Of a stretch of 64,000 nucleotides of DNA, positions 1-64,000 are shown one piece after another. The notes beneath the pieces were generated by a model, which saw nothing but the letters and a program-made list of their open reading frames with translations, searched no databases and was not told the origin of the DNA. Every line of letters starts with the position of its first letter. The stretch's first letter is position 1. This stretch comes from Candidatus Afararchaeum irisae (GTDB lineage Archaea; Halobacteriota; Halobacteria; Halobacteriales; Afararchaeaceae). The position numbers and the translations under genes were made by a program. Where the stretch lies: positions 1-64,000 of the forward strand of contig JAXIOF010000039.1 in the NCBI GenBank assembly GCA_034190545.1, read 5' to 3'.

Positions 1-184
1 AACCTCCGCCCTCAACGAAGTCTCCCAAAACGCCTCCCAGCTCTCTGACAGAGCCGAGAGCCTGAGGTCACTGATGGACGACTTCGAGCTACGTGACGAG
101 ACATCGGGCTCGGAGACAGTGTCCGAGACAGAGGGTACGGAGTTCGGCAGCGACGTCGCCGCCGACGGAGGAGAAGGCTCTTAA
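1..184 (+). CDS. Methyl-accepting chemotaxis transducer, C-terminal fragment
   Basis: Only the last 60 codons are in the window, with the frame opening at base 2 and ending in TAA at 182-184. The visible text has the heptad-rich helical end typical of haloarchaeal transducers (NEVSQNASQLSDRAE, then LRSLMDDFEL), followed by an acidic, Ser/Gly-rich tail of about 30 residues. In this family the helix is the distal end of the cytoplasmic coiled coil that signals to CheA/CheW. The sensor part lies outside the window, so ligand and membrane topology are unknown. It converges on ppcA with 3 bases between the stops. The family call rests on a short piece. Confidence 0.6.
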   Translation, partial: TSALNEVSQNASQLSDRAESLRSLMDDFELRDETSGSETVSETEGTEFGSDVAADGGEGS

Positions 185-187
185 TCT

Positions 188-1684
188 TTAGCCTAGGAAC
201 TTCCTCTGCCACGCCGCTCTCTGAACACCCGACCTGACTGCTTCTGTGTCCTCCCTTCCGAGTGCTTCTATTACCTCAGTTGTCGCCTCCTCGTGGTGTC
301 TGTCTCTGACTACGTCTACGAGGTCGAGGGCTTTCTCGACTTTCCCGTCGTCTATCGGTACGACTTCGAGAGACCTCGGATTATAGAAACGGACGGCGTC
401 TCTGAGGTCGTCGTAGAAGGTCGGATAGACTGTCTCTATGAAGTCGAGGTCGTCGGCTTCGAGTGCCGACAGCCCCATCGTTTCGGGTGGAAAGCCTATG
501 CTGTAGAGCGACGCAGTGTAACTGATAGCACGTGGCAGTGACTCCTCGCCGACCTCACGTGAGTAGCCGAAGAGTCCGACGTGGAGCTTTCTCGAACGTC
601 TGTCGGGGACGTACTTAGCCATACGGTTGACGACCGGTGCGATCCTCTCGACCTGGGACGAGTACTCGTCAGCGACCCTGTCTACTATGTCGAGTGCCCT
701 GTCCTCGTCGAAACGTTCGGATCTCTCGACCTGGGTAGAACGGAGCGACTCGATGCCGTCTCTGACATCCTCGACGGGATAGTCGTACTTGAAAGCCGAC
801 TGGACTGTGAAGGTACGTACCTCGGGGTAGACCTCAGTGACAGTCTCAGTGTTGGTAGGCTTGAGATTGCCTCGGAACGGAGCGGAGCCTACACCGAGTA
901 TGGGATGTACCTCGACATCTATCTCATCGGCTGTGTCGTAGAGACGCTGGAGGGCGACCTTGTTTATGAGGACGGCGGAGAGCGACCCGTAGTTGAGAGC
1001 GGGGTCTGACCGCGCGAGGAAGACGCGCTGGGACTCTATATCTTTGTCGGCGGCGTACTCACGGAGTATCTCGTGAGCGTCGAGCATATGTTGTCTGTCC
1101 TCTATCAGAGGTATGACGTCGATCTCACGCGGACGGAACTCTCCGACCCAGTCACGTAGAGTCTTGTCGTCCCAGACAGTCCTTTCCTCCTTTCCGACGA
1201 CGAACTTCTCGTAGTAAGAACGGACTGTGTTGATCTGGTCGGCGGAGGTCGTCATGGGTATTATGACCTCGAATATGGGTGCGGTACCGTGGCTCTGTTC
1301 GTCGGTACCTTTCTCGGAGTAGAATGTCTCGGCGGCGTCGTAAGACCGGGGTATGCTTTCGAGTATCTCCAGGAGTATCTTAGCCTCCGACTCCTCGACG
1401 TCGGGGTTGGGTCCACGTACCGTGAGACGGACATCGCCTCCTATCCGCGTCTCGGAGAAGAACTGTTCGTACCTCGACAGTAGCTTCTTGACGGCGTACT
1501 CGTCTCCTTCCTTTCCCTCGAAGTCCCACATCTGTTCGTCACAGCCGAGATGTGAGTAGACGTAGTAGGCTTCCTGTATCTCGTCCTCGTCTTCGAGGAC
1601 ATCGCCCTCTGAGAAGAAAGGCGAGGTGGCGTTGTCGGGGTGCTGTGTACTCATCACGCGCGGAACGTCGGGGTTCGGAGCCAT
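188..1684 (-). CDS. ppcA: Phosphoenolpyruvate carboxylase, archaeal type
   Basis: Carboxylates PEP to oxaloacetate, an anaplerotic feed of the TCA cycle. At 498 aa it matches the short archaeal-type PEPC rather than the ~900-aa bacterial form. The N-terminus carries the family signature MSTQHPDNA at residues 11-19, followed by an acidic, halophile-like body and conserved pieces such as FEVIIPMTT and GSAPFRGNL. The ATG at 1684 is preferred over the internal ATG of the signature because a TATA-like ATATTTAC (about 1710-1717 on this strand) sits one promoter distance upstream, which suggests a leaderless transcript. Citrate synthase, which consumes oxaloacetate, is elsewhere in the window. Confidence 0.93.
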   Translation of the reverse strand: MAPNPDVPRVMSTQHPDNATSPFFSEGDVLEDEDEIQEAYYVYSHLGCDEQMWDFEGKEGDEYAVKKLLSRYEQFFSETRIGGDVRLTVRGPNPDVEESEAKILLEILESIPRSYDAAETFYSEKGTDEQSHGTAPIFEVIIPMTTSADQINTVRSYYEKFVVGKEERTVWDDKTLRDWVGEFRPREIDVIPLIEDRQHMLDAHEILREYAADKDIESQRVFLARSDPALNYGSLSAVLINKVALQRLYDTADEIDVEVHPILGVGSAPFRGNLKPTNTETVTEVYPEVRTFTVQSAFKYDYPVEDVRDGIESLRSTQVERSERFDEDRALDIVDRVADEYSSQVERIAPVVNRMAKYVPDRRSRKLHVGLFGYSREVGEESLPRAISYTASLYSIGFPPETMGLSALEADDLDFIETVYPTFYDDLRDAVRFYNPRSLEVVPIDDGKVEKALDLVDVVRDRHHEEATTEVIEALGREDTEAVRSGVQRAAWQRKFLG

Positions 1685-1741
1685 AGGGAAGATAGACCGC
1701 GGTCCTACGTAAATATGGGGTAGGGGTTCAGGCGTCAGACA

Positions 1742-2095
1742 TTAGGCGTCGTGTGTCTCGACCTCGGCTTCGACCTCTATTCCGTCGGGGAGAAGAGAGT
1801 CGACGTCGTCGAGGTTACCGTCTCCTCTTACGTACCTCTCTATCTCCCATCTCATCTCGTCAGCGAGTCTCTCGGCACCCTTCTCGGTAAGCTCGTACTC
1901 GTTGGTTCTCTTGTCGAGTTCGTTCTTACGTAGGTAGCCGAGTTCGACGAGTTCGTCGAGGTTGGGATATAGACGTCCGTGGTTGACTTCGTCACCGTAG
2001 TAGTTCTCAAGTTCGCGTTTTATAGCCAGACCGTACATACTCTCCTCGGCGAGAACCTGGACTATCTTCCTCTGAAACGCCGTGAGGTCACGCAT
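1742..2095 (-). CDS. PadR-family transcriptional regulator
   Basis: A 117-aa winged-helix protein. The N-terminus (LTAFQRKIVQVLAEE, then MYGLAIKRELE) and the following GRLYPNLDELVELGYL wing segment are the PadR pattern, and the last third is acidic and probably a dimerisation helix. It reads away from ffh, and the 92-bp gap between them holds an inverted repeat close to its own start, so autoregulation is likely. The effector and targets cannot be read from the sequence. Confidence 0.85.
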   Translation of the reverse strand: MRDLTAFQRKIVQVLAEESMYGLAIKRELENYYGDEVNHGRLYPNLDELVELGYLRKNELDKRTNEYELTEKGAERLADEMRWEIERYVRGDGNLDDVDSLLPDGIEVEAEVETHDA

Positions 2096-2106
2096 ACGGT
2101 TAACAA

Positions 2107-2133
2107 GTAAAAGTCAAGTATTTAACTTTTTAC
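2107..2133. promoter_or_regulatory. Candidate PadR operator between padR and ffh
   Basis: GTAAAAGT (2107-2114) and ACTTTTTAC (2125-2133) form an imperfect inverted repeat, with one extra T in the right arm, just upstream of the padR start at 2095. The AT-rich centre (CAAGTATTTA) may also serve as the padR TATA box. PadR regulators commonly bind such dyads in their own promoters. The operator role is inferred. Confidence 0.35.
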
Positions 2134-2187
2134 CCAGATACGGGGGTACCATAAGCCATTTAGAGTTTCGAGACCTACTTCTCTTAA

Positions 2188-3567
2188 ATGGTTCTTGACA
2201 GTCTGGGTTCATCTCTACAGGACGCTCTTGAGAAGCTCGCGGGGAAGTCACGGATAGACGAGGAGGCTGTCGACGAGGTCGTGAAGGACATACAGCGTGC
2301 TCTTCTCCAGGCGGACGTCGACGTCGATCTCGTGATGGATCTCAGCGACTCGGTTCGTGAGAGGTCTCTCAACGAGGAGCCCGCTCCCGGAACGAGTCCG
2401 AGGGAACACGTCCTACACGTAGTCTACGAGGAGATGGTCGAGGTCATAGGTGACGAGACGGAGGTGCCTCTTGACGACCAGGTCATAATGCTGTCGGGTC
2501 TTCAGGGATCGGGTAAGACGACAACGTCGGCGAAGATAGCGAACTGGTTCTCACGTAAGGGTCTCCAGTCGGCGATAGTTCAGACCGACACATTCCGTCC
2601 GGGTGCTTACGAACAGTCGAAACAGATGGCGGACGAGGCGGACGTGCCCTTCTATGGCGACCCCGACTCCGAAGATCCCGTCGAGATAGCGCGCGAGGGT
2701 CTCGACGAGTTCGAGAACAGGGACGTCGTTATAGTCGACACATCGGGTAGACATTCGCTCGAGGAGAGCCTCATAAACGAGATAGAGGAGATAGAGGAGG
2801 TCGTCGATCCCGACCTCAACCTACTCGTACTCGACGCCTCGATAGGACAGGGAGCGAAGGATCAGGCGACTGCTTTCGAGGAAGCTGTAGGAATAGACGG
2901 AGTCGTAATCACTAAGCTCGACGGTACTGCGAAGGGTGGAGGTGCTCTGAGCGCGGTCAACCAGACCGACTCGTCGATAGCCTTCATAGGCACGGGGGAG
3001 ACCGTGAGCGACATAGAGAGATTCGACCCCGACGGCTTCATATCACGTCTCCTCGGAATGGGAGACATACGTGCCCTCGCCGAGCGCGTCGAGGAGGCGA
3101 TGGCGGAGTCAGAAGAGGAGGGCGAGGAGGAACTCGATCCCGAGGCTATACTCCAGGGCGACCTCACGCTCGAAGATGTCTACAAGCAGATGGAGGCGAT
3201 GAACAAGATGGGACCGATGGATCAGGTTCTCGATATGATACCCGGAATGGGTGGAATGGGAGGCATGGGCGGTCTCACCGATGAGATGCCCGACGACTTC
3301 GCCGAGACGACACAGCAGAAGATGGACGCCTACAAGACGATAATGGACTCGATGACCGACGACGAGCTTCAGAACCCGAGTAATATAGGCTCGTCGGAGA
3401 TTGAGAGGATAGCGCGCGGCTCGGGTACGAGCGAGGACGACGTGAGGGAGCTTCTCAAGTACCACAAGACGATGAAGAGGACTGTCAACCAGATGCAGGG
3501 CGGTGGAGGCGACCTCGGACGTATGATGAAGAAGTTCGGAGGCGACATGAGCGGGAATTTCCCGTGA
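2188..3567 (+). CDS. ffh: Signal recognition particle GTPase SRP54 (Ffh)
   Basis: Binds signal sequences and SRP RNA and delivers ribosomes to FtsY at the membrane. Domains in order: N domain (1-~95), G domain with P-loop GLQGSGKT (about 104-111), DTSGRH (about 184) and TKLDG (about 242), then a Met/Gly-rich M domain from about 300 containing [13 protein letters not shown], the hydrophobic groove and RNA-binding region. Its 459 aa is normal for archaeal SRP54. It stands alone, with padR divergent and the methylmalonyl-CoA mutase subunit 50 bp downstream. No SRP RNA gene was found nearby. Confidence 0.97.
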
Positions 3568-3617
3568 TCTTTCGTTAAACTCAAGAAGGACTCAAAAATA
3601 CTCACAGTAAGATCACG

Positions 3618-4034
3618 ATGAGTGAACAGCAGACAGAGCGCAAGATAAGATGTTTGATCGCAAAGGCGGGCTTAGACGGACACGACAGAGGAGCACATGT
3701 AATAGCACGTGCGTTCCGTGACGCGGGATTCGAGGTCATATACACGGGACTCCACAACACCCCCGACGAGATAATACAGGCGGCTGTTCAGGAGGACGTC
3801 GACGTCGTAGGTATCTCTATCCTGAGCGGAGCCCACAACACAGTGGTTCCGAAGATCATCAACGGTCTCAAGGAGTACGACGCCTTCGAGGACACTCTAG
3901 TCATAGTCGGCGGCACAATACCCGAGGAAGACGAGAAGAACCTCAAGGAGGAGGGCGTCGACGCCGTCTTCGGTCCCGGAGCTGACACGAGCAATACCAT
4001 AGAGTTCGTCCGGGAGAACGCACCAGAGAGATGA
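3618..4034 (+). CDS. mcmA2: Methylmalonyl-CoA mutase, cobalamin-binding (small) subunit
   Basis: A 138-aa stand-alone B12-binding domain. It carries the base-off/His-on signature AGLDGHDRGAHVIARA (D-x-H-x-x-G, near residue 17) and the later GGTIPEEDEKNLKEEGV region of the Rossmann-like fold. In split archaeal mutases this chain holds adenosylcobalamin for a separate catalytic subunit that interconverts methylmalonyl- and succinyl-CoA. The catalytic chain is not in the window. The stop overlaps the start of meaB by 4 bases (ATGA), indicating co-translation with the chaperone. Confidence 0.93.
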   Translation: MSEQQTERKIRCLIAKAGLDGHDRGAHVIARAFRDAGFEVIYTGLHNTPDEIIQAAVQEDVDVVGISILSGAHNTVVPKIINGLKEYDAFEDTLVIVGGTIPEEDEKNLKEEGVDAVFGPGADTSNTIEFVRENAPER

Positions 4035-5131
4035 GCGAAGAGTCCACGGACAAGGGAGAGTTCGACGAGCTCGTCGACGGCGTCTTAGACGGTAAGTACA
4101 GGTCTCTCGCGCGTCTCATCACCCACATAGAGAACCAGCGTGAGGGATACAGAGACGCCATAAAGAGACTCCATCAGCACACGGGAGACGCCCACGTCAT
4201 AGGAGTCACGGGATCGCCCGGAGCGGGTAAGTCGACACTCGTCGACAAGATGGTCGAGGAGTACCGCGAACAGGGCAAGACGGTCGGAGTGATCGCTGTC
4301 GATCCGTCGTCGCCTTACACGGGAGGCTCCCTCTTAGGCGACAGAATACGTCTCCAGGCGGGGTCGGGTGACATGGACGTCTTCTTTAGGTCGATGAGTT
4401 CGAGGGGTGCCCTCGGAGGACTCTCAAGCGCGACGACCGACGCCATAAAGGCTCTCGACGCCTTCGGAAAGGACGTCATAATAGTCGAGACGGTCGGAGC
4501 GGGTCAGAACGAGGTCGAGATCGTCCGTACTGCCGACAGCGTCCTCGTCCTGCTTATGCCGTCAGGAGGAGACGACATACAGATGATAAAGGCGGGTATA
4601 CTCGAGATAGGAGACATATTCGTCGTCAACAAGGCTGACCTCGAAGGCGCGGACAGGACAGTGATGGAGGTCAAGAGGATGATAGAGATGCGTGAGGATC
4701 CCACAGCGGGCGTTCCGACGGGTCACCACGGTCCGAGCGCGATGAACAACGACGACGACATAGGCGACGAGGACGCCTACGAGGACGACTGGAAGCCCGA
4801 GGTCACCAAGACGATCGCTGAGAGAGGCGACGGAGTCACTGACCTCCTTGGAATAGTGAGTGACCACAGGGAGTACCTCATAGAGTCAGGAGAGATGAAG
4901 GAGAGGGAGTTCAAGAGGTACTCGTCGGAGATACACAGCCTCTTAGAGGACAGCCTGAGGAAGATAGCTGAGAAGGAGATCGAGAAGGCAGGCGGTATAG
5001 ACGCGCTCGCCGAGGAGGTCGTCGAGAGGGAATCCGACCCCTACACGACGACTGAGAGGATGCTCGAGCCGATCACCGACTGCATAGACGAGAACGAGAA
5101 CGAGAACGAGAACGGGACAGAAGACGAGTAG
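4031..5131 (+). CDS. meaB: MeaB/ArgK-type GTPase, methylmalonyl-CoA mutase chaperone
   Basis: A G3E-family P-loop GTPase of 366 aa with Walker A GSPGAGKS (about residues 60-67), a GGLSSATTDA switch region, ETVGAGQNE and NKADLEG. Family members gate cofactor loading and protect methylmalonyl-CoA mutase. The 4-bp overlap with the B12 subunit gene supports that role over the old arginine-transport name. Two acidic features look lineage-specific: an Asp/Glu-rich insert near residues 240-255 and a C-terminal tail ending in ENENENENGTEDE. The tail is encoded by a repeated GAGAAC hexamer at about 5092-5115, which may vary in length by slippage. Confidence 0.92.
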   Translation: MSEESTDKGEFDELVDGVLDGKYRSLARLITHIENQREGYRDAIKRLHQHTGDAHVIGVTGSPGAGKSTLVDKMVEEYREQGKTVGVIAVDPSSPYTGGSLLGDRIRLQAGSGDMDVFFRSMSSRGALGGLSSATTDAIKALDAFGKDVIIVETVGAGQNEVEIVRTADSVLVLLMPSGGDDIQMIKAGILEIGDIFVVNKADLEGADRTVMEVKRMIEMREDPTAGVPTGHHGPSAMNNDDDIGDEDAYEDDWKPEVTKTIAERGDGVTDLLGIVSDHREYLIESGEMKEREFKRYSSEIHSLLEDSLRKIAEKEIEKAGGIDALAEEVVERESDPYTTTERMLEPITDCIDENENENENGTEDE

Positions 5132-5173
5132 TTGTAGTTCGATCCGGTCTTTGTCTGTCGTATCTACTCTATT

Positions 5174-5938
5174 TTATTTCACAGTATCGGCGTACGAGTC
5201 GGCTATACGTGTCGGCTCGGGAAGCTTGTAGCCCTCACACGTAGACTCGACGAGGTCGACCGCAGTCTCGGCAGTTACTCTGTGACCCGGGCTGACATAA
5301 AGCGGGTTGACGTGTCTGTTCGACGACTCGAACTGCCTCGACTGGTAGGCGTAGCCTATGACGGTTCCGTCAGGAGCCTCGACGGAAGAGTCGGCGACTA
5401 CACCGAGACGGCTTCCCTCGTCCAGAGGCGTCGCGTCCCAGTCTTCGCCGTCAGGGGTCACGACCCTACCACACAGTAAGTTCTTGGCGACTCCTACCGA
5501 AGGCACGTCGAAGACTACGCCTATATGTGTCGCGATGCCTGCCTGTCGGAAATGTATACGTCCGCTTCCGTCGAAGAGGAGTATGTCAGGAGTCACCGAG
5601 AGCTTCTTCAGAGCCTCGACTACCGCCTCGCCCTCGCGGAACGAGAGGAGACCGGGTATGTACTCCGTACGTGTCTCAGCAGATGCGTGGACTCTCTCTG
5701 TCACCTCGCCTCGTCTCGTAGCCACGGCTGCGCTCACAGCCTCCTCTTTTCCTTCTTCTTTTCTCCGGAACGACTGATCGACTCCCGCGATCACGGCGTC
5801 ACCCTCCTCAACCTCACCGGGATCGGTAGGGAGACAGTCGTCGAAGACCGCCTCCGAGGCGACCTTCCGCTGTAACTCCTCCATCTCGTCGCGCGAGAGG
5901 GTAGGGTCGGGATATAAGTCGGCTCTCTCTATACGCAT
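5174..5938 (-). CDS. nfi: Endonuclease V (deoxyinosine 3' endonuclease)
   Basis: Nicks DNA or RNA near deaminated adenine (inosine). The catalytic pattern is complete: VIAGVDQSF with Asp54, YIPGLLSFRE, the metal-binding DILLFDGSGRIHFRQAG stretch near residue 120, and SVGVAKNLLCG. At 254 aa it is slightly longer than typical (~220) because of an N-terminal helix region. It lies 37 bp after trxB on the same strand, across a hexamer repeat, so co-transcription is possible. The start ATG at 5938 abuts that repeat. Confidence 0.93.
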   Translation of the reverse strand: MRIERADLYPDPTLSRDEMEELQRKVASEAVFDDCLPTDPGEVEEGDAVIAGVDQSFRRKEEGKEEAVSAAVATRRGEVTERVHASAETRTEYIPGLLSFREGEAVVEALKKLSVTPDILLFDGSGRIHFRQAGIATHIGVVFDVPSVGVAKNLLCGRVVTPDGEDWDATPLDEGSRLGVVADSSVEAPDGTVIGYAYQSRQFESSNRHVNPLYVSPGHRVTAETAVDLVESTCEGYKLPEPTRIADSYADTVK

Positions 5939-5975
5939 CTAAATCTAAATCTAAATCTGAATCTAAGTCTCAATC
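5939..5975. repeat. Hexanucleotide microsatellite between trxB and nfi
   Basis: The spacer consists almost wholly of degenerate copies of TAAATC (aaatctaaatctaaatc, then gaatct, aagtct, caatct). It fills the gap between the trxB stop and the nfi start. The same style of 6-bp repeat occurs at several other gene junctions in the window. Confidence 0.85.
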
Positions 5976-6935
5976 TCAGTCGTCGTCCTCGCCGTCGGAC
6001 TTCTTCCTGTAGTCGACGTAGTCAGTTCCCCGGAGCTCCTCAAGTAGGTTGATTGCGGCGTCGGTGCCTTCGCCGACCGAGACAGTGACCTGTCTGTTCC
6101 CTCCGGTGACATCGCCCGCGGCATAGAGCCTGTCGACTGTCGTGCTCTGGTCGGGGTTGACCTGAAGGTAGGGTCCTTCTGTAGGTATTCCGAGCGTCTC
6201 GGCGAGGTCAGTTCCCCCCGCCGCCCCGAGAGCGACGAAGAGACCATCGAGTTCGAGTGTCTCTCCCGACTCGAAGACGACACCTTCGAGGCTTTCGTCG
6301 CCTTCGACCCTGTCGATCTTGTCATTGATCACCTCGACACTATTCTCCGAGAGTCTCCGCTCAAGCTCGTCATCTGCGTCGAACTCGTTTCCGTTCGTGA
6401 GTACGCGGACATCGTCGGTGTAATCGAGAAGCATCAGTGCCTCCTTAGCCGCGTAGTTCTCCGATCCCACGACTCCAACGGGCCGGTCGCGGTAGAAGTA
6501 GGCGTCACACTCGACACAGTACGAGACTCCCTGTCCCTCATAGTCGTCAACACCTCGTATAGCGGGCGACTTGTAGGAGGCTCCGGTCGCGAGTATTAGA
6601 CCGCGCGACTCGTACTCGTTGTCGGAGGTCTCGACTACGAAGTTATAGTCGTCGGAGTCGTCTTTTTCTTTCTGAGAGACAGAGACGTGGACAACCTCCT
6701 CGTGTCGTATCTCAGCACCGTACTTCGTGGCGTGTTCCTCGCCGAGTGAGACTATCTTCTCGCCGCTGATCCCATCAGGGAATCCATAGAAGTTCTCCAT
6801 CCAGTCGACACCGCGTGTGGTTCCATCGCCCTTATCGATCACGAGAGTCTCCTGTTCAGCTCGCGCGGTATAGACTGCGGCACTCAGACCCGCGGGTCCG
6901 CCTCCGATGATTATTACGTCTTTTGTCTCGGTCAT
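5976..6935 (-). CDS. trxB: Thioredoxin-disulfide reductase (FAD/NAD(P)-dependent)
   Basis: A 319-aa low-molecular-weight flavoprotein of the TrxB type. It has an FAD Rossmann motif GGGPAGLSAA (11-20), a CVEC redox pair followed by Asp near residue 140, an NAD(P)-binding region at VGVVGSENYAAKEAL, and the C-terminal FAD site YAAGDVTGG. The redox centre reads CVEC, not the common CATC, but both cysteines are present. A more distant FAD-dependent reductase using ferredoxin or another donor cannot be excluded. It reads toward nfi. Confidence 0.85.
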   Translation of the reverse strand: MTETKDVIIIGGGPAGLSAAVYTARAEQETLVIDKGDGTTRGVDWMENFYGFPDGISGEKIVSLGEEHATKYGAEIRHEEVVHVSVSQKEKDDSDDYNFVVETSDNEYESRGLILATGASYKSPAIRGVDDYEGQGVSYCVECDAYFYRDRPVGVVGSENYAAKEALMLLDYTDDVRVLTNGNEFDADDELERRLSENSVEVINDKIDRVEGDESLEGVVFESGETLELDGLFVALGAAGGTDLAETLGIPTEGPYLQVNPDQSTTVDRLYAAGDVTGGNRQVTVSVGEGTDAAINLLEELRGTDYVDYRKKSDGEDDD

Positions 6936-7016
6936 TCCGAGTAAGTATAAGACGTGTCCGAGAAAAGTGTACCGCCGATATAAGACTAGACGGGAGAGAT
7001 GTCGAGAGTTACCCGA

Positions 7017-7391
7017 CTAAGCCGCGGTGAATGTTATGACGCGGTCGGCTTCGTCGTGTTCCTCGGCTCCGACCTCCACCTCGTCGCCTATCTGAATCTC
7101 GTCTCCGTCAGCGTCTCTGAGCTGTCCGGTGAGACGCAGGTCGACGTCATCGAACTCGGCGACTACGACCGTAAACGGCGCGTCGCCCTGGAACATAGGC
7201 GTCGGAACATGTATCTGGGTGAAGGTCGCGACCTCGCCCGTCTTCGGAAGCTCCTTCTCGATCACGTGGCGCGACCCGCAGTCGGGACACGCCTTCCTCG
7301 GCGGGAGACCCGTTCCGCCGCAGTCCTCACACTCGAGGTATATAGGATCGCCCATCTCAACCATGTCGACGAACTCAGTATACGATGGCAT
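7017..7391 (-). CDS. DUF35 zinc-ribbon/OB-fold acyl-CoA-associated protein
   Basis: A 124-aa protein with an N-terminal rubredoxin-like zinc ribbon (two CxxC pairs, CEDCGGTG and CPDCGSR) and a C-terminal OB fold. Archaeal relatives bridge thiolase and HMG-CoA synthase and channel acetoacetyl-CoA. Here it follows the thiolase by 2 bp on the same strand, the usual pairing, so a thiolase-DUF35 complex is likely. No HMG-CoA synthase gene lies in the window. Confidence 0.9.
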   Translation of the reverse strand: MPSYTEFVDMVEMGDPIYLECEDCGGTGLPPRKACPDCGSRHVIEKELPKTGEVATFTQIHVPTPMFQGDAPFTVVVAEFDDVDLRLTGQLRDADGDEIQIGDEVEVGAEEHDEADRVITFTAA

Positions 7392-7393
7392 TC

Positions 7394-8596
7394 TCAGTCC
7401 CTCCTGAATATATGTACGGCTGCGCTCGCGACGCTACCACCCGCGTTGTGTGTCAGACCCACCTCGGCGTCTTCCACCTGGTTGGGATGGCGTCCTTCGA
7501 GCTGTTTGGTGATGTCGACGACCTGTGCGACTCCGGTGGCTCCGACGGGATGTCCCTTCGCCTTGAGTCCGCCCGAGGTGTTGACGGGAATACGTCCGTC
7601 GACGTGTGTCTCGCCCTCGCGCGCGCCCTTCGCGCCCTCTCCTCTCTCGTAGAAGCCGAGCGACTCTATCGCGATTATCTCCGCGATAGTGAAACAGTCG
7701 TGAACCTCACAGACATCTACGTCGTCGGGCTCTATTCCCGCCTGTTCGTACGCCTGGTCTGCGGCGATCTCGGCGGCGGGAGTCCTCGATATAGTCGCCC
7801 TGTCCTGGAGTGCTATCGCGTCGCTAGAGTGTCCGCTCGCCTCGACAGTGACCTCGGCGTCTATGTCGTTCTCCTTCGCGAACTCCTCGCTGACTATCAC
7901 GGCGGCACTCGCTCCGTCGGTTATGGGACACGCGTCGTAGAGTCCGAGCGGAGTAGCTATCGTACGCGCGTCGACAACATCGTCGATATCGATCTCCTGG
8001 TGGTACTGGGCGATAGGGTTGTTGAGGGCGTTCTTGTGGTTCTTGACAGCGACCTCGGCGAGATCCTCCTTCGTGGTGCCGAACTCCTCCATATGTCTCC
8101 TCGCCATCAGAGCATAGAGTCCGGGGAAGGTCAGACCCGTCTGAACCTCGTACTTGTCGTCGGCTGCGACTGCGAGACCGTCTGTAGCCTTCGCAGTGCC
8201 GAGTGTGTGCATCGTCTCGGAGCCTCCGACGACTACTGCGTCGTAGAAGCCTCCGGCGACCGCCTTGTACGCCTGAGTGAAGGCGACCCCCGCCGACGCA
8301 CACGCGCTCTCTATACGTATCGACGCGGCGTCGCGCGCGCCGATGTAGTCCGACATCAGAGGACCCATATGTCCCTGGTGCTCCGAGAACTCGCCGATGA
8401 AGTTCGAGAAGTAGACTGCGTCGAGGTCACCCGGCGTAATTCCGGCGTCGTCTACCGCGTCGAGAGCCGCCTCGCTGAAGAGCTCCCGCGCCGACGAGTC
8501 GACGTGCTTTCCGAAGTCGGTGCTCGAAACCCCCGCAACCTTAGTTGTCGTCAGATCCTGCGTTTCGTCTGTCAGTTCTGATACCTTTGTTCCCAT
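7394..8596 (-). CDS. Thiolase family protein (acetyl-CoA C-acetyltransferase-like)
   Basis: A 400-aa archaeal thiolase. The nucleophile region reads ESACASAGVAF (Cys near residue 100), with C-terminal EVHDCFTIAEI and NTSGGLKAKGHPVGATG. The exact CGSG-type motif of bacterial thiolases is not visible, as expected for the SCP-x-like archaeal group. It probably condenses two acetyl-CoA at the entry to the mevalonate pathway, together with the adjacent DUF35 protein, but a role in acyl-CoA breakdown is also possible. Confidence 0.88.
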   Translation of the reverse strand: MGTKVSELTDETQDLTTTKVAGVSSTDFGKHVDSSARELFSEAALDAVDDAGITPGDLDAVYFSNFIGEFSEHQGHMGPLMSDYIGARDAASIRIESACASAGVAFTQAYKAVAGGFYDAVVVGGSETMHTLGTAKATDGLAVAADDKYEVQTGLTFPGLYALMARRHMEEFGTTKEDLAEVAVKNHKNALNNPIAQYHQEIDIDDVVDARTIATPLGLYDACPITDGASAAVIVSEEFAKENDIDAEVTVEASGHSSDAIALQDRATISRTPAAEIAADQAYEQAGIEPDDVDVCEVHDCFTIAEIIAIESLGFYERGEGAKGAREGETHVDGRIPVNTSGGLKAKGHPVGATGVAQVVDITKQLEGRHPNQVEDAEVGLTHNAGGSVASAAVHIFRRD

Positions 8597-8717
8597 CTGA
8601 TCACTCCGATTAAGTTACTTATCGGTGTCTTGAGAAGGTACTTTAGAATAATTAAACCTTAGGAATTCGACGCGAGCCGCCAAAGTACTAAGAGGAAGTA
8701 GCGTGTACCTCCGAGAC

Positions 8718-9167
8718 ATGACGAACCAAGAGGTCGTCGACCTACTCAAGAAGGCGTATGAGGACGAGATCGAGACAGTGATGAACTACCTCGCCAACTC
8801 GATAATACTCGACGGCGTGAGCGCCGAGGAGATAAAGGAGTCACTCAACGCCGACATACAGGAGGAGCTGAACCACGCCGAGATGTTAGGAAGACGTCTC
8901 AAGGAGCTAGATGAACGTCCGCCCGCGTCGTATGACTTCGAGGCTCGACAGGAGTCCATGCAGCCTCCCGAGGACTCGACCGACGTCGTGTCGGTAATAG
9001 ACGGCGTCATAGACGCCGAGAAAGACGCCATAGAGACATACAGGTCGATAATAGAGAAGGCTGACGAGGCGAACGACCCCGTTACTGAAGACCTCGCCGT
9101 ACAGCTTCTCACCGACGAGGAGTCACACCACGCCGAGTTCAAGAGCTTCCGTAAGGAGTTCGAGTAG
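8718..9167 (+). CDS. Ferritin-like diiron-domain protein
   Basis: A four-helix protein of 149 aa from the ATG at 8718; a GTG at 8703 would add five residues. Metal-ligand motifs of the ferritin-like fold are visible as repeated E...ExxH patterns: DEIETVMNYL, EELNHAEML, AEKDAIETYRSII and EESHHAEFKSF. It resembles small haloarchaeal ferritin-like proteins rather than Dps or bacterioferritin. Iron storage or oxidation is plausible but unproven. Its promoter region shares the gap with the divergent thiolase, where TATA-like AATAATTAAA lies near 8647. Confidence 0.75.
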   Translation: MTNQEVVDLLKKAYEDEIETVMNYLANSIILDGVSAEEIKESLNADIQEELNHAEMLGRRLKELDERPPASYDFEARQESMQPPEDSTDVVSVIDGVIDAEKDAIETYRSIIEKADEANDPVTEDLAVQLLTDEESHHAEFKSFRKEFE

Positions 9168-9316
9168 TAGTCGTACCATAGACCGTCGTTTCGCGTAACT
9201 GAGACACCTGAGACTTTTCTTCGCTCTCCTGACTCCAGTAACAAGCTTAATGTACTGACGAGGCTGTATCTCTACGCGTAACCTAAACACGTTCATTCGG
9301 TTTAAGGAGGTCAAAA

Positions 9317-10516
9317 ATGCAGAACTCAGACACAGTCAAGTACTTCATACACGCGAATCTGACAGCAGACGGCGTTGTCGAGAGATCGGACGTCGTGGGA
9401 GCGATATTCGGACAGACAGAGGGTCTCTTGGGCGACGAACTAGACCTGCGCGACCTACAGAGGTCGAGTAAGATAAGCAGGATGGAGGTCAACGTCGAGA
9501 GCAAGAACGGTCAGTCATACGGCACGATCACCCTCGGAAGTAGCCTCGACAAGGTCAAGACGGCTATACTCGCGGCGTCCCTCGAGACGATAGAACGGAT
9601 AGGACCGTGTACCGCCGAGATCGAGGTCGAGATGGTCGAGGACATCCGCGCCGCGAAGAGGAAACAGATTGTCGAGAGGTCGAAGTACATACTCACAGAG
9701 CTCTTCGACGAGGGCGGCATAGACACCGAGGAGATAATAGACGAGGTCAGGAAGGCGGTCAGAACCGAGGGGATACAGAGATACGCCGGGCTCCCCGCGG
9801 GACCCAACGTCGAGAAGAGCGACGCCGTCCTGATAGTCGAGGGACGCGCCGACGTACTCAACCTACTCAAGTACGGCATCAAGAACGCGATAGGAGTTGA
9901 GGGTACGAATATACCCGACGAGATAGTGCGTCTCTCGGAGGAGAAGACCGTGACGGCGTTCCTCGACTCCGACAGGGGCGGCGACCTCATACTCAAGGAA
10001 CTCGATCAGGTCGGAGACGTCGACTACGTCGCACATCCACCTGAAGGTAAATGTGTCGAGGACATGTCACACGACGAGATACGTGAGTCACTCAGAAACA
10101 AGGTTCCTCTTGAACTCGCGGTCGACTCCGAGGAGGAGAACCGAAGTTACGACTCGGAAGGGAGCTGTAAGACAGAGACTGCGGAGGGGTCAGACGAGCG
10201 AGAGTCGGAGTCCGAGTCGGAGACTGACGGAGAGAGTCCACTTAGGGACAGGATAGAAGCCGTGAAGGGCAACGGCAAGAGCCTTCTCCTCGACTCGGAG
10301 TTCGACGAGGTCGAGGAGGTTGACTCGGAGGCACTCGGCGAGAAGCTCGACGAGACGAACGGCGAGGTCGAGAACGTCGTAGTAGACGGCGAGATTACAC
10401 AGGCGACACTCGACTCGGCGAGCCTAAACGGAGTCGAGACCGTCGCAGGAGAGGAGATTGGACACGTCGTCAAGAAGCCCCTCGATGTCAACGTCGTGAC
10501 CGAAGCAGAGCTGTAA
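9317..10516 (+). CDS. dnaG: Archaeal DnaG-like primase
   Basis: A 399-aa protein with the conserved archaeal DnaG N-terminus ([20 protein letters not shown]) and a Toprim core ([11 protein letters not shown], then [11 protein letters not shown]). Archaeal DnaG makes short RNA primers in vitro and also associates with the exosome in RNA turnover. The region from about 255 to 310 is a low-complexity acidic linker rich in Glu and Ser. The start is fixed by a strong Shine-Dalgarno TAAGGAGGTC 6-7 bases upstream of the ATG. nadC follows with 2 bases between stop and start, so the two are likely co-transcribed. Confidence 0.95.
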
Positions 10517-10518
10517 CA

Positions 10519-11334
10519 ATGTTAGACGACAGACTCCGTGAGTTCCTAGACGAGGACTCGACGGGATGGAGAGACGTGAGTAGCTCGGTCGTCAGGGGCG
10601 ACGCGCGCGCAAGAGTGGTGACGAAAGAAGACGGCGTCGTGGCGGGCTTAGACGAGGCTTCGAGGCTGTTGGGTCTCTTAGACTCAGACTCCGGAGTGGA
10701 GGTCGAGACGCGGTTCGAGGACGGTGAGGAGATAGAGGAGGGCGACACCGTCCTCGAAGCCGAGGGCGACGCCACGTCTCTACTAAGAGGAGAACGTCCG
10801 TGTCTGAATATACTCGGGAGCATGAGCGGTATCGCTACCGTGACAGCCGACTGTGTCGAGAAGGCGGGCGAAGTTACCGTCGCGGCGACACGTAAGACGA
10901 CGCCGGGTTACAGGAGTTTCGAGAAGAAGGCGGTACGCGTCGGCGGCGGAGATCCACACAGGTACAGCTTAGACGACGTAGTGATGCTCAAGGAGAACCA
11001 CATAGAGTTAGAGGGACTCGAAACCGCCTTCGAGAGAGCGAGAGACACAAAGAGCTTTACCTCGAAGATAGAGGTCGAAGCCGAGACTGTCGAGACCGCG
11101 GTAGAAGCCGCCGAACTCGGTGCCGACATCGTCCTACTCGACAATATGTCGCCGTCGGAGGTCGAGAGCTGCGTAGACGAACTCGGAGATTACGACGTCG
11201 TAGTAGAGGCGTCGGGCGGTATAACGCCCGAGAACGTCGGCGAGTACGCCGGTACGGGAGTCGACGTCGTCTCTATGGGGAGCCTGATACACTCGTCCGA
11301 CTGGCTCGACTACAGTATGAGAATCGAGAAGTAG
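10519..11334 (+). CDS. nadC: Nicotinate-nucleotide pyrophosphorylase (carboxylating)
   Basis: Converts quinolinate and PRPP to nicotinate mononucleotide in de novo NAD synthesis. The 271-aa chain shows ATRKTTPGYR, GGGDPHR and MLKENHIEL (substrate-binding residues), then DIVLLDNMSP and VEASGGITPENV at the phosphate site, in the family's usual order. Length is normal. It is tightly coupled to dnaG upstream. The other quinolinate genes, nadA and nadB, are absent from the window. Confidence 0.95.
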   Translation: MLDDRLREFLDEDSTGWRDVSSSVVRGDARARVVTKEDGVVAGLDEASRLLGLLDSDSGVEVETRFEDGEEIEEGDTVLEAEGDATSLLRGERPCLNILGSMSGIATVTADCVEKAGEVTVAATRKTTPGYRSFEKKAVRVGGGDPHRYSLDDVVMLKENHIELEGLETAFERARDTKSFTSKIEVEAETVETAVEAAELGADIVLLDNMSPSEVESCVDELGDYDVVVEASGGITPENVGEYAGTGVDVVSMGSLIHSSDWLDYSMRIEK

Positions 11335-11336
11335 AG

Positions 11337-11364
11337 TGAAGTGGAGTAGAGTAGAGTAGAGTAG
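11337..11364. repeat. Pentamer AGTAG/GTAGA repeat after nadC
   Basis: Immediately after the nadC stop the DNA consists of near-perfect GTAGA repeats (gtggagtagagtagagtag). It separates the convergent nadC and dapD stops. No stem is obvious, so a terminator function is not supported. Confidence 0.6.
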
Positions 11365-11377
11365 TCAGCCGAGTCCC

Positions 11378-12172
11378 TTAATCCCTGAGAGCGTCTTCCT
11401 TCTCGGTCTTTTCGAGTGTGTCGTCTTCGAGCGACGTAGCGACTGCGGCGGGCTTGTAGAACTCCTCTCCGAATCCCTCGACAGACGACTTGACGTGTCT
11501 CTGCATCACGCGTCTCTCGGCGGGAACCTCTCCGTAGACTACCTCGTCCTCCACAAGGTCGTAGACCGGAATCGAGGGGTTGAGAAGAGTGTTCTCGGCT
11601 ATCACGGAGTCCTCGCCGACGACGAAGCCGCTGGTTATACGTGCTCCCGCGCCTATCGAGACGCCGTCTTCGACTACGACGGGGGCGTCCTCTACGGGTT
11701 CGAGGACTCCACCGATAAGTGTGTTAGCACCTATCTTGACGTTGTCGCCTATCTGTGCACACGACCCCACGGTGTCGCACGAGTCGACGAGGGTTCCGTC
11801 ACCGACGTGTGCGCCGACGTTGACGAAGCTCGGCGACATCATTATGACAGAGTCGCCGACGTAGGCACCGTCCCTCACTACTGTACCGTCGGGGGTGTTT
11901 CTCGTGCCCTTTTCGAGGAACTCCGAGGTGTCCTTTAGCTCGAACTTGTCGTGGTAGGTGACGTCGCCGTACTCCAACTCCCTGTTGTCGCGCTCCGAGA
12001 AGTTGAGGAGTATGCCCTTCTTGACCCACTCGTTGGCGACCCAGTCGCCGTCGACCTTCTCCGCCGCTCTAACCTCACCGGAGTTTAGGGCGTCCAGGAA
12101 GTCGTCGAGTAGGTCGGTGTCGGCTTCGTCTTCGTCCCACGCCTCGTTGATATCTGATTCGAGTGTCGACAT
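11378..12172 (-). CDS. dapD: 2,3,4,5-tetrahydropyridine-2,6-dicarboxylate N-succinyltransferase
   Basis: Succinyl-CoA-dependent step of the lysine/diaminopimelate pathway. The 264-aa protein has a helical N-terminus and a left-handed beta-helix of hexapeptide repeats (VVRDGAYVGDSVIMMSPSF, VGAHVGDGTLVDSCDTVGSC, IGDNVKIGANTLIGG). The conserved SFVNVGA and GANTLIGGVLEP regions identify DapD rather than a generic acyltransferase. No other dap genes adjoin it. It is divergent from rnhB, with 95 bp between the chosen starts. Confidence 0.93.
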   Translation of the reverse strand: MSTLESDINEAWDEDEADTDLLDDFLDALNSGEVRAAEKVDGDWVANEWVKKGILLNFSERDNRELEYGDVTYHDKFELKDTSEFLEKGTRNTPDGTVVRDGAYVGDSVIMMSPSFVNVGAHVGDGTLVDSCDTVGSCAQIGDNVKIGANTLIGGVLEPVEDAPVVVEDGVSIGAGARITSGFVVGEDSVIAENTLLNPSIPVYDLVEDEVVYGEVPAERRVMQRHVKSSVEGFGEEFYKPAAVATSLEDDTLEKTEKEDALRD

Positions 12173-12267
12173 ACAGGGACTGGGTGTCGGAGAGGTATAT
12201 TAGTTGTTTTTGGCGGTTGCGATCCGACCTCGGCAGATATATTACGTCCGACGACGAGCCAAGTAAC

Positions 12268-12885
12268 GTGATAGGAGTCGACGAGGCAGGCAAGGGACCC
12301 GTCTTGGGTAGTATGTTCGTCGCCGGAGTCAGGACGCCCGGAGACGGTCTCGACTTCGAGGTTCGTGACTCTAAGAAGCTCTCAGAACCGAGGAGGCGCG
12401 AGATATACAGTAGGCTGACCGAGTACGACTACTCCGTAGTCGAGGTAACGCCTCAGAAGATAGACGAGTACGTCGACGAAGGAGGTATGAACCGTCTCGT
12501 CGTCAAGGCACAGTCGGAGGCTGTACGTCGCTTAGACCCCGACGACGGAGAGGAGATAGTCGTCGACGCGAGCGACACGTCGGCGGAGAGGTTCGGGAGA
12601 CGTGTCTCAGAGGAAACAGGCTACGAAGTCACAGCAGAACACGGCGCGGACGAGAGCTACGACGCCGTCGCGGGAGCGTCTGTTATAGCGAAGGTAGAAC
12701 GCGACTCACACGTCGAGAGTCTCGGGGAGGTCGGAAGCGGCTATCCGTCGGACTCTAAGACAGTCGAGTACCTGAGGGAGTACGTCGAGGAGAACCGTGG
12801 TCTTCCGGGTTTCGCGCGTGAGTCTTGGAGCACAGCCGAACGTATACTCGACGAGGCGAAGCAGTCGGGGATAGACGACTTCTGA
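12268..12885 (+). CDS. rnhB: Ribonuclease HII
   Basis: Removes ribonucleotides and RNA primers from DNA. The catalytic motif IGVDEAGKGPVLG sits at the very N-terminus and DSKKLSEPRR follows, with later acidic residues in VVDASD and HGADESYDAVAGASVIAK. I chose the GTG at 12268 (205 aa, the usual archaeal length). The longer frame back to 12163 would overlap dapD, and a TATA-like AGATATATTA at about 12235-12243 places the transcript start almost on this GTG. Confidence 0.92.
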   Translation: MIGVDEAGKGPVLGSMFVAGVRTPGDGLDFEVRDSKKLSEPRRREIYSRLTEYDYSVVEVTPQKIDEYVDEGGMNRLVVKAQSEAVRRLDPDDGEEIVVDASDTSAERFGRRVSEETGYEVTAEHGADESYDAVAGASVIAKVERDSHVESLGEVGSGYPSDSKTVEYLREYVEENRGLPGFARESWSTAERILDEAKQSGIDDF

Positions 12886-12978
12886 CGGAGTCGGAAGAAG
12901 AAAGTACGTCACAGCGTCAGTCTTATGGCTTCGGGTCTTATATACACGTCTAATATGAATATGGAGATCAACAGGGGA

Positions 12979-13575
12979 ATGTCGAGACGTGGCTTCTTAG
13001 TCTCGTCGTTAGCCGTAGCTTCGACAGCCGGATGTCTGGGTGCTGGGGGGAACAGTCAAGCCTCGGGACCGAGTCAGGTAGACGGTGAACCTACTAAGGG
13101 CGACGAGGACGCGCCGGTGACCGTCGTCGAGTACTTCGACTTCTCGTGTTCCCACTGCCGCAGCTTCCACGAAGAGACTATGCCGGCACTCGAAAGTCGG
13201 TACATAGAGACGGGCGATGTGAAGTTCGTCCACCGCAACTTTCCCGTGCCTGTCGACGACTGGTCACAGACGACCGCGATAGCAGGCGAGGCGGTCTATG
13301 TACTCGGAGGCGACGACGCCTACTGGGAGTACGTCGACAGGATCTTCGCACGTCAGGGGAATATGTCGATGGAGTACATAGAGACTGCGGCGGACGAGGT
13401 GGGTGTCGACGGCTCGGAGGTCAGATCCGCAGTAGAAAGCGAGGAGTATCTACCCGAGGTCAACGCCGACAGGAAGAGCGGCGAGGAGAGAGGCGTATCG
13501 GGGACACCTGCCGTATTCGTCAACGGAGAACAGGTGAAAGAAGGACTCGCATCGGCGATAGAGTCGGAGATGTAG
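12979..13575 (+). CDS. DsbA/thioredoxin-fold lipoprotein with Tat signal
   Basis: From the ATG at 12979 the protein is 198 aa. It starts MSRRGFL, a twin-arginine signal, with a hydrophobic stretch and lipobox STAGC (Cys19), so it is probably an exported, lipid-anchored protein. The thioredoxin-like domain has an active-site CSHC (57-60) in FDFSCSHCRSFHEETM and a cis-Pro loop SGTPAVFVNG. It likely catalyses thiol-disulfide exchange at the cell surface. A TATA box (CTTATATAC, about 12937-12945) is appropriately placed. An upstream in-frame ATG at 12961 is a less likely start. Confidence 0.87.
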   Translation: MSRRGFLVSSLAVASTAGCLGAGGNSQASGPSQVDGEPTKGDEDAPVTVVEYFDFSCSHCRSFHEETMPALESRYIETGDVKFVHRNFPVPVDDWSQTTAIAGEAVYVLGGDDAYWEYVDRIFARQGNMSMEYIETAADEVGVDGSEVRSAVESEEYLPEVNADRKSGEERGVSGTPAVFVNGEQVKEGLASAIESEM

Positions 13576-13576
13576 T

Positions 13577-15049
13577 TTATTTCTCGGTTACGAGAACTCG
13601 GAGTATAGATCCGTACGCGGGTCGGGTTATGAGAATCCCTATGAGGACTCCGACTATCGTGACTATGGCGAATCCCGTGAGTCTTCCGAGTCCAAGGAAG
13701 GCAAGCGGGAGCATCGCTCCGATAGTCGTCGCCGCAGCCATTCCTATTATGATGAAGGCTTTCTTTATACGTTTCTTGTAGAGGTTCGAGCTACTCACTC
13801 CGCCCTCGTGGAGAACCTCGTCGGTGATTATGACGAGGTCGTCGACTCCCGTGCCTATGACGGCTATGAGCCCGGCTATGTGTGAGAGATCGAGGCTGAG
13901 ACCGAATCCAGCGGCAAATCCGAGGAGGGCAACGACCTCGGCAAGTCCCGTGAGAGCCATTGGAACTGCTACACGTAGGTCTCTGTACCTCCAGTAGATA
14001 GTGGCTCCGACTACTATTACGGCGAAGATGCCTATGAGGAGCGAGTAGGTCTTGAACCGCGATCCCTGAGAGGCACTTATAGAGGTCGACGAAGCTATCT
14101 CGACCTGTGTCGGAAGAGCACCCGACCTGAGCGAGACACTGACTCTCTGTGCCTGCTGTTCGGTCATACCGGTGACCTGGAGACCGCCTCCCTGCCATCT
14201 CCCCGACTCTATGTCAGACGCGAGCGTCGGGTTGAGGGGTCCTCTGAAGACCTCGTCGTCGTTGAAGTACATCACGAGTGGATGCGCGCTGGGGTTAGTC
14301 GTGGCGTTGACATCAATTACAGTACTTCTGAACTGTTCAACGCCCGAGTCGGTGAGGCTGAAAGCGACGCTGTAGGTGTCGCCTCCCTGCTGTGACGGAC
14401 GGGGTCTCGAAACACTTCCCCTCTCGACTGCGTCTCCGAAGAGGACATGTCTCGTCTGGTTGCCCTGTTCGACGACCCTTATCTCGAACCGTCCCTGCTG
14501 GGCGATTATAGACGAGGCGTTCTCCTGTATTCCGGGAAGCTCGACGACTATGAAGTTCTGGTTGGTTATGGGGTTCGACTGCTGGAAGACACGCACACCC
14601 GAGAGCTGTCCGACCTGTGGCGTGTTCTCTATACGTGTCTGTAACGAGTTACGTAGCTCCTCAAGGGTTGCGGGCGTAACCCCTTCGTCTATCGACTCAA
14701 CCGTCAAGCCGTGGGATTCGAGGGCTGTACGTATCTCGGCGTCGGTCGCGTTTCCTCTTATCTCGACTATTCCGTCGTTCGAGTAGACCTTCGTACGTAC
14801 ACCGAGGCTCTGTGTGAGTTCGGACTGTAGCTCCGCGGGGTCCGTGTCTCCGAGTCCCGAGACCTGAGCCGTGGTTCCGACGGGCTCAAGCTGCATACGT
14901 GTTCCTCCGTCGAGCTGGAGTCCGAACTTGAGTGAGGTCGTGCCCTCAGTATCACCCGTGGGAGCTATCGCAACGACCGATAGAACCATCACGACTATGA
15001 GGAGGACGACCCTCCAGTCCTTCAGAAGTCCCTTTAGATCCGACATCAC
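13577..15049 (-). CDS. secD: Protein-export membrane protein SecD
   Basis: RND-type accessory subunit of the Sec translocon. The 490-aa protein has an N-terminal membrane segment (VVLLIVVMVLSVVAIAP), a large extracytoplasmic P1 region beginning KFGLQLDGGTRMQLEP, and a C-terminal block of five membrane helices including the conserved GTGVDDLVIITDE. Like other archaeal SecD it has no SecA partner. secF precedes it with a 4-bp overlap, so the order is secF-secD. The stop lies 2 bp from the end of the convergent DsbA-like gene. Confidence 0.95.
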   Translation of the reverse strand: MMSDLKGLLKDWRVVLLIVVMVLSVVAIAPTGDTEGTTSLKFGLQLDGGTRMQLEPVGTTAQVSGLGDTDPAELQSELTQSLGVRTKVYSNDGIVEIRGNATDAEIRTALESHGLTVESIDEGVTPATLEELRNSLQTRIENTPQVGQLSGVRVFQQSNPITNQNFIVVELPGIQENASSIIAQQGRFEIRVVEQGNQTRHVLFGDAVERGSVSRPRPSQQGGDTYSVAFSLTDSGVEQFRSTVIDVNATTNPSAHPLVMYFNDDEVFRGPLNPTLASDIESGRWQGGGLQVTGMTEQQAQRVSVSLRSGALPTQVEIASSTSISASQGSRFKTYSLLIGIFAVIVVGATIYWRYRDLRVAVPMALTGLAEVVALLGFAAGFGLSLDLSHIAGLIAVIGTGVDDLVIITDEVLHEGGVSSSNLYKKRIKKAFIIIGMAAATTIGAMLPLAFLGLGRLTGFAIVTIVGVLIGILITRPAYGSILRVLVTEK

Positions 15050-15936
15050 GCACCACCTCTCGAATTCGACGCCTTACCTCTCCTGTCGACTACCTCCCAT
15101 CTCAGTAGGCTGACGTTCATCATGTAGGTATTGATTATGTCGACTCCGAGTCCGACGAAGAGTATCACTCCTATGTCACGCAGGACGAATATTGACGCGA
15201 GATGTGAGACGACAGCCATAGCGAACATCGCCGCCATCGACGTCGTCGTCATGGTTATACCCGTCTCCATAGCCTTCTCGACGTTTTCGTGGAACTCACT
15301 TCTCCTTCCCTTGAGGACGCTCCGTGTGAGAAGTATGTCGGAGTCTATGCTGTATCCTATGAGTAGGAGGAGAGCGGGTATCGTCGCGAGAGACAGGTCG
15401 ATTCCGAGGAGATTCATCACGCCTATCGGAACCACCATGTCGCTGAAAGCACTCAGGACGACAGCGAGAGATGGTACGACTGTCCTGAAGAAGGCGAATA
15501 TTATGATACTCATCACGGCGAACGCAAAGACAACAGCGCTGATTCCCTGTGTCTGTAACGAAGCGCCGTAGGTCGGACTTATCTGGCTGACTGAGTTGTC
15601 GGCGTAGCTCGAAGCTACGTTCCTGAGCTGACTCATCTCGTCTTCAGACAACGGCTGGTAAGACAGTATGTATCCCGTACGTGTCGACTGAACCGACTCG
15701 GGTGTAGCCACCGACGAGAAGTCGGATCGAACCTGATCCATCGGTGCGTCCGTCGTGACCTGTACCGTCACGCCTCCGGTGAACTCCTGTCCGAGATGTG
15801 CTGGGGTTCCCGTGAGAGCCATAGTCGCACCTATGATTACGAAGGTGGCGAGGAGTATCCCCGCGGGAACCGCAAGGAGTTGGCGGTTTGTGTAGTCGGT
15901 GTAGTCGACGTTCTCGACACTAAACATCGGATACAA
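15046..15936 (-). CDS. secF: Protein-export membrane protein SecF
   Basis: The 296-aa partner of SecD. It has an N-terminal helix, the signature GQEFTGGVTVQV, an external loop, and a five-helix membrane block with the family motif LLLIGYSIDSDILLTRSVLKG. A methionine three residues in (MFSVENVDY, ATG near 15927) is an alternative start. The 4-bp overlap with secD implies translational coupling and equal stoichiometry. Confidence 0.95.
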   Translation of the reverse strand: MYPMFSVENVDYTDYTNRQLLAVPAGILLATFVIIGATMALTGTPAHLGQEFTGGVTVQVTTDAPMDQVRSDFSSVATPESVQSTRTGYILSYQPLSEDEMSQLRNVASSYADNSVSQISPTYGASLQTQGISAVVFAFAVMSIIIFAFFRTVVPSLAVVLSAFSDMVVPIGVMNLLGIDLSLATIPALLLLIGYSIDSDILLTRSVLKGRRSEFHENVEKAMETGITMTTTSMAAMFAMAVVSHLASIFVLRDIGVILFVGLGVDIINTYMMNVSLLRWEVVDRRGKASNSRGGA

Positions 15937-15971
15937 GAAGTGGCGAGAATTAAGTTAAGGCTTCTTATTTG

Positions 15972-16514
15972 TCAGAGAGAGATATGATCGACATCGTCGG
16001 AGTCGTCATCGGAGTCGTCGTCCGGCGGAGTCGGCGACGGAGACTGATGAGAGCCGGTCTCGAAGGGCTGTGTCTCAGGCTTGGGCTGTGACTCGGTTCC
16101 GCTTCCTCTTCCAGTGTTCTCCATTCCGAGCATCTCACCCGCGTCTGGACTGATACCGACGTTTACCTCCTCGTCGACACTGTCGGAGACTACCTGTACG
16201 TTCTGAGCGAGTACCTCAAGTATGTCATCGAGGTTGACGTAGGCGTAGTACTGCCCATCGTCGTTCTCCATAGTAAGCTGTGTGTCTGTCACAACGGGCT
16301 GACCGTTCTCCATGAATGCGACGTTTACAGGGAGGTCGCCCCCTTCATCTTCCTCGCCGAGCATCGTCACAGTCACCTCGTCTATACCTATGACCTCACC
16401 GTGTCTTTCGAGGACATCCGCGAGTTCGACCATGTCATACGTCACGGCGTTCTTGGTCTCGTCGTCGTGTTCCCCCGTGTAACACCCCTCACAGACCTGA
16501 AGATCGATGCGCAT
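15972..16514 (-). CDS. Hypothetical acidic protein with proline-rich tail
   Basis: Not recognised. The 180-aa product begins MRIDLQVCEGCYTG, where a CxxC pair could bind metal or be redox active. A predicted alpha/beta domain follows to about residue 130, and then a low-complexity tail rich in Gln, Pro, Ser and Asp ending in DDDSDDDSDDVDHISL. There is no signal peptide or membrane helix, so it is probably cytoplasmic. It lies upstream of secF on the same strand with 35 bp between. The coding call rests on length, acidic composition and strand context. Confidence 0.6.
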   Translation of the reverse strand: MRIDLQVCEGCYTGEHDDETKNAVTYDMVELADVLERHGEVIGIDEVTVTMLGEEDEGGDLPVNVAFMENGQPVVTDTQLTMENDDGQYYAYVNLDDILEVLAQNVQVVSDSVDEEVNVGISPDAGEMLGMENTGRGSGTESQPKPETQPFETGSHQSPSPTPPDDDSDDDSDDVDHISL

Positions 16515-16561
16515 ACCCGATCTTCGTGTTTCGAGTCCTTCGGTATTTCGGTCTCACACAG

Positions 16562-17353
16562 TCACGCCGGAGAGACAGTGAAAAAGAGTATGTTGTGTAT
16601 GCCGGGTCCGAGACCGAGCGCGGCGACGACAGCGAGTATTAGTCTTCCCTCAGAGGGTCTCTCGTCGACATACTCGGTGAAGCCGACTACGACACCGACG
16701 GCGACTGCGACCTTGAGTAATACGAAGAGCCACGTCCCTCCAAACGAGGGTGTTAGATGGTAGCCGATCCCTATTACTACACGTGAGAGGGGGGTCTCCT
16801 CGTTGAATCCGAGGAGGTCGATTCCGACAGCCGTCGAGACACCGTCTAAGACGTGACCGAGGACGACGGCGAGACCCACGTATCCCGTCGTCTCGGCTGC
16901 GTCGGGCTGGAGACGTGAAATCCCGAGCCAGACGCCGGCTGTCAGAGCCGCTGTGGCTACGACGCCCGCGAGAGGAGCGGCTGTATGTACAGTGTCACGT
17001 AGGAGGTAGAGTGAGGAAATCGCGGGGGCTATAACGAGAAGACCGACCCCACCGAGTACTGTGTCGGATCTGTCGTAACGCAGCGAGAGTAACCAGACTG
17101 CCGCCGCCGCGACGAAGGTCGTGAGGTAGACAGCGGGGGTGCCAAACAGGGGCTCTACCGACGGGGGGAAGACCTCGACCCTGTGACCGACACGGAGTAC
17201 GCCGCCGAGCCCTACCCAAGGCAGGAGTCCGACGACTGTCGACGTTTCGACAGTTGGCTTCGTGCGTAAGAGGAAGTAGACCGCGAGGGCTACTCCTAAG
17301 ACGAGAGGTATCAGGTAATCGACCGGCGGGAGACGGAATCCGTGAGGGAGCAT
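16562..17353 (-). CDS. DUF63 family integral membrane protein
   Basis: A 263-aa protein made almost entirely of hydrophobic helices, about seven or eight, beginning FRLPPVDYLIPLVLGVALAVYF. The conserved DUF63 landmarks GLLPWVGLGGVLRV, GHVLDGVSTAVGID and GPGIHN are visible. The family is widespread in Euryarchaeota and has no established function. It starts 3 bp after the nmd3 stop, so it is probably co-transcribed with nmd3. Confidence 0.85.
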   Translation of the reverse strand: MLPHGFRLPPVDYLIPLVLGVALAVYFLLRTKPTVETSTVVGLLPWVGLGGVLRVGHRVEVFPPSVEPLFGTPAVYLTTFVAAAAVWLLSLRYDRSDTVLGGVGLLVIAPAISSLYLLRDTVHTAAPLAGVVATAALTAGVWLGISRLQPDAAETTGYVGLAVVLGHVLDGVSTAVGIDLLGFNEETPLSRVVIGIGYHLTPSFGGTWLFVLLKVAVAVGVVVGFTEYVDERPSEGRLILAVVAALGLGPGIHNILFFTVSPA

Positions 17354-17356
17354 TAA

Positions 17357-18421
17357 CTAAGGTAACAGGAATACGCCCTCTTCGGTCGTAACAGCTTCGA
17401 CTTCGTCTCCGGGCTCACGCACGAAGTCGGGCTTGCGGAGTGTGACAGTCTCGTAGGTCTCGGGGTCGAGAACCCGTATCTCGTCGTCGGTGTCGTCTAC
17501 TACGACCGTCTCCGACGAGTCGTCGGTGTCGCCTATCTTCTCGGCGTCGTCGAAAGAAGACGTTCTTATCTCGTCTCCGGTTTCGAGGTCGAGTGCCTTC
17601 TCTACGTCTCCCTTACCGGTTGCGTTGTGTGTCACTAATACGGGACGTTGACGGTCTTCACCGGACTCGGAGAGTAGAAGAAGGTCTCCTTCCCTGAACT
17701 CAGGGAGACGCACCGAGTAGGTAACGCGGTATAGCTCGTCGCCGTCCTTCTCGCCGACGAGTGTAGCCGAGTCGGAGTAAGAGCCCCCGAACTCCTCGAC
17801 TGTCTGTCGTGCGGTCTGGAGACCCGCCTTGTTGGTACTCAGATAGATGTCGATCCCGTCGTCTACGTCCTTAACATCGGTCACGAATGTATCACGGTCG
17901 TCTAAGTCGTCTCCCGCGATCCCGTAAGCTATCTCCTTAGCCGTGTGTAACTCGTCGTCTGTCGGGAGACGGTTCTCGCCACGTATCTGGACTATGCTCT
18001 CGTAGTAGCCTCCTGAGATACGCGCACACGTCGGACACGTCTCACGCGATACGTTGACCGAGGTCTTGAACTCCTCGTGTACGGGATAGCCGCGGACTTC
18101 AGCCGAGAAGGAGACGTAGATATGGTAGACGTCGGGGTCAACCCTCTCGGCACTTAGGTCGACGCGCGGAGTCTCCGCCTCAACGTGTGCCCGAAGAGAG
18201 CTCTGGAGCCTCTCGACGGCGAGTTCGTGCTCCTCGGAGACGTCGCCCTCCTCGGACGTCCAGTCGCCGTCGTCGACGAAGGAGCCGCAGACAGAACAGA
18301 CCCGAAGTTCGAGGTTCTCTGGAGCCTCGACGGGGTCGACCGAGTCGGCATAGCACGCGTCACACAGAAGTTCGTCGGGGTCGGTCTCTTCCCCGCACTC
18401 GGGACAGAAAGCCGAAGACAT
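17357..18421 (-). CDS. NMD3-related ribosomal protein
   Basis: Archaeal homologue of the eukaryotic 60S export adaptor NMD3, presumed to act in large-subunit maturation. The N-terminus has zinc-binding CxxC pairs (FCPECGEE, LLCDACYAD, RVCSVCGSF) and a further CPTCARISGGYYES. The later half contains an OB/SH3-like region (EGDLLLLSESGEDRQRPVLV). At 354 aa it has the archaeal length, without the eukaryotic C-terminal nuclear signals. Confidence 0.9.
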   Translation of the reverse strand: MSSAFCPECGEETDPDELLCDACYADSVDPVEAPENLELRVCSVCGSFVDDGDWTSEEGDVSEEHELAVERLQSSLRAHVEAETPRVDLSAERVDPDVYHIYVSFSAEVRGYPVHEEFKTSVNVSRETCPTCARISGGYYESIVQIRGENRLPTDDELHTAKEIAYGIAGDDLDDRDTFVTDVKDVDDGIDIYLSTNKAGLQTARQTVEEFGGSYSDSATLVGEKDGDELYRVTYSVRLPEFREGDLLLLSESGEDRQRPVLVTHNATGKGDVEKALDLETGDEIRTSSFDDAEKIGDTDDSSETVVVDDTDDEIRVLDPETYETVTLRKPDFVREPGDEVEAVTTEEGVFLLP

Positions 18422-18549
18422 ACTCCAGAGTAAGCCGTGGTCGAATTTAAGCGTGGCGACGTTTCGCGGAGACGACTCTCATACGGCGCCGAGTCTCACG
18501 GTCAGCTCCGGTTAGACTTATGCCTTTAGACGACGTATCCCCGTCAAAG

Positions 18550-19422
18550 ATGGACTGGAAAACAGACTGGAGTCTCAGACTGAGGATGCTCTTCACGATG
18601 GGGCTCCTCGGTATACTCTACCTCGTCTTCATAGGCGTACTCGCCGCAAACGGCGTGGGATTCGTGGGTATCACCGTGGTGATGGGTCTCTTCATGCTGG
18701 GACAGTACTTCTACAGCGACAAGATCGCCCTCTACGGAGCGGGTGCTACGAAGGTCGAGAGGGAAGAAGCACCCGAGCTTCACGAGATGGTAGACCGTCT
18801 GTCACAGCAGGCGGACGTTCCTAAGCCCGATGTCGCTGTGATCGACTCAAAGGTTCCGAACGCCTTCGCTACGGGACGGTCGCCGAAGCACTCGACCGTA
18901 GCCGTCACCACGGGTCTGATGAACACGCTCGACTCCGACGAGATAAATGGAGTCCTCGCACACGAACTCTCACACGTCAAGAACAGAGACGTCGCAGTGA
19001 TGACGATTGCGTCGTTCATATCCACACTCGCGTTCATGGTCGTGAGATGGTCACCGTTCATGGCGATGGGACGTGACAACAGGCAGAACGGCGGCGGTAT
19101 CATGGTCGCACTCGTGGCGTCGGTCGTCGTCTGGATCGTGAGCACGCTTCTCCTGAGGGCTCTCTCACGTTACCGTGAGTTCGCCGCCGACAGGGGAGCC
19201 GCGAGAATAACAGGGTCTCCGTCGGCACTCGCGAGTGCTCTGATGAAGATAGACGGACGTATGGACAGGGTGCCAGAGAGAGACCTGAGACAGGAGGAGA
19301 GTTCGATGAACGCCTTCTACATAATCCCGGTGAAGACGGGAATAATCTCACGTCTCCTCAGCACACATCCGCCGACAGAAAAGAGGATAGAACGGCTCAG
19401 GGAACTCGAGTCCCAGATGTAA
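18550..19422 (+). CDS. htpX: HtpX-like M48 zinc metalloprotease
   Basis: A membrane-bound protease for misfolded membrane proteins. The active-site HELSH sits in GVLAHELSHVKNRDVA after two N-terminal membrane helices, with two more helices behind it and a third zinc ligand in REFAADRGAA. I chose the ATG at 18550 (MDWKTDW, 290 aa) because it matches the family N-terminus and lies a promoter distance from TATA-like ACTTATG. The in-frame ATG at 18520 would add ten residues. pspAB follows after 3 bp, a typical haloarchaeal pairing tied to membrane stress. Confidence 0.92.
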   Translation: MDWKTDWSLRLRMLFTMGLLGILYLVFIGVLAANGVGFVGITVVMGLFMLGQYFYSDKIALYGAGATKVEREEAPELHEMVDRLSQQADVPKPDVAVIDSKVPNAFATGRSPKHSTVAVTTGLMNTLDSDEINGVLAHELSHVKNRDVAVMTIASFISTLAFMVVRWSPFMAMGRDNRQNGGGIMVALVASVVVWIVSTLLLRALSRYREFAADRGAARITGSPSALASALMKIDGRMDRVPERDLRQEESSMNAFYIIPVKTGIISRLLSTHPPTEKRIERLRELESQM

Positions 19423-19425
19423 AGA

Positions 19426-20019
19426 ATGTCTCTGTTCAGCAGACTCCGTAACGTAGTCGACACAGCACTCGGTGAGGGCGTCTCTAACGAGGCAGACCCC
19501 GAGGATCTCTTCGAGATATCTACGGCACATCTAACACTCGAAGCCGAGGGATACGGGTCGAACTCGCAGGCTGCGTTGTGTTTCAACACAGTAGACTCGG
19601 CGGAGTTCGACAGTCTCGTAGAAGAGATACGGGATCTTCTCGAAGTCTCGGAGGACGAGACGGGGACTACACACGAGACGGTCGAGGACTCGTATGGCTA
19701 CACGTGGATCACAGTCGAGGACGACGACTTCGAGGATCTCGTGACTGCGGTACATATGGCGACCGACACTATTGTCGAGAGAGGCTACTCGGAGCATCTC
19801 CTGTGTGGGGTCTTCGGCTTCACGGGGAGAGATGGCGAGGATATCTACTGGATATACAGCTTCAACACGGGAAGCTGGTACCCGTTCGCTCCCGAGGACG
19901 AGAGATCGAAGGAACGTGACACAGCAGCCGAGTTCAGTGTCACGACTGTCGTCGAAGGCGAGATGGAGATCGAGGACGACGAGACTCAGTGGTACCCCGT
20001 CTGGGGAGTGCCTTTCTGA
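19426..20019 (+). CDS. pspAB: PspA-associated protein PspAB
   Basis: A 197-aa acidic, soluble protein beginning MSLFSRLRNVVDTALG and containing LCGVFGF and YWIYSFNTGSWYPFAP, the pattern of haloarchaeal PspAB proteins found beside htpX. Its molecular function is not established; association with membrane-stress (phage-shock) systems is inferred from neighbourhoods. It is co-directional with htpX, with 3 bp between. Confidence 0.8.
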   Translation: MSLFSRLRNVVDTALGEGVSNEADPEDLFEISTAHLTLEAEGYGSNSQAALCFNTVDSAEFDSLVEEIRDLLEVSEDETGTTHETVEDSYGYTWITVEDDDFEDLVTAVHMATDTIVERGYSEHLLCGVFGFTGRDGEDIYWIYSFNTGSWYPFAPEDERSKERDTAAEFSVTTVVEGEMEIEDDETQWYPVWGVPF

Positions 20020-20083
20020 GACTCTAAGCTGAGGAGACAACACACTACAAAGATTTAACCGATCTCGTGACCAACTCAGAAGT

Positions 20084-21121
20084 ATGAGTACGACAGGAGA
20101 GGAGCTCGAAGAGCTTTCGGGAGTGGGCTCCAAGACCGCAGACAAGCTTATCGACGCAGGGTTCAACACAGTCAAGTCGATAGCAGTCGCGGACCCGGGA
20201 GAGATATCGGAGAAGACGAGCATAGGCGACTCGACGGCGTCGAAGATCATAAACAGCGCGCGCGACGAGGCGGAGATAGGCGGCTTCGAGACGGGGAGTC
20301 AGGTCTTCGAGAGAAGAAAGGACATCTCGAAGCTCGGGACTCTCGTACCCGAGATAGACGACCTCCTCGGAAACGGGATAGAGACACAGTCGATCACAGA
20401 GATCTACGGCGAGTTCGGTAGTGGAAAGAGTCAGTTCACCCACCAGCTCTCGGTCAACGTCCAGCTTCCCGAGGAACACGGAGGTCTCGAAGGGAGCACC
20501 GTCTTCATAGACACAGAGGACACATTCAGACCCGAGAGAATCTCACAGATGGTGAAGGGTCTCGACGACGAGATACTCGAAGACGTCTTGGAGAGAGAGG
20601 GTATCGAGGGCGACGTAGACGACGAGGACGCACTCGACGAACTCGTCGACATATTCCTCGACAACATACACGTCGCTAAGGCATTCAACTCCGACCACCA
20701 GATACTCCTCGCCGAGAAGGCTCAGGAGATAGGTGACGAGAAGAAGGAGACCGACAAGCCCGTGAGACTCCTCGCGGTCGACTCACTGACCGCACATTTC
20801 AGAGCCGAGTACGTCGGCAGGGGCAACCTCGCCGACAGACAGCAGAAGCTCAACAAACACATGCACGACATACTCAGGTTCGCCGACCTCTACAACTCCG
20901 CGGCTGTCGTGACGAACCAGGTTCAGTCGAATCCCGACGCCTACTTCGGAGACCCGACAAAGCCCGTCGGAGGAAACATACTCGGACACACCTCGACATT
21001 CCGTGTCTACATAAAGAAGAGCAAGGACAACAAGAGAATAATAAAGCTCGTAGACGCTCCGAATCTGCCCAACGGCGAGGGCATCCTCAGGATAAAGGAA
21101 GAAGGTCTCAAGCCCGAGTAG
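20084..21121 (+). CDS. radA: DNA repair and recombination recombinase RadA
   Basis: Archaeal RecA/Rad51 homologue that forms filaments on single-stranded DNA and catalyses strand exchange. The 345-aa chain has an N-terminal helix-hairpin-helix domain ([17 protein letters not shown]), Walker [10 protein letters not shown] near residue 110, Walker [15 protein letters not shown], the L1/L2 DNA-binding region around [14 protein letters not shown], and no intein. A TATA-like AAAGATTTAA at 20049-20058 suggests its own leaderless transcript. Confidence 0.97.
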
Positions 21122-21149
21122 TAAACGGGAGAAGAAGGCAGAAGGACAG

Positions 21150-21815
21150 ATGAGTCGACCCTTAGTTTTAGACGTAGACGGAACGCTCACACGACGAGAC
21201 GCATCGCTCGACCCGCGTGTCTTCGATCCTCTGAGAGACTGGGAAGAGCCGGTCGTCATAGCCACGGGGAAAGTCCTCGCACACGCGAACGCAGTATGCC
21301 GTTTCATAGGCATAGACGACCACGTCATAGCCGAGAACGGCGGAATAGTCTACAGCGACGACAGAGTCGAGATAAACGGCGACGGCGAGGCGGCGCGACG
21401 TGTCGCAGAAGATCTCGCTGAGGAAGGGCACGGCTTAGGATGGGGTAACTTCGACCTCGTCAACCGGTGGAGAGAGACCGAGATAGCCGTGAGCCGCGAG
21501 GTCTCGCTCGACGCAGTCAAGGAGATAGCCGAGAGACACGGCTTGGAGGTCTACGACACAAAGTACGCCTACCACGTCAAGTCGCCCGACGTCGACAAGG
21601 GGAAGGGTCTCGTAACAGTCTCGGATATAATGGGACGAGACCCCGGGGAGTTCGTCGCAGTCGGTGACTCGGAGAACGACGTCCCGACATTCGAGGTCGT
21701 AGGAGAGTCGTACGCGGTATCGAACGCCGACGAGAGGGCTCTCGAAGCCGCCGACGACGTCACAGAGGAGAGCTACGCCGACGGTCTTCTCGAAGTTCTC
21801 GACGGTGTACGTTAA
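21150..21815 (+). CDS. HAD-family phosphatase, archaeal phosphoglycolate phosphatase type
   Basis: A 221-aa HAD hydrolase: nucleophile loop LVLDVDGTLT (Asp at about residues 8 and 10), a C2-type cap, SPDVDKGKGL and the acidic GDSENDVPTF. The size and order fit archaeal phosphoglycolate phosphatases of the Cof/SPP group. These clear 2-phosphoglycolate, which can arise from repair of oxidised DNA ends. A sugar phosphatase role is not excluded. It lies 28 bp after radA on the same strand and converges on the SDR gene. Confidence 0.85.
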   Translation: MSRPLVLDVDGTLTRRDASLDPRVFDPLRDWEEPVVIATGKVLAHANAVCRFIGIDDHVIAENGGIVYSDDRVEINGDGEAARRVAEDLAEEGHGLGWGNFDLVNRWRETEIAVSREVSLDAVKEIAERHGLEVYDTKYAYHVKSPDVDKGKGLVTVSDIMGRDPGEFVAVGDSENDVPTFEVVGESYAVSNADERALEAADDVTEESYADGLLEVLDGVR

Positions 21816-21816
21816 G

Positions 21817-22608
21817 TTAGAACGGCGAACCCACGAATCCGCCGTCGACCTGTATAGAAGCCCCTGTTATGTACGACGCCCTCTCGCTCGCTAGGAAGGC
21901 GACGAGGTCGGCGAACTCGTCGGGATCGGCGAGACGTCCCGCGGGTATCTCTTCGGCGACCTCATCGAGTCTCTCTTCTAAGCTTATTCCGCGTTCGTCA
22001 GCCTGTCCCTCGAAGAGGTCTTCCATCCTGTCGGTGAGTGTGTAGCCAGGCATCGCGGAGTTGACCGTCACGCCGTCTCCGGCGTACTCGTTCGAGAGCG
22101 TCTTTGAGAGTCCGGTGACCCCCGCACGGATCGAGTTCGAGAGGACGAGTCCGGGTAGGGGCTCCTTCACGGAGAGGCTGGTTATGAATACGACACGTCC
22201 CCAGCCGTCTTCCGCCATCTCGGGGACTGTCTCACGCGCGAGACGGACACTCGACAGGAGGTTTAGCTCGAACGCCGACTTCCAGTCTTCGTCTGTGAAC
22301 TCCTCGAACTCTCCCGACGGAGGACCGCCGGCGTTGGGGACAGTTATGTCTATCTTGCCGAAGGCATCGCGCGTCTCGTCGACGAGTCTCTGTATGTCGT
22401 CGGGGTCGGTGACGTCGGCGGGTACGGCGAGTACGTCGGCACCTGTCTCCTCACGTATCTCGTCTGCTGTCGATTTTAGCTCCCTTTCGTCGCGCGCACA
22501 GATAGCTACGTTCGCGCCCTCACGCGCGAGATGTTCGGCACACGCTTTTCCGAGACCACGGCTCGACGCCGCGACTACGGCGGTTCTGTCTTGAATTCCG
22601 AGATCCAT
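21817..22608 (-). CDS. Short-chain dehydrogenase/reductase
   Basis: A classical SDR of 263 aa. The cofactor motif is ASSRGLGKACAEHLA near the N-terminus and the NAG motif is VPNAGGPP. The catalytic Ser lies in FITSLSVKEP, but the usual YxxxK tyrosine position reads LVLSNSIRAGV. The tyrosine-lysine pair is therefore altered (S...R), as in some BacA-like or glucose-dehydrogenase-like branches, and the catalytic mechanism may differ. The substrate is unknown. Confidence 0.85.
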   Translation of the reverse strand: MDLGIQDRTAVVAASSRGLGKACAEHLAREGANVAICARDERELKSTADEIREETGADVLAVPADVTDPDDIQRLVDETRDAFGKIDITVPNAGGPPSGEFEEFTDEDWKSAFELNLLSSVRLARETVPEMAEDGWGRVVFITSLSVKEPLPGLVLSNSIRAGVTGLSKTLSNEYAGDGVTVNSAMPGYTLTDRMEDLFEGQADERGISLEERLDEVAEEIPAGRLADPDEFADLVAFLASERASYITGASIQVDGGFVGSPF

Positions 22609-22669
22609 ACTCGGTCTAAAGCTGAGACGTACGAAAGAGTTTATATCGACCGTGGCTTAGAAGACAGTC

Positions 22670-23194
22670 GTGTACTCAGTAGTCGGATGCTCGAACTGTG
22701 AGAGCGTCAAGATAGTCGAGGGCAGACCCAAGACGACGACGTGTCACAGCTGTGGAAAGACGTTGAAGTTCGACCGTCTCAGGGTCTTCCACGAGACAGA
22801 CGACCTCGAAGAGGCAAAGGAAGCGAGGTCACTGATGCTCGCAAAGAGGAACGACATGGAGACACTCTACAACGGCTTGATGGAGGAGGATGTCCTCAAC
22901 ACGAAAGTCGAAGAGAGTTTTGGAGAGGACGAACTTCTCGAAGAGAAGGGTGTCGACGCCGAAGAGATTAAGGAGGCAGGAGAGAGGAAGTCATCGAAGT
23001 CAGGTGGGTCGAAGCCACAGAAGAGAATAGTGATGGACGGAGTCGAGAACCTCGACGAGCCGACAGACGAGGACGTCATCGAGTACGCGAGACAGAGAGG
23101 GGTCGACGAGAAGAAGACCGAGGAGATCATAGACTCAATGTGTATCGAGGGCGAGGCGATGAGACAGAGGGACGGTACTGTTCGTCTCGTCTGA
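22670..23194 (+). CDS. Zinc-ribbon protein, DUF5817-like
   Basis: A 174-aa protein starting at GTG 22670. The N-terminal 40 residues form a zinc ribbon (VGCSNCESV and TTCHSCGKTLKF). A helical ARSLMLAKR segment, an acidic linker with a KSSKSGGSK patch, and a C-terminal winged-helix-like region (ENLDEPTDEDVIEYARQRGV) follow. It resembles haloarchaeal DUF5817 proteins as I recall them. The combination suggests nucleic-acid binding, possibly in replication or transcription. That role is inference. Confidence 0.65.
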   Translation: MYSVVGCSNCESVKIVEGRPKTTTCHSCGKTLKFDRLRVFHETDDLEEAKEARSLMLAKRNDMETLYNGLMEEDVLNTKVEESFGEDELLEEKGVDAEEIKEAGERKSSKSGGSKPQKRIVMDGVENLDEPTDEDVIEYARQRGVDEKKTEEIIDSMCIEGEAMRQRDGTVRLV

Positions 23195-23277
23195 CCGATT
23201 CGACGCGAATTCAGTCCGAGTCTATCTGGTCTTGATCTTGGATTTACTTTGTGCTCGCCCTATCTGAATTGACAAAC

Positions 23278-23309
23278 ACTATAATTAAGGGATTCTCTAC
23301 CGTATGGTA
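23278..23309 (+). promoter_or_regulatory. fbp promoter with overlapping dyad
   Basis: TATA-like ACTATAATTA (23278-23287) lies 28 bp upstream of the ATG at 23315. A dyad TACC-GTAT-GGTA (23298-23309) covers the expected transcription start, a placement typical of repressor operators. Control of this gluconeogenic gene by a sugar-responsive regulator is inferred only. Confidence 0.45.
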
Positions 23310-23314
23310 TAGCA

Positions 23315-24418
23315 ATGAGAACCTTATCTGTCATAAAGGCGGACATAGGCAGCAACGCGGGACACTGGAAGCCGACCGAGGGCGTCGTCGACGCAGTCGA
23401 GGAGACTCTCGAATCCGAGGGTAACTTCCTCGATGACTACCAGATCTTCACAGTCGGAGACGACATAGACATACTCATGAGCCACGAGGAGGGTGAGGAC
23501 TCCGATGAGGTTCACGAGCTCGCGTGGGACGCATTCGAGGAGGGTACCGACGTAGCGAAGGAAGAGGGTCTCTACGGAGCGGGGCAGGATCTCCTCAAGG
23601 ACGCATTCTCGGGGAACGTACGTGGACTCGGACCCGGAGTCGCCGAGATGGAGTTCGAGGAGCGTGAGGCAGAGCCCTTCCTCTTCTTCGGAGCCGACAA
23701 GACTGAGCCCGGCGCGTTCAACCAGCCGATGTACACCGTCTTCGCCGACGCACGCGTGACACCCGGCTTAGTCCTCAAGGACACTATACACGAGGGATTC
23801 GAGTTCGAGATAATGGATCTCGAACACACGGGAGACGGCGAGAAGACAGTACGTCTCAGGACGCCCGAGGACACCTGGAAGATAGTCAGTCTCTTCATGG
23901 AGCCACACAGATTCGGTATCAAGAAGATATACTCACGTCACACAGAGGAGCCCGCGGCTTCTGTCTCGACACAGAAGCTCAGAAACGTAGCAGGAGAGTA
24001 CGTCGGAAAGGACGACCCCGTCGCACTCGTGAGAACCCAGTCTGACTACCCGTCGCCGGGTGAGGTTCTCCATCCCTTCGGAAACCCGCCATTCGTAGCG
24101 GGATCGATGAGAGGGTCACACAACTCTATATTCTACCCCGCGAAGAGCGACCAGACCGAGTTCCCGTCTTACTTCGACGGACCTCCGATAGTCAAGGCTG
24201 CGGGAATGGTAGTTGAGGACGGCAAGTTCTCGGAGCCGATGTACCCGTTCGACTTCTCGTTCTGGGACTCGGTGAGGGACGAGACGAGCGAGCTCTTCAG
24301 GAAGTTCAGGGAGAAACAGGGAAGCTTCGGTCTCGGAACAGTCGAGGCGTCGGAGCTTGAGTACGGCGGAAGAAACGACGTACTCGGCGGGATGGAAGAC
24401 GACTGGAAGATAGAGTAG
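23315..24418 (+). CDS. fbp: Fructose-1,6-bisphosphate aldolase/phosphatase (archaeal bifunctional)
   Basis: A 367-aa protein of the archaeal class V FBPase type, which both condenses triose phosphates and dephosphorylates FBP, making gluconeogenesis unidirectional. The N-terminal SVIKADIGSNAGHW is the family's Mg-binding start. HEEGEDSDEVHELAWDAF, ADKTEPGAFNQP and PFGNPPFVAGSMRGSHN follow in the expected order. It is monocistronic, with a TATA box and candidate operator upstream. Confidence 0.94.
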   Translation: MRTLSVIKADIGSNAGHWKPTEGVVDAVEETLESEGNFLDDYQIFTVGDDIDILMSHEEGEDSDEVHELAWDAFEEGTDVAKEEGLYGAGQDLLKDAFSGNVRGLGPGVAEMEFEEREAEPFLFFGADKTEPGAFNQPMYTVFADARVTPGLVLKDTIHEGFEFEIMDLEHTGDGEKTVRLRTPEDTWKIVSLFMEPHRFGIKKIYSRHTEEPAASVSTQKLRNVAGEYVGKDDPVALVRTQSDYPSPGEVLHPFGNPPFVAGSMRGSHNSIFYPAKSDQTEFPSYFDGPPIVKAAGMVVEDGKFSEPMYPFDFSFWDSVRDETSELFRKFREKQGSFGLGTVEASELEYGGRNDVLGGMEDDWKIE

Positions 24419-24477
24419 ATTAGAGTAGAAATTGGAGGAGTAGAGTAGGTAGTAGAAGAAAGAAGACTAAACTACTT
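24419..24477. repeat. Pentamer AGTAG repeats between fbp and citrate synthase
   Basis: The spacer between the convergent fbp and citrate synthase genes is purine-rich and built of degenerate GTAGA units, like the spacer after nadC at 11337. No clear stem-loop is visible. Confidence 0.5.
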
Positions 24478-25620
24478 CTATCTCTCTTCTATGGGGACGT
24501 ACTCCTTGTCTCTCTCGCCCTTGTAGTCTGCCCTCGGACGTATGAGACGGTTGTCCTCCTTCTGTTCGAGAACCTGAGCCATCCAGCCCGCGATACGTCC
24601 CATCGCGAACATCGGCGTGAAGAGGTTCGTGGGGACTCCAAGACATCTGTAGGTGCTCGCGGAGTAGAAGTCGACGTTGGGGGCGATTCCCTTCTCCGAC
24701 TCCATGTACTCCTGTATCTGTGTCGACATCCCGTAGTAGTCACGTCCGTCCCACGACTCGGAGAGACGTCGTGAGGTCTCCTTGAGGACGACAGCGCGCG
24801 GATCCATGGTCTGGTAGACACGGTGTCCGAATCCGGGGACGCGCTCGCCGTTGTCGAGCATCGTCTCGACGTGTTCGACGGGGTCGCCTTCTATCGATTC
24901 GAGCATCTCCATCACGTCCTGGTTCGCGCCTCCGTGTCTGTACCCCTTGAGTGCCGAGATCGCACCGACTATTGCGGAGTAGGGGTCAGAGCCCGTCGAG
25001 GTTATGACGCGCGACGTAAAGGTCGAGGCATTCATTCCGTGGTCAGCGTGGAGGACGAGTGCGGCATCGAGTACCTCGACGCGGTCTTCGGAGGGCTCGT
25101 CTTTGTCGCCGTCGAGCATGTAGAGGAAGTTGGCGGAGTGGTCGAGGTCGTCTCGGGGCTCAACGGTGTCGAGTCCACGGCTGAGACGGTCGTAGTTGGC
25201 TATTATAGTAGGTATCTTCGCCACGAGCGACTTACCGAGTTCGAGGAACTCGTCGCGCGACGCCTCGGAGGTGTCTACGGAGAACTCCGCCGACGCAGGC
25301 AGCGACGACACAGCCGTCCTCAGAACCTCCATCGGGTTTCCGTCCTCGGATATGAGTTCGAGTATCTGTACTGTCTCGTCCGACAGACCACGTCTCCCGA
25401 CGAGATCCGACTTGAACTCTTCGAGCTCTTCGGAGGTCGGAAGCTCGCCGAACCAGAGAAGATAGACCACCTCCTCGTAGGTCGATCTCTCGGCGAGATC
25501 CTGAACGTCGTAGCCCCTGTATATCAGCTCGGGCTTCTCACCGTCGATGTAGGTTATAGTAGAGTCGGCTACGACGATGTTGTCAAGACCCACCCGTTTT
25601 ACGGGCTCGTTCTCTAACAT
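24478..25620 (-). CDS. gltA: Citrate synthase
   Basis: Condenses oxaloacetate with acetyl-CoA. The 380-aa short-type enzyme carries LHADHGMNASTFTSRV (catalytic His), GYRHGGANQDVMEML, and VPGFGHRVYQTMDPRA with the second catalytic His, followed by NVDFYSAST containing the catalytic Asp. The N-terminus (LDNIVVADSTITYIDGE) matches the archaeal and Gram-positive form. A 2-methylcitrate synthase is formally possible, since propionyl-CoA metabolism genes are present at 3.6 kb, but the sequence is equally normal for the TCA enzyme. Confidence 0.93.
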   Translation of the reverse strand: MLENEPVKRVGLDNIVVADSTITYIDGEKPELIYRGYDVQDLAERSTYEEVVYLLWFGELPTSEELEEFKSDLVGRRGLSDETVQILELISEDGNPMEVLRTAVSSLPASAEFSVDTSEASRDEFLELGKSLVAKIPTIIANYDRLSRGLDTVEPRDDLDHSANFLYMLDGDKDEPSEDRVEVLDAALVLHADHGMNASTFTSRVITSTGSDPYSAIVGAISALKGYRHGGANQDVMEMLESIEGDPVEHVETMLDNGERVPGFGHRVYQTMDPRAVVLKETSRRLSESWDGRDYYGMSTQIQEYMESEKGIAPNVDFYSASTYRCLGVPTNLFTPMFAMGRIAGWMAQVLEQKEDNRLIRPRADYKGERDKEYVPIEER

Positions 25621-25668
25621 GATTACTACCTACACCCAAGTTCGAACACAGATAATAAAAACTGTTCG

Positions 25669-27204
25669 TTAGAACTGTCTTAGTGTAACTTCGAGGCTGT
25701 TGAGATCTATTATGGGTGCGATGCCGGGATCGGGCTGTATGTTCATAGACTTCTGGTACTCGGTCTGTCCCTGCCAAGCCCCCGAGTTGAGGAGGGTGAC
25801 GGAGTTGTATCTGTCGACCCCAACCGTGTGAACGTGTCCTGCGTGGAGTATGTCGGGTATCTCGTCTATAACGAGGTGATCCGTAGTTTCGGGAGAGAGA
25901 CGGACATCGCCGTACATAGGAGCAAGATGCCTCTTCTTTATGATGGGGATCATCGCAGTCTCGGGACTCTCTATCTCCGCCCCGGGTGTCTTCTCGACAA
26001 AGGGATTGAGCGACATACCGTGGTACATCAGCACCTTGACGCCTTCGAGGTCGACGGTCGATGGGTTTCCGTAGAACTCGACGTTTTCGGCGAAGGGCTC
26101 TCTGAACTCGTCGGGAAGAGCGGGCTGAGGCTCGGCGAGACGGACTGAGTCGTGGTTTCCGGGTATCGTAATTACGTCTATGTCATCGGGTATCTGACGG
26201 AGACCGTCGGCACAGTCCTCGTACTGTTCGTAGAGATCGACCGTAGTTAGCTCGTCGTCCTGTCCCGGGTAGACTCCGACGCCCTCGACGAGGTCTCCCG
26301 CTACGAGTACGTACTCAATCTCGGGCTGAGAATGTAGCCAGTCGGTGAATGCGTCCCACTTGTCGCGGAGGAAGGCATCGGAGCCGAAATGTATGTCACT
26401 GATGAGTGCAGCCTTGACGTCTCTGTCGAGGTCGGCTGTGTTGGGCTGTCGTCTCGGCGGAACGTCGGGGTAATGGAGAGAGTCAGCGAAGACAATTCCG
26501 GCGTCATCGGAGAGACGTCCCCTGACCCCCACGACCTCGTCGACCACAAGACTCTGAGCCTCGTCGGAGAGGTCGTCTGAGAGAAGGACTCGCATCTCGC
26601 CCGTGGTGTCTTCGATTATTACGAGTGTGTTCCCGGACGACGTCGAACGTATGTCGTTGACCATCCCGACTAGTTCGACCTCGTCGCCGCCGCCCCCACG
26701 CGACGACAGCGACTCGACAGTCCGGGGCGAGAGACGTTTTCTGAGAATCCCCGAGAGCTTCTCGTAACGGTCACGGAAGAGACCCACGAAGTCGTCGATC
26801 TCACCCGTCGTCGTAGAGTTGCCGGTTATGGTGTCTTCGACAGAGACATGTCTCTCGGAGTCGGGTCTCCGGGAGACAGTGCTCGTCGACCGAGACGAGG
26901 TGGTGTCGTCGTCACGGCTCGGTGGGGAGACGCCGTGGGTCGCTTCTCCAGACGAAACAGAGGGGTCGTGTGAGGACGTACCAGTACCAGTACCAGTACC
27001 ATTGAGGTCGGCGACGTGGTGGGCAGTGACGACGGGACCGTCTACTCTCGACGAGAGACGCTCAACCGTCTCGTGGGGCGAGTCGGACTCCGCAATAGCC
27101 TTGAGGGCGTCGGGTGTCGCGTTGAAACCCCTGCGGGCGAGGGACTCGACAATCTCGGTGTTGAGAGATCTGTCAGCGTCCGACCCAGAGCCGGAGTTTT
27201 GCAT
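25669..27204 (-). CDS. polD1: DNA polymerase D small subunit (DP1), exonuclease
   Basis: The 511-aa small subunit of archaeal replicative PolD. After an N-terminal helical region and a low-complexity Ser/Thr/Gly linker (including an encoded GTGTGTG from a GGTACC-type repeat at about 26975-27000), it has an OB fold and a phosphoesterase with every metal motif: ISDIHFGS, VAGDLVEGVG, IPGNHDSVR, YHGMS and HAGHVHTVG. I chose the ATG at 27204 (MQNSGSGSD). The frame continues upstream to 27519 but that part runs through the divergent signal peptidase gene. The large subunit DP2 is not in the window. Confidence 0.94.
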   Translation of the reverse strand: MQNSGSGSDADRSLNTEIVESLARRGFNATPDALKAIAESDSPHETVERLSSRVDGPVVTAHHVADLNGTGTGTGTSSHDPSVSSGEATHGVSPPSRDDDTTSSRSTSTVSRRPDSERHVSVEDTITGNSTTTGEIDDFVGLFRDRYEKLSGILRKRLSPRTVESLSSRGGGGDEVELVGMVNDIRSTSSGNTLVIIEDTTGEMRVLLSDDLSDEAQSLVVDEVVGVRGRLSDDAGIVFADSLHYPDVPPRRQPNTADLDRDVKAALISDIHFGSDAFLRDKWDAFTDWLHSQPEIEYVLVAGDLVEGVGVYPGQDDELTTVDLYEQYEDCADGLRQIPDDIDVITIPGNHDSVRLAEPQPALPDEFREPFAENVEFYGNPSTVDLEGVKVLMYHGMSLNPFVEKTPGAEIESPETAMIPIIKKRHLAPMYGDVRLSPETTDHLVIDEIPDILHAGHVHTVGVDRYNSVTLLNSGAWQGQTEYQKSMNIQPDPGIAPIIDLNSLEVTLRQF

Positions 27205-27262
27205 GTGGATGGGATAGGTAACGACCGGGGCATATACCTTATGAACGAGTGGAAACAGTAAT

Positions 27263-27907
27263 ATGGAGCTATTACTTACGTCGTATATGGACGAAAGGTG
27301 GATAGAGAAGGTGAAGAAGGCTCGGAGGACGGAGACGGGAAAGGTCGTCGAGGACTTTCTGACATCCGCGGTAGCCGTAGTCGGAATAGCGGCTGTTCTG
27401 TGGGCTGTCGCTGGAATCTGGCCTCCTCTCGTCGCAGTTGAGAGCGGAAGTATGGAACCACATATGCATAGGGGAGACCTGATATACCTCGTAGACAACT
27501 CGAAGTTCGTCCCCGACAACGCTGACGCAGTAAACGGAGTCGTGACCTACTCCGAGGGTAAAGAGTCAAGGTACAAGAGCTTCGGAAACTACGGCGACGT
27601 CATAGTCTACCAGCCCAACGGGAGAGTCGGGGCGACACCCATTATTCACAGGGCGATGAAGTACGTCGAAAAAGGAGAGAGGTGGGAGGGTGCGAACGGA
27701 GTACATATAGCACAGCACTCGGGCTTCGTGACTAAGGGAGACAACAACAGACTCTACGACCAGGAGGCGGGAATAAGCAGAGTCGTAAAGCCCGACTGGG
27801 TCGTAGGGAAAGCGAAGGTCAGGGTACCATACCTCGGCAGGATACGTCTTCTCTTAGGATCGATCAGTCATCCAGACGTGACTGTGCCGACGTCGACACC
27901 TCGCTGA
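27263..27907 (+). CDS. Signal peptidase I (S26 family, Sec11-like)
   Basis: A 214-aa membrane protease that removes Sec signal peptides. A membrane helix (AVAVVGIAAVLWAVAG) leads directly into the catalytic VESGSMEPHMHRGD (Ser near residue 62). The second catalytic residue is His in PIIHRAM, as in archaeal and ER enzymes that replace bacterial Lys with His, and the Asp lies in TKGDNN. Its 3' end overlaps the convergent orc1 3' end by 44 bp. Confidence 0.92.
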   Translation: MELLLTSYMDERWIEKVKKARRTETGKVVEDFLTSAVAVVGIAAVLWAVAGIWPPLVAVESGSMEPHMHRGDLIYLVDNSKFVPDNADAVNGVVTYSEGKESRYKSFGNYGDVIVYQPNGRVGATPIIHRAMKYVEKGERWEGANGVHIAQHSGFVTKGDNNRLYDQEAGISRVVKPDWVVGKAKVRVPYLGRIRLLLGSISHPDVTVPTSTPR

Positions 27908-29237
27908 GAGATCCAAGGCGCGAGTCCTCGAGTATTACCTTCTTTGTCTCCTCCCTCGGAACGCTGAGCGAAATCTCCTTACTCCTGCCGTAACGTCCCT
28001 TCGAGACGACGACTGCGTTTACTATTCCTAGCATGTCGAGTTCGCTTATGAGGTCGGTGACACGTCTCTGAGTCAGGACATCCATCTCCATCTGGTTCGA
28101 GACACGTTTATAGGTATTGTAGACCTCGCCGGTGTTCATCTTCTCGGAGCCCTCCTCAGCGAGCGAGATTATGCTGAAGAGGACGAGCTTCGACTGTGTC
28201 GGAAGTGTCTGGACGACCTCGACGATTCGGTTTAGCTCGATCTTCCCCTGTGCCTCTCTGACGTGATCCTCATTGACTATCTCCGCCTTGGCGCGTTCGG
28301 CGAGCTCTCCTGCAGTACGTAGGAGGTCGAGTGCACGTCTCGCGTCGCCGTGTTCCTTCGCTGCGAATGCGGCACACAGAGGTATCACGTCGTCGGTGAG
28401 TGAGTCGGGCTTGAAAGCGATCTCGGCGCGCTGTTCGAGTATGTCACGGAGCTGGTTGGCATTGTAAGGCGGGAAGACTATCTCCTCCTCGCCGAGCGAC
28501 GACTTGACGCGCGGGTCGAGAAGCTCGGTGAACTGTATGTCGTTCGAGATTCCCATTATCGAGACGCGTGCATTTTCGAGATCGGCATTCATACGTGAGA
28601 GGTTGTAGAGAGTGTCGTCGCCGCTCTTCTCGACGAGCTTGTCTATCTCATCGAGCATTATGACGACGACACGTTCATCCTCATCTACTGCGTCGAAGAA
28701 GGCGTCGTAGACCCTGTCTGTGGGCCAACCTGTCATAGGAACGTCGTCACGTCCGAACTCCCGCGCGAGACGTGCGAGTACACGGTACTGTGTGTCGACG
28801 ACCTCACAGTTTATGTACTCGACGTCACACGAGACCTCGAACTTCTGGCTAGTCTTCTCGAGCTCCTGTGAGACGTACTTCGCGCTCGCTGTCTTTCCGG
28901 TTCCCGTCTTGCCATAGATGAGGAGGTTCGAAGGTGTGTCCCCCCTGAGTGCGGAGACTAAAACCGTCGCTATCCGGTTGATCTGTTCGTTCCTGTGGGG
29001 GAGCTTCGTGGGGGTGTAAGAGGGTCGGAGAACCTCCTTGTTGTCGAATATCGGCTCGACTTCGAGAAGCTCATCGAAGAGTCCTTCGTCGGAGTCGTCT
29101 ATACCCACGTCTACGTCGACGTCCACGAGATCCTTGTCGACTATACTTTCAAGGCTGTTGAGATCCGAGTCCCCTAAATCAGTCTTTTCGCCCGAGGTTC
29201 CTGTTCCGTCGGAGTCCGTGTCATTACTGCCTACCAT
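27864..29237 (-). CDS. orc1: Orc1/Cdc6 replication initiator
   Basis: A AAA+ ATPase that binds origin recognition boxes and loads MCM. The 457-aa chain has an acidic leader (~60 aa), Walker A YGKTGTGKTAS (about 108-118), Walker B VVIMLDEIDKLV, a sensor region in LSRMNADLENARV, and a C-terminal winged helix with MEMDVLTQRRVTDLISELDM. It reads away from the origin that lies directly upstream, the common arrangement in which each Orc1 serves its own adjacent origin. Overlap with the signal peptidase gene is convergent. Confidence 0.96.
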   Translation of the reverse strand: MVGSNDTDSDGTGTSGEKTDLGDSDLNSLESIVDKDLVDVDVDVGIDDSDEGLFDELLEVEPIFDNKEVLRPSYTPTKLPHRNEQINRIATVLVSALRGDTPSNLLIYGKTGTGKTASAKYVSQELEKTSQKFEVSCDVEYINCEVVDTQYRVLARLAREFGRDDVPMTGWPTDRVYDAFFDAVDEDERVVVIMLDEIDKLVEKSGDDTLYNLSRMNADLENARVSIMGISNDIQFTELLDPRVKSSLGEEEIVFPPYNANQLRDILEQRAEIAFKPDSLTDDVIPLCAAFAAKEHGDARRALDLLRTAGELAERAKAEIVNEDHVREAQGKIELNRIVEVVQTLPTQSKLVLFSIISLAEEGSEKMNTGEVYNTYKRVSNQMEMDVLTQRRVTDLISELDMLGIVNAVVVSKGRYGRSKEISLSVPREETKKVILEDSRLGSLSEVSTSAQSRLDD

Positions 29238-29337
29238 GCTTTCCCTTCGAGATACGTGTACATTCCGAGGCTTGCGAAGTCGTAGACCGAGATAAGCGAT
29301 GCAAGCCAGGCACCGTTCAAATGAGATTAGTCTTGAC

Positions 29338-29374
29338 CAATATATAGCTTATGTTCCAGTTGAAACATGGGGGT
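29338..29374 (-). promoter_or_regulatory. orc1 promoter overlapping an ORB
   Basis: On the minus strand a TATA box GCTATATATTGG (complement of 29338-29349) lies about 100 bases upstream of the orc1 start, and ORB1 (29353-29374) sits directly behind it. Binding of Orc1 to ORB1 would touch the TFB site, so autoregulation is plausible. The ~80-base leader holds no visible SD at the start. Confidence 0.5.
29353..29374 (+). promoter_or_regulatory. Origin recognition box ORB1
   Basis: GTTCCAGTTGAAACATGG followed by GGGT. It shares the 14-base core with ORB2 and ORB3 but has a shorter G-tract. It points toward the AT-rich region and lies next to the orc1 promoter. Confidence 0.8.
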
Positions 29375-29531
29375 AGTTGACAGAGACCCGCGAAGAGACT
29401 CGAAAAAGGGTGATCTGACCCCGGACAGACTGTGAGTGAAGTCCTGCGAACTGATCTGATCCGATTGACGTTCCAAGAAGAGTCTGAGGATGTCCAGTCT
29501 TCTGAGGACGTCGGCGAGTGTCTCCCGTCTA

Positions 29532-29560
29532 ACCCCCCACCCCTTCGTTTCAACTGGAAC
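29532..29560 (-). promoter_or_regulatory. Origin recognition box ORB2 (inverted)
   Basis: The reverse complement of this 29-mer is identical, base for base, to ORB3 at 30187-30215 (core GTTCCAGTTGAAACGAAG plus G-tract GGGTGGGGGGT). Beyond the core, 29561-29600 carries a purine tract (GAAAAAGAGGGGGTGGGGG...) that also mirrors the flank of ORB3. Confidence 0.9.
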
Positions 29561-29749
29561 GCGAAAAAGAGGGGGTGGGGGTGGGGGGTAGGAGGGTGAG
29601 AGAATCTTTGTGTAGACCTTTGTGTAACCTAAGAAAGACCTGTAAAAGAGTTGGAAAGGCATCGTGTACCGAGGTTTGAGGTCTTCGTCGGAATGAAAAG
29701 AAGTGACAGGAGGGGAGTGACAGAAGTAGTGACGAAGTCAGCAGGATCA

Positions 29750-30090
29750 GGATTGTCTATCATAAAGCATTTATAGTACTAATTGTTATTTATAGTATGG
29801 TAGACTGTAAATAGACTTGTTATCTTTCTGACATGTTATCTACATGTAATTGATGCACTATCTTCATGTAATTACTCTTGAGTCTGGATATTATTTCCTC
29901 TATTTAGGTGGAATTCCTCCTTCACCCTCACATCATATTTCTTAGAGACTCTATGTAATTTTCTCCGAGGTAGGATAATACTTAGCTCCATCATTAACAA
30001 CATCATATTTTCAAAAGGATTATACTTACTGTCAACAGAACCAAATCTTATTAGTTTCGTATCTATAATAAATTCTGTCGGGGCTAACCC
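29750..30090. other. AT-rich candidate DNA-unwinding element
   Basis: A strikingly AT-rich stretch, for example TAATTGTTATTTATAG near 29779 and TTATTAGTTTCGTATC near 30047, in a window otherwise moderately GC-rich. It sits between inverted ORB2 and ORB3 and has poor coding potential. Duplex opening here is inferred from position and composition. Confidence 0.75.
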
Positions 30091-30186
30091 ACTCGTGATC
30101 CCGTGGGGCTCACGACGAGACACGAAATATACCGGGGGTTTACTCCCTTCTCCCCACCCCTCCCACCCCCCACCCCCTTTTTCTCG

Positions 30187-30215
30187 GTTCCAGTTGAAAC
30201 GAAGGGGTGGGGGGT
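30187..30215 (+). promoter_or_regulatory. Origin recognition box ORB3
   Basis: A perfect inverted partner of ORB2, 626 bp away (end to start). Preceded at 30148-30178 by a long C-tract run (CCCCACCCCTCCCACCCCCC) that corresponds to the tract flanking ORB2, so the inverted repeat is extended and imperfect beyond the 29-bp core. Confidence 0.9.
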
Positions 30216-30341
30216 ACCTATGTCACAGTTTCTCATACTCTCTTTCCTTATCTCCTATGACTCCGTCTGACGAGCGTCTGACGCAGGTTTAATATAACCC
30301 TAGACGTACTATCACCGAGATAACATGTGCAGGGGGATACT

Positions 30342-30986
30342 ATGGGCATAATCTCCGAGATCCGAGACAGCATAAGTCGCACTATATCGCGTATCTTCGA
30401 GGACGAGGAGAACGCGAAGATAGGCATATACGGACCACCTAACGCGGGCAAGACGACCCTCGCGAACCGTATATCGAGAGACTGGGGAGACGACGCGATG
30501 GGTGCCGAGTCTCAGATCCCACACGAGACGAGGGAGGCTACACGTAAGAAGGACATAACTATAGAACACGACGGAAGGTCAGTCACTCTCGACATAGTTG
30601 ACACCCCGGGTGTCGCCACCAAGGTTGAGTACGAGGAGTTCGTCGACTACGGTCTCGACGAGGATCTCGCTCGTGAGAGGGCGCGTGAGGCTACACAGGG
30701 AGTCACCGAGGCGATACACTGGCTCAAGGAGGATCTCGACGGTGTCCTCTACGTCCTCGACTCGACACAGGATCCCTACAAGGCGGTCAACTCGATGCTA
30801 AACGGCATCATACAGGAGAGGAGTCTTCCTGTCGTCGTAGTCGCTAACAAGATCGACCTCGAAGACGCGTCTCCCAACCGTATAGAGGAGATGTTCCGAC
30901 AGCACGAGACCGTACGTATCAGTGGTCTCGAAGGTAACAACATAGACAACCTCTATGAGACGATAGCCGAGGAGTTCGGGGGTTAA
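30342..30986 (+). CDS. oapA: Origin-associated Era-like GTPase OapA
   Basis: A 214-aa small GTPase: P-loop GPPNAGKTT, switch II DTPGVATK, NKIDLEDAS (G4) and SGLEGNN (G5 region). It is the first of three genes (GTPase, DUF2073, zinc ribbon) that conservatively flank haloarchaeal origins and are called oapABC. Their function is unknown; a role at the origin is inferred from linkage. I chose the ATG at 30342 because AGGGGGA just upstream fits an SD; a GTG at 30327 would add five residues. Confidence 0.88.
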   Translation: MGIISEIRDSISRTISRIFEDEENAKIGIYGPPNAGKTTLANRISRDWGDDAMGAESQIPHETREATRKKDITIEHDGRSVTLDIVDTPGVATKVEYEEFVDYGLDEDLARERAREATQGVTEAIHWLKEDLDGVLYVLDSTQDPYKAVNSMLNGIIQERSLPVVVVANKIDLEDASPNRIEEMFRQHETVRISGLEGNNIDNLYETIAEEFGG

Positions 30987-30990
30987 ATAT

Positions 30991-31368
30991 ATGCCAGAGC
31001 TAGAGACAGACTCCGATGGAGTTCCCATCGACATGATAAGCTCCGAGAGGATGGAAGGCATGGCGAGCATAGAGAAGGTCAACCTAATACTCGACAGCGT
31101 CCGTGAGGGAAAGATCGTCATACTTGAGTCCGGACTTTCCCCTGACGAGGAGTCGAAACTCATAGAGGTCACTATGTCGGAGATTTCCCCTGACGGATTC
31201 TCGGGAATAGAGATAGAGTCGTATCCCAAACAGGAGGCGAGCCAGGGCATACTCGGAAAGATACTCGGAAACAAACCCTCGAAGCTAACTGTAATAGGAC
31301 CCGCTAACCAGATACAGACACTCCACAAGGACAGCGACCTAATAACAGCACTCGTCTCGGGTGGATAG
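30991..31368 (+). CDS. oapB: Origin-associated protein OapB (DUF2073)
   Basis: A 125-aa DUF2073 protein with conserved MISSERMEGMASIEKVNLIL and ILGKILGNKPSKLTVIGPA. There is no membrane segment. It is placed 4 bp after oapA and 5 bp before oapC, indicating an operon. Biochemical role unknown. Confidence 0.85.
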   Translation: MPELETDSDGVPIDMISSERMEGMASIEKVNLILDSVREGKIVILESGLSPDEESKLIEVTMSEISPDGFSGIEIESYPKQEASQGILGKILGNKPSKLTVIGPANQIQTLHKDSDLITALVSGG

Positions 31369-31373
31369 ACAAG

Positions 31374-31880
31374 ATGCCCCACAAATGCACAAACTGCGGC
31401 GAAATCTTCGAGGACGGAACCGATGAAGTTCTCGACGGCTGTCCCGTCTGTGGCGGGGGCAAGTTCAGGTACGTCGGCGATCTATCCGTATCCACTAATG
31501 ATACTGATGACGACGAGATAATAGAGGCGTCTCAGTCCGACTCCTCGGTGTCTGAACAGTCCGAGTCTGAAGCCGACTCCTCGTCTTACTACTCGGGCGA
31601 CTGGCCCGACCACCACGGAGCCGACGAGGAAGTCTCGGGATCACGCTCACAGACATCCGAGTCTGAAGAGGATAAGACTGAGGTCACTGAAGAGGAGAGA
31701 GAGAGGATACGGCAGGAGAAGCTACGGCAGGAGCTGATGGAACAGTTCGAGAGCATACGTATAATCGAACCCGGGAGCTACAAGATAAACCTCATGAACC
31801 TTTACGACAACGACGAACGCGTCATAACCCTCCAGGAGGACGGACGTTACCAGATATCTATACCGTCGACTGACGACTAG
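31374..31880 (+). CDS. oapC: Origin-associated zinc-ribbon protein OapC
   Basis: A 168-aa protein with an N-terminal zinc ribbon (HKCTNCGEIF and GCPVCGGGKF). A long acidic Ser/Asp-rich linker (about 45-105), a charged helix (EERERIRQEKLRQELMEQF) and a conserved C-terminal beta segment (IRIIEPGSYKINLMNL) follow. Third gene of the origin-linked set. Zinc ribbon plus helix suggests protein or nucleic-acid contacts, but no activity is known. Confidence 0.82.
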   Translation: MPHKCTNCGEIFEDGTDEVLDGCPVCGGGKFRYVGDLSVSTNDTDDDEIIEASQSDSSVSEQSESEADSSSYYSGDWPDHHGADEEVSGSRSQTSESEEDKTEVTEEERERIRQEKLRQELMEQFESIRIIEPGSYKINLMNLYDNDERVITLQEDGRYQISIPSTDD

Positions 31881-31922
31881 GACAAAACAAGGGTTAAGTC
31901 ACAATGAGACAAATCCTCGCGC

Positions 31923-32603
31923 ATGGACGTAGTAATCTCGGTAGGCGGCTCGGTTCTCGTCCCCGAGCTGTCGTCGAAACGTATCTCGGAGTTCGCTCGG
32001 GTGGCTGAGGAGATAAACAACTCACACAGCCTCAGCATAGTCGCAGGAGGGGGGCAGACGGCGCGTGACTACATAGGGGTCGCGCGCGACCTCGGAGCCA
32101 ACGACTCCATCTGTGACTACCTCGGAATCGATATCACGAGGATAAACGCCCGACTTCTAATTTCGGCACTCGATCCTCTCGCGTATCCCGAGCCACCCAC
32201 GAGCTACCGCGAGGCAGAGGATGCACTCGCCGACGACAAGATACCCGTGATGGGTGGGATGGCACCCGGACAGACCACCGACGCCGTCGCCGCGGTCTTC
32301 TCCGAGTACACTAACGCCGACCTTCTCGTCTATGCCACGAGTATCGACGGCGTCTACTCCTCCGATCCCCGCACCAACCAAGACGCCGAGAAGTTCGAGG
32401 AGCTTCCGCCTCACAAGCTCGTCGAGATAGTGATGCAGACCGAGCTTTCGGCGGGATCGAGCGCGGTCGTCGACGCACTCGCCGCGAAGATAATCGAGAG
32501 AAGCGGCGTCAAGACTCTCGTCTTAGACGGGACTGACCCCGACAACCTACGCAGGGCGATACTCGAAGGCGAACACGAAGGTACGGAGGTAGTTCCCGAA
32601 TGA
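31923..32603 (+). CDS. pyrH: UMP kinase (archaeal type)
   Basis: Phosphorylates UMP to UDP. The 226-aa amino-acid-kinase fold protein has VVISVGGSVLVPE, VAGGGQTARDYI, the central GGMAPGQTTDAVAAVF and the ATP-site YATSIDGVYSSDPR. Short length and sequence fit archaeal PyrH. Its last codons overlap lysS by 4 bp. Confidence 0.93.
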   Translation: MDVVISVGGSVLVPELSSKRISEFARVAEEINNSHSLSIVAGGGQTARDYIGVARDLGANDSICDYLGIDITRINARLLISALDPLAYPEPPTSYREAEDALADDKIPVMGGMAPGQTTDAVAAVFSEYTNADLLVYATSIDGVYSSDPRTNQDAEKFEELPPHKLVEIVMQTELSAGSSAVVDALAAKIIERSGVKTLVLDGTDPDNLRRAILEGEHEGTEVVPE

Positions 32604-34255
32604 CGGACTCTAACTCGACCCAGTCTGAAACCCGTTTCTGGGCTGACGAGGCGGCTGACCGCGTAATAGACAACGACAGAAACCCGGTCGTCAAGGGCGG
32701 TGTCTCGCCTTCGGGAATACCACACATAGGTAACTTCAACGAGGTTCTCCGCGGCTACTTCGTCGCCGACGCCCTCCGCGAAAAGGACATAGAAGCCCAA
32801 CAGGTCTTCACGCGCGATGACAGAGACCCTCTCAGAAGCATACCACATAAGCTCGCAGACTCAGACGGTGAGATAGTAGAGCTCGACGACGAGACGAGGG
32901 ACGAGCTTCGGCAGCATCTCGGAAAGCCCTACGTCGATGTCCCCGATCCCTTCGGATGCTGCGACTCGTGGGCTGACCATTTCGGATCGCTCTTGAGAGA
33001 CGGAGCCGAGAGACTCGATGTTCCTATTACCTTCTACTCGAACGACGAGATGTACTCCGACGGAGAGTTCTTAGACGCCACACGTATCCTTCTCTCCGAC
33101 GTCGAGAAGGCGCGCGAGACACTTTCGGATTACCAGCGCACAGTCGACGACGACTACATACCCTTCATGCCGATCTGTGAGAGCTGCGGACGTATAACCA
33201 CGACACCCACAGACGTCGACCTCGAAGACGAGAATGTCGGATACGTCTGCCGTGACACAGAGCTCGCGGGGAAGTACGAGATTGAAGGCTGTGGACACGA
33301 GGGACGCGCCTCCTTCACCCAGGGCAAGCTCCCGTGGCGTTTCGAGTGGCCCGCTCAGTGGAAGATACTCGACGTCGGCTTCGAGCCCTTCGGCAAGGAT
33401 CACGCTGAGGGATCGTGGGAGAGCGGAAAGGCAATCTCGCGCGGGATATTCGACCACGAGCCGCCCGAACCCCTCGTCTACGAGTTCTTCCTCGTCGACG
33501 GAGACAAGATGTCGGCGAGCAAGGGCAACATCTACACAGTCGAGGAGCTCCTCGAGATCGTCGAGCCCGAGGTACTCAAGTACTTCTTCGCGCTCGATCC
33601 CACGAAGCAGCGTGACTTCAACGTCTCCGAGATAGACCAGTTAGTCGATGAGTTCGACAGGATAGAGGAGATACATTACGGCGACGAAGACCCCGCCGAC
33701 GATAAGGAGAGACTCTTCGCCGAAAGGGTCTACCCGACACTCGTCTCTGGATCTGACTCCGGCTCTGACTCCGACAAACGAGAAGCCTCTAACAGACGTA
33801 TACGTGTCCCCTACACCTTCGCCGCGATGGTAGGTGTCTCCGAGAACGAAGACGCGATACTCGACGTTCTGAGACGGTCGGGACATCTCCCTGAAGATGC
33901 CACCCACCAACAGCGCGACGATGTCCTCGAACGTGTCGATCTCGCACGTAACTGGGCGCGGCGTCTCGACAACGACTACTACGTCGAGGTACTCTACCAC
34001 AAGCCCGACGTAGAGTTCGACAACGGTACCCGCGCCGCATTCGAGGATCTCGCCGACTTCATAGACGAGGGACACTCCGCTGACGAGATACAGAGTGAGA
34101 TATTCGAGACCGCGAGGAGACACGACGTAGGAGTCGGCGACTTCTTCTCGTCGGGATACGAGCTATTCCTCGGACAGGACAGCGGTCCGAAGCTCGGACC
34201 CTTACTCGCCGCCCTCGACAGGGAGTTCGTCGTCGAACGTCTCAGAGCCGCTTAA
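32600..34255 (+). CDS. lysS: Lysyl-tRNA synthetase, class I
   Basis: Class I LysRS, the form found mainly in archaea instead of the class II enzyme. The 551-aa chain shows the HIGH-type motif [13 protein letters not shown] (about residue 37), a zinc-binding region (CESCGRI, then CGHEGRAS), and the KMSKS motif as [10 protein letters not shown] near residue 307. The anticodon-binding half carries a short Ser/Gly/Asp repeat insert ([10 protein letters not shown]). Translationally coupled to pyrH. Confidence 0.95.
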
Positions 34256-34292
34256 CCCCTCGTTTTTTAACTGTCGAGGACTAAGTCGAGCT

Positions 34293-34637
34293 ATGTTCGG
34301 CGGCGGAAGAGGGAATATGGACCCCAAGAGGATGCAGAAGATGATGAACCAGATGGGTATAGATATCGACGAGATAGACGACGTCGAGGAGGTAGTCATA
34401 CGCACCTCCGACAAGGAGTACCGTTTCGACGACGCTCAGGTCACATCGATGGAGGCAGATGGTCAGAGAACCTTCCAGGTAGTCGGAAACCCCGAGGTAT
34501 CCGAGAACGAGTATGTCTCCGACGACGACGTCGAACTCGTATCCGAGCGTGCCGGTGTCGACGACGAGACAGCGCGCGAAGCACTCGTGGAGGCGGACGG
34601 CGACCTCGCACAGGCTATATCCGACCTGTCTGAGTAA
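34293..34637 (+). CDS. nac: Nascent polypeptide-associated complex protein
   Basis: Archaeal homodimeric NAC, a ribosome-associated chaperone. At 114 aa it has a short basic N-terminus ([20 protein letters not shown]), the NAC beta-barrel ([18 protein letters not shown]) and a C-terminal UBA domain ([21 protein letters not shown], cited in part). It lies 37 bp after lysS on the same strand. Confidence 0.93.
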
Positions 34638-34674
34638 GTAGATAGAAAACAACAGAAGAACTCTTACTAACTCT

Positions 34675-35202
34675 CTACTCCTTTTCGACTGTCTTCTTCG
34701 AGCCGTTGCTGGGTACGACTTCTATCTCACCACCCTCGAACTCGTTTTCGAGCTCTGCCCCCTCGAAGTACTCGTGGAGAAAGACTGAGAGACCCGCGAC
34801 CTCGGAGTGGGGCTGGTTGGTCACACCGACGTTGTAGTCCGACAGACCGTAGACGTATCCCGGAACCTTCTGTGATCCCACGACGACTAAGACGTCCTCT
34901 TGTCGTACTTCGTCTATCACATCCTGGATCGGAAGACCGTACATCGTGAGATGGACGACGTCACCCTCCCAGCCGCGTATGATACTCTTAGGCTCCTCGG
35001 TGAGTTCGACCTCAAAGTCGCCTCCGAAACGCTCCGTGACCGACTCTATCGTCTCCCTCGGCTTCTCGCTCGAAGTCGCTATATGTATTCTGTCCGCACC
35101 CAGAGCCCGCGACGTAAGCCCCACGTGTGACGTCATCCTCTCGTCCCTCTTGGGTCTGTGACCCATCCTGAGAACCTCGACCCTCCTCTCGGTGTCTTCC
35201 AT
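34675..35202 (-). CDS. tRNA (cytidine(56)-2'-O)-methyltransferase Trm56
   Basis: An archaea-specific SPOUT enzyme that methylates C56 in the T-loop. The 175-aa chain has VLRMGHRPKRDERMTSHVGL at the N-terminus, with catalytic Arg, and the knot region VVVGSQKVPGYVYGLSDYNVG and TNQPHSEVAGL that binds S-adenosylmethionine. Length is normal. It is 43 bp downstream of a small membrane protein gene on the same strand and may share its promoter. Confidence 0.93.
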   Translation of the reverse strand: MEDTERRVEVLRMGHRPKRDERMTSHVGLTSRALGADRIHIATSSEKPRETIESVTERFGGDFEVELTEEPKSIIRGWEGDVVHLTMYGLPIQDVIDEVRQEDVLVVVGSQKVPGYVYGLSDYNVGVTNQPHSEVAGLSVFLHEYFEGAELENEFEGGEIEVVPSNGSKKTVEKE

Positions 35203-35245
35203 AAGGGGTCTTCGGCGAGACTCGGATTACGTCTTTCGGACTGTC

Positions 35246-35404
35246 TCAGTCCTTTTCGGATTCGACCTTCTTCCCCGACTTGCTTCCTGCGACTATAAAG
35301 CCAACTCCGGCTATGACACCTCCGAGATGTGTGAATATCCACGCCTTCCAGAGCTCTACTCCTATGATCTCGACGCTCGCAAGACCCGTGAGACCGATTG
35401 CCAT
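35246..35404 (-). CDS. Small hydrophobic protein (52 aa)
   Basis: Not recognised. From the ATG at 35404 it encodes 52 residues with two hydrophobic stretches (MAIGLTGLASVEIIGVELW and IFTHLGGVIAGVGFIVAG) and a charged tail (KSGKKVESEKD), so it is probably a small two-helix membrane protein. The start is supported by a minus-strand TATA box GTATAAAATA about 25 bases upstream, giving a near-leaderless transcript. A longer frame from 35503 runs through that TATA box and overlaps pepF, so I reject it. Confidence 0.6.
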   Translation of the reverse strand: MAIGLTGLASVEIIGVELWKAWIFTHLGGVIAGVGFIVAGSKSGKKVESEKD

Positions 35405-35501
35405 CTTACTCCAGATACAAATGTAGGATATTTTATACTTTCGACGTTGTCTGAGACTCCCAACCAAGACTGACTTTAGTCTGTAAGCATATATAAATAA
35501 C

Positions 35502-37289
35502 ATGAGCTCTGTTCCTGACCGTTCGGAGATAGACGAGGAGTACAGGTGGGATCTCGAAAGTATCTACGCGACAGACGAAGACTGGGAGGAGGAGTTCGAG
35601 GAGACCAAGGGGATGGTCGACGAACTCGACGAGGCGGAGACCGACTCGTTCGACGACGGCGAACATCTTCTCACCATCCTGAAGAAACGTGAGGAGGTCA
35701 TGAGGAAGGTCTCTAAGCTCTCGTCGTACGCCCGGATGAGACGTGACGAGGATACCACGAGACAGGAGTACCAGGCTATGACGACGCGCGCAGAGACAGT
35801 CTCGTCCGAAGCCGGAAGTGCGGCGAGCTTCATACGTCCCGCGATCCAGTCCCACACCCGCGACGAGATAGACGAGATGGTAGACGAGACCGACGGACTC
35901 GGTATCTACGAGCACTACCTCGACGACGTGATGAGGAAGAAGCCCCACACCCGATCTGCCGAGGTCGAGGCTCTCATCTCGGATCTGAGTGATGTCCTCG
36001 GCGCGCCGTCTTCTGCCTACCGTATACTCACAAACGCCGACACCGAGTTTCCGACTGTCGAGAAGCCCGACTCTGAGGCGGTCGAGATCACACTCTCCAA
36101 CTTCACTAAGCTCCAGAAGAACCCTGACAGGGAGTTCAGGCGCGAGGTCTACGAGAAGTTCTACGACACACTCGGCGAACTCCGGAACACAGTCGGGACG
36201 ACCTACGAGAAGAGCGTCAAGGCGGACGTAAAGCTCGCGAGGATACATAACTACGACACAGCGAGGGAGTCGTCTCTCGACTCGTCGAAGATACCCGTCG
36301 ACGTCTACGACAGCCTCGTCGAGACGGTTCGTGACAGGCTCGATCCTCTCCACAGACACGTCGAGATAAAACGCGACCTCTTAGACGTCGATGACCTCCG
36401 GATGTGGGACGTCTACATGCCCCTCGCCGATACCCCCGAGCCCGAGGTTACCTACGACGACGCGACCCAACACGTCGTCGATGCCTTCGATCCCCTCGGA
36501 GACGACTACCAGACTAGGGTAGAGGAGGGTCTTGAGTCGAGATGGGTCGACGTCTATGAGAACGAGGCGAAGAGATCGGGTGCCTACTCGGGCGGAACCT
36601 ACGACACTCAGCCCTTCATACTCATGAACTACCAGGACGACATCTCTTCGATGTACACACTCGCCCACGAACTCGGACACTCGCTCCACTCCGAGCTTAC
36701 GAAGGAGAGCCAGCCCTACGTCTACTCGGGCTACTCGATCTTCGTCGCAGAGGTCGCCAGCACTGTCAACGAGGTTCTACTCACCAACCACTTACTCGAC
36801 ACAGTCGAGGACGACGACTTCAGGAGACACGTCCTCAGCCATATGTTAGAGAAGTTCCGTGGCACACTCTTCAGACAGACGATGTTCGCCGACTTCGAAG
36901 ACCGCACCCACGGTATAGTCGAGGACGGCGGTGCTCTCACCCCCGACAGGCTCGACGAGATATACGGTGACCTCAAGACCGAGTTCTACGAACCCGCAGC
37001 CGTCGACGACCGTATAAGGACAGAGTGGATGAGAATACCCCATTTCTACCGCGCCTTCTACGTCTTCCAGTACTCGACGGGTCTGAGTGCCGCCGTATCA
37101 CTCGCCAATCAGATACTCGAAGACGGCGACGAGGCGAGACAGAGGTACATAGATTTCCTCTCGAAGGGATCGAGCGAGTATCCCCTCGACCTCCTCGAAG
37201 ACGCGGGCGCAGACATGTCGTCACCCCAGCCCGTAGAGGACGCGATAGACGTCTACGAGGGATATCTCGACAGAATAGAGGAGCTATAG
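35502..37289 (+). CDS. pepF: Oligoendopeptidase F (M3 family)
   Basis: A cytoplasmic zinc peptidase acting on short peptides. At 595 aa it has the normal family length: an N-terminal helical domain (VPDRSEIDEEYRWDLESIY), and the M3 active site LAHELGHSLHSEL near residue 390 with the downstream Glu ligand in FVAEVASTVNE. The TATA-like ATATATAAAT at 35490-35499 lies too close to this ATG to drive it in a standard way, so its promoter is unclear. Confidence 0.94.
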   Translation: MSSVPDRSEIDEEYRWDLESIYATDEDWEEEFEETKGMVDELDEAETDSFDDGEHLLTILKKREEVMRKVSKLSSYARMRRDEDTTRQEYQAMTTRAETVSSEAGSAASFIRPAIQSHTRDEIDEMVDETDGLGIYEHYLDDVMRKKPHTRSAEVEALISDLSDVLGAPSSAYRILTNADTEFPTVEKPDSEAVEITLSNFTKLQKNPDREFRREVYEKFYDTLGELRNTVGTTYEKSVKADVKLARIHNYDTARESSLDSSKIPVDVYDSLVETVRDRLDPLHRHVEIKRDLLDVDDLRMWDVYMPLADTPEPEVTYDDATQHVVDAFDPLGDDYQTRVEEGLESRWVDVYENEAKRSGAYSGGTYDTQPFILMNYQDDISSMYTLAHELGHSLHSELTKESQPYVYSGYSIFVAEVASTVNEVLLTNHLLDTVEDDDFRRHVLSHMLEKFRGTLFRQTMFADFEDRTHGIVEDGGALTPDRLDEIYGDLKTEFYEPAAVDDRIRTEWMRIPHFYRAFYVFQYSTGLSAAVSLANQILEDGDEARQRYIDFLSKGSSEYPLDLLEDAGADMSSPQPVEDAIDVYEGYLDRIEEL

Positions 37290-37685
37290 CTACAGGAGAT
37301 GTTTGAGACTAGCGACCGAGTCGGTAAGCTGAGTCGCCGACTCCTCCGCTGTCTCTACCGCCTCGACCGCCTCATGTAGGTCTTCTATTCTCCCCTGTGT
37401 CTCCTCGACGAAGTCACTGTCGAATGCGTCCGCACGTCTCCCCATCTCGAACCATTTCTTCGCCTCGGCTAGTGACTCCGCCGCATTCTCGGCGTCGAGA
37501 TCCGACTTGAGACCGTTGAGCACGCCTATCAGGTTGTTGTTCTCTCCCTCTATCCCGAGAAGACTGTCTGTCTCGGGAAGTGCCTCGCGCGCGTCGTTGA
37601 GCGCCTCGGTTATGTCCGACCTCATCTCGTCGGACGCCTCTGTGAACAGGTCGTCGTCGTCGAGCTTTGTCTGTGACTCTGACAT
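37290..37685 (-). CDS. Hypothetical helical protein, DUF5790-like
   Basis: A 131-aa acidic, helix-rich protein from the ATG at 37685. It shows DDLFTEASDEMRSDI, LNDAREALPE, NLIGVLNGLKSDLD and AKKWFEMGRRADAFD, which resembles the haloarchaeal DUF5790 family from memory. No function is known. A GTG at 37706 would add seven residues, but a minus-strand TATA-like AAAAAGTTAAG around 37710-37722 favours the ATG. It converges on pepF with no gap. Confidence 0.65.
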   Translation of the reverse strand: MSESQTKLDDDDLFTEASDEMRSDITEALNDAREALPETDSLLGIEGENNNLIGVLNGLKSDLDAENAAESLAEAKKWFEMGRRADAFDSDFVEETQGRIEDLHEAVEAVETAEESATQLTDSVASLKHLL

Positions 37686-37763
37686 GCCGGTGCTTAGACC
37701 CGACACGACTTAACTTTTTACAGGCTAAGTCCCCTTCCTCAAGGAGTGTTGCGAATCACGTAT

Positions 37764-38136
37764 GAAAATCTCCGATTTTCAACACATCGCAGTCTGCTTT
37801 AGTAGACAAGAAGCGTTAACGAATCGCGTAGCGATTCGTTCGCACATCAGAACGCTTCGCGTTCTGAGGACGTTCAGAAATCAAAGATTTCCGAGCCATC
37901 AAACTCGTAGAGTTTGAGACGTTCGCTAATCTCCGATTAGCGAGCCAACGAGAGCAAAGCTCTCGTAACGTTCGTGAATCTAAGATTCACGGGTCTTCAG
38001 AAATCAGAGATTTCTGTGATGCAGAAAACTCGTAGAGTTTTCTAGCACAAGCAAATCGAAGATTTGCATACGCAGTAGGGAGGGGATACAGTCACAAATT
38101 CTTTGAATTCGTGGGTAGCAAGATCAGAGATCTTGC
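37764..38136. repeat. Array of triloop palindromes (thirteen hairpins)
   Basis: Thirteen short palindromes in 373 bp, almost all perfect stems of 6-10 bp around a 3-base centre. Start-end positions: 37764-37780, 37818-37840, 37847-37867, 37877-37891, 37899-37917, 37924-37942, 37948-37966, 37973-37991, 37998-38016, 38023-38043, 38051-38067, 38093-38113 (one mismatch) and 38118-38136. Many share the core AATC-NNN-GATT; others are AACTC-GTA-GAGTT, GAGAGC-AAA-GCTCTC and GAACGC-TTC-GCGTTC. Loops differ, stems differ, but the architecture is constant. There is no sustained reading frame. Confidence 0.9.
37870..37973. repeat. Tandem 49-bp two-hairpin units bounded by ACGTTC
   Basis: ACGTTC occurs at 37870, 37919 and 37968, exactly 49 bp apart. 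Each 43-bp interior is hairpin - CGAGCCA - hairpin. The stem sequences of the two units differ while the linker GAGCCA and boundaries are kept. This is the clearest copy of the element also seen at 38285 and 49063. Confidence 0.85.
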
Positions 38137-38140
38137 GACA

Positions 38141-38278
38141 GCCGTAAGCTATTTGCGTACTTGGTACTATTTCTAAGCATTGAGTACACAGGGGCACGGT
38201 GGAATTTACGCCTGTGGACACAGAACCTCTGTGGGCTTCACGGCTTATAAGTTCGTGGTGGAAGCAGGAACCTCCTAG
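38141..38278 (+). pseudogene. Decayed TnpB 3' end (IS200/IS605-type)
   Basis: Short peptides typical of haloarchaeal TnpB C-termini can be read in shifting frames: AVSYLR at 38141-38158, RGTVEFTPVDTEPL at 38190-38231, and KFVVEAGTS then stop at 38249-38278. Intervening stops and frame changes show it is broken. The catalytic RuvC-like part is absent. It lies between the hairpin array and an omega-RNA-like right end, which supports the reading. The call rests on recalled family patterns, not on an alignment. Confidence 0.5.
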
Positions 38279-38284
38279 AGGCTT

Positions 38285-38325
38285 CGCAAATCAAAGATTT
38301 GCGAGCCATCAAGCTCTGCTTGATG
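38285..38325. repeat. Two-hairpin palindromic element copy
   Basis: CGCAAATC-AAA-GATTTGCG (38285-38303), then linker GAGCCA overlapping CATCAAGC-TCT-GCTTGATG (38307-38325). Same architecture and linker as the 49-bp units. It lies just after the stop of the TnpB remnant and is partly flanked by CTTC at both sides. Confidence 0.85.
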
Positions 38326-38390
38326 ACTTCCAGAGAAGACCGCTCTGAGGTGAGGCCCAAAGAAGACGGCATCATGGTCAAATCGCTCTG

Positions 38391-38448
38391 GAAGCCCCAT
38401 CCTTAAACTCGCACATTAAGTGCGAGTGGAGGGTGGGGAGGAAGTCAC
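38391..38448 (+). ncRNA. Omega-RNA-like right end of an IS200/IS605 element
   Basis: GAAGCCCCATCC, an inner stem ACTCGCAC-ATTAA-GTGCGAGT, then GGAGGGTGGGGAGGAAGTCAC. The outer arms pair as CCCCATCC with GGAGGGTGGGG. The form (gGAAGCCcc ... stem ... ggGGAGGaaGTCAC) resembles the conserved 3' end of TnpB-associated elements in haloarchaea, where the transcript is the guide-RNA scaffold. Sequence 3' of about 38448 would be the guide. With no intact TnpB here, any activity would need one in trans. Confidence 0.5.
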
Positions 38449-38471
38449 AACTACTACCTGTCCCGCCCGCC

Positions 38472-38957
38472 TTAGTCTTGGCTCTCGTAGCTCTCTTCGT
38501 CTTCCTCTTCGTCTTCTTCGAGAACCTCGTCGACCCTCATCATGGGGTAGCCGTCCTCCTCACTCATGCTTGCCTCGACGACCACACCCTCCTTCTCGAC
38601 TACGAGACTCACATCGACCATCTCTCCCTCTAGCTCGGAGTAGCCGAACCTGTTGGGCTCTATGCCCCTTATCTCTACGCCGACCTCCTCGACGTACCTC
38701 TGGTTCCCGACTGCTTCCTCTATCGCGGTTTCGAGTGACTCCGCCGATCCGTCCGAGATCGGCGTGCCCGTGAACTGGTGGTAGAGAGCGCCCAGCTTTA
38801 TCCCCGCCTCGAAACACGCCTCACAGTCTTCTCTTCCGTCGACCTCGTCTGCGTCATGGCTTTCGTCTTCTACTTCGACCTCGTCTGCGTCTCCGTCTCC
38901 GTCCCGGCTTCGATCCTCTTCTCCGTCTTTGTCTCCCGTCTCAGTCTCGTCGTTCAT
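38472..38957 (-). CDS. mptD: Dihydroneopterin aldolase family protein (MptD)
   Basis: A 161-aa protein. A very acidic, Asp/Glu-rich leader (~45 aa) is followed by the archaeal MptD core: CFEAGIKLGALYHQFTGTPI, LETAIEEAVGNQRYVEEVGV and FGYSELEGEMVDV, then an acidic tail. Archaeal MptD cleaves dihydroneopterin in pterin cofactor synthesis. The leader seems lineage-specific; a later start is possible but no obvious one exists before the core. proS lies upstream on the same strand across a hexamer repeat. Confidence 0.85.
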   Translation of the reverse strand: MNDETETGDKDGEEDRSRDGDGDADEVEVEDESHDADEVDGREDCEACFEAGIKLGALYHQFTGTPISDGSAESLETAIEEAVGNQRYVEEVGVEIRGIEPNRFGYSELEGEMVDVSLVVEKEGVVVEASMSEEDGYPMMRVDEVLEEDEEEDEESYESQD

Positions 38958-38988
38958 ACTCTCAGTCTAAGTCTAAGTCTAAGTCTCA
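38958..38988. repeat. Hexamer TCTAAG microsatellite between proS and mptD
   Basis: Four near-perfect copies (agtctaagtctaagtctaag) fill the gap between the mptD start and the proS stop and reach the proS stop codon. Same type as the repeat at 5939-5975. Confidence 0.85.
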
Positions 38989-40434
38989 GTACGTCTTCGC
39001 GAATATCACCGACTTCTCTCCCTCGCTGCCACATCCGAGACAGCTTCCGTCGGTCTCGTCCTCGGCTTGAGTGTCGATTCCCTCGATCACCTCGCCGAGC
39101 ATGTCGCCGCCTATCTCGTCTTCCATCTCCTTCCCACAGTCCTCTTCTCCACACCACATCGCCTCGGCGAAGCCGTTGCCTATCACCGACCTCGCCTCGT
39201 CGTAGGTCTCACAGACCTCAGTCCTGCTTTCGAGCTCTCCCTGTGCCTTCTGTCCTATCTGTCTCGAAAGGTACTCTAGCTCGTCGTCTATCTCCTCACC
39301 TATCTGATCGAAGTCGGCGTCCGACTCCTCTCCGAGACGGTTGACGACGACCGCGGACCCTTCTTCGAGGTCACGTGGACCTATCTCTATACGTACGGGG
39401 GTTCCCTTTAGCTCCCATTTGTAGTACTTCGCTCCGGGGCTATCGTCGGAGTCGTCTATCTCGACACGCATACCGTAGTCGTCTTTGAGTTCATCGGCGA
39501 CTTCCTCACATTTTTCGAGTATAGCCTCGTTCTCGTCGTCGTCTCCGAAGAGTATCGGGACGATCGCAACCTGTGTTGGAGCGACCTCACTCGGGAGGAC
39601 GAGACCGTTGTCGTCGCCGTGTACCGACATCACTGACGCGATACATCTCTCGCTCACGCCGTACGATGTCTGGTAGACGTAGTCGTGTTCTCCCTCGGGC
39701 GTCTCAAAGTCGACGTCGAAGGGCTCCGAGAAGTTCTGTCCTAGGTTGTGCGCTGTACCTATCTGGAGTCCACGTCCGTCAGGCATCAGTGTATCGACGG
39801 CGTATGTGTACTCGGCACCCGGGAACTTGTCCCACTCGGGACGTTCACAGACGACGTGGGGAACCCCTAAGAAGTCGAAGAAGTCGCCGTAGATGTCGAG
39901 TGCGGTCTCGACCTGTTCCGCCGCCTCCTCGGGGTTTGCGTGTGCGGTATGTGCTTCCTTGAAGCTCGTTATCTCCCTCAGACGTATCAGAGGACGTGTG
40001 TGTTCGGTCTCCGACCTCCAGATGTTGGCGACCTGGTACACTTTGAGAGGCAGGTCGGTGTGTGAACGCACCCAGAGGTCGAACATCGTGTACATCGGCG
40101 TCTCACTCGTCGGACGGAGAGCCATACGTTCGTCGAGCTCCTTGTCGCCCCCCTGTGTGACCCAGAACACCTCCTCCTCGAACCCGGCTATGTGTTCGCT
40201 CTCCTTCGCGAGTATTCCCTCAGGTATGAGGACGGGAAAGCTCGCCTCCCTGTGTCCCGTGTCGTCGTGAAGCTCCTTGAGGCGGTCGTAGACGAGGTTC
40301 CTGAGTTCGTACCCGAACGGGAACCAGACATAGACCCCCTTCGCGGGATACCTCACGTCCATTATCTCTGCCTCAAACAGAAGCTCGTTATACCAGTCGC
40401 TGAAATCGTCCTTAGGAGGAAGTTCCTCGGGCAT
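38986..40434 (-). CDS. proS: Prolyl-tRNA synthetase (archaeal/eukaryal type)
   Basis: Class II synthetase of 482 aa from the ATG at 40434 (MPEELPPKDDFSDWY). It has motif 2 residues in NIWRSETEHTRPLIRLREIT, motif 3 region YGVSERCIASVMSVHGDDNG, an anticodon-binding domain, and the archaeal-type C-terminal zinc domain with two Cys pairs (MWCGEEDCGKE and CLGCGSEG) ending in Tyr. The frame stays open to 40935 but the extra part is low-complexity and overlaps the divergent rlmE, so it is not coding. Confidence 0.95.
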   Translation of the reverse strand: MPEELPPKDDFSDWYNELLFEAEIMDVRYPAKGVYVWFPFGYELRNLVYDRLKELHDDTGHREASFPVLIPEGILAKESEHIAGFEEEVFWVTQGGDKELDERMALRPTSETPMYTMFDLWVRSHTDLPLKVYQVANIWRSETEHTRPLIRLREITSFKEAHTAHANPEEAAEQVETALDIYGDFFDFLGVPHVVCERPEWDKFPGAEYTYAVDTLMPDGRGLQIGTAHNLGQNFSEPFDVDFETPEGEHDYVYQTSYGVSERCIASVMSVHGDDNGLVLPSEVAPTQVAIVPILFGDDDENEAILEKCEEVADELKDDYGMRVEIDDSDDSPGAKYYKWELKGTPVRIEIGPRDLEEGSAVVVNRLGEESDADFDQIGEEIDDELEYLSRQIGQKAQGELESRTEVCETYDEARSVIGNGFAEAMWCGEEDCGKEMEDEIGGDMLGEVIEGIDTQAEDETDGSCLGCGSEGEKSVIFAKTY

Positions 40435-40578
40435 GCCGACGAATTGCTCTCGGCGAGTCTTAATACTGTCGCTGTCTCTGTCTCCTCCTCTGTCTCCGTC
40501 TGTCGGTACAGTCTTCACCACGTCGCACGCCCCAAGCAGTACCCTCTTTAGAGCCGCCGACCTATCTCGTGTAAGAGA

Positions 40579-41331
40579 ATGCCGAAGGACAAGTACTACA
40601 ACAAGGCGAAACAGGAGGGATACAGGGCGAGGTCGGCGTACAAGCTCATACAGATGGACGACGAGAGGAACCTGCTTTCGCCCTCCGACACCGTCGTTGA
40701 CCTCGGTGCCGCACCTGGGGGATGGCTCCAGGTCGAGGCGGAGAGAGCCGGTGAGGTGGTCGGTGTCGACCTCCAGTCGATAGATCCCATCGACGAAGAC
40801 GGCGTCGAGACGGTACGCGGAGACATGACCGAGGAGAGAACACTTGACGAGATCCGTGAGATTACGGGAGGAGAAGTCGACGTCGTGACCTCCGACGCGT
40901 CTCCTAACCTCACCGGCGACTGGAACATCGACCACTCACGGTCTGTACATCTCGCCCGTTCGGCACTTGAGACCGCCGAGGATCTTCTGAGACCCGGCGG
41001 AAGCTTCGTCGTCAAGGTCTTCCAGGGTGACATGATAGACGACTTCCGATCCGACGTCGAGTCGAGCTTCGACTACGTCTCGACAGCCTCTCCCGATGCC
41101 TCACGTGACGAGAGCTCGGAGGTCTATGTCATAGGGAAGGAGTACATAGACGCTCCTGTCGAGGAGGGTGAGGAGTTAGAAGTCGACATAATCAGCGAGG
41201 GTGACGAGGGTGACGGAATCGCTAAGATAGACGGCTACACACTCATAGTAAAGGGCGGAGACGAGGGCGAGACTACGGAGGTTCGGGTCACCGACCTCAA
41301 GTCGGGCTACGGCTTCGCCGAGAAGGTTTAG
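40579..41331 (+). CDS. rlmE: 23S rRNA 2'-O-methyltransferase RlmE (RrmJ/FtsJ) with TRAM domain
   Basis: A 250-aa enzyme. The FtsJ domain covers about 1-180: RARSAYKLIQMD with catalytic Lys, SAM site VVDLGAAPGGWLQV, catalytic Asp in SDASPNLTGDW, and Lys in SFVVKVFQGD. A C-terminal TRAM domain (about 190-250, EDLEVD-type beta barrel ending SGYGFAEKV) is the archaeal fusion. Divergent from proS with 144 bp between the chosen starts. Confidence 0.93.
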   Translation: MPKDKYYNKAKQEGYRARSAYKLIQMDDERNLLSPSDTVVDLGAAPGGWLQVEAERAGEVVGVDLQSIDPIDEDGVETVRGDMTEERTLDEIREITGGEVDVVTSDASPNLTGDWNIDHSRSVHLARSALETAEDLLRPGGSFVVKVFQGDMIDDFRSDVESSFDYVSTASPDASRDESSEVYVIGKEYIDAPVEEGEELEVDIISEGDEGDGIAKIDGYTLIVKGGDEGETTEVRVTDLKSGYGFAEKV

Positions 41332-41367
41332 ACTTAAGTATAAGTGAATTCGCCGTCTTTTGTCTGT

Positions 41368-42333
41368 ATGGATCTCTCGTTACCCCCTCCGAATCGCGCC
41401 GCGAGCTGGCTTCTTCAGACAGGTACGGGTACAGGTACCGACACTAACACTGACATGCCCATACAGACAGGTGATCCACCAGTCGAACTCCCGTTTCTCG
41501 GGGGAGTTCCCTACGGCGGTGTCATAACCCAGCTCATACTCTTCGTTGTCGGCTTCGTCGCCGTCTACCTAATCGGAAAGACAGTCGTCGTACCTCTCTT
41601 CCGACGTACTCTCTCAGCGAGGAAGATGGACGAACACGCCCGCAAGCCTCTCATCAAGATACTCAACATAGCTATAGTATTTGTCGCCTTCGGTGTGGCT
41701 TTCGGAACCGCGGGATTCGGGAGCTTCCTCAGTTCTCTCGCGACGATAGGTGCTGCGGCGACACTCGCTATCGGCTTCGCGACACAGGACGTGATGAAAA
41801 ACTTCGTCTCAGGTATATTCGTCTTCATAGAGAAGCCGTTCAAGATAGGTGACTGGATCGAGTGGGACGGCTACTCGGGCGTAGTTGAGGACATAAGCCT
41901 CCGCGTGACACGTGTCAGGACATTCGACAACGAGCTACTCACAGTCCCCAACTCACAGCTCACCGGCGGAGTCGTCAAGAACCCCGTGGCGAAAGACAGG
42001 CTACGTCTCAAGTTCGTCTTCGGTATAGGCTACGACGACGACATAGACCAGGCGACTGACATAATAATCGAGGAAGCCGAGAAAGACGACGGCATAATGG
42101 ACTCGCCCTCGCCGTCGGTACGTGTCTCCGAACTCGCCGACTCTTATGTGGGTCTCCAGTCGAGGATCTGGATAAACGACCCCGGACGCTCCGATTACGT
42201 CAAGACACGTTCGGAGTACGTACAGAGGGTAAAAGAGAGGTTCGACGAGGAGGGCATAGAGATGCCGTTCCCGAAGAGAGATCTCGGGGGCTCCGTCGAG
42301 GTCACCGGGGACCTAGGAGTCGGAGACGAGTAG
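41368..42333 (+). CDS. mscS: MscS-family mechanosensitive channel
   Basis: About 321 aa from the ATG at 41368. An N-terminal linker encoded partly by GGTACA-type hexamers (GTGTGTDTNTD) is followed by three membrane helices. The pore helix is ATIGAAATLAIGFATQDVMKNFVSGIF and the cytoplasmic beta domain shows GDWIEWDGYSGVVEDISLRVTRVRTFDN (cited in parts), NSQLTGG. It releases osmolytes on hypo-osmotic shock. A later ATG at 41455 is an alternative start that omits the repeat. Confidence 0.9.
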   Translation: MDLSLPPPNRAASWLLQTGTGTGTDTNTDMPIQTGDPPVELPFLGGVPYGGVITQLILFVVGFVAVYLIGKTVVVPLFRRTLSARKMDEHARKPLIKILNIAIVFVAFGVAFGTAGFGSFLSSLATIGAAATLAIGFATQDVMKNFVSGIFVFIEKPFKIGDWIEWDGYSGVVEDISLRVTRVRTFDNELLTVPNSQLTGGVVKNPVAKDRLRLKFVFGIGYDDDIDQATDIIIEEAEKDDGIMDSPSPSVRVSELADSYVGLQSRIWINDPGRSDYVKTRSEYVQRVKERFDEEGIEMPFPKRDLGGSVEVTGDLGVGDE

Positions 42334-42409
42334 AAGCAGAGACCTCGGATAGAACCCGAACCGAGCCGAAACCCGCGTTTTCTTCTATACGTGTCCCCAA
42401 AACCGTCTA

Positions 42410-43696
42410 ATGAGTCTCAGGATCAGTAACGGACGCGTCTTTTACGACGGCAGTCTCAGAGACGTCGACATTCTCGTAGACGACGGCGAGATTGCCCAAA
42501 TCGACACAGACGTAGAAGCCGACGACGAGATAGACGCCGACGGGGGTCTCGTTCTCCCGGGTGCTATAGACGTCCACGTCCATTTCAGGGAGCCCGGAGC
42601 GACACACAAGGAGGACTGGCACACAGGATCGAGGTCGGCGGCGGCAGGCGGCGTCACGACTGTAGTCGACCAGCCCAACACCTCTCCGCCGACGGTCGAC
42701 GCCGACGCCTTCGAACAGAAGAGACGTCTCGCGGACGAGAAGTCAGTGATAGACTTCGGCATAAACGCGGGGGTCACGACCGACTGGAAGCCCAATGAGC
42801 TTCTCGACCTCCCCGTCACGGCTTTCGGCGAGATATTCATGGCTGACTCGACCGGAAAGCTCGGCATACCACGTGACCTCTTCGCTGAGGCAGTCGGGAT
42901 CATATCCGAGGATCGAAAGCTCTCGACTATACACGCCGAGGACTCGTCTCTCTTCGTCGAAATAGACGACTACGACGAGGACAACCCAGACGCTTGGTCT
43001 GTCCACCGTCCTCCCGAGGCGGAGGTCTCCGCAGTCGAGGACGCCCTCGGAATCGCCGACGGGATCGAAGACGCGCGTCTCCATTTCGCCCATACGTCAC
43101 ACCCCGACTCGGTCGAAGCCGTCTCGTCGACCTCTCACACGTGCGAGGTCACACCTCACCATCTCTTCCTCTCGCGCGACGACCTTGACCAACTCGGTAC
43201 ATTCGGCAGGATGAACCCGCCCCTTCGCACCGAGGAGGCGAGACAGACTCTCTGGGATATGACCGACACCTTCGATCTGATCGCGAGCGACCACGCTCCC
43301 CACACAGTAGACGAGAAGAATGCTCCTATAACTCAGGCACCCTCGGGAGTACCCGGTGTCGAGACTCTACTCCCGCTTGTTCTCGGAGCCGTCGTCGAGG
43401 ACAAACTCAGTCTTTCGAGAGCCGTCGAGCTAACCTCGACGAACCCCGCTGAAGTCTTCGGATTCGACTCGAAGGGCGGTATAGAGGTCGGAAACGACGC
43501 TGACCTCGTGGTTACAGATATGGAGACTGAGGAGATAAGAGCCGAGAAGCTACACTCGAAGGCAGGCTGGACACCTTTCGAGTCCTTCGATGCCGTCTTT
43601 CCTGACCTAGTTCTCTGCCGAGGCGAGGTCGTCTACGACGCCGATAACGGGAGCTTCGGCGAGGCGGGACACGGAGAACTAGTCTTTCCGGAGTAG
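42410..43696 (+). CDS. pyrC: Dihydroorotase
   Basis: Third step of pyrimidine synthesis. The 428-aa amidohydrolase has the metal motif DVHVHFREPG (near residue 53-62), GGVTTVVDQPNTSP, HAEDSSLF, TPHHLFLS, and the catalytic Asp in ASDHAPHT. A ring-opening hydrolase for another cyclic amide is less likely given the strong DHOase pattern. It is 76 bp downstream of mscS with its own gap and may have its own promoter. Confidence 0.93.
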   Translation: MSLRISNGRVFYDGSLRDVDILVDDGEIAQIDTDVEADDEIDADGGLVLPGAIDVHVHFREPGATHKEDWHTGSRSAAAGGVTTVVDQPNTSPPTVDADAFEQKRRLADEKSVIDFGINAGVTTDWKPNELLDLPVTAFGEIFMADSTGKLGIPRDLFAEAVGIISEDRKLSTIHAEDSSLFVEIDDYDEDNPDAWSVHRPPEAEVSAVEDALGIADGIEDARLHFAHTSHPDSVEAVSSTSHTCEVTPHHLFLSRDDLDQLGTFGRMNPPLRTEEARQTLWDMTDTFDLIASDHAPHTVDEKNAPITQAPSGVPGVETLLPLVLGAVVEDKLSLSRAVELTSTNPAEVFGFDSKGGIEVGNDADLVVTDMETEEIRAEKLHSKAGWTPFESFDAVFPDLVLCRGEVVYDADNGSFGEAGHGELVFPE

Positions 43697-43716
43697 TTGG
43701 TATAGTAGATAGTATA

Positions 43717-45042
43717 TCACCTCGAAGCCGACTCACTGTGGACGATTACGACGGGTATGTCGACCTTGTTTATGACCTGTTCGACCATCGGGGGCGAGAA
43801 GATCCTCGAAGCCACGGGTCTGTCGGTCGACGCGCCGAGCAACATAAGGTCGTACTCCCTGCATGCCTTCGATATGAACTCCTCTCGTGAGATGTTAGAC
43901 GCGTTCGTGACACGTGTCTCGAACCTTCCGGAGAAGCCGTCGACGAGGTCGAAGAGACCTTTCTCGGCAGTCCTTCTCCCGCTCTCGTTCGATATGATCT
44001 TCGAGACACTTATCGCGCCCTTTCCGACGAGACGTGACGCGAAATCGACCATGAGACGTGAGATCTCATCGTCCCCCTTGACGGGAACGAGTATGTCGTG
44101 CCACGGACCCGAGTCGCTTTTCTCCTCGGACGGCGACGGACGGAAGACGACTACGTCCCTGTCACCTCCAAAGAGACGCGTGATATAGTCGGAGAGGCTT
44201 GAGTCGCCTTCCCACGGCACCGCTATGAGGTCACACGAGTACCTCTCGGCGGCGTCTAAGACTGCGCGCGCGTCGTCGAGCTCTGCTTCGAGTATAGAGA
44301 CCTTGACGTTGACGTCGTACCCCTCTCTGATCTCGTTTGCGAGATCCTCTAACTTCCTCGCGTTCTCTATGACATTTTCGTCCTCGGTGACGTTGAGGAG
44401 GACTACCCGTCCCGCCTCGTGTGCCCCCGCTATCTGTGCGGCGAAGTCGGTTATACCCGTGTCCTCTCTGTGGCGTATAGGCACGAGGACACGGTCGTCA
44501 CTCCAAGTGTGTTCGTAGAGGTACTCCGACCTCACGTCGTAGAAACGCGTCTTCCAGACGTAGAATACGCTTCCGACAACCAACGTAGCACCGAAGACTG
44601 AGATGACATACAGGTAAGAGTCGGTCTTCAGAATAACCGCAAGGAGTGTCGCTGAGAAAGCACTCGGATGTTCGAATCCCCCGAACCAGGTTACTACACC
44701 CGTGACGAAGAGAGCAATTCCTGCCGCGACACCGCCGTAGCCGAAGATGGTGAAAGAAGCCCAGCCTATGAAAGCACCCAGCGTAAGTCCTCCTATCAGG
44801 CTCCTCGTGTTCGAGTAGTCGCCGTCAGGTTCGGAGAAGAGTGTGTATGTCGCTGACGCGAGCGGTGGAAAGAGGAAGTAACTGATCTGACTCATCACCC
44901 CTATCTCTATTATGAGGACGAGAAGTGCGGGCACGAAGACGAGGACGGAGATATGAACGAGGTTCGAGGTGTTAGAGAGCCATCTTCTCCATCCGACCCT
45001 CGACCCTTGGAGAAGAGGGGCGAGATACGACTGAGGCTTCAT
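43717..45042 (-). CDS. HPP-family membrane protein fused to universal stress domains
   Basis: A 441-aa two-part protein. Residues about 20-165 form an HPP-type membrane domain with five or so helices (ISYFLFPPLASATYTLFSEP, GGFEHPSAFSATLLAVILK). The rest contains two UspA-like domains (RVLVPIRHREDTGITDF and DILVPVKGDDEISRLMVDF) ending in PVVIVHSESASR. HPP proteins have been linked to nitrite transport in chloroplasts and cyanobacteria; transport of a small anion gated by the Usp domains is inference. Monocistronic, convergent with pyrC. Confidence 0.85.
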   Translation of the reverse strand: MKPQSYLAPLLQGSRVGWRRWLSNTSNLVHISVLVFVPALLVLIIEIGVMSQISYFLFPPLASATYTLFSEPDGDYSNTRSLIGGLTLGAFIGWASFTIFGYGGVAAGIALFVTGVVTWFGGFEHPSAFSATLLAVILKTDSYLYVISVFGATLVVGSVFYVWKTRFYDVRSEYLYEHTWSDDRVLVPIRHREDTGITDFAAQIAGAHEAGRVVLLNVTEDENVIENARKLEDLANEIREGYDVNVKVSILEAELDDARAVLDAAERYSCDLIAVPWEGDSSLSDYITRLFGGDRDVVVFRPSPSEEKSDSGPWHDILVPVKGDDEISRLMVDFASRLVGKGAISVSKIISNESGRRTAEKGLFDLVDGFSGRFETRVTNASNISREEFISKACREYDLMLLGASTDRPVASRIFSPPMVEQVINKVDIPVVIVHSESASR

Positions 45043-45116
45043 GCTAATGTTTTACATACATTACCAATCCCCCTTAACTTCAAGCTTTCTTATCTCAAGG
45101 ATCGAATGTGAGGATA

Positions 45117-45884
45117 TTATCTTTCCTCGCCTGAGACTGCACCTCTCTTTAACTCGCGCGTCTTCTCTTCGACAGCCTCGGCGTACTCCTCGTTCTCCGC
45201 AGCAGTCTCGACAAAGACGCTCCCTGCGACAACTCCGTCGGCACCTCCCTCGATTATCGACCGAGCGTGTTCCTCCTTCGAGACGCCGAATCCGACAGCC
45301 TTTGGGACGTCGTAGCCTTCGAGTCTTTCGAGGACGTCGTATGTCGTCCCCGAGACGTCTTCGCGCGCCCCCGTCGTGCCGAGACGTGCCTGTACGTAGA
45401 CGAAGCCCGAGACACGTTCCATGATACCTTCTATTCTCTCGTCGTCTGTCGTCGGAGCGATTATGAAGATAAGGTCAACATCGTTCTTTCGGCACGCCTC
45501 GTAGAGCTCGTCCGACTCCTCGACCGGCAGATCGGGGACGATTATACCTTCTATTCCGACTTCGGCACAGTCCTCGACGAACTCCTCGACCCCTCTGTGG
45601 AATATGATGTTGTAGTAGGTCATTACGACGAGTGGAACCTCGACCTCCGCCTCGCTGACCTTCTCGAAGAAGACATCGGGTGTCATTCCGTTTTCGAGTG
45701 CGCGCGCTATCGCCTCCTGTATAGTCGGACCGTCTGCGACGGGCTCGCTGAAAGGGAGTCCGACCTCTATCACGTCCGCGCCTCCGTCTTCGAGTGCCTC
45801 TATTATCTCGGGAACCGACTCGACCGAAGGGTCGCCCGCAGTAAAGTAGGGTATCAGAGCGGGCTCGTCGGGGAACTCGATCAT
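45117..45884 (-). CDS. trpA: Tryptophan synthase alpha subunit
   Basis: Cleaves indole-glycerol phosphate to indole. The 255-aa TIM barrel shows [17 protein letters not shown] (catalytic Glu), [15 protein letters not shown] (catalytic Asp) and [13 protein letters not shown] with the phosphate-binding end GADGVVAGS. Its start overlaps the trpB stop by 4 bp, so the two subunits are translationally coupled. Confidence 0.95.
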
Positions 45885-47065
45885 ACCTCCACCCCCGACT
45901 TCTCCATGACTGTGTCGAGATCCTTGTCCCCTCTCCCCGAGAGGTTGACGACGACGAAGTCCCCGAGGTCTTCCTTTTCGAGTAGAGCGACCGCGTGGCT
46001 CGATTCGAGAGCGGGGATTATCCCCTCAGTCTCACTCACGAGATGGAATGCTTCGAGTGCCTCGTCGTCGTCGGCTGTCCTCGGCTCGACCCTGCCCGAG
46101 TCAACGAGGTAGGCGAGTTCGGGTCCGACGCCCGAGTAGTCGAGACCCGCGCTCAGAGAGTGGCTTTCGAGTATCTGTCCGTCTTCGTCTTCGAGAATCT
46201 TAGTACGCGCGCCGTGGAGGACGCCCTCCTCACCTATGTTGAGCGAAGCCGAGTTGGGTGCCCTCTCCTCGTTGACTTCGAGTGAAGAACCCCCCGCCTC
46301 TACGGCGTAGAGGTCGACCTCCTCGTCGTCTATGAAGTCGTAGAAAGCCCCCATCGTGTTCGACCCGCCACCCGCACAAGCGACGACCGAGTCGGGGAGA
46401 CGACCCTCCTTCTCTACCGACTGTTGACGTATCTCTCTGCCTATCACGCTCTGGAAGTCACGTACCATCGCGGGGAAGGGATGGGGACCCACTATCGATC
46501 CTATGACGTAATGTGTGTCCTCGACGTTCGTAGCCCAGTCACGCAGCGTCTCGTTTATGGCGTCCTTGAGAGTACCCGTCCCTGTCTCGACGGGGTTGAC
46601 CTCCGCCCCCATCAGACGCATACGGAAGACGTTGGGCTTCTGTCTCTCTATGTCCTTCGCTCCCATGTATATCTCACAGTCGATTCCGAGTGCCGCCGCA
46701 GCCATCGCTGTCGCAGTCCCGTGCTGTCCCGCCCCTGTCTCGGCGATTATCCTGTCCTTCCCCATCCTCTTCGCTAAGAGTGCCTGACCAAGAGCGTTGT
46801 TGAGCTTGTGCGCGCCTCCGTGGAGTAGATCCTCGCGCTTGAGGTAGACCTTCGAACCCACGCGTTCGCTGAGCTCGGGAGCGTGGTAGAGGGGCGTCGG
46901 ACGTCCCCCGTAGTCTCTGAGCTTCGCGTTGAGGTCGTCGAGAAAGTCGTCGTCACTCAGATACTCGTCGTAAGCCTCCTCAAGCTCCTCTATCGCGGGC
47001 ATCAGAACCTCGGGAACGTACTGACCTCCGTAATCCCCGAACTTGCCCTCTGAGTTAGCAGTCAT
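45881..47065 (-). CDS. trpB: Tryptophan synthase beta subunit
   Basis: PLP enzyme joining indole and serine. The 394-aa TrpB1-type chain has the Schiff-base Lys in [24 protein letters not shown], the phosphate loop [13 protein letters not shown], and [15 protein letters not shown]. The alpha-interaction loop is present, so it should function with the adjacent TrpA. Confidence 0.95.
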
Positions 47066-47100
47066 GTTCTTTCTTGTTCATCTATGTACTCATCTGTACA

Positions 47101-47889
47101 TTAAGCTTGTGTTTCGCGCGCCCCCACGAGCCTCCGTGTCGTCGCGCTCACGTCGTCGTCCTGCATTATAGCCGTTCCGACGAGGAGAGCGTCAGCACCT
47201 GCCTCGACCATCCTCTCGACGTCTTCGCGCGTCTCTATTCCGCTCTCGGCGATACCTATTCTGTCGTCAGGCACCTCGGGTAGAAGATCCTCCGAGACTG
47301 AGAGGTCGACCTCCAACTGCTTGAGGTCACGGCTGTTGACCCCTATCAGACCTGCGTCTGTATCGAGCGCGCGTTCGAGCTCTTCGTGTGTGTGTACCTC
47401 GACTAAGGGCTGTAGACCCAGACTTAGAGCCTCGTCGACGAGTTCGCCGAGTTCGTCGTCGAGGAACGCGGCTATCAGGAGTACCATGTCGGTCTCGACC
47501 TCGTATAGCTGAGAAGAGTCGAGTATGAAGTCTTTCCGGAGTACGGGCACCTCGACGGCGTCCCTCACGCGTCTCAGATTTTCGAGACTCCCCCCGAAAT
47601 GTTCGGGCTCCGTGAGTACTGAGAGAGCCGAAGCACCGCCCTCGACCATCTCCCTCGCCGCCTCGACGGGGTCTGTCTCTTTCACTCCCTGAGTCGTCGG
47701 GGAAGTCGGCTTGACCTCCGCTATCAGTGGTGTTCTGTTGTCGTCGTTCGCGTCTTCGACTGCGTCCTCGAAGCTTCTCGGTTCGACCTCATCTATCCTT
47801 CTCTCGGCTTCTTTCGCTCGTTTTCTCGCGTCTTCGAGTATATCCCTCACGTCGGGATGTATCTCGCCGTCTTCGTCGTTCACAGTCAT
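47101..47889 (-). CDS. trpC: Indole-3-glycerol phosphate synthase
   Basis: A 262-aa TIM barrel with [15 protein letters not shown] (in place of the usual KxxSPS), [11 protein letters not shown], and [15 protein letters not shown] plus [12 protein letters not shown]. It supplies TrpA with substrate. The order trpC-trpB-trpA runs right to left with a 35-bp gap before trpB. trpD, E, F and G are not in the window, so the pathway is split, as in other haloarchaea. Confidence 0.94.
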
Positions 47890-47973
47890 CTTCTTGTCCT
47901 AACTACTACACGCGGCTACTACTACCTACCGGCAGAACGCAAGTAATTAAGACTCCGCCTCTCTACCACCGCC

Positions 47974-49284
47974 ATGAGACTAAGCTGTCTCGGGGGTGCC
48001 CGCGAGGTCGGCAGGAGTGCGTTCCTTATCGACGACCTCCTCGTTGACTACGGAATGAAGACGGGCAACCCTCCCGAGTTCCCTCTTTCACGTGCCGACC
48101 CCGAAGAGGTCGTTATATCACACGGACATCTCGACCACGTCGGCGCGCTCCCGACCCTGATGCACGACTACCCATCCGTCCACCAGACACCTCCGACACG
48201 TAACCTCTCGGAGCTACTCGCCAACGACACTCTCAAGATTGCCCAGAGATCCGGGTCGTACAGAGCACCTTTCTCACGCGAGGACGTCTCACGTCTCTCG
48301 GAGGTCTCACGTCTCCACGGTTACGGAGACCGAGAGGGGTTCGAGGCGGCGGGCTTCGACTGTGACTTCCACCACGCTGGACATATACCCGGGAGTGCCT
48401 CGGTCAGGATCGACGACGGCGAGACGAGACTCCTCTACACCGGAGACATAAACACGACACAGACACGTCTCTTAGAAGCCGCTTCGCCGCCGCCTCCTGC
48501 AGACGCCCTAATGATCGAGAGCACCTACTTTAACTACGAACACGAAGACCGCGAGAAGGTTGAGGAAGAGTTCGTGAGGTCGGTGAGGGAGACCCTCCAC
48601 CAGGGCGGCGACGTACTGATACCCGTCTTCGCGATAGGACGCACTCAGGAGATTCTGATGGTGCTCGCCGAAAACGACATACCGTGTTATGTCGACGGAA
48701 TGGGCTGTGACGTCACGACTATACTCCGCGAACATCCCGACTACGTCCGTGATCCCGAGGCTCTCAAGAGAGCGTGGAACCACGCGAGAAAGGTCGACCC
48801 ATCGAAGAGAGACCGAGTTCTCGGAAACGGTGCAGCAGTCGTCACCACGAGCGGTATGCTCACGGGCGGACCCGCTATGTACTACATAAAAGGTCTCTTC
48901 GACAACCCCGCGAACAAGATCTGTCTTACGGGCTACCAGGTCGAGGGAACCCCCGGCAGGCGTGCACTCGATTCGAGCCGCGCTGAGATCGACGGCAAGA
49001 TACTCCCGATTTCGGCACAGGTCGAGCTACACGACTTCTCCGCCCACGCCGATGGCGACGGTACGAAATCTTCCGATTTCGTTAGCCAACGAGAGCAAAG
49101 CTCTCGTGACGGTCTCAAGTCATACGTCGAGAAGGCAGTCGAGAACGGGGTCGAGGAGGTTCTGTGTGTCCACGGCGACGAAGACGACTGTGTCGCCTTC
49201 GCTGAATGGGTCCGCGAGGATATCGGGGTCGAGGCGCACGCGCCGAAGCTCGGTGAAAAGGTCGAGATAGGTAAAATACGATGA
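47974..49284 (+). CDS. Beta-CASP metallo-beta-lactamase ribonuclease
   Basis: A 436-aa MBL/beta-CASP nuclease of the CPSF2/RNase J superfamily, without KH domains. Metal motif II is SHGHLDHVGALP; HHAGHIPGSASV, YTGDINTT, the beta-CASP motifs (VFAIGRTQE; TTSGMLTGGPAMYY; HDFSAHAD) and the final CVHGD are all present. It likely acts on RNA ends. Residues about 364-380 (TKSSDFVSQREQSSRDG) interrupt the expected SAHADGDGLKSYVEK and are encoded by a palindromic insertion (see 49057-49113). All catalytic residues lie outside the insert, so activity may be kept. Confidence 0.88.
   Translation: MRLSCLGGAREVGRSAFLIDDLLVDYGMKTGNPPEFPLSRADPEEVVISHGHLDHVGALPTLMHDYPSVHQTPPTRNLSELLANDTLKIAQRSGSYRAPFSREDVSRLSEVSRLHGYGDREGFEAAGFDCDFHHAGHIPGSASVRIDDGETRLLYTGDINTTQTRLLEAASPPPPADALMIESTYFNYEHEDREKVEEEFVRSVRETLHQGGDVLIPVFAIGRTQEILMVLAENDIPCYVDGMGCDVTTILREHPDYVRDPEALKRAWNHARKVDPSKRDRVLGNGAAVVTTSGMLTGGPAMYYIKGLFDNPANKICLTGYQVEGTPGRRALDSSRAEIDGKILPISAQVELHDFSAHADGDGTKSSDFVSQREQSSRDGLKSYVEKAVENGVEEVLCVHGDEDDCVAFAEWVREDIGVEAHAPKLGEKVEIGKIR
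49057..49113. mobile_element. In-frame palindromic insertion with 6-bp direct repeat
   Basis: GACGGT at 49057-49062 and again at 49108-49113 flanks a 45-bp insert (49063-49107) made of ACGAAATC-TTCC-GATTTCGT, linker TAGCCA, and ACGAGAGC-AAA-GCTCTCGT. Insert plus one repeat is 51 bp, so the host reading frame is preserved with 17 extra codons. Bases 49084-49107 are identical to 37943-37966 in the hairpin array. The direct repeat looks like a target-site duplication. Confidence 0.85.
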
Positions 49285-49667
49285 CAGGAGAGGGGCATTC
49301 GTACCTTAAAGCCGTCGTACTCGTAGGAGTAGGCGGATTCGCCGGTGCGGGTCTACGTTATGCCGTCTCGGCTTCTCTCGCATCGCCTCTCGGCACTCTC
49401 GCGGTCAACGTCGTTGGGAGCTTCCTCCTCGGCGTCGTGATGTATGAGTCTATCCACATAGGCTTCGTATCGAGGGAGTCACGTTACGTCGTCTCGACGG
49501 GATTTCTGTCGTCTCTCACGACTTACAGCACCTTTGGAGTTGAGACGTTTACACAGCCTACCGTCACGTATACAGTCGCCAATTTCGGAGCCAACTACGT
49601 CCTCGGTCTCACTGCGGTGTATCTCGGACGCGAACTAATCCTGAGAACAACGAGGTGTGATCGATGA
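49281..49667 (+). CDS. crcB1: Fluoride channel CrcB/Fluc, first paralogue
   Basis: A 128-aa protein with four membrane helices and the Fluc signatures GGFAGAGLRYAVS, VNVVGSFLLGVV and TGFLSSLTTYSTFGVET. Its start overlaps the beta-CASP gene stop by 4 bp (ATGA). It exports fluoride as a dimer with the adjacent paralogue. Confidence 0.93.
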   Translation: MTGEGHSYLKAVVLVGVGGFAGAGLRYAVSASLASPLGTLAVNVVGSFLLGVVMYESIHIGFVSRESRYVVSTGFLSSLTTYSTFGVETFTQPTVTYTVANFGANYVLGLTAVYLGRELILRTTRCDR

Positions 49668-50014
49668 GTTCTGTCCAGACCGCCTTACTCGTCGGCATCG
49701 GCGGTGCTATGGGGGCAGCCGCACGGTACTCGGTCTCGAGAGTAGTAAGCATGAGAGAGTTCCCTCTTTCGACCTTGGTCGTTAACGCCGTCGGGAGCTT
49801 CGTACTCGCACTCGTGACCTTCTCCGACGCCGGAAGCCAGCTAACACTTCTCGTCGGCACGGGAGCGTGTGGCTCCTTCACTACTTTCTCGTCGTTCTCG
49901 TTCGAGACCTTCCGTCTCTGGGAGACGGGCGAGAAACCACGGTCGGCTCTCAACGCCGCCGCCAATCTCGTTCTGTCGCTCACGGCTGTCTGGCTCGGAT
50001 CTATATTAGTATAG
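49664..50014 (+). CDS. crcB2: Fluoride channel CrcB/Fluc, second paralogue
   Basis: A 116-aa paralogue overlapping crcB1 by 4 bp. It has GGAMGAAARYSVSR, VVNAVGSFVLALV and GACGSFTTFSSFSFETF. Tandem pairs of this family typically insert in opposite orientations to form an antiparallel heterodimer. No fluoride riboswitch is seen upstream; the pair is coupled to the beta-CASP gene instead. Confidence 0.93.
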   Translation: MSSVQTALLVGIGGAMGAAARYSVSRVVSMREFPLSTLVVNAVGSFVLALVTFSDAGSQLTLLVGTGACGSFTTFSSFSFETFRLWETGEKPRSALNAAANLVLSLTAVWLGSILV

Positions 50015-51307
50015 TTATACCGCCGACTCGGTGTCCTCGTGTATAACTACGAGACGTATGTCGTTTCCGCCGATCCTCTCGGTGAGCCGACTTTTCATCT
50101 CCTCGGCTATACCCCTGTTGCCGTCGGCGACCCTCACAACGATCTCCTCGGGATCTCTGTAGACGACACCCGAACTGTAAGACACCTCGACAGACAGAAC
50201 CTCGACATCCATCTCGTCGCCTATCATTCTCACAGTCTCCTCAATCTCGGCGTTCTGTCTCTCTTTCCCAGTCGTCGCCCCGAGAACCGACGACATAATT
50301 AGAACGACGATGAGGAGAACTCCCATCCGTCTCAGTGTCGTGCTCTTCGCCTTCTCCTCCTCGAACCAGTACTTCGGACGGTAGCCCTCCGCCCAGAAGG
50401 TCGCGAGGCTTGCGAGGTTTATAGAGAGGACGTTGACGAGTACGAGTAACCCCGCGCTCACAGCCATCGGGTAGTCGAAGTAGGCTATTCCGAGTCCGAC
50501 GGTCGCGGCGGGAGGAATGAGTGCGGCGGCTATCATGACCCCCACGAGTGCCGTACTCATACCCGATGTGAGTGAGAGCGCGCCCGCTATTCCCGAACCC
50601 AGCGCGACCGTGAGCGAGAGTATCCCCGGGTTGACCCTCTCGTTGACCTGTCTCAGGAGACGCAGGTCGATATGTGGAACTGCGACGAAACGCGCGAAAG
50701 CCGCGAAGACTGCCGCACTCGCTACTGCGACCACGACACCGACCAACTGGAGCTTGACGCCGTCGTAGAAGAGTTCGTCGTCCCTCACGACAGTGCCGAC
50801 GCTAGAGGCTATCGGAGGTCCTATCAGGGGGGCTATAACCATGCTTCCCACGACGACCGCGGCGGAGTCTGTCAGAAGACCCGCAGTCGCGACGACTGAG
50901 CTAAGTAATGTGAAGAGGACATAATGTGACTTACTCCGTGTCATCTCCCGCGCCGTTGAGATCATCTCCTCGCGCGATATACGGCTGTCAGTCGCGTTTT
51001 CATCCTCCCCCTCCTCAGACTCAGACCCGTCTTCTTCCTCTTCCTCTTCTCTCTTCTCCTCTAGCTTCCGCGACACGACTGTCTCGGTGTCTGTGACTAC
51101 AGTGTAGCCCTCTCTCTCGACCCCCGCCTCTCTGAGACGTTCGAGGGCGTCTTCGACACCGTCTTCCTCGACGGGGAAGCTCACGACGTTCGAGTACTCC
51201 CTGCCTGAAGTCTCGTCAGTGACTGTGTACTCGAAGTCGGCTTCCTCCAACGTCTCGACGACTGCATCTATCTTCCCTTCCGGAACCGCGACCTGTATTA
51301 GCCGCAC
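50015..51307 (-). CDS. DUF389/TIGR00341 family membrane protein
   Basis: A 430-aa protein from the GTG at 51307. An N-terminal ACT-like domain ([20 protein letters not shown]) is followed by a very acidic linker (about 88-110, Glu-rich), and then six or more membrane helices with the family core [18 protein letters not shown] and ISLASFWAEG-like [13 protein letters not shown] soluble C-terminal tail follows. Function unknown. The frame extends to 51793 but would then overlap the divergent engB over most of its length. Confidence 0.86.
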
Positions 51308-51365
51308 AGTCTGTCTTCGACTGCGTCTCTTAAAAGCTTTTGAGCGTCTGCGACATAGACACAGT

Positions 51366-51980
51366 ATGTTCGAAGGACCGGATGTCGACTCCGAGGTCGT
51401 CCTCGTCGGGAGGTCGAACGTCGGCAAGACGACACTTATGCGTGAGATCACGGGGAAGCAGTACGACACGGGACGACGCCCCGGGGTGACTCTCGAGCCC
51501 AACTCGTACGACTGGTCGGCGGAGTCGTTCGCTGTCACCGACCTCCCCGGATTCGGATTCATGAACGGAGTCGAGGAGTCGCGACGCGAGAAGATAAAAG
51601 ACGGCGTCGTCGAGTACGTCGAGTCGAACTCCGACAGGATACTCGTCGCGGTCGAGGTCGTAGACGGCAACTCTTTCGTCGAGATAGTCGACAGATGGAC
51701 AGAGAGAGGAGAGGTTCCCCACGATGTCGACATGTTCCGGTTCCTCGCCGACCTCGAAATTCCGACGGTCGTTGCGGTCAACAAGACAGACAAGATCGAC
51801 GACCGTGACTCCGAACTCGACGAGATAGGCGAACGTCTGGGTCTCCTGCCGCCGTGGGATCAGTGGGACGACACAATCGCACCCATCTCGGCGAAGAGAG
51901 GCAACATAGAGGCTCTCAACTCGGCGGTCGGCGAGAAGCTCAGACACCAGAACAGACACGACCTCCTCAAGTTCTTCTGA
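51366..51980 (+). CDS. engB: EngB-type GTP-binding protein
   Basis: A 204-aa TRAFAC GTPase: P-loop [13 protein letters not shown] at about residues 14-26, [10 protein letters not shown] (switch I), [11 protein letters not shown] (G3), NKTDKIDD (G4) and ISAKRGN (G5). The bacterial relative YihA/EngB acts in large ribosomal subunit assembly; the archaeal role is presumed similar. I chose ATG 51366 ([10 protein letters not shown]); the frame upstream runs through the divergent DUF389 gene. Confidence 0.92.
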
Positions 51981-51985
51981 TAGGT

Positions 51986-52240
51986 ATGATTAAGCTCGGA
52001 GTCCTCCTCTTCGTCGTCGGCTTCGTCGTACTCGGGGTCGGCATGAACCCCGGTCTCTGGCAGTGCGCCGACACAGGTGGGATCACAGATATGACTCCGA
52101 CAGACGCCTCGCCTCTTCCCGATGGTGTCTGTGTTCCCATCTCAGACGATGCATCGATGGTACTCGGATTAGTCGTCGGCTTTAGCTTTATACTCGTGGG
52201 GACTGTCATGGTCTTCGAGAGTTACAGGTCACACGTCTGA
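51986..52240 (+). CDS. Small two-helix membrane protein (84 aa)
   Basis: Not recognised. Two membrane helices (LGVLLFVVGFVVLGVGM and MVLGLVVGFSFILVGTVMV) flank an external loop with two cysteines (WQCADTG and DGVCVPI) that could pair. It starts 5 bp after engB with TAGGT before the ATG and is probably in the engB transcript. Confidence 0.7.
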   Translation: MIKLGVLLFVVGFVVLGVGMNPGLWQCADTGGITDMTPTDASPLPDGVCVPISDDASMVLGLVVGFSFILVGTVMVFESYRSHV

Positions 52241-52251
52241 CATCTACGCCC

Positions 52252-52881
52252 ATGCTTTCCACCATAGCCGGATCTCTTGTGTCTGGCGTATTACTCGGAC
52301 TCTCTCTCGCCGCGCCTCCCGGACCTATGAACGCCGTCATAGCCGAGGAGACCGCCCTCGGATCGCTGAGAGACGGCTTCAGGGCGGGACTCGGAGCACT
52401 CACCGCCGACACTGTCTTCTGTGTCCTCTCGGTCGCGGGTTTGCTCGCAGTCGTAGGGTCACGCACCAGAACCCTACTCTATGCACTCGGAGGTCTTCTG
52501 ATGCTCTACTTCGGATACTCGGCTGTGTCTGACATACGTTCGGGCGACACGTTCGGATTTCGCGCTGACGCCGATACCCACGCCGAGGACGGGGGAAGAA
52601 GAGGCTTCACGAAGGCTTTCGTCCTCGCACTCACCAACCCGTACCAGATAGCCTGGTGGCTCACAGCCGGTGTCACACTCGTAGAGTCGAGACCCGTCGC
52701 ACTTGTCGGCTTCTTTGTCGGAATCCTCGTCTGGATTACAGTCTTCCCCACGGGTCTCAGCCTCGGATCTGAGAGATTCGACGGAGGCTTCGCGAGAGGC
52801 GTCACCTACCTCAGTGGTGGGATTCTCACCGCGTTCGGCGTCTTCTTCATTTACACCGCGGCTTCAAGATCTGTCTTCTGA
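52252..52881 (+). CDS. LysE/RhtB-family amino-acid exporter
   Basis: A 209-aa protein with six hydrophobic segments and the family signature LSLAAPPGPMNAVIAEETALG at the N-terminus (cited within limit as LSLAAPPGPMNAVI), then FRAGLGALTADTVFC. Members export amino acids or derivatives; the substrate cannot be assigned. It is the last gene of the engB-small protein-lysE run and ends at the border of the compositionally foreign segment. Confidence 0.88.
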   Translation: MLSTIAGSLVSGVLLGLSLAAPPGPMNAVIAEETALGSLRDGFRAGLGALTADTVFCVLSVAGLLAVVGSRTRTLLYALGGLLMLYFGYSAVSDIRSGDTFGFRADADTHAEDGGRRGFTKAFVLALTNPYQIAWWLTAGVTLVESRPVALVGFFVGILVWITVFPTGLSLGSERFDGGFARGVTYLSGGILTAFGVFFIYTAASRSVF

Positions 52882-52909
52882 CTAGTTATTTCCGGTTCCC
52901 ACCTACCGA

Positions 52910-52939
52910 GAACCCCTTACAACCTCCATTTGGGGGTTC
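52910..52939. terminator. Stem-loop at the junction after lysE
   Basis: GAACCCC (52910-52916) pairs with GGGGTTC (52933-52939) across a 16-base loop. It could end the lysE transcript or mark the edge of the inserted HEPN segment; there is no T-tract directly after it. Function uncertain. Confidence 0.35.
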
Positions 52940-53004
52940 CTAAAGTCGAAATCTATTGGTAGACGGGAATCGCTCGGAAATGACCTTATACCACCACCTC
53001 TACA

Positions 53005-53793
53005 GTGGTTGGTTCTAACAATCAGGATATGGCTCCAGAAGATGATACAGATGATGAAAAATCCTCCATCGTTGATAATGATAAGTCGGCTGCAGTAGCG
53101 GGGTTGACAGAGACGGATTTGGAGGACAGTATTCCCCCAGAAACAGTAGCTAGTATGCACAAAGCAACAAAGGCCGTTAGACAGGCTCGTGAAACGGTTC
53201 AAGACTCCGTAGATTGGGCGAGTCTGTACGATGCAATTGAGAGTTACTTCGAAAATGTATCACAGGTTATTGCAAGCGATATTGATGGACTTGAACAACC
53301 AGAGGACTATGACCCAGATGAATTGACTATATCGCCTTTTTCAGAACAACTGGCAAAGGACTCGACCGATAGGCTGATTGATGAACTGGAATCTGGCGGC
53401 TATAGCGACTTAGATGCATATCTTGACCGGCTTCGATATGGCCGTAACCATATTTCAAATGACGAATACGGCGCGGCTGCTTTCTACTTCATTAGCGTCC
53501 AAGACGGCATAATGTCGATGCTCTGTGACCACTTTGGAGATTCTACTAACTCAGAGGGTTACTATGGACGGTCAGACAAGGTAGATGCGTTTGCGAGAGC
53601 ATACAATAATTCAGGATATCACGGAGTAGAAACAGGTGACGTTATTCCACCCTACGAAGACTTCTACGAGCACAGAAATGCCATCGTTCACGGCTCTCCA
53701 ACTTTAGCGTATCTTGACCGAGATATCGCACTTCTCTCGATGCTGTTCTTAATGCTGACTTTGGATGCGGCCGTCTCCGAAATGTCTCAGTAG
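53005..53793 (+). CDS. HEPN-like protein of foreign composition
   Basis: A 262-aa protein, or 254 aa from the ATG at 53029. The first ~50 residues are acidic and disordered. The C-terminal third has YEHRNAIVHGSP, an R-x4-H motif (about R224 and H229) as in HEPN-domain RNases, preceded by LRYGRNHISNDEYGAAAFYFIS, a helical region typical of that fold. HEPN proteins often act in toxin-antitoxin or antiviral systems. Codon use differs from all neighbours (GAT, AAT, CCA and CAA instead of GAC, AAC, CCC and CAG) and GC is lower, a sign of transfer. A TATA-like CTTATA at 52984 fits its start. No antitoxin partner is visible. Confidence 0.6.
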   Translation: MVGSNNQDMAPEDDTDDEKSSIVDNDKSAAVAGLTETDLEDSIPPETVASMHKATKAVRQARETVQDSVDWASLYDAIESYFENVSQVIASDIDGLEQPEDYDPDELTISPFSEQLAKDSTDRLIDELESGGYSDLDAYLDRLRYGRNHISNDEYGAAAFYFISVQDGIMSMLCDHFGDSTNSEGYYGRSDKVDAFARAYNNSGYHGVETGDVIPPYEDFYEHRNAIVHGSPTLAYLDRDIALLSMLFLMLTLDAAVSEMSQ

Positions 53794-53801
53794 CGTTCTA
53801 A

Positions 53802-54635
53802 TACGAACGAGAGCTCAAACTGAACGTAGCGGAGTGGCTTACAAGCTTGCTTTTAATCGTGTTCAACTTCGTCTTCGTACCGCTTCTCGCGGTCGGTCTC
53901 TCTCAGACCTTCTTCGGGGGATCTGCCGCCTACGCTGTCGGACTCTACTTCATCGCCCTCATACCCACTTCGGGAATGACCGCGGCGTGGACGGGATTAG
54001 CCGGAGGCGACCTCGAAGCCTCACTCGTCGCAGTCGCAGTCAACCTGATAGCCGCGGTTCTGTTACTCCCGACATACCTCTCGTTCCTCGTACAGGGCGC
54101 AGTCGACTTCGACCCTGCGTCACTCTACCGTCAGCTCGCAGTCGTCGTCGTGGTTCCGATGGCTCTCGGAACAGCCATACGCCATCTCCTTCTCCGAAGG
54201 TACGGCTCCGACGGCTTCAAGACGATAAAGCCGCGTCTCGGCGGTCTGAGCTCTCTGGGTGTCATGCTGATAGTCTTCATAGCTATGTCGATGCGGTCAA
54301 AGAGCATACTCGCAGACCCCGTCGCCTCGGGAGCAACTGTCGTCCCTCTCGTTATATTCTACGCCGTCATACTCGGAGTGGGTTCAGTCGTCGGAAGAGC
54401 CATCCTCGAAACCGAACAGTCGGTCGCCTTCGTCTACGCCACCAGCATGCGCAACCTGTCGATAGCCGTCGGAATCGTGGCTGCGTCCGACTTCCTTCCC
54501 TCGGAGGCGGTACTTCCGATAGCCCTCGCTTACATACTCCAGACACCCATCGGTGCCCTCTATATGCATTACAGACGTGACGTCGTCGCTGAGGGAATGA
54601 GCATACGCGAAGCCGTCGGAGATATCGGCGTCTGA
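53802..54635 (+). pseudogene. Bile acid:sodium symporter family transporter, 5'-truncated
   Basis: Membrane transporter of the BASS/arsenite-type fold lacking its N-terminus. From 53802 the frame reads YERELKLNVAEWLTSLLLIV and continues through NFVFVPLLAVGL, LIPTSGMTAAWTGLAGGDL (the conserved P-x-x-GMTAAW region) and SVAFVYATSMRNLSIAVGI. A TAA at 53799-53801 precedes it and no ATG exists near; a TTG at 53847 would give 262 aa against the usual ~310-330. The first helix or two are missing, with the foreign HEPN gene directly upstream, so the 5' end was probably lost at that junction. Confidence 0.7.
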
Positions 54636-54734
54636 AACCTCACAATTATTGTGCGTTTCTCCCCGGGAAGCTTCAACATACCAATACTTGGCTCATAAGA
54701 AGCCATTAACTTACTACGGTACTACACTAGTAGT

Positions 54735-54959
54735 ATGTCAAAGGTAGAAACCAGAAACACGAACCTCAGCCTGCTGACCTTGGGAGTCGTCGTCACACTG
54801 ATGGGTGCCGTCGGATCGGTCTGGAGCTTCTACGAGGGCGACCCCGCGATGGGAGGCGGTCTCCTCCTCTTCGTCGTGAGCGGTCTCCTCTACATAGGAA
54901 TAAGCAGATCGTCGGCGTCGGGGTCGCAGTCGGAGACTCCAGACGGACGCCCCAACTAA
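54735..54959 (+). CDS. Small two-helix membrane protein (74 aa)
   Basis: Not recognised. A short polar start (MSKVETRNTNLS), helix LLTLGVVVTLMGAVGSVWSF, a tight DPAMGGG turn, helix LLLFVVSGLLYIGI and a polar Ser/Asp tail. The ATG at 54735 follows an AT-rich stretch (CCATTAACTTACTACGG) near 54702 that could hold its promoter. Similar two-helix proteins are common in haloarchaea; no function is known. Confidence 0.65.
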   Translation: MSKVETRNTNLSLLTLGVVVTLMGAVGSVWSFYEGDPAMGGGLLLFVVSGLLYIGISRSSASGSQSETPDGRPN

Positions 54960-55002
54960 AACTGAACAGCTAAGCTTTTCTGACGTGCTCATTCTGACGT
55001 GC

Positions 55003-55692
55003 TCACGCGCGCGTAGTAGCGTAGTAGTTCCCTGACGAGAGCCAGACATCGCCGACTTCGAGATTCGACTCCTTGAGAACCGACTCGAAGCCGTCCCTCG
55101 TGTATATGTGGTAGTACCTGTCGTACTCTTCTCCTGTCTCCGACTTCCACGGCACGTAGATGTCGTGGTTCTTCGCACGTATCTCGTCCCTCGCGCCGTC
55201 GAACTTGGGATGCTCTATCGCCCAGACGGAGATGAGACCTTCACCGCCGTCACGTAGAACACGTTCCGCCTCGTTGAGACTCCTCAGACGTTCGTCGTGT
55301 GACGGGAGATGGTGTAGTGCGGCGACGTAGACGAAGGCGTCGGCTACGCCGTCACGCACCGGAAGACGTGAGACGTCGCCCTCTACGACCTCACCCTTGT
55401 CCCGCGCGCGTTCGAGGAGACGTCTAGAGAAGTCGACCCCGACTACGGTCTCGAAACTCCCCGACGCCGTCTCTATGTGGCGTCCGTTTCCACAGCCGAG
55501 GTCGATACAGAGATCCCCCTCTACCCCGTCTACGAACCCGACGACCTCGTCCCACGGTCTCTGACGTGTCTCGGTGAACTCGTCGGAGATTTCCTCGAAG
55601 ACACGTCTCAGACCGAGTTTCTCCTCGGTCTCTGTGTCTGTGTCTGTCTCCGTGTCCCCGTCTCCGTCTCCGTCTCTGTCTTTCTCAGACAT
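55003..55692 (-). CDS. Class I SAM-dependent methyltransferase, Trm9-like
   Basis: A 229-aa methyltransferase from the ATG at 55692. An acidic repeat leader (DGDGDGDTETDTDTETEE, encoded by GTCTCC/GTCTGT hexamers) precedes the catalytic domain: CIDLGCGNGRHI (motif I), VVGVDFSRRLLERA, FVYVAALHHLPS and ISVWAIEHPKF. The ALHHL and WAxE pattern fits Trm9/ALKBH8-type tRNA wobble-uridine methyltransferases. Its start overlaps the mutL stop by 8 bp, so it is in the mutS-mutL transcript. Confidence 0.8.
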   Translation of the reverse strand: MSEKDRDGDGDGDTETDTDTETEEKLGLRRVFEEISDEFTETRQRPWDEVVGFVDGVEGDLCIDLGCGNGRHIETASGSFETVVGVDFSRRLLERARDKGEVVEGDVSRLPVRDGVADAFVYVAALHHLPSHDERLRSLNEAERVLRDGGEGLISVWAIEHPKFDGARDEIRAKNHDIYVPWKSETGEEYDRYYHIYTRDGFESVLKESNLEVGDVWLSSGNYYATTRA

Positions 55693-57412
55693 CTCCGCCC
55701 TCCTTGTCTTCATCTTCGTCGTCTCCATCTACTCCGTCGGTAGCCATCCTCACGCTGTCTCTCCCGAATCCCTTCGCTATCTCCCTCTCGTTTACGGAGA
55801 GAACCGTGGGACGTCCGTGGGGACACGCGAACGGCTCCGAGCAAGAGCCGAGTTCGTCTATGAGATCCTCCGCCTTCTCCTTCGTGAGAGAGTCGCCCGC
55901 CTTGAGAGACGGATGGCACGCGACGTCCTTGAGTATCTCGTCTCTCGCCTCTCTCGGCTCGTCTCCGTCGGCTATCCTGTCGAGAGCGTCGTGTAGAGAC
56001 TCCTCGTCCTCGACCCTTCCGAGGGGAGCCGGGACTTTCCTCACCCTGTAAGTTCCCCCGCCAAACTCCTCTAGCCCGAAGCCGAGCGACGACAGGAGGT
56101 CTGACCTCTCCTCTATCACCGACTTCTCTGTTGGAGTGAAGTTCACAGTCTCTGGGGACTCCAGCTCGACCGAAGGTATATCCTCGCCCGCGAACTCGTC
56201 CCTGAGCCGTTCGTAGTTGACCCTCTCGTGTGCGGCGTGCTGATCCACCACGAGAAGGTCGTCGTCCGACTCACACAGGAGGTAGAGACCCCGGAACTGT
56301 CCTATGACCCCGACCGACGAGAAACGCGACTCCGTCTCGCCGTCCGCCTCGGCGTCCACCGAGAACTCTATCTCGGAGACACGTGAGAGGTCTTGAGTCG
56401 AGAGTGCGTCTCTCACGGTCTCTCTCACAACGCGTTTCACGGCACCGTCGTCGTCGAAACGCACCTCGTCTTTCGACGGATGGACGTTGACATCGACCCT
56501 CTCCGCGGGAAGATCGACATCGACGACCGCGATGGGGTACCTGTCTCCGTCTAAGAGAGTGCCGTACCCTTCTATGACTCCGCGCCTGACAGTCTCGTCG
56601 TCGAGTGCACGTCCCTTCACGGCGGTGTAGACGTGGCTCTTAGAGCTTCTCGTGACTCCGGGGCGCACGACTATTCCCTCGACCTTGACCTTGACGTCTA
56701 TCTCGTCCTCGCCTCCGCCACCGCCTCTGTGGTCTATCTCGACGGCTCTGTTTGCGACCTCCTTTCCGTAGACCTCGAAGACAGGATCGACGTAGCTCCC
56801 CGATCCCGGCGTGTTGAGAACCTCCCTGCCGTCGTGAGTCAGTTCGAAGCCCACGGCGGGATGGGTCAGAGCGTACTTCGTCACGACGTCGCTTATCTTC
56901 GAGAACTCACGTTTCGGCGACCCGAGAGTCGAACGTCTCGCAGGCGTGTTGTAGAAGAGATCGGAGACCTCGACTGTCGTACCCACGCCTCTCCCGGCGT
57001 CCTCGGTACGTCTCTCGTCGCCCCCGTCCTCGACCACGACGCGCGTTCCTCCGACGTCGGCGTCTTCTGATCTCGTCACCATCTCGACCTGAGAGACTCT
57101 CGCTATGCTCGGGAGTGCCTCTCCCCTGAACCCGAGGCTAGTGACGTATCTGAGGTCGTCGGCGTCGTCTATCTTGCTCGTGGCGTGTTTGTCGAAGGCA
57201 CGGACGGCGTCTTCCTCGTCCATACCCTCACCGTCGTCGGAGACACGTATCAGGTCACGTCCGCCGTTCTCGACCTCGACCTCGATCCTTGAGGCTCCGG
57301 CGTCTAACGAGTTCTCGACGAGCTCTTTGACGACGCTACTCGGATCTTTGACGACCTCGCCCGCCGCGATTCTTTCGACCGTATCCGTATCGAGCTTTCT
57401 TATCTCGGGCAT
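55685..57412 (-). CDS. mutL: DNA mismatch repair protein MutL
   Basis: A 575-aa GHKL ATPase: IAAGEVVKDPSSVVKELVENSLDAG (in part VVKELVENSLDAG), DDGEGMDEED, FGFRGEAL-type LGFRGEALPSI and GTTVEVSDLFYNTPAR. The C-terminal domain has the metal-dependent nicking motif VDQHAAHERVNYE around residue 390 and CPHGRPT, so it belongs to the endonuclease-active class rather than the E. coli type. It starts within the mutS stop (shared base). Confidence 0.95.
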   Translation of the reverse strand: MPEIRKLDTDTVERIAAGEVVKDPSSVVKELVENSLDAGASRIEVEVENGGRDLIRVSDDGEGMDEEDAVRAFDKHATSKIDDADDLRYVTSLGFRGEALPSIARVSQVEMVTRSEDADVGGTRVVVEDGGDERRTEDAGRGVGTTVEVSDLFYNTPARRSTLGSPKREFSKISDVVTKYALTHPAVGFELTHDGREVLNTPGSGSYVDPVFEVYGKEVANRAVEIDHRGGGGGEDEIDVKVKVEGIVVRPGVTRSSKSHVYTAVKGRALDDETVRRGVIEGYGTLLDGDRYPIAVVDVDLPAERVDVNVHPSKDEVRFDDDGAVKRVVRETVRDALSTQDLSRVSEIEFSVDAEADGETESRFSSVGVIGQFRGLYLLCESDDDLLVVDQHAAHERVNYERLRDEFAGEDIPSVELESPETVNFTPTEKSVIEERSDLLSSLGFGLEEFGGGTYRVRKVPAPLGRVEDEESLHDALDRIADGDEPREARDEILKDVACHPSLKAGDSLTKEKAEDLIDELGSCSEPFACPHGRPTVLSVNEREIAKGFGRDSVRMATDGVDGDDEDEDKEGGDV

Positions 57413-60093
57413 CAGAGTTTCTTCTTTAAGGAGTCGAGCTTTTCGAGAGCCTCCATCGGCGTCGTGTTCGCTACATCTGTCTCGCGTAGCTCTTCGATTA
57501 TCTCATCAGTATCTCGGTCGTCGTCGCTCTTATGCGTTCTCCCTTCCTCTGACCCCTCTTCCGTCTCAGTCTCGTCCCAGTCTACGTCTCCGTCTCTGTC
57601 TCTGGGCTCTCCTTCGTCCTCCTTCGTCTCGCCGTTGTCTCTCCCACGGTCTGGTTCGAGGGGGACGCCTACCTGAGTCTCGGAGACCGCCGCCTCATCT
57701 TCTTCCCTGTCTTTCCCGACGTCATCTTCCTTCTGTCTCAGGAACCTCCTCGCGTCGTCGACGACCTTCTGGGGAACCCCGGCGAGTTCGGCGACCTCTA
57801 TTCCGTACGACTCCGAGGCGGCTCCCTCGGCGACGTCGTGGAGAAAGACGACCTCGTCGCCCTTCTCCTTAGCCGCGACATGAAGATTAAAGACGTCGTC
57901 GAGCTCGTCGGCAATCTCGGTGAGCTCGTGGTAATGTGTCGCGAACATCGTCTTAGCGCCTATCTCGTCGTGTATGAACCTCGTCACCGCCCTCGCTATC
58001 GAGAGACCGTCGGCGGTACTCGTGCCTCTTCCTACCTCGTCGAGAAGAACCAGAGAGTCGTCTGTCGCTCCGTGGAGTATATTGGATAGCTCGACCATCT
58101 CGACCATGAATGTCGACCGCCCACCCGCGATGTCGTCGCTCGCCCCTACGCGGGTGAATATCCTGTCGATCACACCTATCTCGGCGGAGTCGGCGGGGAC
58201 AAAGCTTCCGGTCTGAGCCATCACGGCTATGAGCGCGACCTGTCTCATGTAGGTCGACTTCCCCGACATGTTGGGACCCGTGATAACACCGAAGCCGCCT
58301 CCGTCTATCTCCGCGTCGTTGGGGACGAACGAGTCCTGTGTCGTCTCTACGACGGGATGGCGACCTCCCTCGATCTCTATACTGTCGCCCGTGTTGACCT
58401 CGGGACGTGAGTAGGAGTTCCTGACTGCGACGCCTCCCAGGGTGGTGAGGACGTCAATCTCGGCTAAGACGTCGGCGAGTCTCTGTACCCTCTCCGACTC
58501 CTCGGCGACCTCGCTCCTCACCTCCTTGAAAAGCTCGTACTCTAACTTGTCCGCCTTCTCGCCCGCTCCGAGTATCTCGTCCTCCCTCTCCTTTAGTTCG
58601 GGAGTGTAGAACCTCTCGGAGTTCTTGAGAGTCTGCCTCCTCGTGTAGTCGTCGGGTACCTTTTCGAGGTTGGGATTAGTGACCTCTATGTAGTAGCCGT
58701 GAACCTTGTTGAAGCCGACCTTGAGCGAGTCGATACCTGTCCTCTCACGTTCCTTCTCCTCCAACTCGGCGATCCATTCCTTACCTTCTCTCTCGGTACG
58801 TCTCAGACCGTCCAACTCGTCGTCGAAGCCCTCCTTTATTATGCCGCCCTCTGTGATCTCGATCGGCGGGTCTTCGTCTACTGCTCTACCTATCAGACCC
58901 CGAACCTCCTCCATCTCCATCTCGTCGAGTGAGTCGTGGAGCTCTCTCAGTCTCTCCGACTCGACGCCTTCCATCGCGTTCTTGACACGTGGGACGACAT
59001 CGAGTGTCTGTTTGAGCGACAGTAGGTCTCTCGCGTTCGCGCGTCCCCTCGACACCCTCGTGATGAGACGTTCCATGTCGTAGACGTCCTTCAGGAGGTC
59101 ACGTACCTCCTCTCTCGGAAGCGTGAGACGTCTCCACTCCTCGACTGCGTCGTGTCTCGCCCGGATCTCTTCGACGTCGACGAGAGGCTGTCTGAGCCAG
59201 TTCTTGAGCTTCCTGCTGCCTATCGCACAAGCCGTCTGGTCGAGTACGTCGACGAGCGTACGTCCGCTCCTCCTCGACTCGAAGATCTCGAGGCTCCTGA
59301 GAGCCACGGGGTCGAGAACCATGTAGTCGTGGGGGTCGTATCTCCTCAGACGGTTGACGTAGTCGAGTTCCTCGTCGTCGCCCTGTGTGTACTCGGCGTA
59401 GGACAGGAGACCCCCCGCCGCTCTCACCTCGTCGTCGCCGTCAAGGAGTATCCCGGGGTCGCCGAAGTACGACTCGACTATCTCCTCTGCCTCGTCTCTT
59501 CCGAATCCGTCGTGGCGCGTGACCATACCGCCGTACCCGTGTTCGGAGAAGAAGTCGGAGTCGTCGTCCCTTCCCACGACTGCCTCAGACGGCTCGAAAC
59601 GTTCGACCTCGTCCCTCAGAACCTCGTCGCTCTCCGAGGAGGTAACGAGGAACTCGCCCGTCGAGACGTCCATAAATCCGAGTGCGTCGTCCCATAGGGA
59701 GACGATGTAGTTGTTGTCGTCGTCTTCGAGTAGCTCGTCCTCGACGAGAGTGCCGGGTGTGACTACACGTGTGACCGCTCTTCTCACGACACCCGTCGTC
59801 TCGTCGGGGTCTTGAACCTGGTCGGCGACAGCCACCCTGTATCCCTCGTCGAGAAGCCCCTCTATGTACGAGTCGGCTGAGTCTATCGGAATCCCTGCCA
59901 TCGGGTACTCGCCCGAGTTGTCCTCTCTCTGTGTCAGCGTGAGTTCGAGGACGCGTGCCGTCTCCTCAGCAGCCTCACAGAAGGTCTCGTAGAAGTCGCC
60001 GACCTGGAACAGAACGACTGAGTCGTCGTACTCGTTACACAGCTCGTAGTACTGCTCCATCATCGGAGTTAGGTCGTCACGGTTCTCCTCCAT
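57412..60093 (-). CDS. mutS: DNA mismatch repair protein MutS
   Basis: An 893-aa MutS1 from the ATG at 60093 (MEENRDDLTPMM). It has the mismatch-binding Phe-x-Glu region VLFQVGDFYETF near residue 30, connector, core and clamp domains, Walker A TGPNMSGKST near 605, the STFMVEMVEL and LVLLDEVGRGTS motifs, and ATHYHELTE. A long acidic linker (about 790-860) precedes the C-terminal helices. The frame stays open to 60633 but that region is low-complexity repeats overlapping the divergent aldo/keto reductase. mutS and mutL overlap by one base. Confidence 0.95.
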   Translation of the reverse strand: MEENRDDLTPMMEQYYELCNEYDDSVVLFQVGDFYETFCEAAEETARVLELTLTQREDNSGEYPMAGIPIDSADSYIEGLLDEGYRVAVADQVQDPDETTGVVRRAVTRVVTPGTLVEDELLEDDDNNYIVSLWDDALGFMDVSTGEFLVTSSESDEVLRDEVERFEPSEAVVGRDDDSDFFSEHGYGGMVTRHDGFGRDEAEEIVESYFGDPGILLDGDDEVRAAGGLLSYAEYTQGDDEELDYVNRLRRYDPHDYMVLDPVALRSLEIFESRRSGRTLVDVLDQTACAIGSRKLKNWLRQPLVDVEEIRARHDAVEEWRRLTLPREEVRDLLKDVYDMERLITRVSRGRANARDLLSLKQTLDVVPRVKNAMEGVESERLRELHDSLDEMEMEEVRGLIGRAVDEDPPIEITEGGIIKEGFDDELDGLRRTEREGKEWIAELEEKERERTGIDSLKVGFNKVHGYYIEVTNPNLEKVPDDYTRRQTLKNSERFYTPELKEREDEILGAGEKADKLEYELFKEVRSEVAEESERVQRLADVLAEIDVLTTLGGVAVRNSYSRPEVNTGDSIEIEGGRHPVVETTQDSFVPNDAEIDGGGFGVITGPNMSGKSTYMRQVALIAVMAQTGSFVPADSAEIGVIDRIFTRVGASDDIAGGRSTFMVEMVELSNILHGATDDSLVLLDEVGRGTSTADGLSIARAVTRFIHDEIGAKTMFATHYHELTEIADELDDVFNLHVAAKEKGDEVVFLHDVAEGAASESYGIEVAELAGVPQKVVDDARRFLRQKEDDVGKDREEDEAAVSETQVGVPLEPDRGRDNGETKEDEGEPRDRDGDVDWDETETEEGSEEGRTHKSDDDRDTDEIIEELRETDVANTTPMEALEKLDSLKKKL

Positions 60094-60119
60094 CTTACTC
60101 GGAGCACCCGTGACCCTCC

Positions 60120-60181
60120 TCTCGTCTTTCGAATTCGAATCCGTATCCGCGTCCGCGTCCGTGTCCGCGTCCGCTTCGCCG
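60120..60181. repeat. Hexamer repeat upstream of mutS
   Basis: Degenerate copies of TCCGCG/TCCGTG (gtccgcgtccgtgtccgcg near 60150) lie just upstream of the mutS start, in the 237-bp gap shared with the divergent aldo/keto reductase. If translated it would give alternating Asp and Ala/Thr. It is near but not part of any clear promoter. Confidence 0.75.
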
Positions 60182-60330
60182 TCTTCCGAGCCCCTGTCAC
60201 GCGTCTCTTCTTTCACATAGTATACAGTTCCATCTGTCCTAAAACGTTTACCGGCTTTCCGGCATCCACACCTCCACCTGAACCTGCGCAAGAGCCTTGT
60301 GTCTCGCTTGTCTATCCGCGACGTGAGAAC

Positions 60331-61131
60331 ATGACTGACAGAGAGATACCCCCGATAGGACTCGGAACGTGGCAGAACACAGATCCCGAACAGTGTGCCG
60401 ACTCGGTATCGTTCGCTCTCGACTACGGATACCGTCACATAGACACAGCGCAGGCTTACGACAACGAGGAGTACGTCGGAGACGGCTTGGCGAGGGCGGA
60501 CGTTGACAGGGAGGATTACTTCCTCGCCACGAAGGTCTGGATAGACAGCCTCGGGTACGACGACGTCCTGTCGAGTACCCAAGAGAGCCTCGAAAAGCTC
60601 GGAGTCGACTACGTCGACATACTCTACGTCCACTGGCCTGCTGGCGACTACGACTCGGAGGATACTATGAGAGCCTTCAACGAGCTATACGACGACGGTA
60701 AGATACGTAACATAGGCGTGAGTAACTTCACCCCCGAAGATCTCGAAGAAGCCGTAGAGGTCTCCGACGCTCCGATACTCGCCAACCAGGTCGAGATGCA
60801 TCCCCTTCTCCAGCAGGACGAGATACTCGGTTACGCCGACGAACTCGGTATAGAGGTAGTAGCCTACTCGCCACTTGCACGCGGAAAGGTCTTCGACATA
60901 CCCGAGCTTACCGAGGTCGCCGACAAACACAACGCCGACGAGGCACAGGTCAGCCTCGCGTGGATAGACGAGAAGGGTGCACATCCGATTCCGAAGGCGA
61001 CTGGCTCCGACCACATAAGGGATAACTACGCCGCTCTGGAGCTCGAACTCGACGACGAGGACATAGAGAAGATAGACTCGATAAAAAGAGAAGAGAGGCT
61101 CGTAGATCCCGACTTCGCCCCCGACTGGTAG
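60331..61131 (+). CDS. Aldo/keto reductase
   Basis: A 266-aa NAD(P)H-dependent (alpha/beta)8 barrel with the catalytic tetrad visible: Asp in YRHIDTAQAYDNE (also Tyr), Lys in FLATKVW and His in LYVHWPAG. IGVSNFTPEDL and IPKATGSDHIRDN mark the cofactor side. It resembles 2,5-diketo-gluconate reductase-like AKR5-type enzymes. The natural substrate is unknown. Confidence 0.92.
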   Translation: MTDREIPPIGLGTWQNTDPEQCADSVSFALDYGYRHIDTAQAYDNEEYVGDGLARADVDREDYFLATKVWIDSLGYDDVLSSTQESLEKLGVDYVDILYVHWPAGDYDSEDTMRAFNELYDDGKIRNIGVSNFTPEDLEEAVEVSDAPILANQVEMHPLLQQDEILGYADELGIEVVAYSPLARGKVFDIPELTEVADKHNADEAQVSLAWIDEKGAHPIPKATGSDHIRDNYAALELELDDEDIEKIDSIKREERLVDPDFAPDW

Positions 61132-61133
61132 GA

Positions 61134-62651
61134 CTACTTCTCAAGCCAGTCGGCGAACGACCCCTCGAACAGTGTCTCCTTCTGAAGCTCTATGTACTTT
61201 CTCTCTGTCTTCCTCAAGGCGGTCTCGAACTCCTCGCCCTCTGAGAGACGTCTCTTGACCTCCTTCTTCTTCCAGTCGGCGGGCGTGATACCCTCCTCGT
61301 ACCTCTTCTTGAGGGGCCAGAGATACGTGTACGCCTCGTCGCCGTCTATTCCGTACGACTGGAGACCCCGTGACGCGAGTTCGATCATCTCGTCGTAGAC
61401 TTCGTCGCCGTTCAACTCGCTCCCGTCGGAGCCTATCCAGTCTATCTCGGCGTCCAAGCCGTTCTCGGCGGCGTCGTAGAACGAGTCGCGCGCCTTCTCC
61501 CACTCTAGGTCTATCAGGGGATGGTCGAGTCTCGTGAGTGCGGTGAGTAGTCCGGCGTAGAGTGCCTGGAAGCCTATCGTGTCTCTTATCGTGGGCTGTC
61601 CCGCGAGTGGACGGAACTCGACACGGACGTGGGCGTCGCTCCTCGTAGAGCCCTCGAAGACGGGTCTTATCCATCTCCAGTAGGTTCCTCTTTTCATCTT
61701 GAGATGTCCGAACTCGTCGTCGAACCTCGATCCGCCGTCTATCGGCATCGGGACGTATACCTCGTCGTCGGCTATCGCGTCGACCGCCTCCTCTACTGTC
61801 TCTATGTCACGTGGGAAAGAGACCTTCTCGGTCTTGTCACGGAAGTTGAGGACACTCTCGAAGACGTTTATGCGTGACTCGTCCCACGCGTCCTCGATTA
61901 TTAGATCCGCGGGGACGTCGTCGTAGAGGTCGGGGGGGAAGAAGGGCGAGTTGACGCCGAGAGAGAGTATCGCGGGAGCTATCCTGAGTGCGTACGAGAA
62001 ATACATCGGAAGCTCCGAAGCCTGAGGCACCTGGTAATGGGGCTGTATGGAAGTGATCAGAGACTCGGGCATCACCGTCTTAGATTCGAGCGAGACGTGG
62101 GGAGCCTTAAGCTCTATGTCGCCTTCCATACGGAGCATCTGGTTACTCATCGCGTGGTATCTCACGCTCGGGGACATATTCGAAGCTATATGTACGCCGT
62201 CGTCCTCCGCCCCCGCTAAGAGGTACTCGCGCGCAGTCTCTCCCTGTGGCGGTATCGTCCATATTCCACTCGACACGAGACGGAGTCTGTCTGTCTTGAG
62301 CGTCTCGAGGGCGATCTTGAGCTTCGACTTGACCTCGTTCTCCTGCGCCCTTATGCCGTAGCCGTTGAGTGGCTGGGGGGATGTCACCATCTCGGCGTTG
62401 TGGAGACCCAGCTCCTTCTCGAAGCCTATGTAGCTCAGAAGAGGACGTGGAACCCTCGCGAGGTATGGACTCTCAGCCGACTCGTCGACCGCGTAGAACT
62501 CGTGTTCGAGACCGATTATAGCCTGAGGGTTGTTGAACGTCCCCCTGCTGAGCTCGTGCTTCACGAACTCGGCGTCCTCCCTCACACGTGCGTCGAACTC
62601 TTCGGCGTCGACTTCGAGTATCTCCTCGACCCTTCCTCCGATGTCGTCCAT
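61134..62651 (-). CDS. Glutamate-cysteine ligase (GCS2)-like protein
   Basis: A 505-aa protein of the carboxylate-amine ligase group: IIGLEHEFYAVDE with the metal-binding Glu pair near residue 48, GLHNAEMVTSPQPL, HIASNMSPSVRYHAM, and HVRVEFRPLAGQPTIRDTIG near 355. Haloarchaea use gamma-glutamylcysteine as a thiol, so a related ligation is plausible. This protein is longer than classical haloarchaeal GshA, so the substrate may differ. It converges on the aldo/keto reductase with 2 bp between stops. Confidence 0.75.
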   Translation of the reverse strand: MDDIGGRVEEILEVDAEEFDARVREDAEFVKHELSRGTFNNPQAIIGLEHEFYAVDESAESPYLARVPRPLLSYIGFEKELGLHNAEMVTSPQPLNGYGIRAQENEVKSKLKIALETLKTDRLRLVSSGIWTIPPQGETAREYLLAGAEDDGVHIASNMSPSVRYHAMSNQMLRMEGDIELKAPHVSLESKTVMPESLITSIQPHYQVPQASELPMYFSYALRIAPAILSLGVNSPFFPPDLYDDVPADLIIEDAWDESRINVFESVLNFRDKTEKVSFPRDIETVEEAVDAIADDEVYVPMPIDGGSRFDDEFGHLKMKRGTYWRWIRPVFEGSTRSDAHVRVEFRPLAGQPTIRDTIGFQALYAGLLTALTRLDHPLIDLEWEKARDSFYDAAENGLDAEIDWIGSDGSELNGDEVYDEMIELASRGLQSYGIDGDEAYTYLWPLKKRYEEGITPADWKKKEVKRRLSEGEEFETALRKTERKYIELQKETLFEGSFADWLEK

Positions 62652-62683
62652 ACCGCGTATTGCTATCCGGGGTACTTCAACTT

Positions 62684-62702
62684 AGTGTAGTGTAGTGTAT
62701 GT
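62684..62702. repeat. Pentamer GTAGT repeat upstream of the GCS2-like gene
   Basis: TAGTGTAGTGTAGTGTATG-type tandem repeats lie in the 108-bp gap between the divergent GCS2-like and aldehyde dehydrogenase genes. TATA-like AACTATATC near 62728 probably serves the aldehyde dehydrogenase. Confidence 0.6.
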
Positions 62703-62759
62703 CGTCGTGTCTTCTCGACTACCCCAAACTATATCCGAGAATCCCGAGAAGACTTACGC

Positions 62760-64000
62760 ATGGCTCTCGAATCTGTCAACCCCGCGACGGGTGAGACTAT
62801 AAAGACCTTCGACGAACACGACTCCGAAGACGTCGACCGTATTCTGGATCACTCTGCCGAAGCTTTCGAAGACTGGAGCGATGTCAGTATCGAGGAACGT
62901 GAGTCGCTGATGGCGGACGCCGCCGACGTACTCCGCGACAACAAGAAGGAGTACGCCGAGGTAATCACCAACGAGATGGGGAAGCCGATAACACAGTCGG
63001 TCGCCGAGGTCGAGAAATGCGCTTGGGTCTGTGACTACTACGCCGAGAACGCGAGCCAACATCTCCAGGACGACGTAGTGGGTGCGACTCCGGGAACGAA
63101 GACATACATCTCGTACGAGCCTCTCGGATCAGTCCTCGCTGTGATGCCGTGGAACTTTCCCTTCTGGCAGGTCTTCCGTTTTGCCGCCCCGACCCTCACG
63201 GCGGGGAACACGGGTCTCCTAAAACACTCGTCGAATGTCCCGGGCTGTGCGAGAGCCATAGAGGAGGTCTTCGAGGAGGCGGGCTTCCCCGACGACGTAT
63301 TCAGGAGTCTGATGGCTCCGTCATCCCTCATAGACGGCTTCATAGGTGACGACAGGATAAAGGCTGTCACACTTACCGGAAGCGAGAGGGCGGGAAGGAC
63401 GGTAGCCGAGACCGCGGGCAGGAACCTCAAGAAGACGGTACTCGAACTCGGAGGGAGCGACCCCTTCGTAGTCCTTGACGACGCCGACCTCGACCAAGCC
63501 GCCGAGAAGGGTGCGAGCGCGAGGAACCAGAACTCGGGACAGTCGTGTATAGCCGCCAAACGGTTCATAGTCGTCGAGGACGTCTACGACGAGTTCGTCG
63601 ACCGTCTCAGGGACGAGATGGGATCGCTCGCTATCGGCGACCCTATCGACGACGAGACGGAGATAGGTCCACAGGCGAGGCAAGACCTCATGGAGTCTCT
63701 ACACCAACAGGTCGAGGCGAGCGTCGAAGCAGGGGCTGAGCTACATCTCGGAGGAGAGCCCCTCGACAGGGACGGCTTCTACTACCCTCCGACGCTTCTC
63801 ACAGACGTCCCCGAACACTGTCCCGCCGCCGACGAGGAGGTATTCGGACCCGTCGCCGCGGTCTTCGAGGTCGCCGACGAGGAAGAGGCTCTAGAGATGG
63901 CGAACGACTCGAACTACGGCTTGGGTGCGAGCATCTGGACACGTGACAAGGAACGTGGCGAAAGAATCGCCCACGAGATCGAGGCGGGCTGTGTCTTCGT
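62760..64000 (+). CDS. NAD(P)-dependent aldehyde dehydrogenase, 3'-truncated by window
   Basis: Starts ATG at 62760 (MALESVNPATGETIKTF) and runs off the window after 413 codons of the usual ~455. The catalytic residues are present: MPWNFPFWQVF (Asn), VTLTGSERAGR, ELGGSDPFVVL (Glu), and the nucleophile in SGQSCIAAKRF. EVFGPVAAVFEV follows. The sequence fits succinate-semialdehyde dehydrogenase-like enzymes of haloarchaea; the substrate is not proven. A TATA-like ACTATATC about 30 bases upstream suits a leaderless transcript. Confidence 0.93.
   Translation, partial: MALESVNPATGETIKTFDEHDSEDVDRILDHSAEAFEDWSDVSIEERESLMADAADVLRDNKKEYAEVITNEMGKPITQSVAEVEKCAWVCDYYAENASQHLQDDVVGATPGTKTYISYEPLGSVLAVMPWNFPFWQVFRFAAPTLTAGNTGLLKHSSNVPGCARAIEEVFEEAGFPDDVFRSLMAPSSLIDGFIGDDRIKAVTLTGSERAGRTVAETAGRNLKKTVLELGGSDPFVVLDDADLDQAAEKGASARNQNSGQSCIAAKRFIVVEDVYDEFVDRLRDEMGSLAIGDPIDDETEIGPQARQDLMESLHQQVEASVEAGAELHLGGEPLDRDGFYYPPTLLTDVPEHCPAADEEVFGPVAAVFEVADEEEALEMANDSNYGLGASIWTRDKERGERIAHEIEAGCVF

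Follow-up and report, generated by a model that had tools for sequence, protein, structure and literature searches.

Double-hairpin modules at CG dinucleotides and the probable origin of a dense triloop-palindrome array in a haloarchaeal genome

Introduction

The window analysed here, a stretch of 64,000 nucleotides from the genome of Candidatus Afararchaeum irisae (contig JAXIOF010000039.1), contains a run of 373 bp (37764-38136) in which palindromes with 3-base centres follow one another, each with a different stem. The initial annotation of this locus considered the landing zone of a palindromic mobile element, a set of targets for a single-strand (Y1/HUH) transposase and a structured RNA. 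What these palindromes are, and how so many of them came to lie side by side, is the question addressed below. From bacteria (Rickettsia and others), core genes with in-frame insertions of palindromic repeats are on record (PMC3733652).

Results

The run holds 11 perfect triloop (3-nt) stems of at least 6 bp, whereas 500 dinucleotide shuffles gave 0.10 on average and never more than 2. Two further palindromes, CGTGAATC-TAA-GATTCACG at 37973 and AATTC-TTT-GAATT near 38098, form an imperfect hairpin or have complementary outer loop bases, and together with these the number of about thirteen palindromes first given for the array is a fair count. The mutual difference of the stems was likewise borne out, and a simple tandem repeat was rejected because the stems differ while the linkers recur. 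Folding the region, which had been proposed as a check, gave a very stable structure on the + strand (minimum free energy -309 kcal/mol, z = -16.9 against shuffles), and the - strand was likewise more stable than its shuffles (z = -11.4). A phage origin was considered and set aside, with no match in phage records and one 21-mer without an exact match in viral contigs.

As first stated, the 373 bp contain no intact gene, but they are not isolated, and sit in the left-end (LE) palindrome of a TnpB-type relic (Table 1). Arrays related to this one are found at TnpB (IS200/IS605-type) element ends, and in L002 and L020 the same left-end motif is followed by an intact tnpB and by a right end with further hairpins. 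The host of the array shares its subterminal palindromes with intact tnpB elements (its LE is as in L020), but no tnpB or tnpA gene or remnant was found between its ends. Because no tnpB remnant was detected there by blastx of 38086-38460 against TnpB open reading frames, the host is best called, on sequence grounds, a gene-less relic of a TnpB (IS200/IS605-type) element. The PATEs and IS605-type transposons of haloarchaea (PMC3119063), with their subterminal palindromes and a lost internal gene, resemble this relic, and PATEs are thus the counterpart of the host of the modules and not of the modules themselves.

Table 1. Features of the array and of its host element (window coordinates)
Feature	Position	Strand	Basis
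Left-end (LE) palindrome of the TnpB/IS605-type relic	37729-38087	+	MFE fold; same LE before intact tnpB in L002/L020
LE outer stem, GTCCCCTTCCT pairing with AGGGAGGGGAT; hairpin array in its loop	37729-37739 with 38077-38087	+	MFE fold
Decayed hairpin pair TGCGAATC-ACGTA-TGAAAATCTCCGATTTTCA	37747-37786	+	Comparison with L020; 3' arm of first hairpin lost
Module M1, type 1, 57 nt, from CG 37814-37815 to CG 37871-37872 (second CG included)	37816-37872	-	CG-bounded
Module M2, 49 nt, GCCA linker, CAGAAATC.. gcca TCAAACTC..GAGTTTGA, end GACG	37873-37921	+	CG-bounded; related module in L020
Module M3, 49 nt, GCCA linker, TCGCTAATC.. gcca ACGAGAGC.., end AACG	37922-37970	+	Sequence comparison with L020
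Module block M4, 102 nt, four hairpins: outer pair CGTGAATC / GCAAATC, inner pair CAGAAATC, AGAAAACTC	37971-38072	+	Comparison with L023
Triloop hairpin GCAAGATC-AGA-GATCTTGC, downstream of LE, preceded by AATTC-TTT-GAATT	38118-38136	+	
Hairpin pair TCGCAAATC-AAA-GATTTGCGA gc CATCAAGC-TCT-GCTTGATG within the relic	38284-38325	+	
Putative right end of the relic, GGAAGCCCC .. GGGG .. TCAC	38395-38450	+	Resembles right end after tnpB in L003/L020

A genome-wide search for such hairpins, suggested by the initial annotation, was strongly positive, with C-closed triloop stems in excess and, by BLAST, 56 related places in the same genome (1.9-Mb, 117-contig assembly); the genome-wide counts are drawn from about 630 kb of the 1.9 Mb. 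BLAST matches were obtained in 21 of the 40 genomes searched, these being the own genome and relatives of the same order. In a hit-centred set of 41 regions (457 kb), triloop stems of at least 8 bp numbered 204, whereas loop sizes of 2 and of 4-8 nt gave 13-20 such stems, and 194 of the 204 were closed by C...G. The fold first described as AATC-NNN-GATT does have a common property behind it, but the C-NNN-G closing pair is the sharper rule. Within 454 kb of the own genome, made up of the window and 20 stretches picked so as to avoid earlier hits, the closing base was C in 36 of the 46 triloop stems of at least 8 bp (A in 2, G in 3 and T in 5). Palindromes with loops of 0 and 1 nt (stems of at least 8 bp) were also in excess in the 41 regions, with 110 and 122 against 13-20, partly because C-NNN-G loops with pairing outer bases are counted among them, which explains part of this excess only.

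The hairpins are organised in pairs. The two centres of a pair are separated by 22-30 nt, CGTY-like tags mark its outer sides, and the resulting double hairpin of about 47-60 nt is here called a module. Tags stood on both outer sides in 40 of 114 adjacent hairpin pairs and only at the inner (inter-module) junction in 25. The main type (type 1) reads CGTCC-[YCAGAA..TTCTGR]-TGTGCGA-[ACGA..TCGT]-YAACG, in the order hairpin B, linker, hairpin A; its stems measure 8-10 bp and stand on the feet YCAGAA and ACGA, and 193 of 195 type-1 hairpins have C-G-closed 3-nt loops. Stem bases and linkers (TGTGCG in type 1, GCCA in the M2/M3 class) are conserved, and variation in the stem tops takes the form of paired changes. 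Another array family, whose linkers are CTTCGTG.. and ACTTTA, was seen as near-identical copies on two contigs (L035:5344-5973 and L036:5071-5700; G000:C36 and C29).

Type-1 modules were collected by a contig scan whose pattern fixed the linker and the stem feet and left the stem tops, flanks and 3' end free; it returned at least 119 stretches, and the statistics given here, on the 99 distinct modules among the matches listed, are conditioned on that pattern. Their hosts, again among the matches listed, were nearly all Halobacteria of many genera, and bacterial matches were without hairpins. A CG lay immediately to the left of 97 of the 99 modules, with free bases before it, and 97 ended in ACG; a CGTCC start was found in 93, a length of 57 nt in 77, and the flanks represented 61 different contexts. 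At the tnpB site TCAACG^CCTGTGGAG (with small variations), nine copies are empty and others are filled with 57, 60 or 114 bp, always in frame, the 114-bp fill being two modules in tandem, and the own genome has two tnpB copies of 93.2% identity whose difference at that site is exactly 57 bp. The length of tnpB-borne modules was divisible by 3 in 16 of 16 cases. The left ends form a similar series, which leads from an empty palindrome in L126 and L168 (GAGTAGCG^CAGTAGGG) through M1 alone in L097, L121, L160 and L166 and several modules in L107 and L020 to the array of the window. M3 is missing from the LE of L020, a near copy lying in the right end of L020 at 6803-6944, and of the M4 block L023 has the outer pair alone, its inner pair being absent.

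The empty sites, the LE series and L023 would thus explain the dense array of the window by repeated and nested insertion at CG, and we think it probable that the array consists of very short, non-autonomous mobile modules piled on one another, each a head-to-head pair of triloop hairpins inserted at CG. According to this proposal, a module (5'-CGTCC-hairpin B-linker-hairpin A-AACG-3' in the main type) would insert at a CG dinucleotide, and because it ends in CG, the occupied site would again be a target, with tandem piling or nesting of modules in each other's linkers as the presumed result. The palindromic ends of TnpB/IS605-type elements would serve as preferred or tolerant landing places, giving rise to arrays such as the one studied here. 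The early suggestion of a landing zone for a palindromic mobile element comes close, as the array lies in the end of a TnpB/IS605-type element and its units appear to be separately inserted modules. Judged by these comparisons, the modules are discrete, have exact empty sites, occupy dozens of unrelated haloarchaeal sites and keep perfect stems despite paired changes in the tops; their present-day mobility is unproven.

Two accounts would dispense with independent insertion. The modules may be old parts of IS605-type ends, not mobile alone, which spread with the IS and were shuffled by recombination between the conserved linkers. Many copies do lie at equivalent positions of tnpB elements, one flank context occurring up to 14 times among the matches listed, and module number follows TnpB number (rho 0.53); however, the 61 flank contexts among the same matches, exact empty sites at three different IS places and the inserts in MetK, beta-CASP and a DDE transposase described below argue against this account, which we consider unlikely. 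Alternatively, template switching at short inverted repeats could have created the hairpins de novo, with no module moving, and the perfect palindromes, free loops and paired changes would fit such hairpin-templated copying. Nevertheless, linkers, stem bases and outer tags are common to several families of the order, whereas de novo events would give no common module, and a length fixed at 57 nt in 77 of 99 modules (among the matches listed) speaks likewise against a de novo origin, to which we attach a very low probability.

Most type-1 copies are 57 nt long, a multiple of three, so that insertions of the proposed kind can persist in frame in genes. In the window, the gene of a beta-CASP RNase (47974-49278, + strand; Pfam domains Beta-Casp, Lactamase_B and RMMBL) carries a 51-nt double-hairpin module in frame at 49061-49111, adding 17 residues, and the AdoMet synthetase (MetK) gene at L189:5571-6818 (- strand; G000:C2:30571-31818) carries a decayed module in frame, with 18 extra residues. 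Each of these inserts was absent from 19 of 19 relatives in the alignments. A DDE-type transposase gene (L198:17731-18430, + strand; G000:C31) has a 48-nt in-frame module, which its homologue in the same genome (L022) is without. In two of the three Y1 transposase genes (IS200-type), L180:1489-1908 (- strand) and L181 (G000:C31 and C5), two hairpin pairs lie in frame in the N-terminal part and split the motif VW..CPK..YRH; L181 contains a stop codon. A scan for double hairpins in long open reading frames gave mostly transposon contexts and missed the decayed MetK and beta-CASP copies.

The beta-CASP insert is flanked by a 6-bp direct repeat, GACGGT, which could be a longer target duplication and counts against insertion at CG only. 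A target duplication longer than CG, although suggested by GACGGT...GACGGT at this gene, was set aside as the 99 type-1 modules among the matches listed do not bear it out, having free bases before the CG and a constant AACG end. An array at L024:6834-6979 (G000:C49) lies directly after what appears, by look only, to be the 3' end of a tRNA gene; GACGGA recurs at several of its junctions, and these repeats may represent a longer target duplication there.

Stem tops were perfectly paired in 85 of 90, 62 of 74 and 18 of 19 cases, against means of 40, 30 and 8 in a shuffle that ignores relatedness. Pairing of this kind could be kept by selection on RNA folding if the hairpins were a structured RNA, that is, a leader or an omega-RNA part of the TnpB element. 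The very stable fold would agree with this, as would the position of many copies in the leader or right end of tnpB elements, the regions that encode omega-RNAs (PMC12558985). If an RNA helix were under selection, however, G-U pairs should be favoured, and for stems within tnpB or close to it, read on the sense strand of that gene, the single mismatches comprised 7 of the G-U type and 14 of the A-C type among 56. Given no G-U excess, upkeep of the pairing at the DNA level is the more likely, these small numbers pointing to a process such as the recent insertion of perfect palindromes or hairpin-templated copying. Modules moreover occur within unrelated coding genes in both orientations, and no Rfam family matched in the window. 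The structured RNA entertained at the outset is thus not favoured, and we regard it as quite unlikely; under the proposal of inserted modules, the stem tops would change together through hairpin-templated copying of DNA and not through RNA selection.

Because the junctions, with two hairpins inserted 3' of CG and no long duplication, match the chemistry of IS200/IS605 elements and REPs, a Y1 (HUH) transposase acting in trans is our best guess for the mechanism of movement. As in REP/RAYT and IS200/IS605 systems, the folded single strand would be joined 3' of CG with no long target duplication. In the own genome, Y1 tnpA occurs three times, one copy having a stop codon, and OrfB/TnpB matches number 24; C-NNN-G hairpins are present at all three tnpA loci, while at the tnpA loci of other genomes a module hairpin lay within about 240 nt in 5 of 20 cases (at most 200 nt in 4). 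Among 146 genomes of the order, tnpA was present in 43 of the 52 with type-1 modules against 44 of the 94 without (p = 2e-5), and was not detected in nine genomes with 1-2 modules each. This link mostly follows TnpB load (partial rho 0.20) and loses significance when the comparison is confined to genomes having at least 5 tnpB. A fixed, REPtron-like link to tnpA appears weak in the loci and genomes compared. In view of these comparisons, the initial guess of Y1/HUH targets is plausible but unproven.

Discussion

The initial statement that no standard class applies was too strong, as the modules come close both to the bacterial CGTC-tagged REPs with the palindromic elements of Rickettsia and to the small mobile repeats found in Haloquadratum. 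CGTC-tagged REPs (Di Nocera et al. 2013, PMC3733652), among them RPE-4/RPE-6 of Rickettsia and dRS3 of Neisseria, have an unpaired CGTC (or TGTC/CCTC) end tag, an 8-9 bp stem with AT at the first two positions, a 4-5 nt loop and a CCA tail at the untagged end, and occur mainly as head-to-head dimers; a transposase is not known for the class, and the main text of that paper names no archaeal host. The modules share with them the outer CGTC tag (CGTCC at the hairpin-B end in 93 of 99 type-1 modules among the matches listed), the head-to-head dimers, similar stems (8-10 bp against 8-9 bp), clusters in some hosts, the want of a known dedicated transposase and, as with RPEs, the in-frame position inside genes (here tnpB, MetK, beta-CASP and DDE transposase). 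In contrast to the REPs, the other end of the modules is AACG, which read from the opposite strand gives CGTT as a second tag; their loops are C-G-closed triloops and not loops of 4-5 nt; they have the feet YCAGAA and ACGA in place of an AT foot, with much freer stem tops; and haloarchaeal hosts, a concentration in TnpB/IS605-type ends and exact CG empty sites are seen here. Because loop size and AT foot do not agree, the modules are taken as an archaeal variant and not as members of the CGTC REP families, and on their sequence features we file them as a new archaeal variant of the bacterial REP / Rickettsia palindromic repeat design.

The GTAG REPs, BIMEs and REPINs with RAYT, a system in which the repeats flank the Y1 transposase gene, also use paired hairpins as a non-autonomous unit, for which single-strand Y1 transposition has been proposed, but the module tag is CGTY and no fixed tie to a tnpA gene is apparent. 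The GTAG tag was not enriched on hairpin sides (7 of 480, no more than in controls), and GTAG REPs were excluded because of the tag. Mitochondrial double-hairpin or repetitive hairpin-forming elements (PMC2800124) resemble the modules as hairpin elements that are mobile units in intergenic DNA, but they belong to organelle genomes and the likeness is one of description alone.

In haloarchaea themselves, SMR-A of Haloquadratum walsbyi (PMC3119063) is similarly small and gene-less, and enters near-terminal palindromes of IS605-type elements and PATEs with no long target duplication. The modules might therefore be SMR-A small mobile repeats or direct relatives of them, in which case the mover need not be a Y1 enzyme. 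SMR-A, however, measures about 110 bp, has terminal inverted repeats and is more than 95% identical within its type, whereas the modules are highly diverse hairpin pairs of 47-60 nt, set apart from it by description, and we hold this identity to be very unlikely. Within the open-access literature, no description of such modules in haloarchaea was found.

Returning to the reading of inserted modules, a fuller form of it can be put forward as a tentative and somewhat doubtful possibility, namely that haloarchaea hold a mobile form of CGTC REP, in which double hairpins of 50-60 nt would be moved as single strands by IS200-type Y1 transposases, insert 3' of CG and restore the target at their own end, and would pile up, refresh their stems through hairpin-templated copying and come to lie in frame within genes. 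Since haloarchaea combine the same design with exact empty sites and a series of insertions, and include hosts open to genetics such as Haloferax, mobilization would become testable in them. The inserts also show a route by which essential archaeal enzymes can gain new peptide segments of about 17 residues. As a separate observation on coding sequence, an array of 14 hairpins at L030:4529-5209 (G000:C25) lies inside an open frame of 227 aa, which is a predicted frame only.

Follow-up and report, generated by a model that had tools for sequence, protein, structure and literature searches.

Stacked 49-bp double-hairpin units in a haloarchaeal TnpB-type element end: probable non-autonomous mobile elements that insert at CG sites

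The 64-kb stretch of DNA analysed here (the window) belongs to a genome of 1.9 Mb in 117 contigs (G000), the named relatives of which, where found, are haloarchaea; the scan of genome contigs gave just two of them, both distant (51-53% at the CPSF protein). The window holds a hairpin array in the left end of an element of IS200/IS605 (TnpB) type and, further on, a single double-hairpin element within the gene for that CPSF protein (Table 1). The outer sequence of the array region is common to at least five other left ends in the genome, recurring in L020, L022, L026, L028, L021 and L086, and its equivalents adjoin tnpB genes. A search for a TnpB remnant within 37700-38500 gave no convincing match, and the window element may be a relic or a naturally TnpB-less element.

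Table 1. Features of the array region and of the in-frame element in the window.
Feature	Position	Strand	Evidence or detail
Array region, left end of IS200/IS605 (TnpB)-type element	37736-38089	+	blastn; hairpin maps of L020, L021, L022, L026, L028, L086
Remnant half hairpin (TGCGAATC), intact in sister copies	37750-37757		sister comparison
Hairpin TGAAAATC-tcc-GATTTTCA, conserved in sister copies	37763-37781		hairpin scan, sister comparison
Double-hairpin element, CGCACA type	37818-37867		same element, with other stems, in N. pharaonis PL131
Unit 1: ACGTTC + hairpin 37874-37894 + GCCA + hairpin 37899-37917; left hairpin mosaic	37870-37918	+	
Unit 2: ACGTTC + hairpin 37923-37943 + GCCA + hairpin 37948-37966	37919-37967	+	
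Unit 3: ACGTTC + hairpins 37973-37991 and 37998-38016; divergent linker GGTCTT	37968-38021	+	
Two more hairpins (38023-38043, 38051-38067), then ATACGCAGTAGGG, the far side of the empty site	38023-38067		
Further hairpin pair	38093-38139		
Further hairpin pair (TCGCAAATC..., CATCAAGC...)	38284-38325		hairpin scan
Host gene: metallo-beta-lactamase/beta-CASP/RMMBL (CPSF) protein, 436 aa	47974-49284	+	
Double-hairpin element, in frame	49057-49113	+	hairpins 49063-49082, 49089-49107; linker TAGCCA; 51 bp gained

An earlier note on this DNA had described ACGTTC recurring at a 49-bp spacing around two different two-hairpin interiors, and both observations hold: the motif lies at 37870, 37919 and 37968, giving two intervals of exactly 49 bp, and within each 49-bp unit a GCCA linker connects a pair of hairpins whose loops are 3 nt long. 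Unit 1 has the interior TCAGAAATC-aaa-GATTTCCGA / GCCA / TCAAACTC-gta-GAGTTTGA, and that of unit 2 TCGCTAATC-tcc-GATTAGCGA / GCCA / ACGAGAGC-aaa-GCTCTCGT; a single A.C mismatch interrupts the first hairpin of unit 1, and the remaining three are perfect. A structure model which counts both units among its own seeds scores them at 68 and 72 bits, respectively. The 49-bp spacing alone is not diagnostic, because another ACGTTC pair at the same distance (51137 and 51186) encloses ordinary sequence without hairpins, presenting by chance. Perfect hairpins with a stem of at least 7 and a 3-nt loop number 21 in the window versus 7.25 in dinucleotide shuffles, an excess to which 37763-38325 and 49063-49107 contribute most; hairpins with loops of 2, 4, 5 and 6 nt are no more frequent than in the shuffles.

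Hairpin clusters in the first 580 kb of the host genome number 71, versus 3 in block-shuffled sequence, and 1.17 Mb of it contain 93 paired-hairpin clusters, the largest arrays comprising 16 hairpins. The elements measure 45-57 bp and consist of two palindromes, with stems mostly of 7-10 bp, loops almost all of 3 nt (a few of 4) and a short linker (GCCA and variants), the hairpins beginning 0-5 nt from both element ends. The arm base preceding the loop is almost always C, the commonest form being ATC-nnn-GAT, and the most frequent unit pattern is NCGT-TC..AATC-nnn-GATT..GA-GCC(A)-hairpin-RACG. Many arrays border ORFs of 406-452 aa with matches to RNA-guided TnpB (NF040570) and OrfB_IS605/Cas12f1-like_TNB. 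Hairpin pairs within several genes, such as L114 (an NAD synthetase-like gene), L083 and L128, were judged to be chance occurrences. Elements at L024 13466, L033 2211 and L034 11805 occupy the tip of a larger palindrome (e.g., CCTCGGGGTC...GACCCCGAGG), and some bacterial REP dimers likewise lie inside larger palindromes (PMC3733652).

Comparison of sister copies reveals that paralogous left ends differ in the number of units, none, one or two, that they hold at a common ACG. In L026 the CGCACA element, ending in GGACG, runs straight into CAGTAGGG without any unit; L022 and L028 present one ACG followed by other hairpins; L020 has one unit at the site, and the window two. Plasmid PL131 of Natronomonas pharaonis, laid out as AGCGTT(hairpin)CGCACA(hairpin)GGACGCAGTAGGGAGGGGATAC with zero units, carries GGACGCAGTAGGG uninterrupted at the equivalent site. 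The single-ACG site for which the earlier note had proposed to seek a strain is of this kind. Unit 1 is itself a mosaic, with a left arm like that of the unit at L020 9264 and a right part like that at L020 10803, the junction of which left the one mismatch in its hairpin; as these source units are found elsewhere, recombination between arrays has also contributed. A two-unit block is common to the window and L020 (90%), and inside arrays single movers and recombining blocks are not always separable.

Elements of this kind also enter conserved genes in frame. The 6-bp GACGGT duplication reported at 49057 is real, its copies at 49057-49062 and 49108-49113 flanking an insert of exactly 51 bp (17 residues) that is absent from 31/31 relatives inspected. 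A glutamate synthase gene has gained 45 bp (15 residues) relative to 9/9 relatives; in MetRS, within a loop that varies in length, the gain is 16 residues over the relative closest in length and 13-14 over its other near relatives; an array of five hairpins takes up about 50 residues of a Hel308-like helicase; and the TnpB paralogue pair L035/L086 is distinguished by a single 57-bp element. Between related genomes, DNA-level inserts comprise 54 bp at a single CGACGCC in L189 (G009, versus its congener G036 and versus G024), 48 bp in fumarase (G083 versus its congener G092), 63 bp in HMG-CoA reductase (G083 versus G099), which exceeds the bare element, and two inserts of 45 bp in thymidylate kinase (G065 versus G074). 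Inserts at congeneric DNA-level empty sites thus range over 45-63 bp and are all multiples of three, as survival within genes would select; the empty sites derive from paralogues, congeners and other relatives. Archaea evidently tolerate palindromic inserts of 15-21 residues in MetRS, glutamate synthase, thymidylate kinase, fumarase, HMG-CoA reductase and topoisomerase I, and such inserts distort gene models and alignments.

The structure model matches 44 of the 59 genomes of the order, with 97 matches in G000, 39 in G009 and 37 in G018, and outside the order its matches are confined to family f24 (G065, G074, G083, G092, G099). In f24 the pairs, mostly with a 2-nt linker, lie in mevalonate kinase-, F420 ligase-, CobN-, topoisomerase I- and fumarase-like genes, the conserved genes with inserts being those for topoisomerase I, HMG-CoA reductase, CobN, fumarase and F420 ligase. 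Loci L220-L239 (G065, G083, G099) come from AT-rich f24 genomes of 1.2-1.8 Mb, which represent another family in the phylum with double-hairpin inserts of its own. Viral contigs yielded no exact match to a unit pattern.

Left flanks carry NCG, and right ends in haloarchaea are nearly always ACG, whatever the left side. All 19 of the aligned GCCA units end in RACG on the right and begin with CGT on the left, under a selection that itself required CG; in three haloarchaeal genomes scored without that selection, CGT stands at 47-64% of cluster ends versus a background of 15-19%, and in the AT-rich family at 12% versus 6%. Isolated copies are flanked by direct repeats to a greater extent than shuffled left/right pairs in G018 (P 0.016) and in G000 (P 0.007, for a set that includes a few chance hairpin pairs), and none of 2000 shuffles reached the match observed in the AT-rich family; the flank match in G009 was not above chance by this comparison (P 0.11). 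Clear duplications are GACGGT (CPSF), AGACG (MetRS) and GACAGC (L201), a match outside ACG also occurs as AAG in L226, and the thymidylate kinase and glutamate synthase inserts occupy clean sites at which no duplication was found. Repeats range in length from 0-1 to 6 bp, with 9 in one tnpB pair. The earlier note had postulated repeated insertion of variant elements at one 6-bp target; the repeated insertion stands, at a regenerated ACG(T), on the evidence of the zero, one or two units, PL131 and the copy at 49057, but a uniform 6-bp duplication was rejected, as flank repeats vary and the right end is nearly fixed as ACG. Target duplication is fairly stated to be short and variable, with a strong ACG preference.

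The covariation of stems that the note had also raised is borne out by compensatory changes: among the 19 aligned units, 12 of 17 pairs are altered on both sides, the lack of one-sided changes being biased by the choice of these units for strict pairing. G000 (L034) and G009 (L194) have a tnpB copy in common that reads TCGAAGC/GCTTCGA in one and TCCAAGC/GCTTGGA in the other, a double change which alters two residues yet keeps the hairpin. Across 132 distinct model matches, in a model-fitted alignment that leans towards structure, 94% of ungapped cells are Watson-Crick, and the mismatches include 23 G.T and 22 A.C. Selection on RNA structure would favour G.U. Where arms and flanks are the same and the loop differs (13 groups), the loops are reverse complements of each other in 8/13 groups (chance 5.2%, P about 5e-8). 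The lack of a G.U preference in stem covariation, together with loop inversion, suggests that the hairpin acts as DNA, in single-stranded or cruciform form, and inverted loops, in palindromes this small, are in keeping with template switching or with the processing of cruciforms.

The units stand as discrete insertions against empty sites, prefer particular sites, stack, change in stem and loop, and occur order-wide. Very probably, in our judgement, they are non-autonomous mobile double-hairpin elements that insert at CG sites, stack, and exchange units by recombination. Bounded by CGTY...RACG, such elements would enter sites that contain CG, with a preference for (G)ACG(T), and as each insertion would leave ACG on both sides, the site would be renewed and elements would pile up, with arrays also swapping units through recombination. 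An enzyme supplied in trans may recognise the DNA hairpin, and replication across the hairpin might flip loops and rewrite one arm from the other, so that stems would diversify yet stay paired. A bolder extension, which we advance as speculation and think rather unlikely, is that heritable identity resides in the DNA hairpin itself: if replication flips loops and copies each arm from its partner, sequence could drift freely while the double-hairpin form and ACG ends persist, and the elements could spread across archaeal orders and into conserved genes with no transposase of their own, possibly by replication template switching at hairpins.

Among other explanations, the units might be minimal IS200/IS605 derivatives, resembling PATEs or REPINs, in which TnpA recognises single-stranded hairpins and cuts after (N)CG; the right-end ACG would then be the element's own cleavage site, and there would be no true target duplication. 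This is a genuine possibility, albeit one that we lean against. The host genome has three TnpA genes, making TnpA the obvious candidate for a mobilising enzyme there, and two of these (L172 1412-1919 and L173 1406-1898, on G000:C31 and C5) lie between double hairpins and are thus candidate parts of the mobilising system. The position of arrays in the ends of TnpB elements, the nearly fixed RACG right ends and NCG left ends, and the clean inserts in thymidylate kinase and glutamate synthase are likewise in keeping with it, as is the suggestion that the 52-bp terminal-only PATEs of Haloquadratum may be mobile (PMC3119063, in excerpt). However, left and right flanks match above shuffled pairs in three of four genome sets, non-ACG cases included, although IS605-type elements and PATEs make no duplication (PMC3119063, in excerpt), and the hairpins lie at the very ends of the elements. 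Further, in a search that covered the Y1 transposase family (PF01797), TnpA was absent from several nearly complete genomes with model matches (G022, G028, G043, G049), and its presence had no clear link with element number across genomes.

Arrays could alternatively grow mainly by homologous recombination and gene conversion between IS ends, with insertion a rare event. The mosaic unit 1 and the two-unit block found in both the window and L020 are what such exchange would produce, but the dozens of single insertions in unrelated genes go unexplained, and we consider it unlikely as the main process. The other option in the earlier note, in which a single 49-bp unit was duplicated in tandem on the spot and its stems then changed in compensation, would account for the equal spacing, the common GCCA linker and stems that covary at homologous positions; it is nevertheless scarcely credible, since neighbouring units differ in both hairpins, near-identical units lie elsewhere (L020 10803-10900), paralogues hold zero to two units, and single copies occur in unrelated genes; at most, it might apply to single steps within an array. 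Very improbable, too, is that the array works as folded RNA, such as a segment of a TnpB guide RNA or a 5' leader, with stems under RNA selection. Many arrays flank tnpB and could be transcribed, and their stems do covary, yet an Rfam covariance-model search of the whole window gave 0 matches at the gathering threshold, G.U is not favoured over A.C, the same hairpins lie inside unrelated protein genes, and loops invert rather than being conserved.

Taking the units as mobile double-hairpin elements, their nearest analogues in form appear to be the head-head dimers of CGTC-tagged REPs, which include Rickettsia RPE-4 and RPE-6; no transposase for CGTC repeats came to light in the survey of 2013 (Di Nocera et al. 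2013, PMC3733652). Both are short palindromes, mostly dimers, tagged on the outside (CGTC outside being GACG at the other end), with heterogeneous stems (8-9 bp there, mostly 7-10 bp here), no known dedicated transposase, copies inside genes and in frame, and some members within larger palindromes. They differ in that loops are 4-5 nt in the REPs versus 3 nt in the archaeal elements, and that the latter have a left tag of CGTT or CGTC and large arrays in TnpB-element ends; archaea are not among the organisms reported for CGTC REPs, the word occurring in the reference list only (PMC3733652). The PATEs and SMRs of Haloquadratum walsbyi, among them SMR-A of about 110 bp with inverted repeats, are also short, transposase-free haloarchaeal repeats tied to IS605-type elements, the ends of which are preferred by other mobile elements (PMC3119063, in excerpt). 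The 52-bp terminal-only PATEs equal the archaeal elements in size (PMC3119063, in excerpt), and near-terminal palindromes are common to both, but PATEs and SMRs make no target duplication; the elements described here have both above-chance flank matches, in three of four genome sets, and clean sites without duplication. In the excerpted text of that account (PMC3119063), no mention was found, for PATEs or SMRs, of units with two hairpins, of in-frame insertion into genes or of inverted loops. The fungal mitochondrial double-hairpin elements of Allomyces and Schizosaccharomyces (PMC10085805, in excerpt, citing Paquin 2000) similarly comprise two adjacent hairpins, dispersed and thought mobile, mostly intergenic with some in genes (rns, rnl); they are, however, mitochondrial and GC-rich and, in the excerpt of PMC10085805, are not described in protein genes; the resemblance would appear to be in form only. 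REPINs, mobilised by RAYT, are comparable as paired palindromes forming one mobile unit with structure-based recognition, but have a GTAG tag and by definition a RAYT partner, unlike the CGTY...RACG ends of the archaeal elements (PMC3116915, in excerpt).

We found no earlier description of such an archaeal counterpart in the openly accessible literature, and an earlier account may exist among subscription papers, which lay outside the search. The archaeal counterpart bears on the means by which CGTC-type palindromes and fungal double-hairpin elements move, as it offers empty sites, congeneric comparisons and arrays that record insertions, together with two measurable signatures of DNA-hairpin processing, namely loop inversion and covariation without G.U bias. 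Several minor observations accompany these results. An element of about 48 bp lies in frame within an IS-transposase-like ORF (L106 17849-17891), representing insertion into another mobile element. One locus in G009 (L187, G009:C1 216500-219500) appears, from its sequence, to resemble a tRNA gene with repeated 3' parts, with hairpin pairs nearby, and two separate in-frame elements (L196 1549 and 1673, G009:C5) lie within one open frame of 235 aa.

Follow-up and report, generated by a model that had tools for sequence, protein, structure and literature searches.

Protein-coding palindromes that are retained in frame are known above all from Rickettsia, with parallels among the REPs of other bacteria. 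The Rickettsia palindromic elements (RPEs) are about 150 bp long (PMC10969869) and are dispersed palindromes found in frame in unrelated protein genes, where they are apparently tolerated (PMC10969869; passages of PMC3733652). According to the passages of PMC3733652, a survey of CGTC-tagged REPs, this class includes RPE-4 and RPE-6, and DNA-repair genes are frequent hosts of intragenic bacterial REPs; in these passages Archaea are mentioned only in a reference title. Among haloarchaea, the closest described systems are the IS605-derived PATEs and the SMR-A elements of Haloquadratum, which the passages of PMC3119063 present as non-coding, palindromic and devoid of a target duplication. PATEs reduced to their termini can be 52 bp long, and SMR-A elements target near-terminal palindromes of IS605-type elements (same passages). 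Inverted repeats are also retained inside functional protein genes in the mitochondria of Nematomorpha (PMC6649704).

The locus described here lies in a window of 64,000 nucleotides, the whole stretch of DNA analysed, from an assembly of Candidatus Afararchaeum irisae in 117 contigs. It resembles the RPEs in that a palindromic repeat is found in frame in several unrelated open reading frames, and differs in length and in architecture.

The insert in the nuclease gene

The features of the window that bear on the insert are as follows.

47974 to 49284, forward strand: host ORF, a KH-less beta-CASP/metallo-beta-lactamase ribonuclease of the aCPSF2 type, 436 aa
49057 to 49062, forward strand: left GACGGT; GACG is most likely the host target (Asp-Gly codons), and GT belongs to the host or the element
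49063 to 49082, forward strand: hairpin 1, ACGAAATC-TTCC-GATTTCGT, with a perfect 8-bp stem and a 4-nt loop
49083 to 49088, forward strand: linker TAGCCA; the family consensus is (T/G)AGCC, from a linker catalogue of hairpin pairs
49089 to 49107, forward strand: hairpin 2, ACGAGAGC-AAA-GCTCTCGT, with a perfect 8-bp stem and a 3-nt loop; it recurs in many chains of the genome
49108 to 49113, forward strand: right GACGGT, in which GA is read as the right end of the element, CG as shared and GT as host
37760 to 38136, no strand assigned: intergenic chain made up of roughly twelve family hairpins, from the hairpin scan and the sequence; the matches of the genome search include 37924-37966

The host protein carries the Pfam domains Beta-Casp, Lactamase_B and RMMBL and can be aligned with the aCPSF1 structures 2ycb and 3af5, minus their N-terminal ~180 residues. 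Its gene contains an insert of 51 bp in total, in which a 45-bp two-hairpin segment (49063-49107) sits between copies of GACGGT at 49057-49062 and 49108-49113. The ORF stays open across the insert, which supplies 17 codons (residues 364-380, peptide TKSSDFVSQREQSSRDG) directly C-terminal to the conserved FSAHAD motif. Translation of the ORF thus bore out the original prediction that the extra residues leave both the frame and the catalytic motifs intact. An AlphaFold2 model of the host protein built from three sequences was poor (mean pLDDT of 51, below 50 in the insert) and was kept out of the evidence.

The original prediction also held that orthologues should lack residues 364-380. Indeed, all 31 aligned orthologues from other haloarchaeal loci read FSAHAD-xxGL without extra residues, and most of them encode DGL at the insertion point. 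Since the motif runs uninterrupted into xxGL in these orthologues, the 51-bp segment is an in-frame gain in the lineage of the window, and its insertion is read as recent. An ancestral protein loop, the codons of which happen to form hairpins by chance, would fit the intact frame and the untouched catalytic motifs, but its absence from 31 of 31 orthologues refutes it, and closely similar sequences are found in non-coding chains of the same genome; we give this explanation practically no credence.

The insert folded better than 200 of 200 dinucleotide shuffles both as DNA (z of −4.1) and as RNA (z of −3.3). An Rfam search with the insert gave no match. The sequence, the fold statistics and the insert-free orthologues together confirm a palindromic two-hairpin element inserted in the nuclease gene, and very probably this insert is a copy of a mobile palindromic element of ~45 to 55 bp that is non-autonomous, consists of two hairpins and has its lengths filtered by the reading frame.

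Immediately downstream of the nuclease gene (window 49281-50014), two adjoining genes for small membrane proteins resemble, by eye, a CrcB/Fluc fluoride-channel pair.

A dispersed two-hairpin family

The single insertion noted originally belongs to a dispersed family that is far larger and reaches beyond the genome of the window. In its own genome the insert matched 13 further places, the best being 93% identical over 55 bp; over the element itself, the two best related copies have identities of 93% and 87-88%. Hairpin 1 recurs in copies at G000:C2 and G000:C70 of the same genome. A scan for hairpin chains returned 32 in 443 kb of this genome versus 1 in a first-order shuffled control, and 1 chain in the 122 kb of orthologue loci used as background. 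A covariance model built from 16 units gave at least 140 matches genome-wide at E up to 0.1, a lower bound for which 150 of 825 candidates were scored.

The typical unit reads GACGTT, hairpin, GAGCC, hairpin, GACGTT. Stems are of 7 to 10 bp, mostly 8 and 9, and almost all loops have 3 nt. The hairpin centers are spaced by ~25 bp, and alternate hairpins within a chain are most often 49 bp apart. Units are often concatenated, in chains that reach 15 hairpins. The intergenic chain at 37760-38136 is enclosed by apparent arms of an IS1341-type right-end palindrome, CCCCTTCCTCAAGGAG and CAGTAGGGAGGGG, and terminal palindromes of IS200/IS605 (TnpA/TnpB) elements are a common location of family copies. 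The region at 37737-38330 of the window has the appearance of an IS1341-type right-end remnant with family hairpins inside, and a homologous chain is found on contig C16 (L071 9128-9410).

Family matches (E up to 0.01) were obtained in 85 of 118 haloarchaeal genomes, at a density far below that of the genome of the window. Some of these haloarchaea carry the same GAGCC/GACG units, and others a sub-family with the order GTCGTT, hairpin, TGATCA, hairpin, GACGAC. In plasmid searches, 20 records could be matched to most of the length of the TGATCA sub-family, and the window's own element gave half-element matches only. Stem sequences are so variable that some of the distant matches may have arisen independently as hairpin repeats.

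The fold is maintained despite this variability. In 15 copies from named haloarchaeal plasmids, which were picked by sequence similarity and not by structure, 96.7% of the stem pairs are kept, and two-sided changes occur at 6 of 16 stem pairs, a value reached by 0 of 500 shuffles. The paired stems therefore covary. Moreover, the loops of co-oriented copies are often exact reverse complements of each other (TTC/GAA, TCC/GGA, AAA/TTT) while the linkers keep their orientation, which suggests inversion or rewriting of the hairpin tips. Loop flips are also seen between window positions 38051-38067 and the homologous L071 chain.

Insertions in other genes and the reading frame

Further in-frame copies, for which the original prediction had proposed a genome scan, were found in the genes for Hel308, CbiE, TnpA and TnpB. 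Comparison of a TnpB of the window's genome (C106) with the TnpB of G009, which is ~84% identical, revealed four clean reciprocal insertions, of 48 bp in the former and of 51, 45 and 51 bp in the latter, so that each allele provides the empty site of the other. The TnpA copies of the window's genome have 45- and 51-bp inserts that are missing from Halobaculum and Halorubrum plasmid copies; the 51-bp insert is also present in Natronorubrum daqingense. A different 54-bp TnpA insert occurs in Haloferax larsenii and Natrinema, and in H. larsenii it is in frame, the annotated tnpA having 453 bp versus 399 bp.

The Hel308 helicase gene (C43; L165 788-883) contains a chain of about six hairpins in frame between two helicase domains. 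This chain encodes roughly 45 to 50 extra residues and is lacking in 10 of 10 orthologues. In the cobalt-precorrin methyltransferase CbiE (C7), for which we infer the empty site, a 54-bp copy lies on the N-terminal side, and the C terminus of an MMPL-type transporter (C25; family assigned by eye) appears to run into a chain. The encoded peptides, for example RESEDSRAHQNAKRSGDV and RQSSIDYNRNQRFLE besides that of the nuclease, are hydrophilic but unlike one another. A small ORF with a zinc-finger-like CxC...CKH pattern (L227 1414-2118, G009:C5) holds two in-frame copies; its homologues are too weak to prove an empty allele. The second of these copies is preceded by GACGTT and followed by GACGGT, which is the expected pattern if the left TT is borne by the element and the right GT by the host. 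In the G+C-rich genomes G018 and G103, stop-free frames across hairpins are mostly fortuitous; such frames were left out of the insertion count.

Lengths were measured for nine inserts in coding contexts and came to 45, 48, 51 or 54 bp, all multiples of three (binomial p = 5e-5, an optimistic value since the nine were found partly through open frames). The cases based on orthologues and the reciprocal alleles of TnpB stand independently of this probability. Two of the nine belong to TnpA copies with a disruption elsewhere in the gene, and one of these two inserts contains a stop. Copies that break the frame were also found, one of 53 bp in an SDR gene of G036 and one of 55 bp in an ADH gene of G085 (both gene names by eye). 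These gene-breaking copies and the 49-bp spacing of alternate hairpins, set beside the nine multiple-of-three inserts, indicate that the frame acts on survival and not on insertion targeting. The extra peptide is presumably translated. An RNA intron was considered and set aside, there being no bulge-helix-bulge motif in the predicted fold; splicing is also disfavored because lengths in multiples of three would be needless if the insert were spliced out.

Element ends, movement and relation to known systems

Among 42 units with a GCC linker, most have conserved ends, with CG(T/G)T as the left and (G/A)ACG as the right terminus, and the outer bases are variable. The target core is CG. Given this consensus, the right GACG of the window's insert belongs to the element as its end, and the left GACG is the host target that matches it. 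The 6-bp repeat of GACGGT is therefore present as originally described, but its interpretation as a target duplication did not hold: on the best reading, one GACG comes from the host and the other from the element, GT being shared or borne by the sub-lineage. Indeed, where empty sites were seen or inferred, the overlaps range from 0 to 10 bp. In the sub-family of the window, direct repeats are of 6 bp (here), 6 bp (TnpB insert D), 10 bp, 3 bp (SDR) and 2 bp (ADH), and in other sub-families the overlaps are of 0 to 3 bp; any overlap is absent at TnpB insert A and at the TnpA insert of Haloferax. The SDR and ADH insertions brought in both the right-end GA and the left TT as new bases, so that only ACG or CG overlaps, and the copy at C29 has GACGGT on the left only.

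These ends bear on whether the insert is a cut-and-paste MITE moved by a DDE transposase that makes a 6-bp target-site duplication. Such an element would account for the perfect 6-bp repeat in the window and for GACGTT on both sides of the CbiE insert and of TnpB insert D, the empty allele of which has a single GACGTT. It is, however, at odds with an overlap that is not constant, with a right-end GA that is present although the SDR and ADH hosts have no GA, and with the lack of the usual terminal inverted repeats, each hairpin being self-contained. We regard this origin as improbable.

In the mechanism that we propose instead, a unit of the window's sub-family would be laid out as CG-(T/G)T, hairpin 1, AGCC linker, hairpin 2 and GA-CG. 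Its target sites would contain CG, often as GACG, and its insertion would produce no target duplication of constant length. New copies would land beside or inside older ones, giving rise to hairpin chains, and copies in genes would persist only when divisible by three in length and free of stops, adding 15 to 18 codons. An HUH-type enzyme, be it IS200/IS605 TnpA or any other, might move the element as a folded single strand of DNA; we put this forward tentatively. The enzyme that first comes to mind is a Y1 transposase, and the genome of the window has three PF01797 matches. Across the 118 genomes, the mean number of family matches did not differ with the presence of Y1 (PF01797), being 3.0 in genomes with it versus 3.07 in those without (p = 0.77). 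The agent responsible could be another enzyme, a transient transposase or template switching during replication.

A more specific version, in which the insert is a minimal IS200/IS605-derived, PATE-like element with its hairpins acting as left- and right-end recognition hairpins for a Y1 TnpA that moves single-stranded DNA, is possible but doubtful. The two hairpins, the recognizable flanking tetranucleotide, the lack of a fixed target duplication and a size of ~50 bp, close to the 52 bp of the terminal-only PATE of Haloquadratum (passages of PMC3119063), are in its favor, as are the Y1 TnpA genes of this genome. The stems, however, vary freely, and many copies occur in genomes without a Y1 match (22 in G018, and 12 each in G103 and G037). 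Moreover, whereas PATE palindromes are the IS605 ends themselves (same passages), family units seem, by eye, to lie within the palindromes at the right end of TnpB elements and not to match these as ends.

Template switching during replication at short GACG/CG homologies, with the unit copied from an existing chain and no transposase involved, is about as doubtful or slightly more so. It agrees with overlaps that vary from 0 to 10 bp, with the chains of units and their CG-centered junctions, and with the reverse-complemented loops of co-oriented copies, but a well-defined two-hairpin unit with conserved ends in many haloarchaeal genera points to a specific element.

The two-hairpin mobile element can be set against the described systems. 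Compared with SMR-A elements, which are ~110 bp long with terminal inverted repeats (passages of PMC3119063), the unit is ~50 bp long with two self-contained hairpins, although many family copies share the SMR-A location. As in PATEs, a target duplication is lacking in TnpB insert A and in the Haloferax TnpA insert; elsewhere it is inconstant. The passages of PMC3119063 on PATEs and SMR-A contain no in-frame coding insertions, and the first 50 kb of Haloquadratum plasmid PL100 proved free of chains.

The CGTC-tagged REPs, as presented in the passages of PMC3733652, share more traits with the family: an unpaired CGTC (that is, GACG) at one end, seen here as the right (G/A)ACG of most of the 42 units, stems of 8 to 9 bp, hairpin pairs, intragenic copies that include DNA-repair genes (compare the Hel308 chain), and no dedicated transposase. 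In contrast, REP loops have 4 to 5 nt and those of the family mostly 3, REPs have a CCA tail whereas the haloarchaeal linker is AGCC with no such tail on the tag strand, and clusters are rare in REPs but common here. The haloarchaeal tags are on both outer ends, and the stems are far more variable. In the Nematomorpha, the arms encode conserved protein sequence (PMC6649704), whereas the haloarchaeal inserts are added segments from a dispersed family.

The parallel with the RPEs drawn in the original prediction was upheld, since the family works like them, with in-frame copies in the unrelated genes for aCPSF2, Hel308, CbiE, TnpA and TnpB. It is set apart from them by measured features, namely, a length of 45 to 55 bp with two separate short hairpins instead of ~150 bp, peptides that are not one conserved peptide, and an archaeal host. 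No family of in-frame palindromes in Archaea came to light in searches of the open-access literature, and the haloarchaeal family is apparently undescribed; this novelty is provisional because subscription papers lay outside the search.

On balance, we lean toward the view that haloarchaea have a large two-hairpin family of their own, repeatedly inserted in frame in protein genes, among them those of essential-looking RNA- and DNA-processing enzymes, which would be the first protein-coding palindromic elements of Archaea. Their stems would be rewritten and their loops flipped while the fold is kept, and they would spread with neither a fixed target duplication nor a link to Y1 numbers. If this is true, the addition of peptides to proteins by selfish hairpin elements extends to another domain of life. 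Haloferax and other genetically tractable genera, with their filled and empty alleles, would then allow experiments on which enzyme mobilizes the element and on what becomes of the extra peptide.
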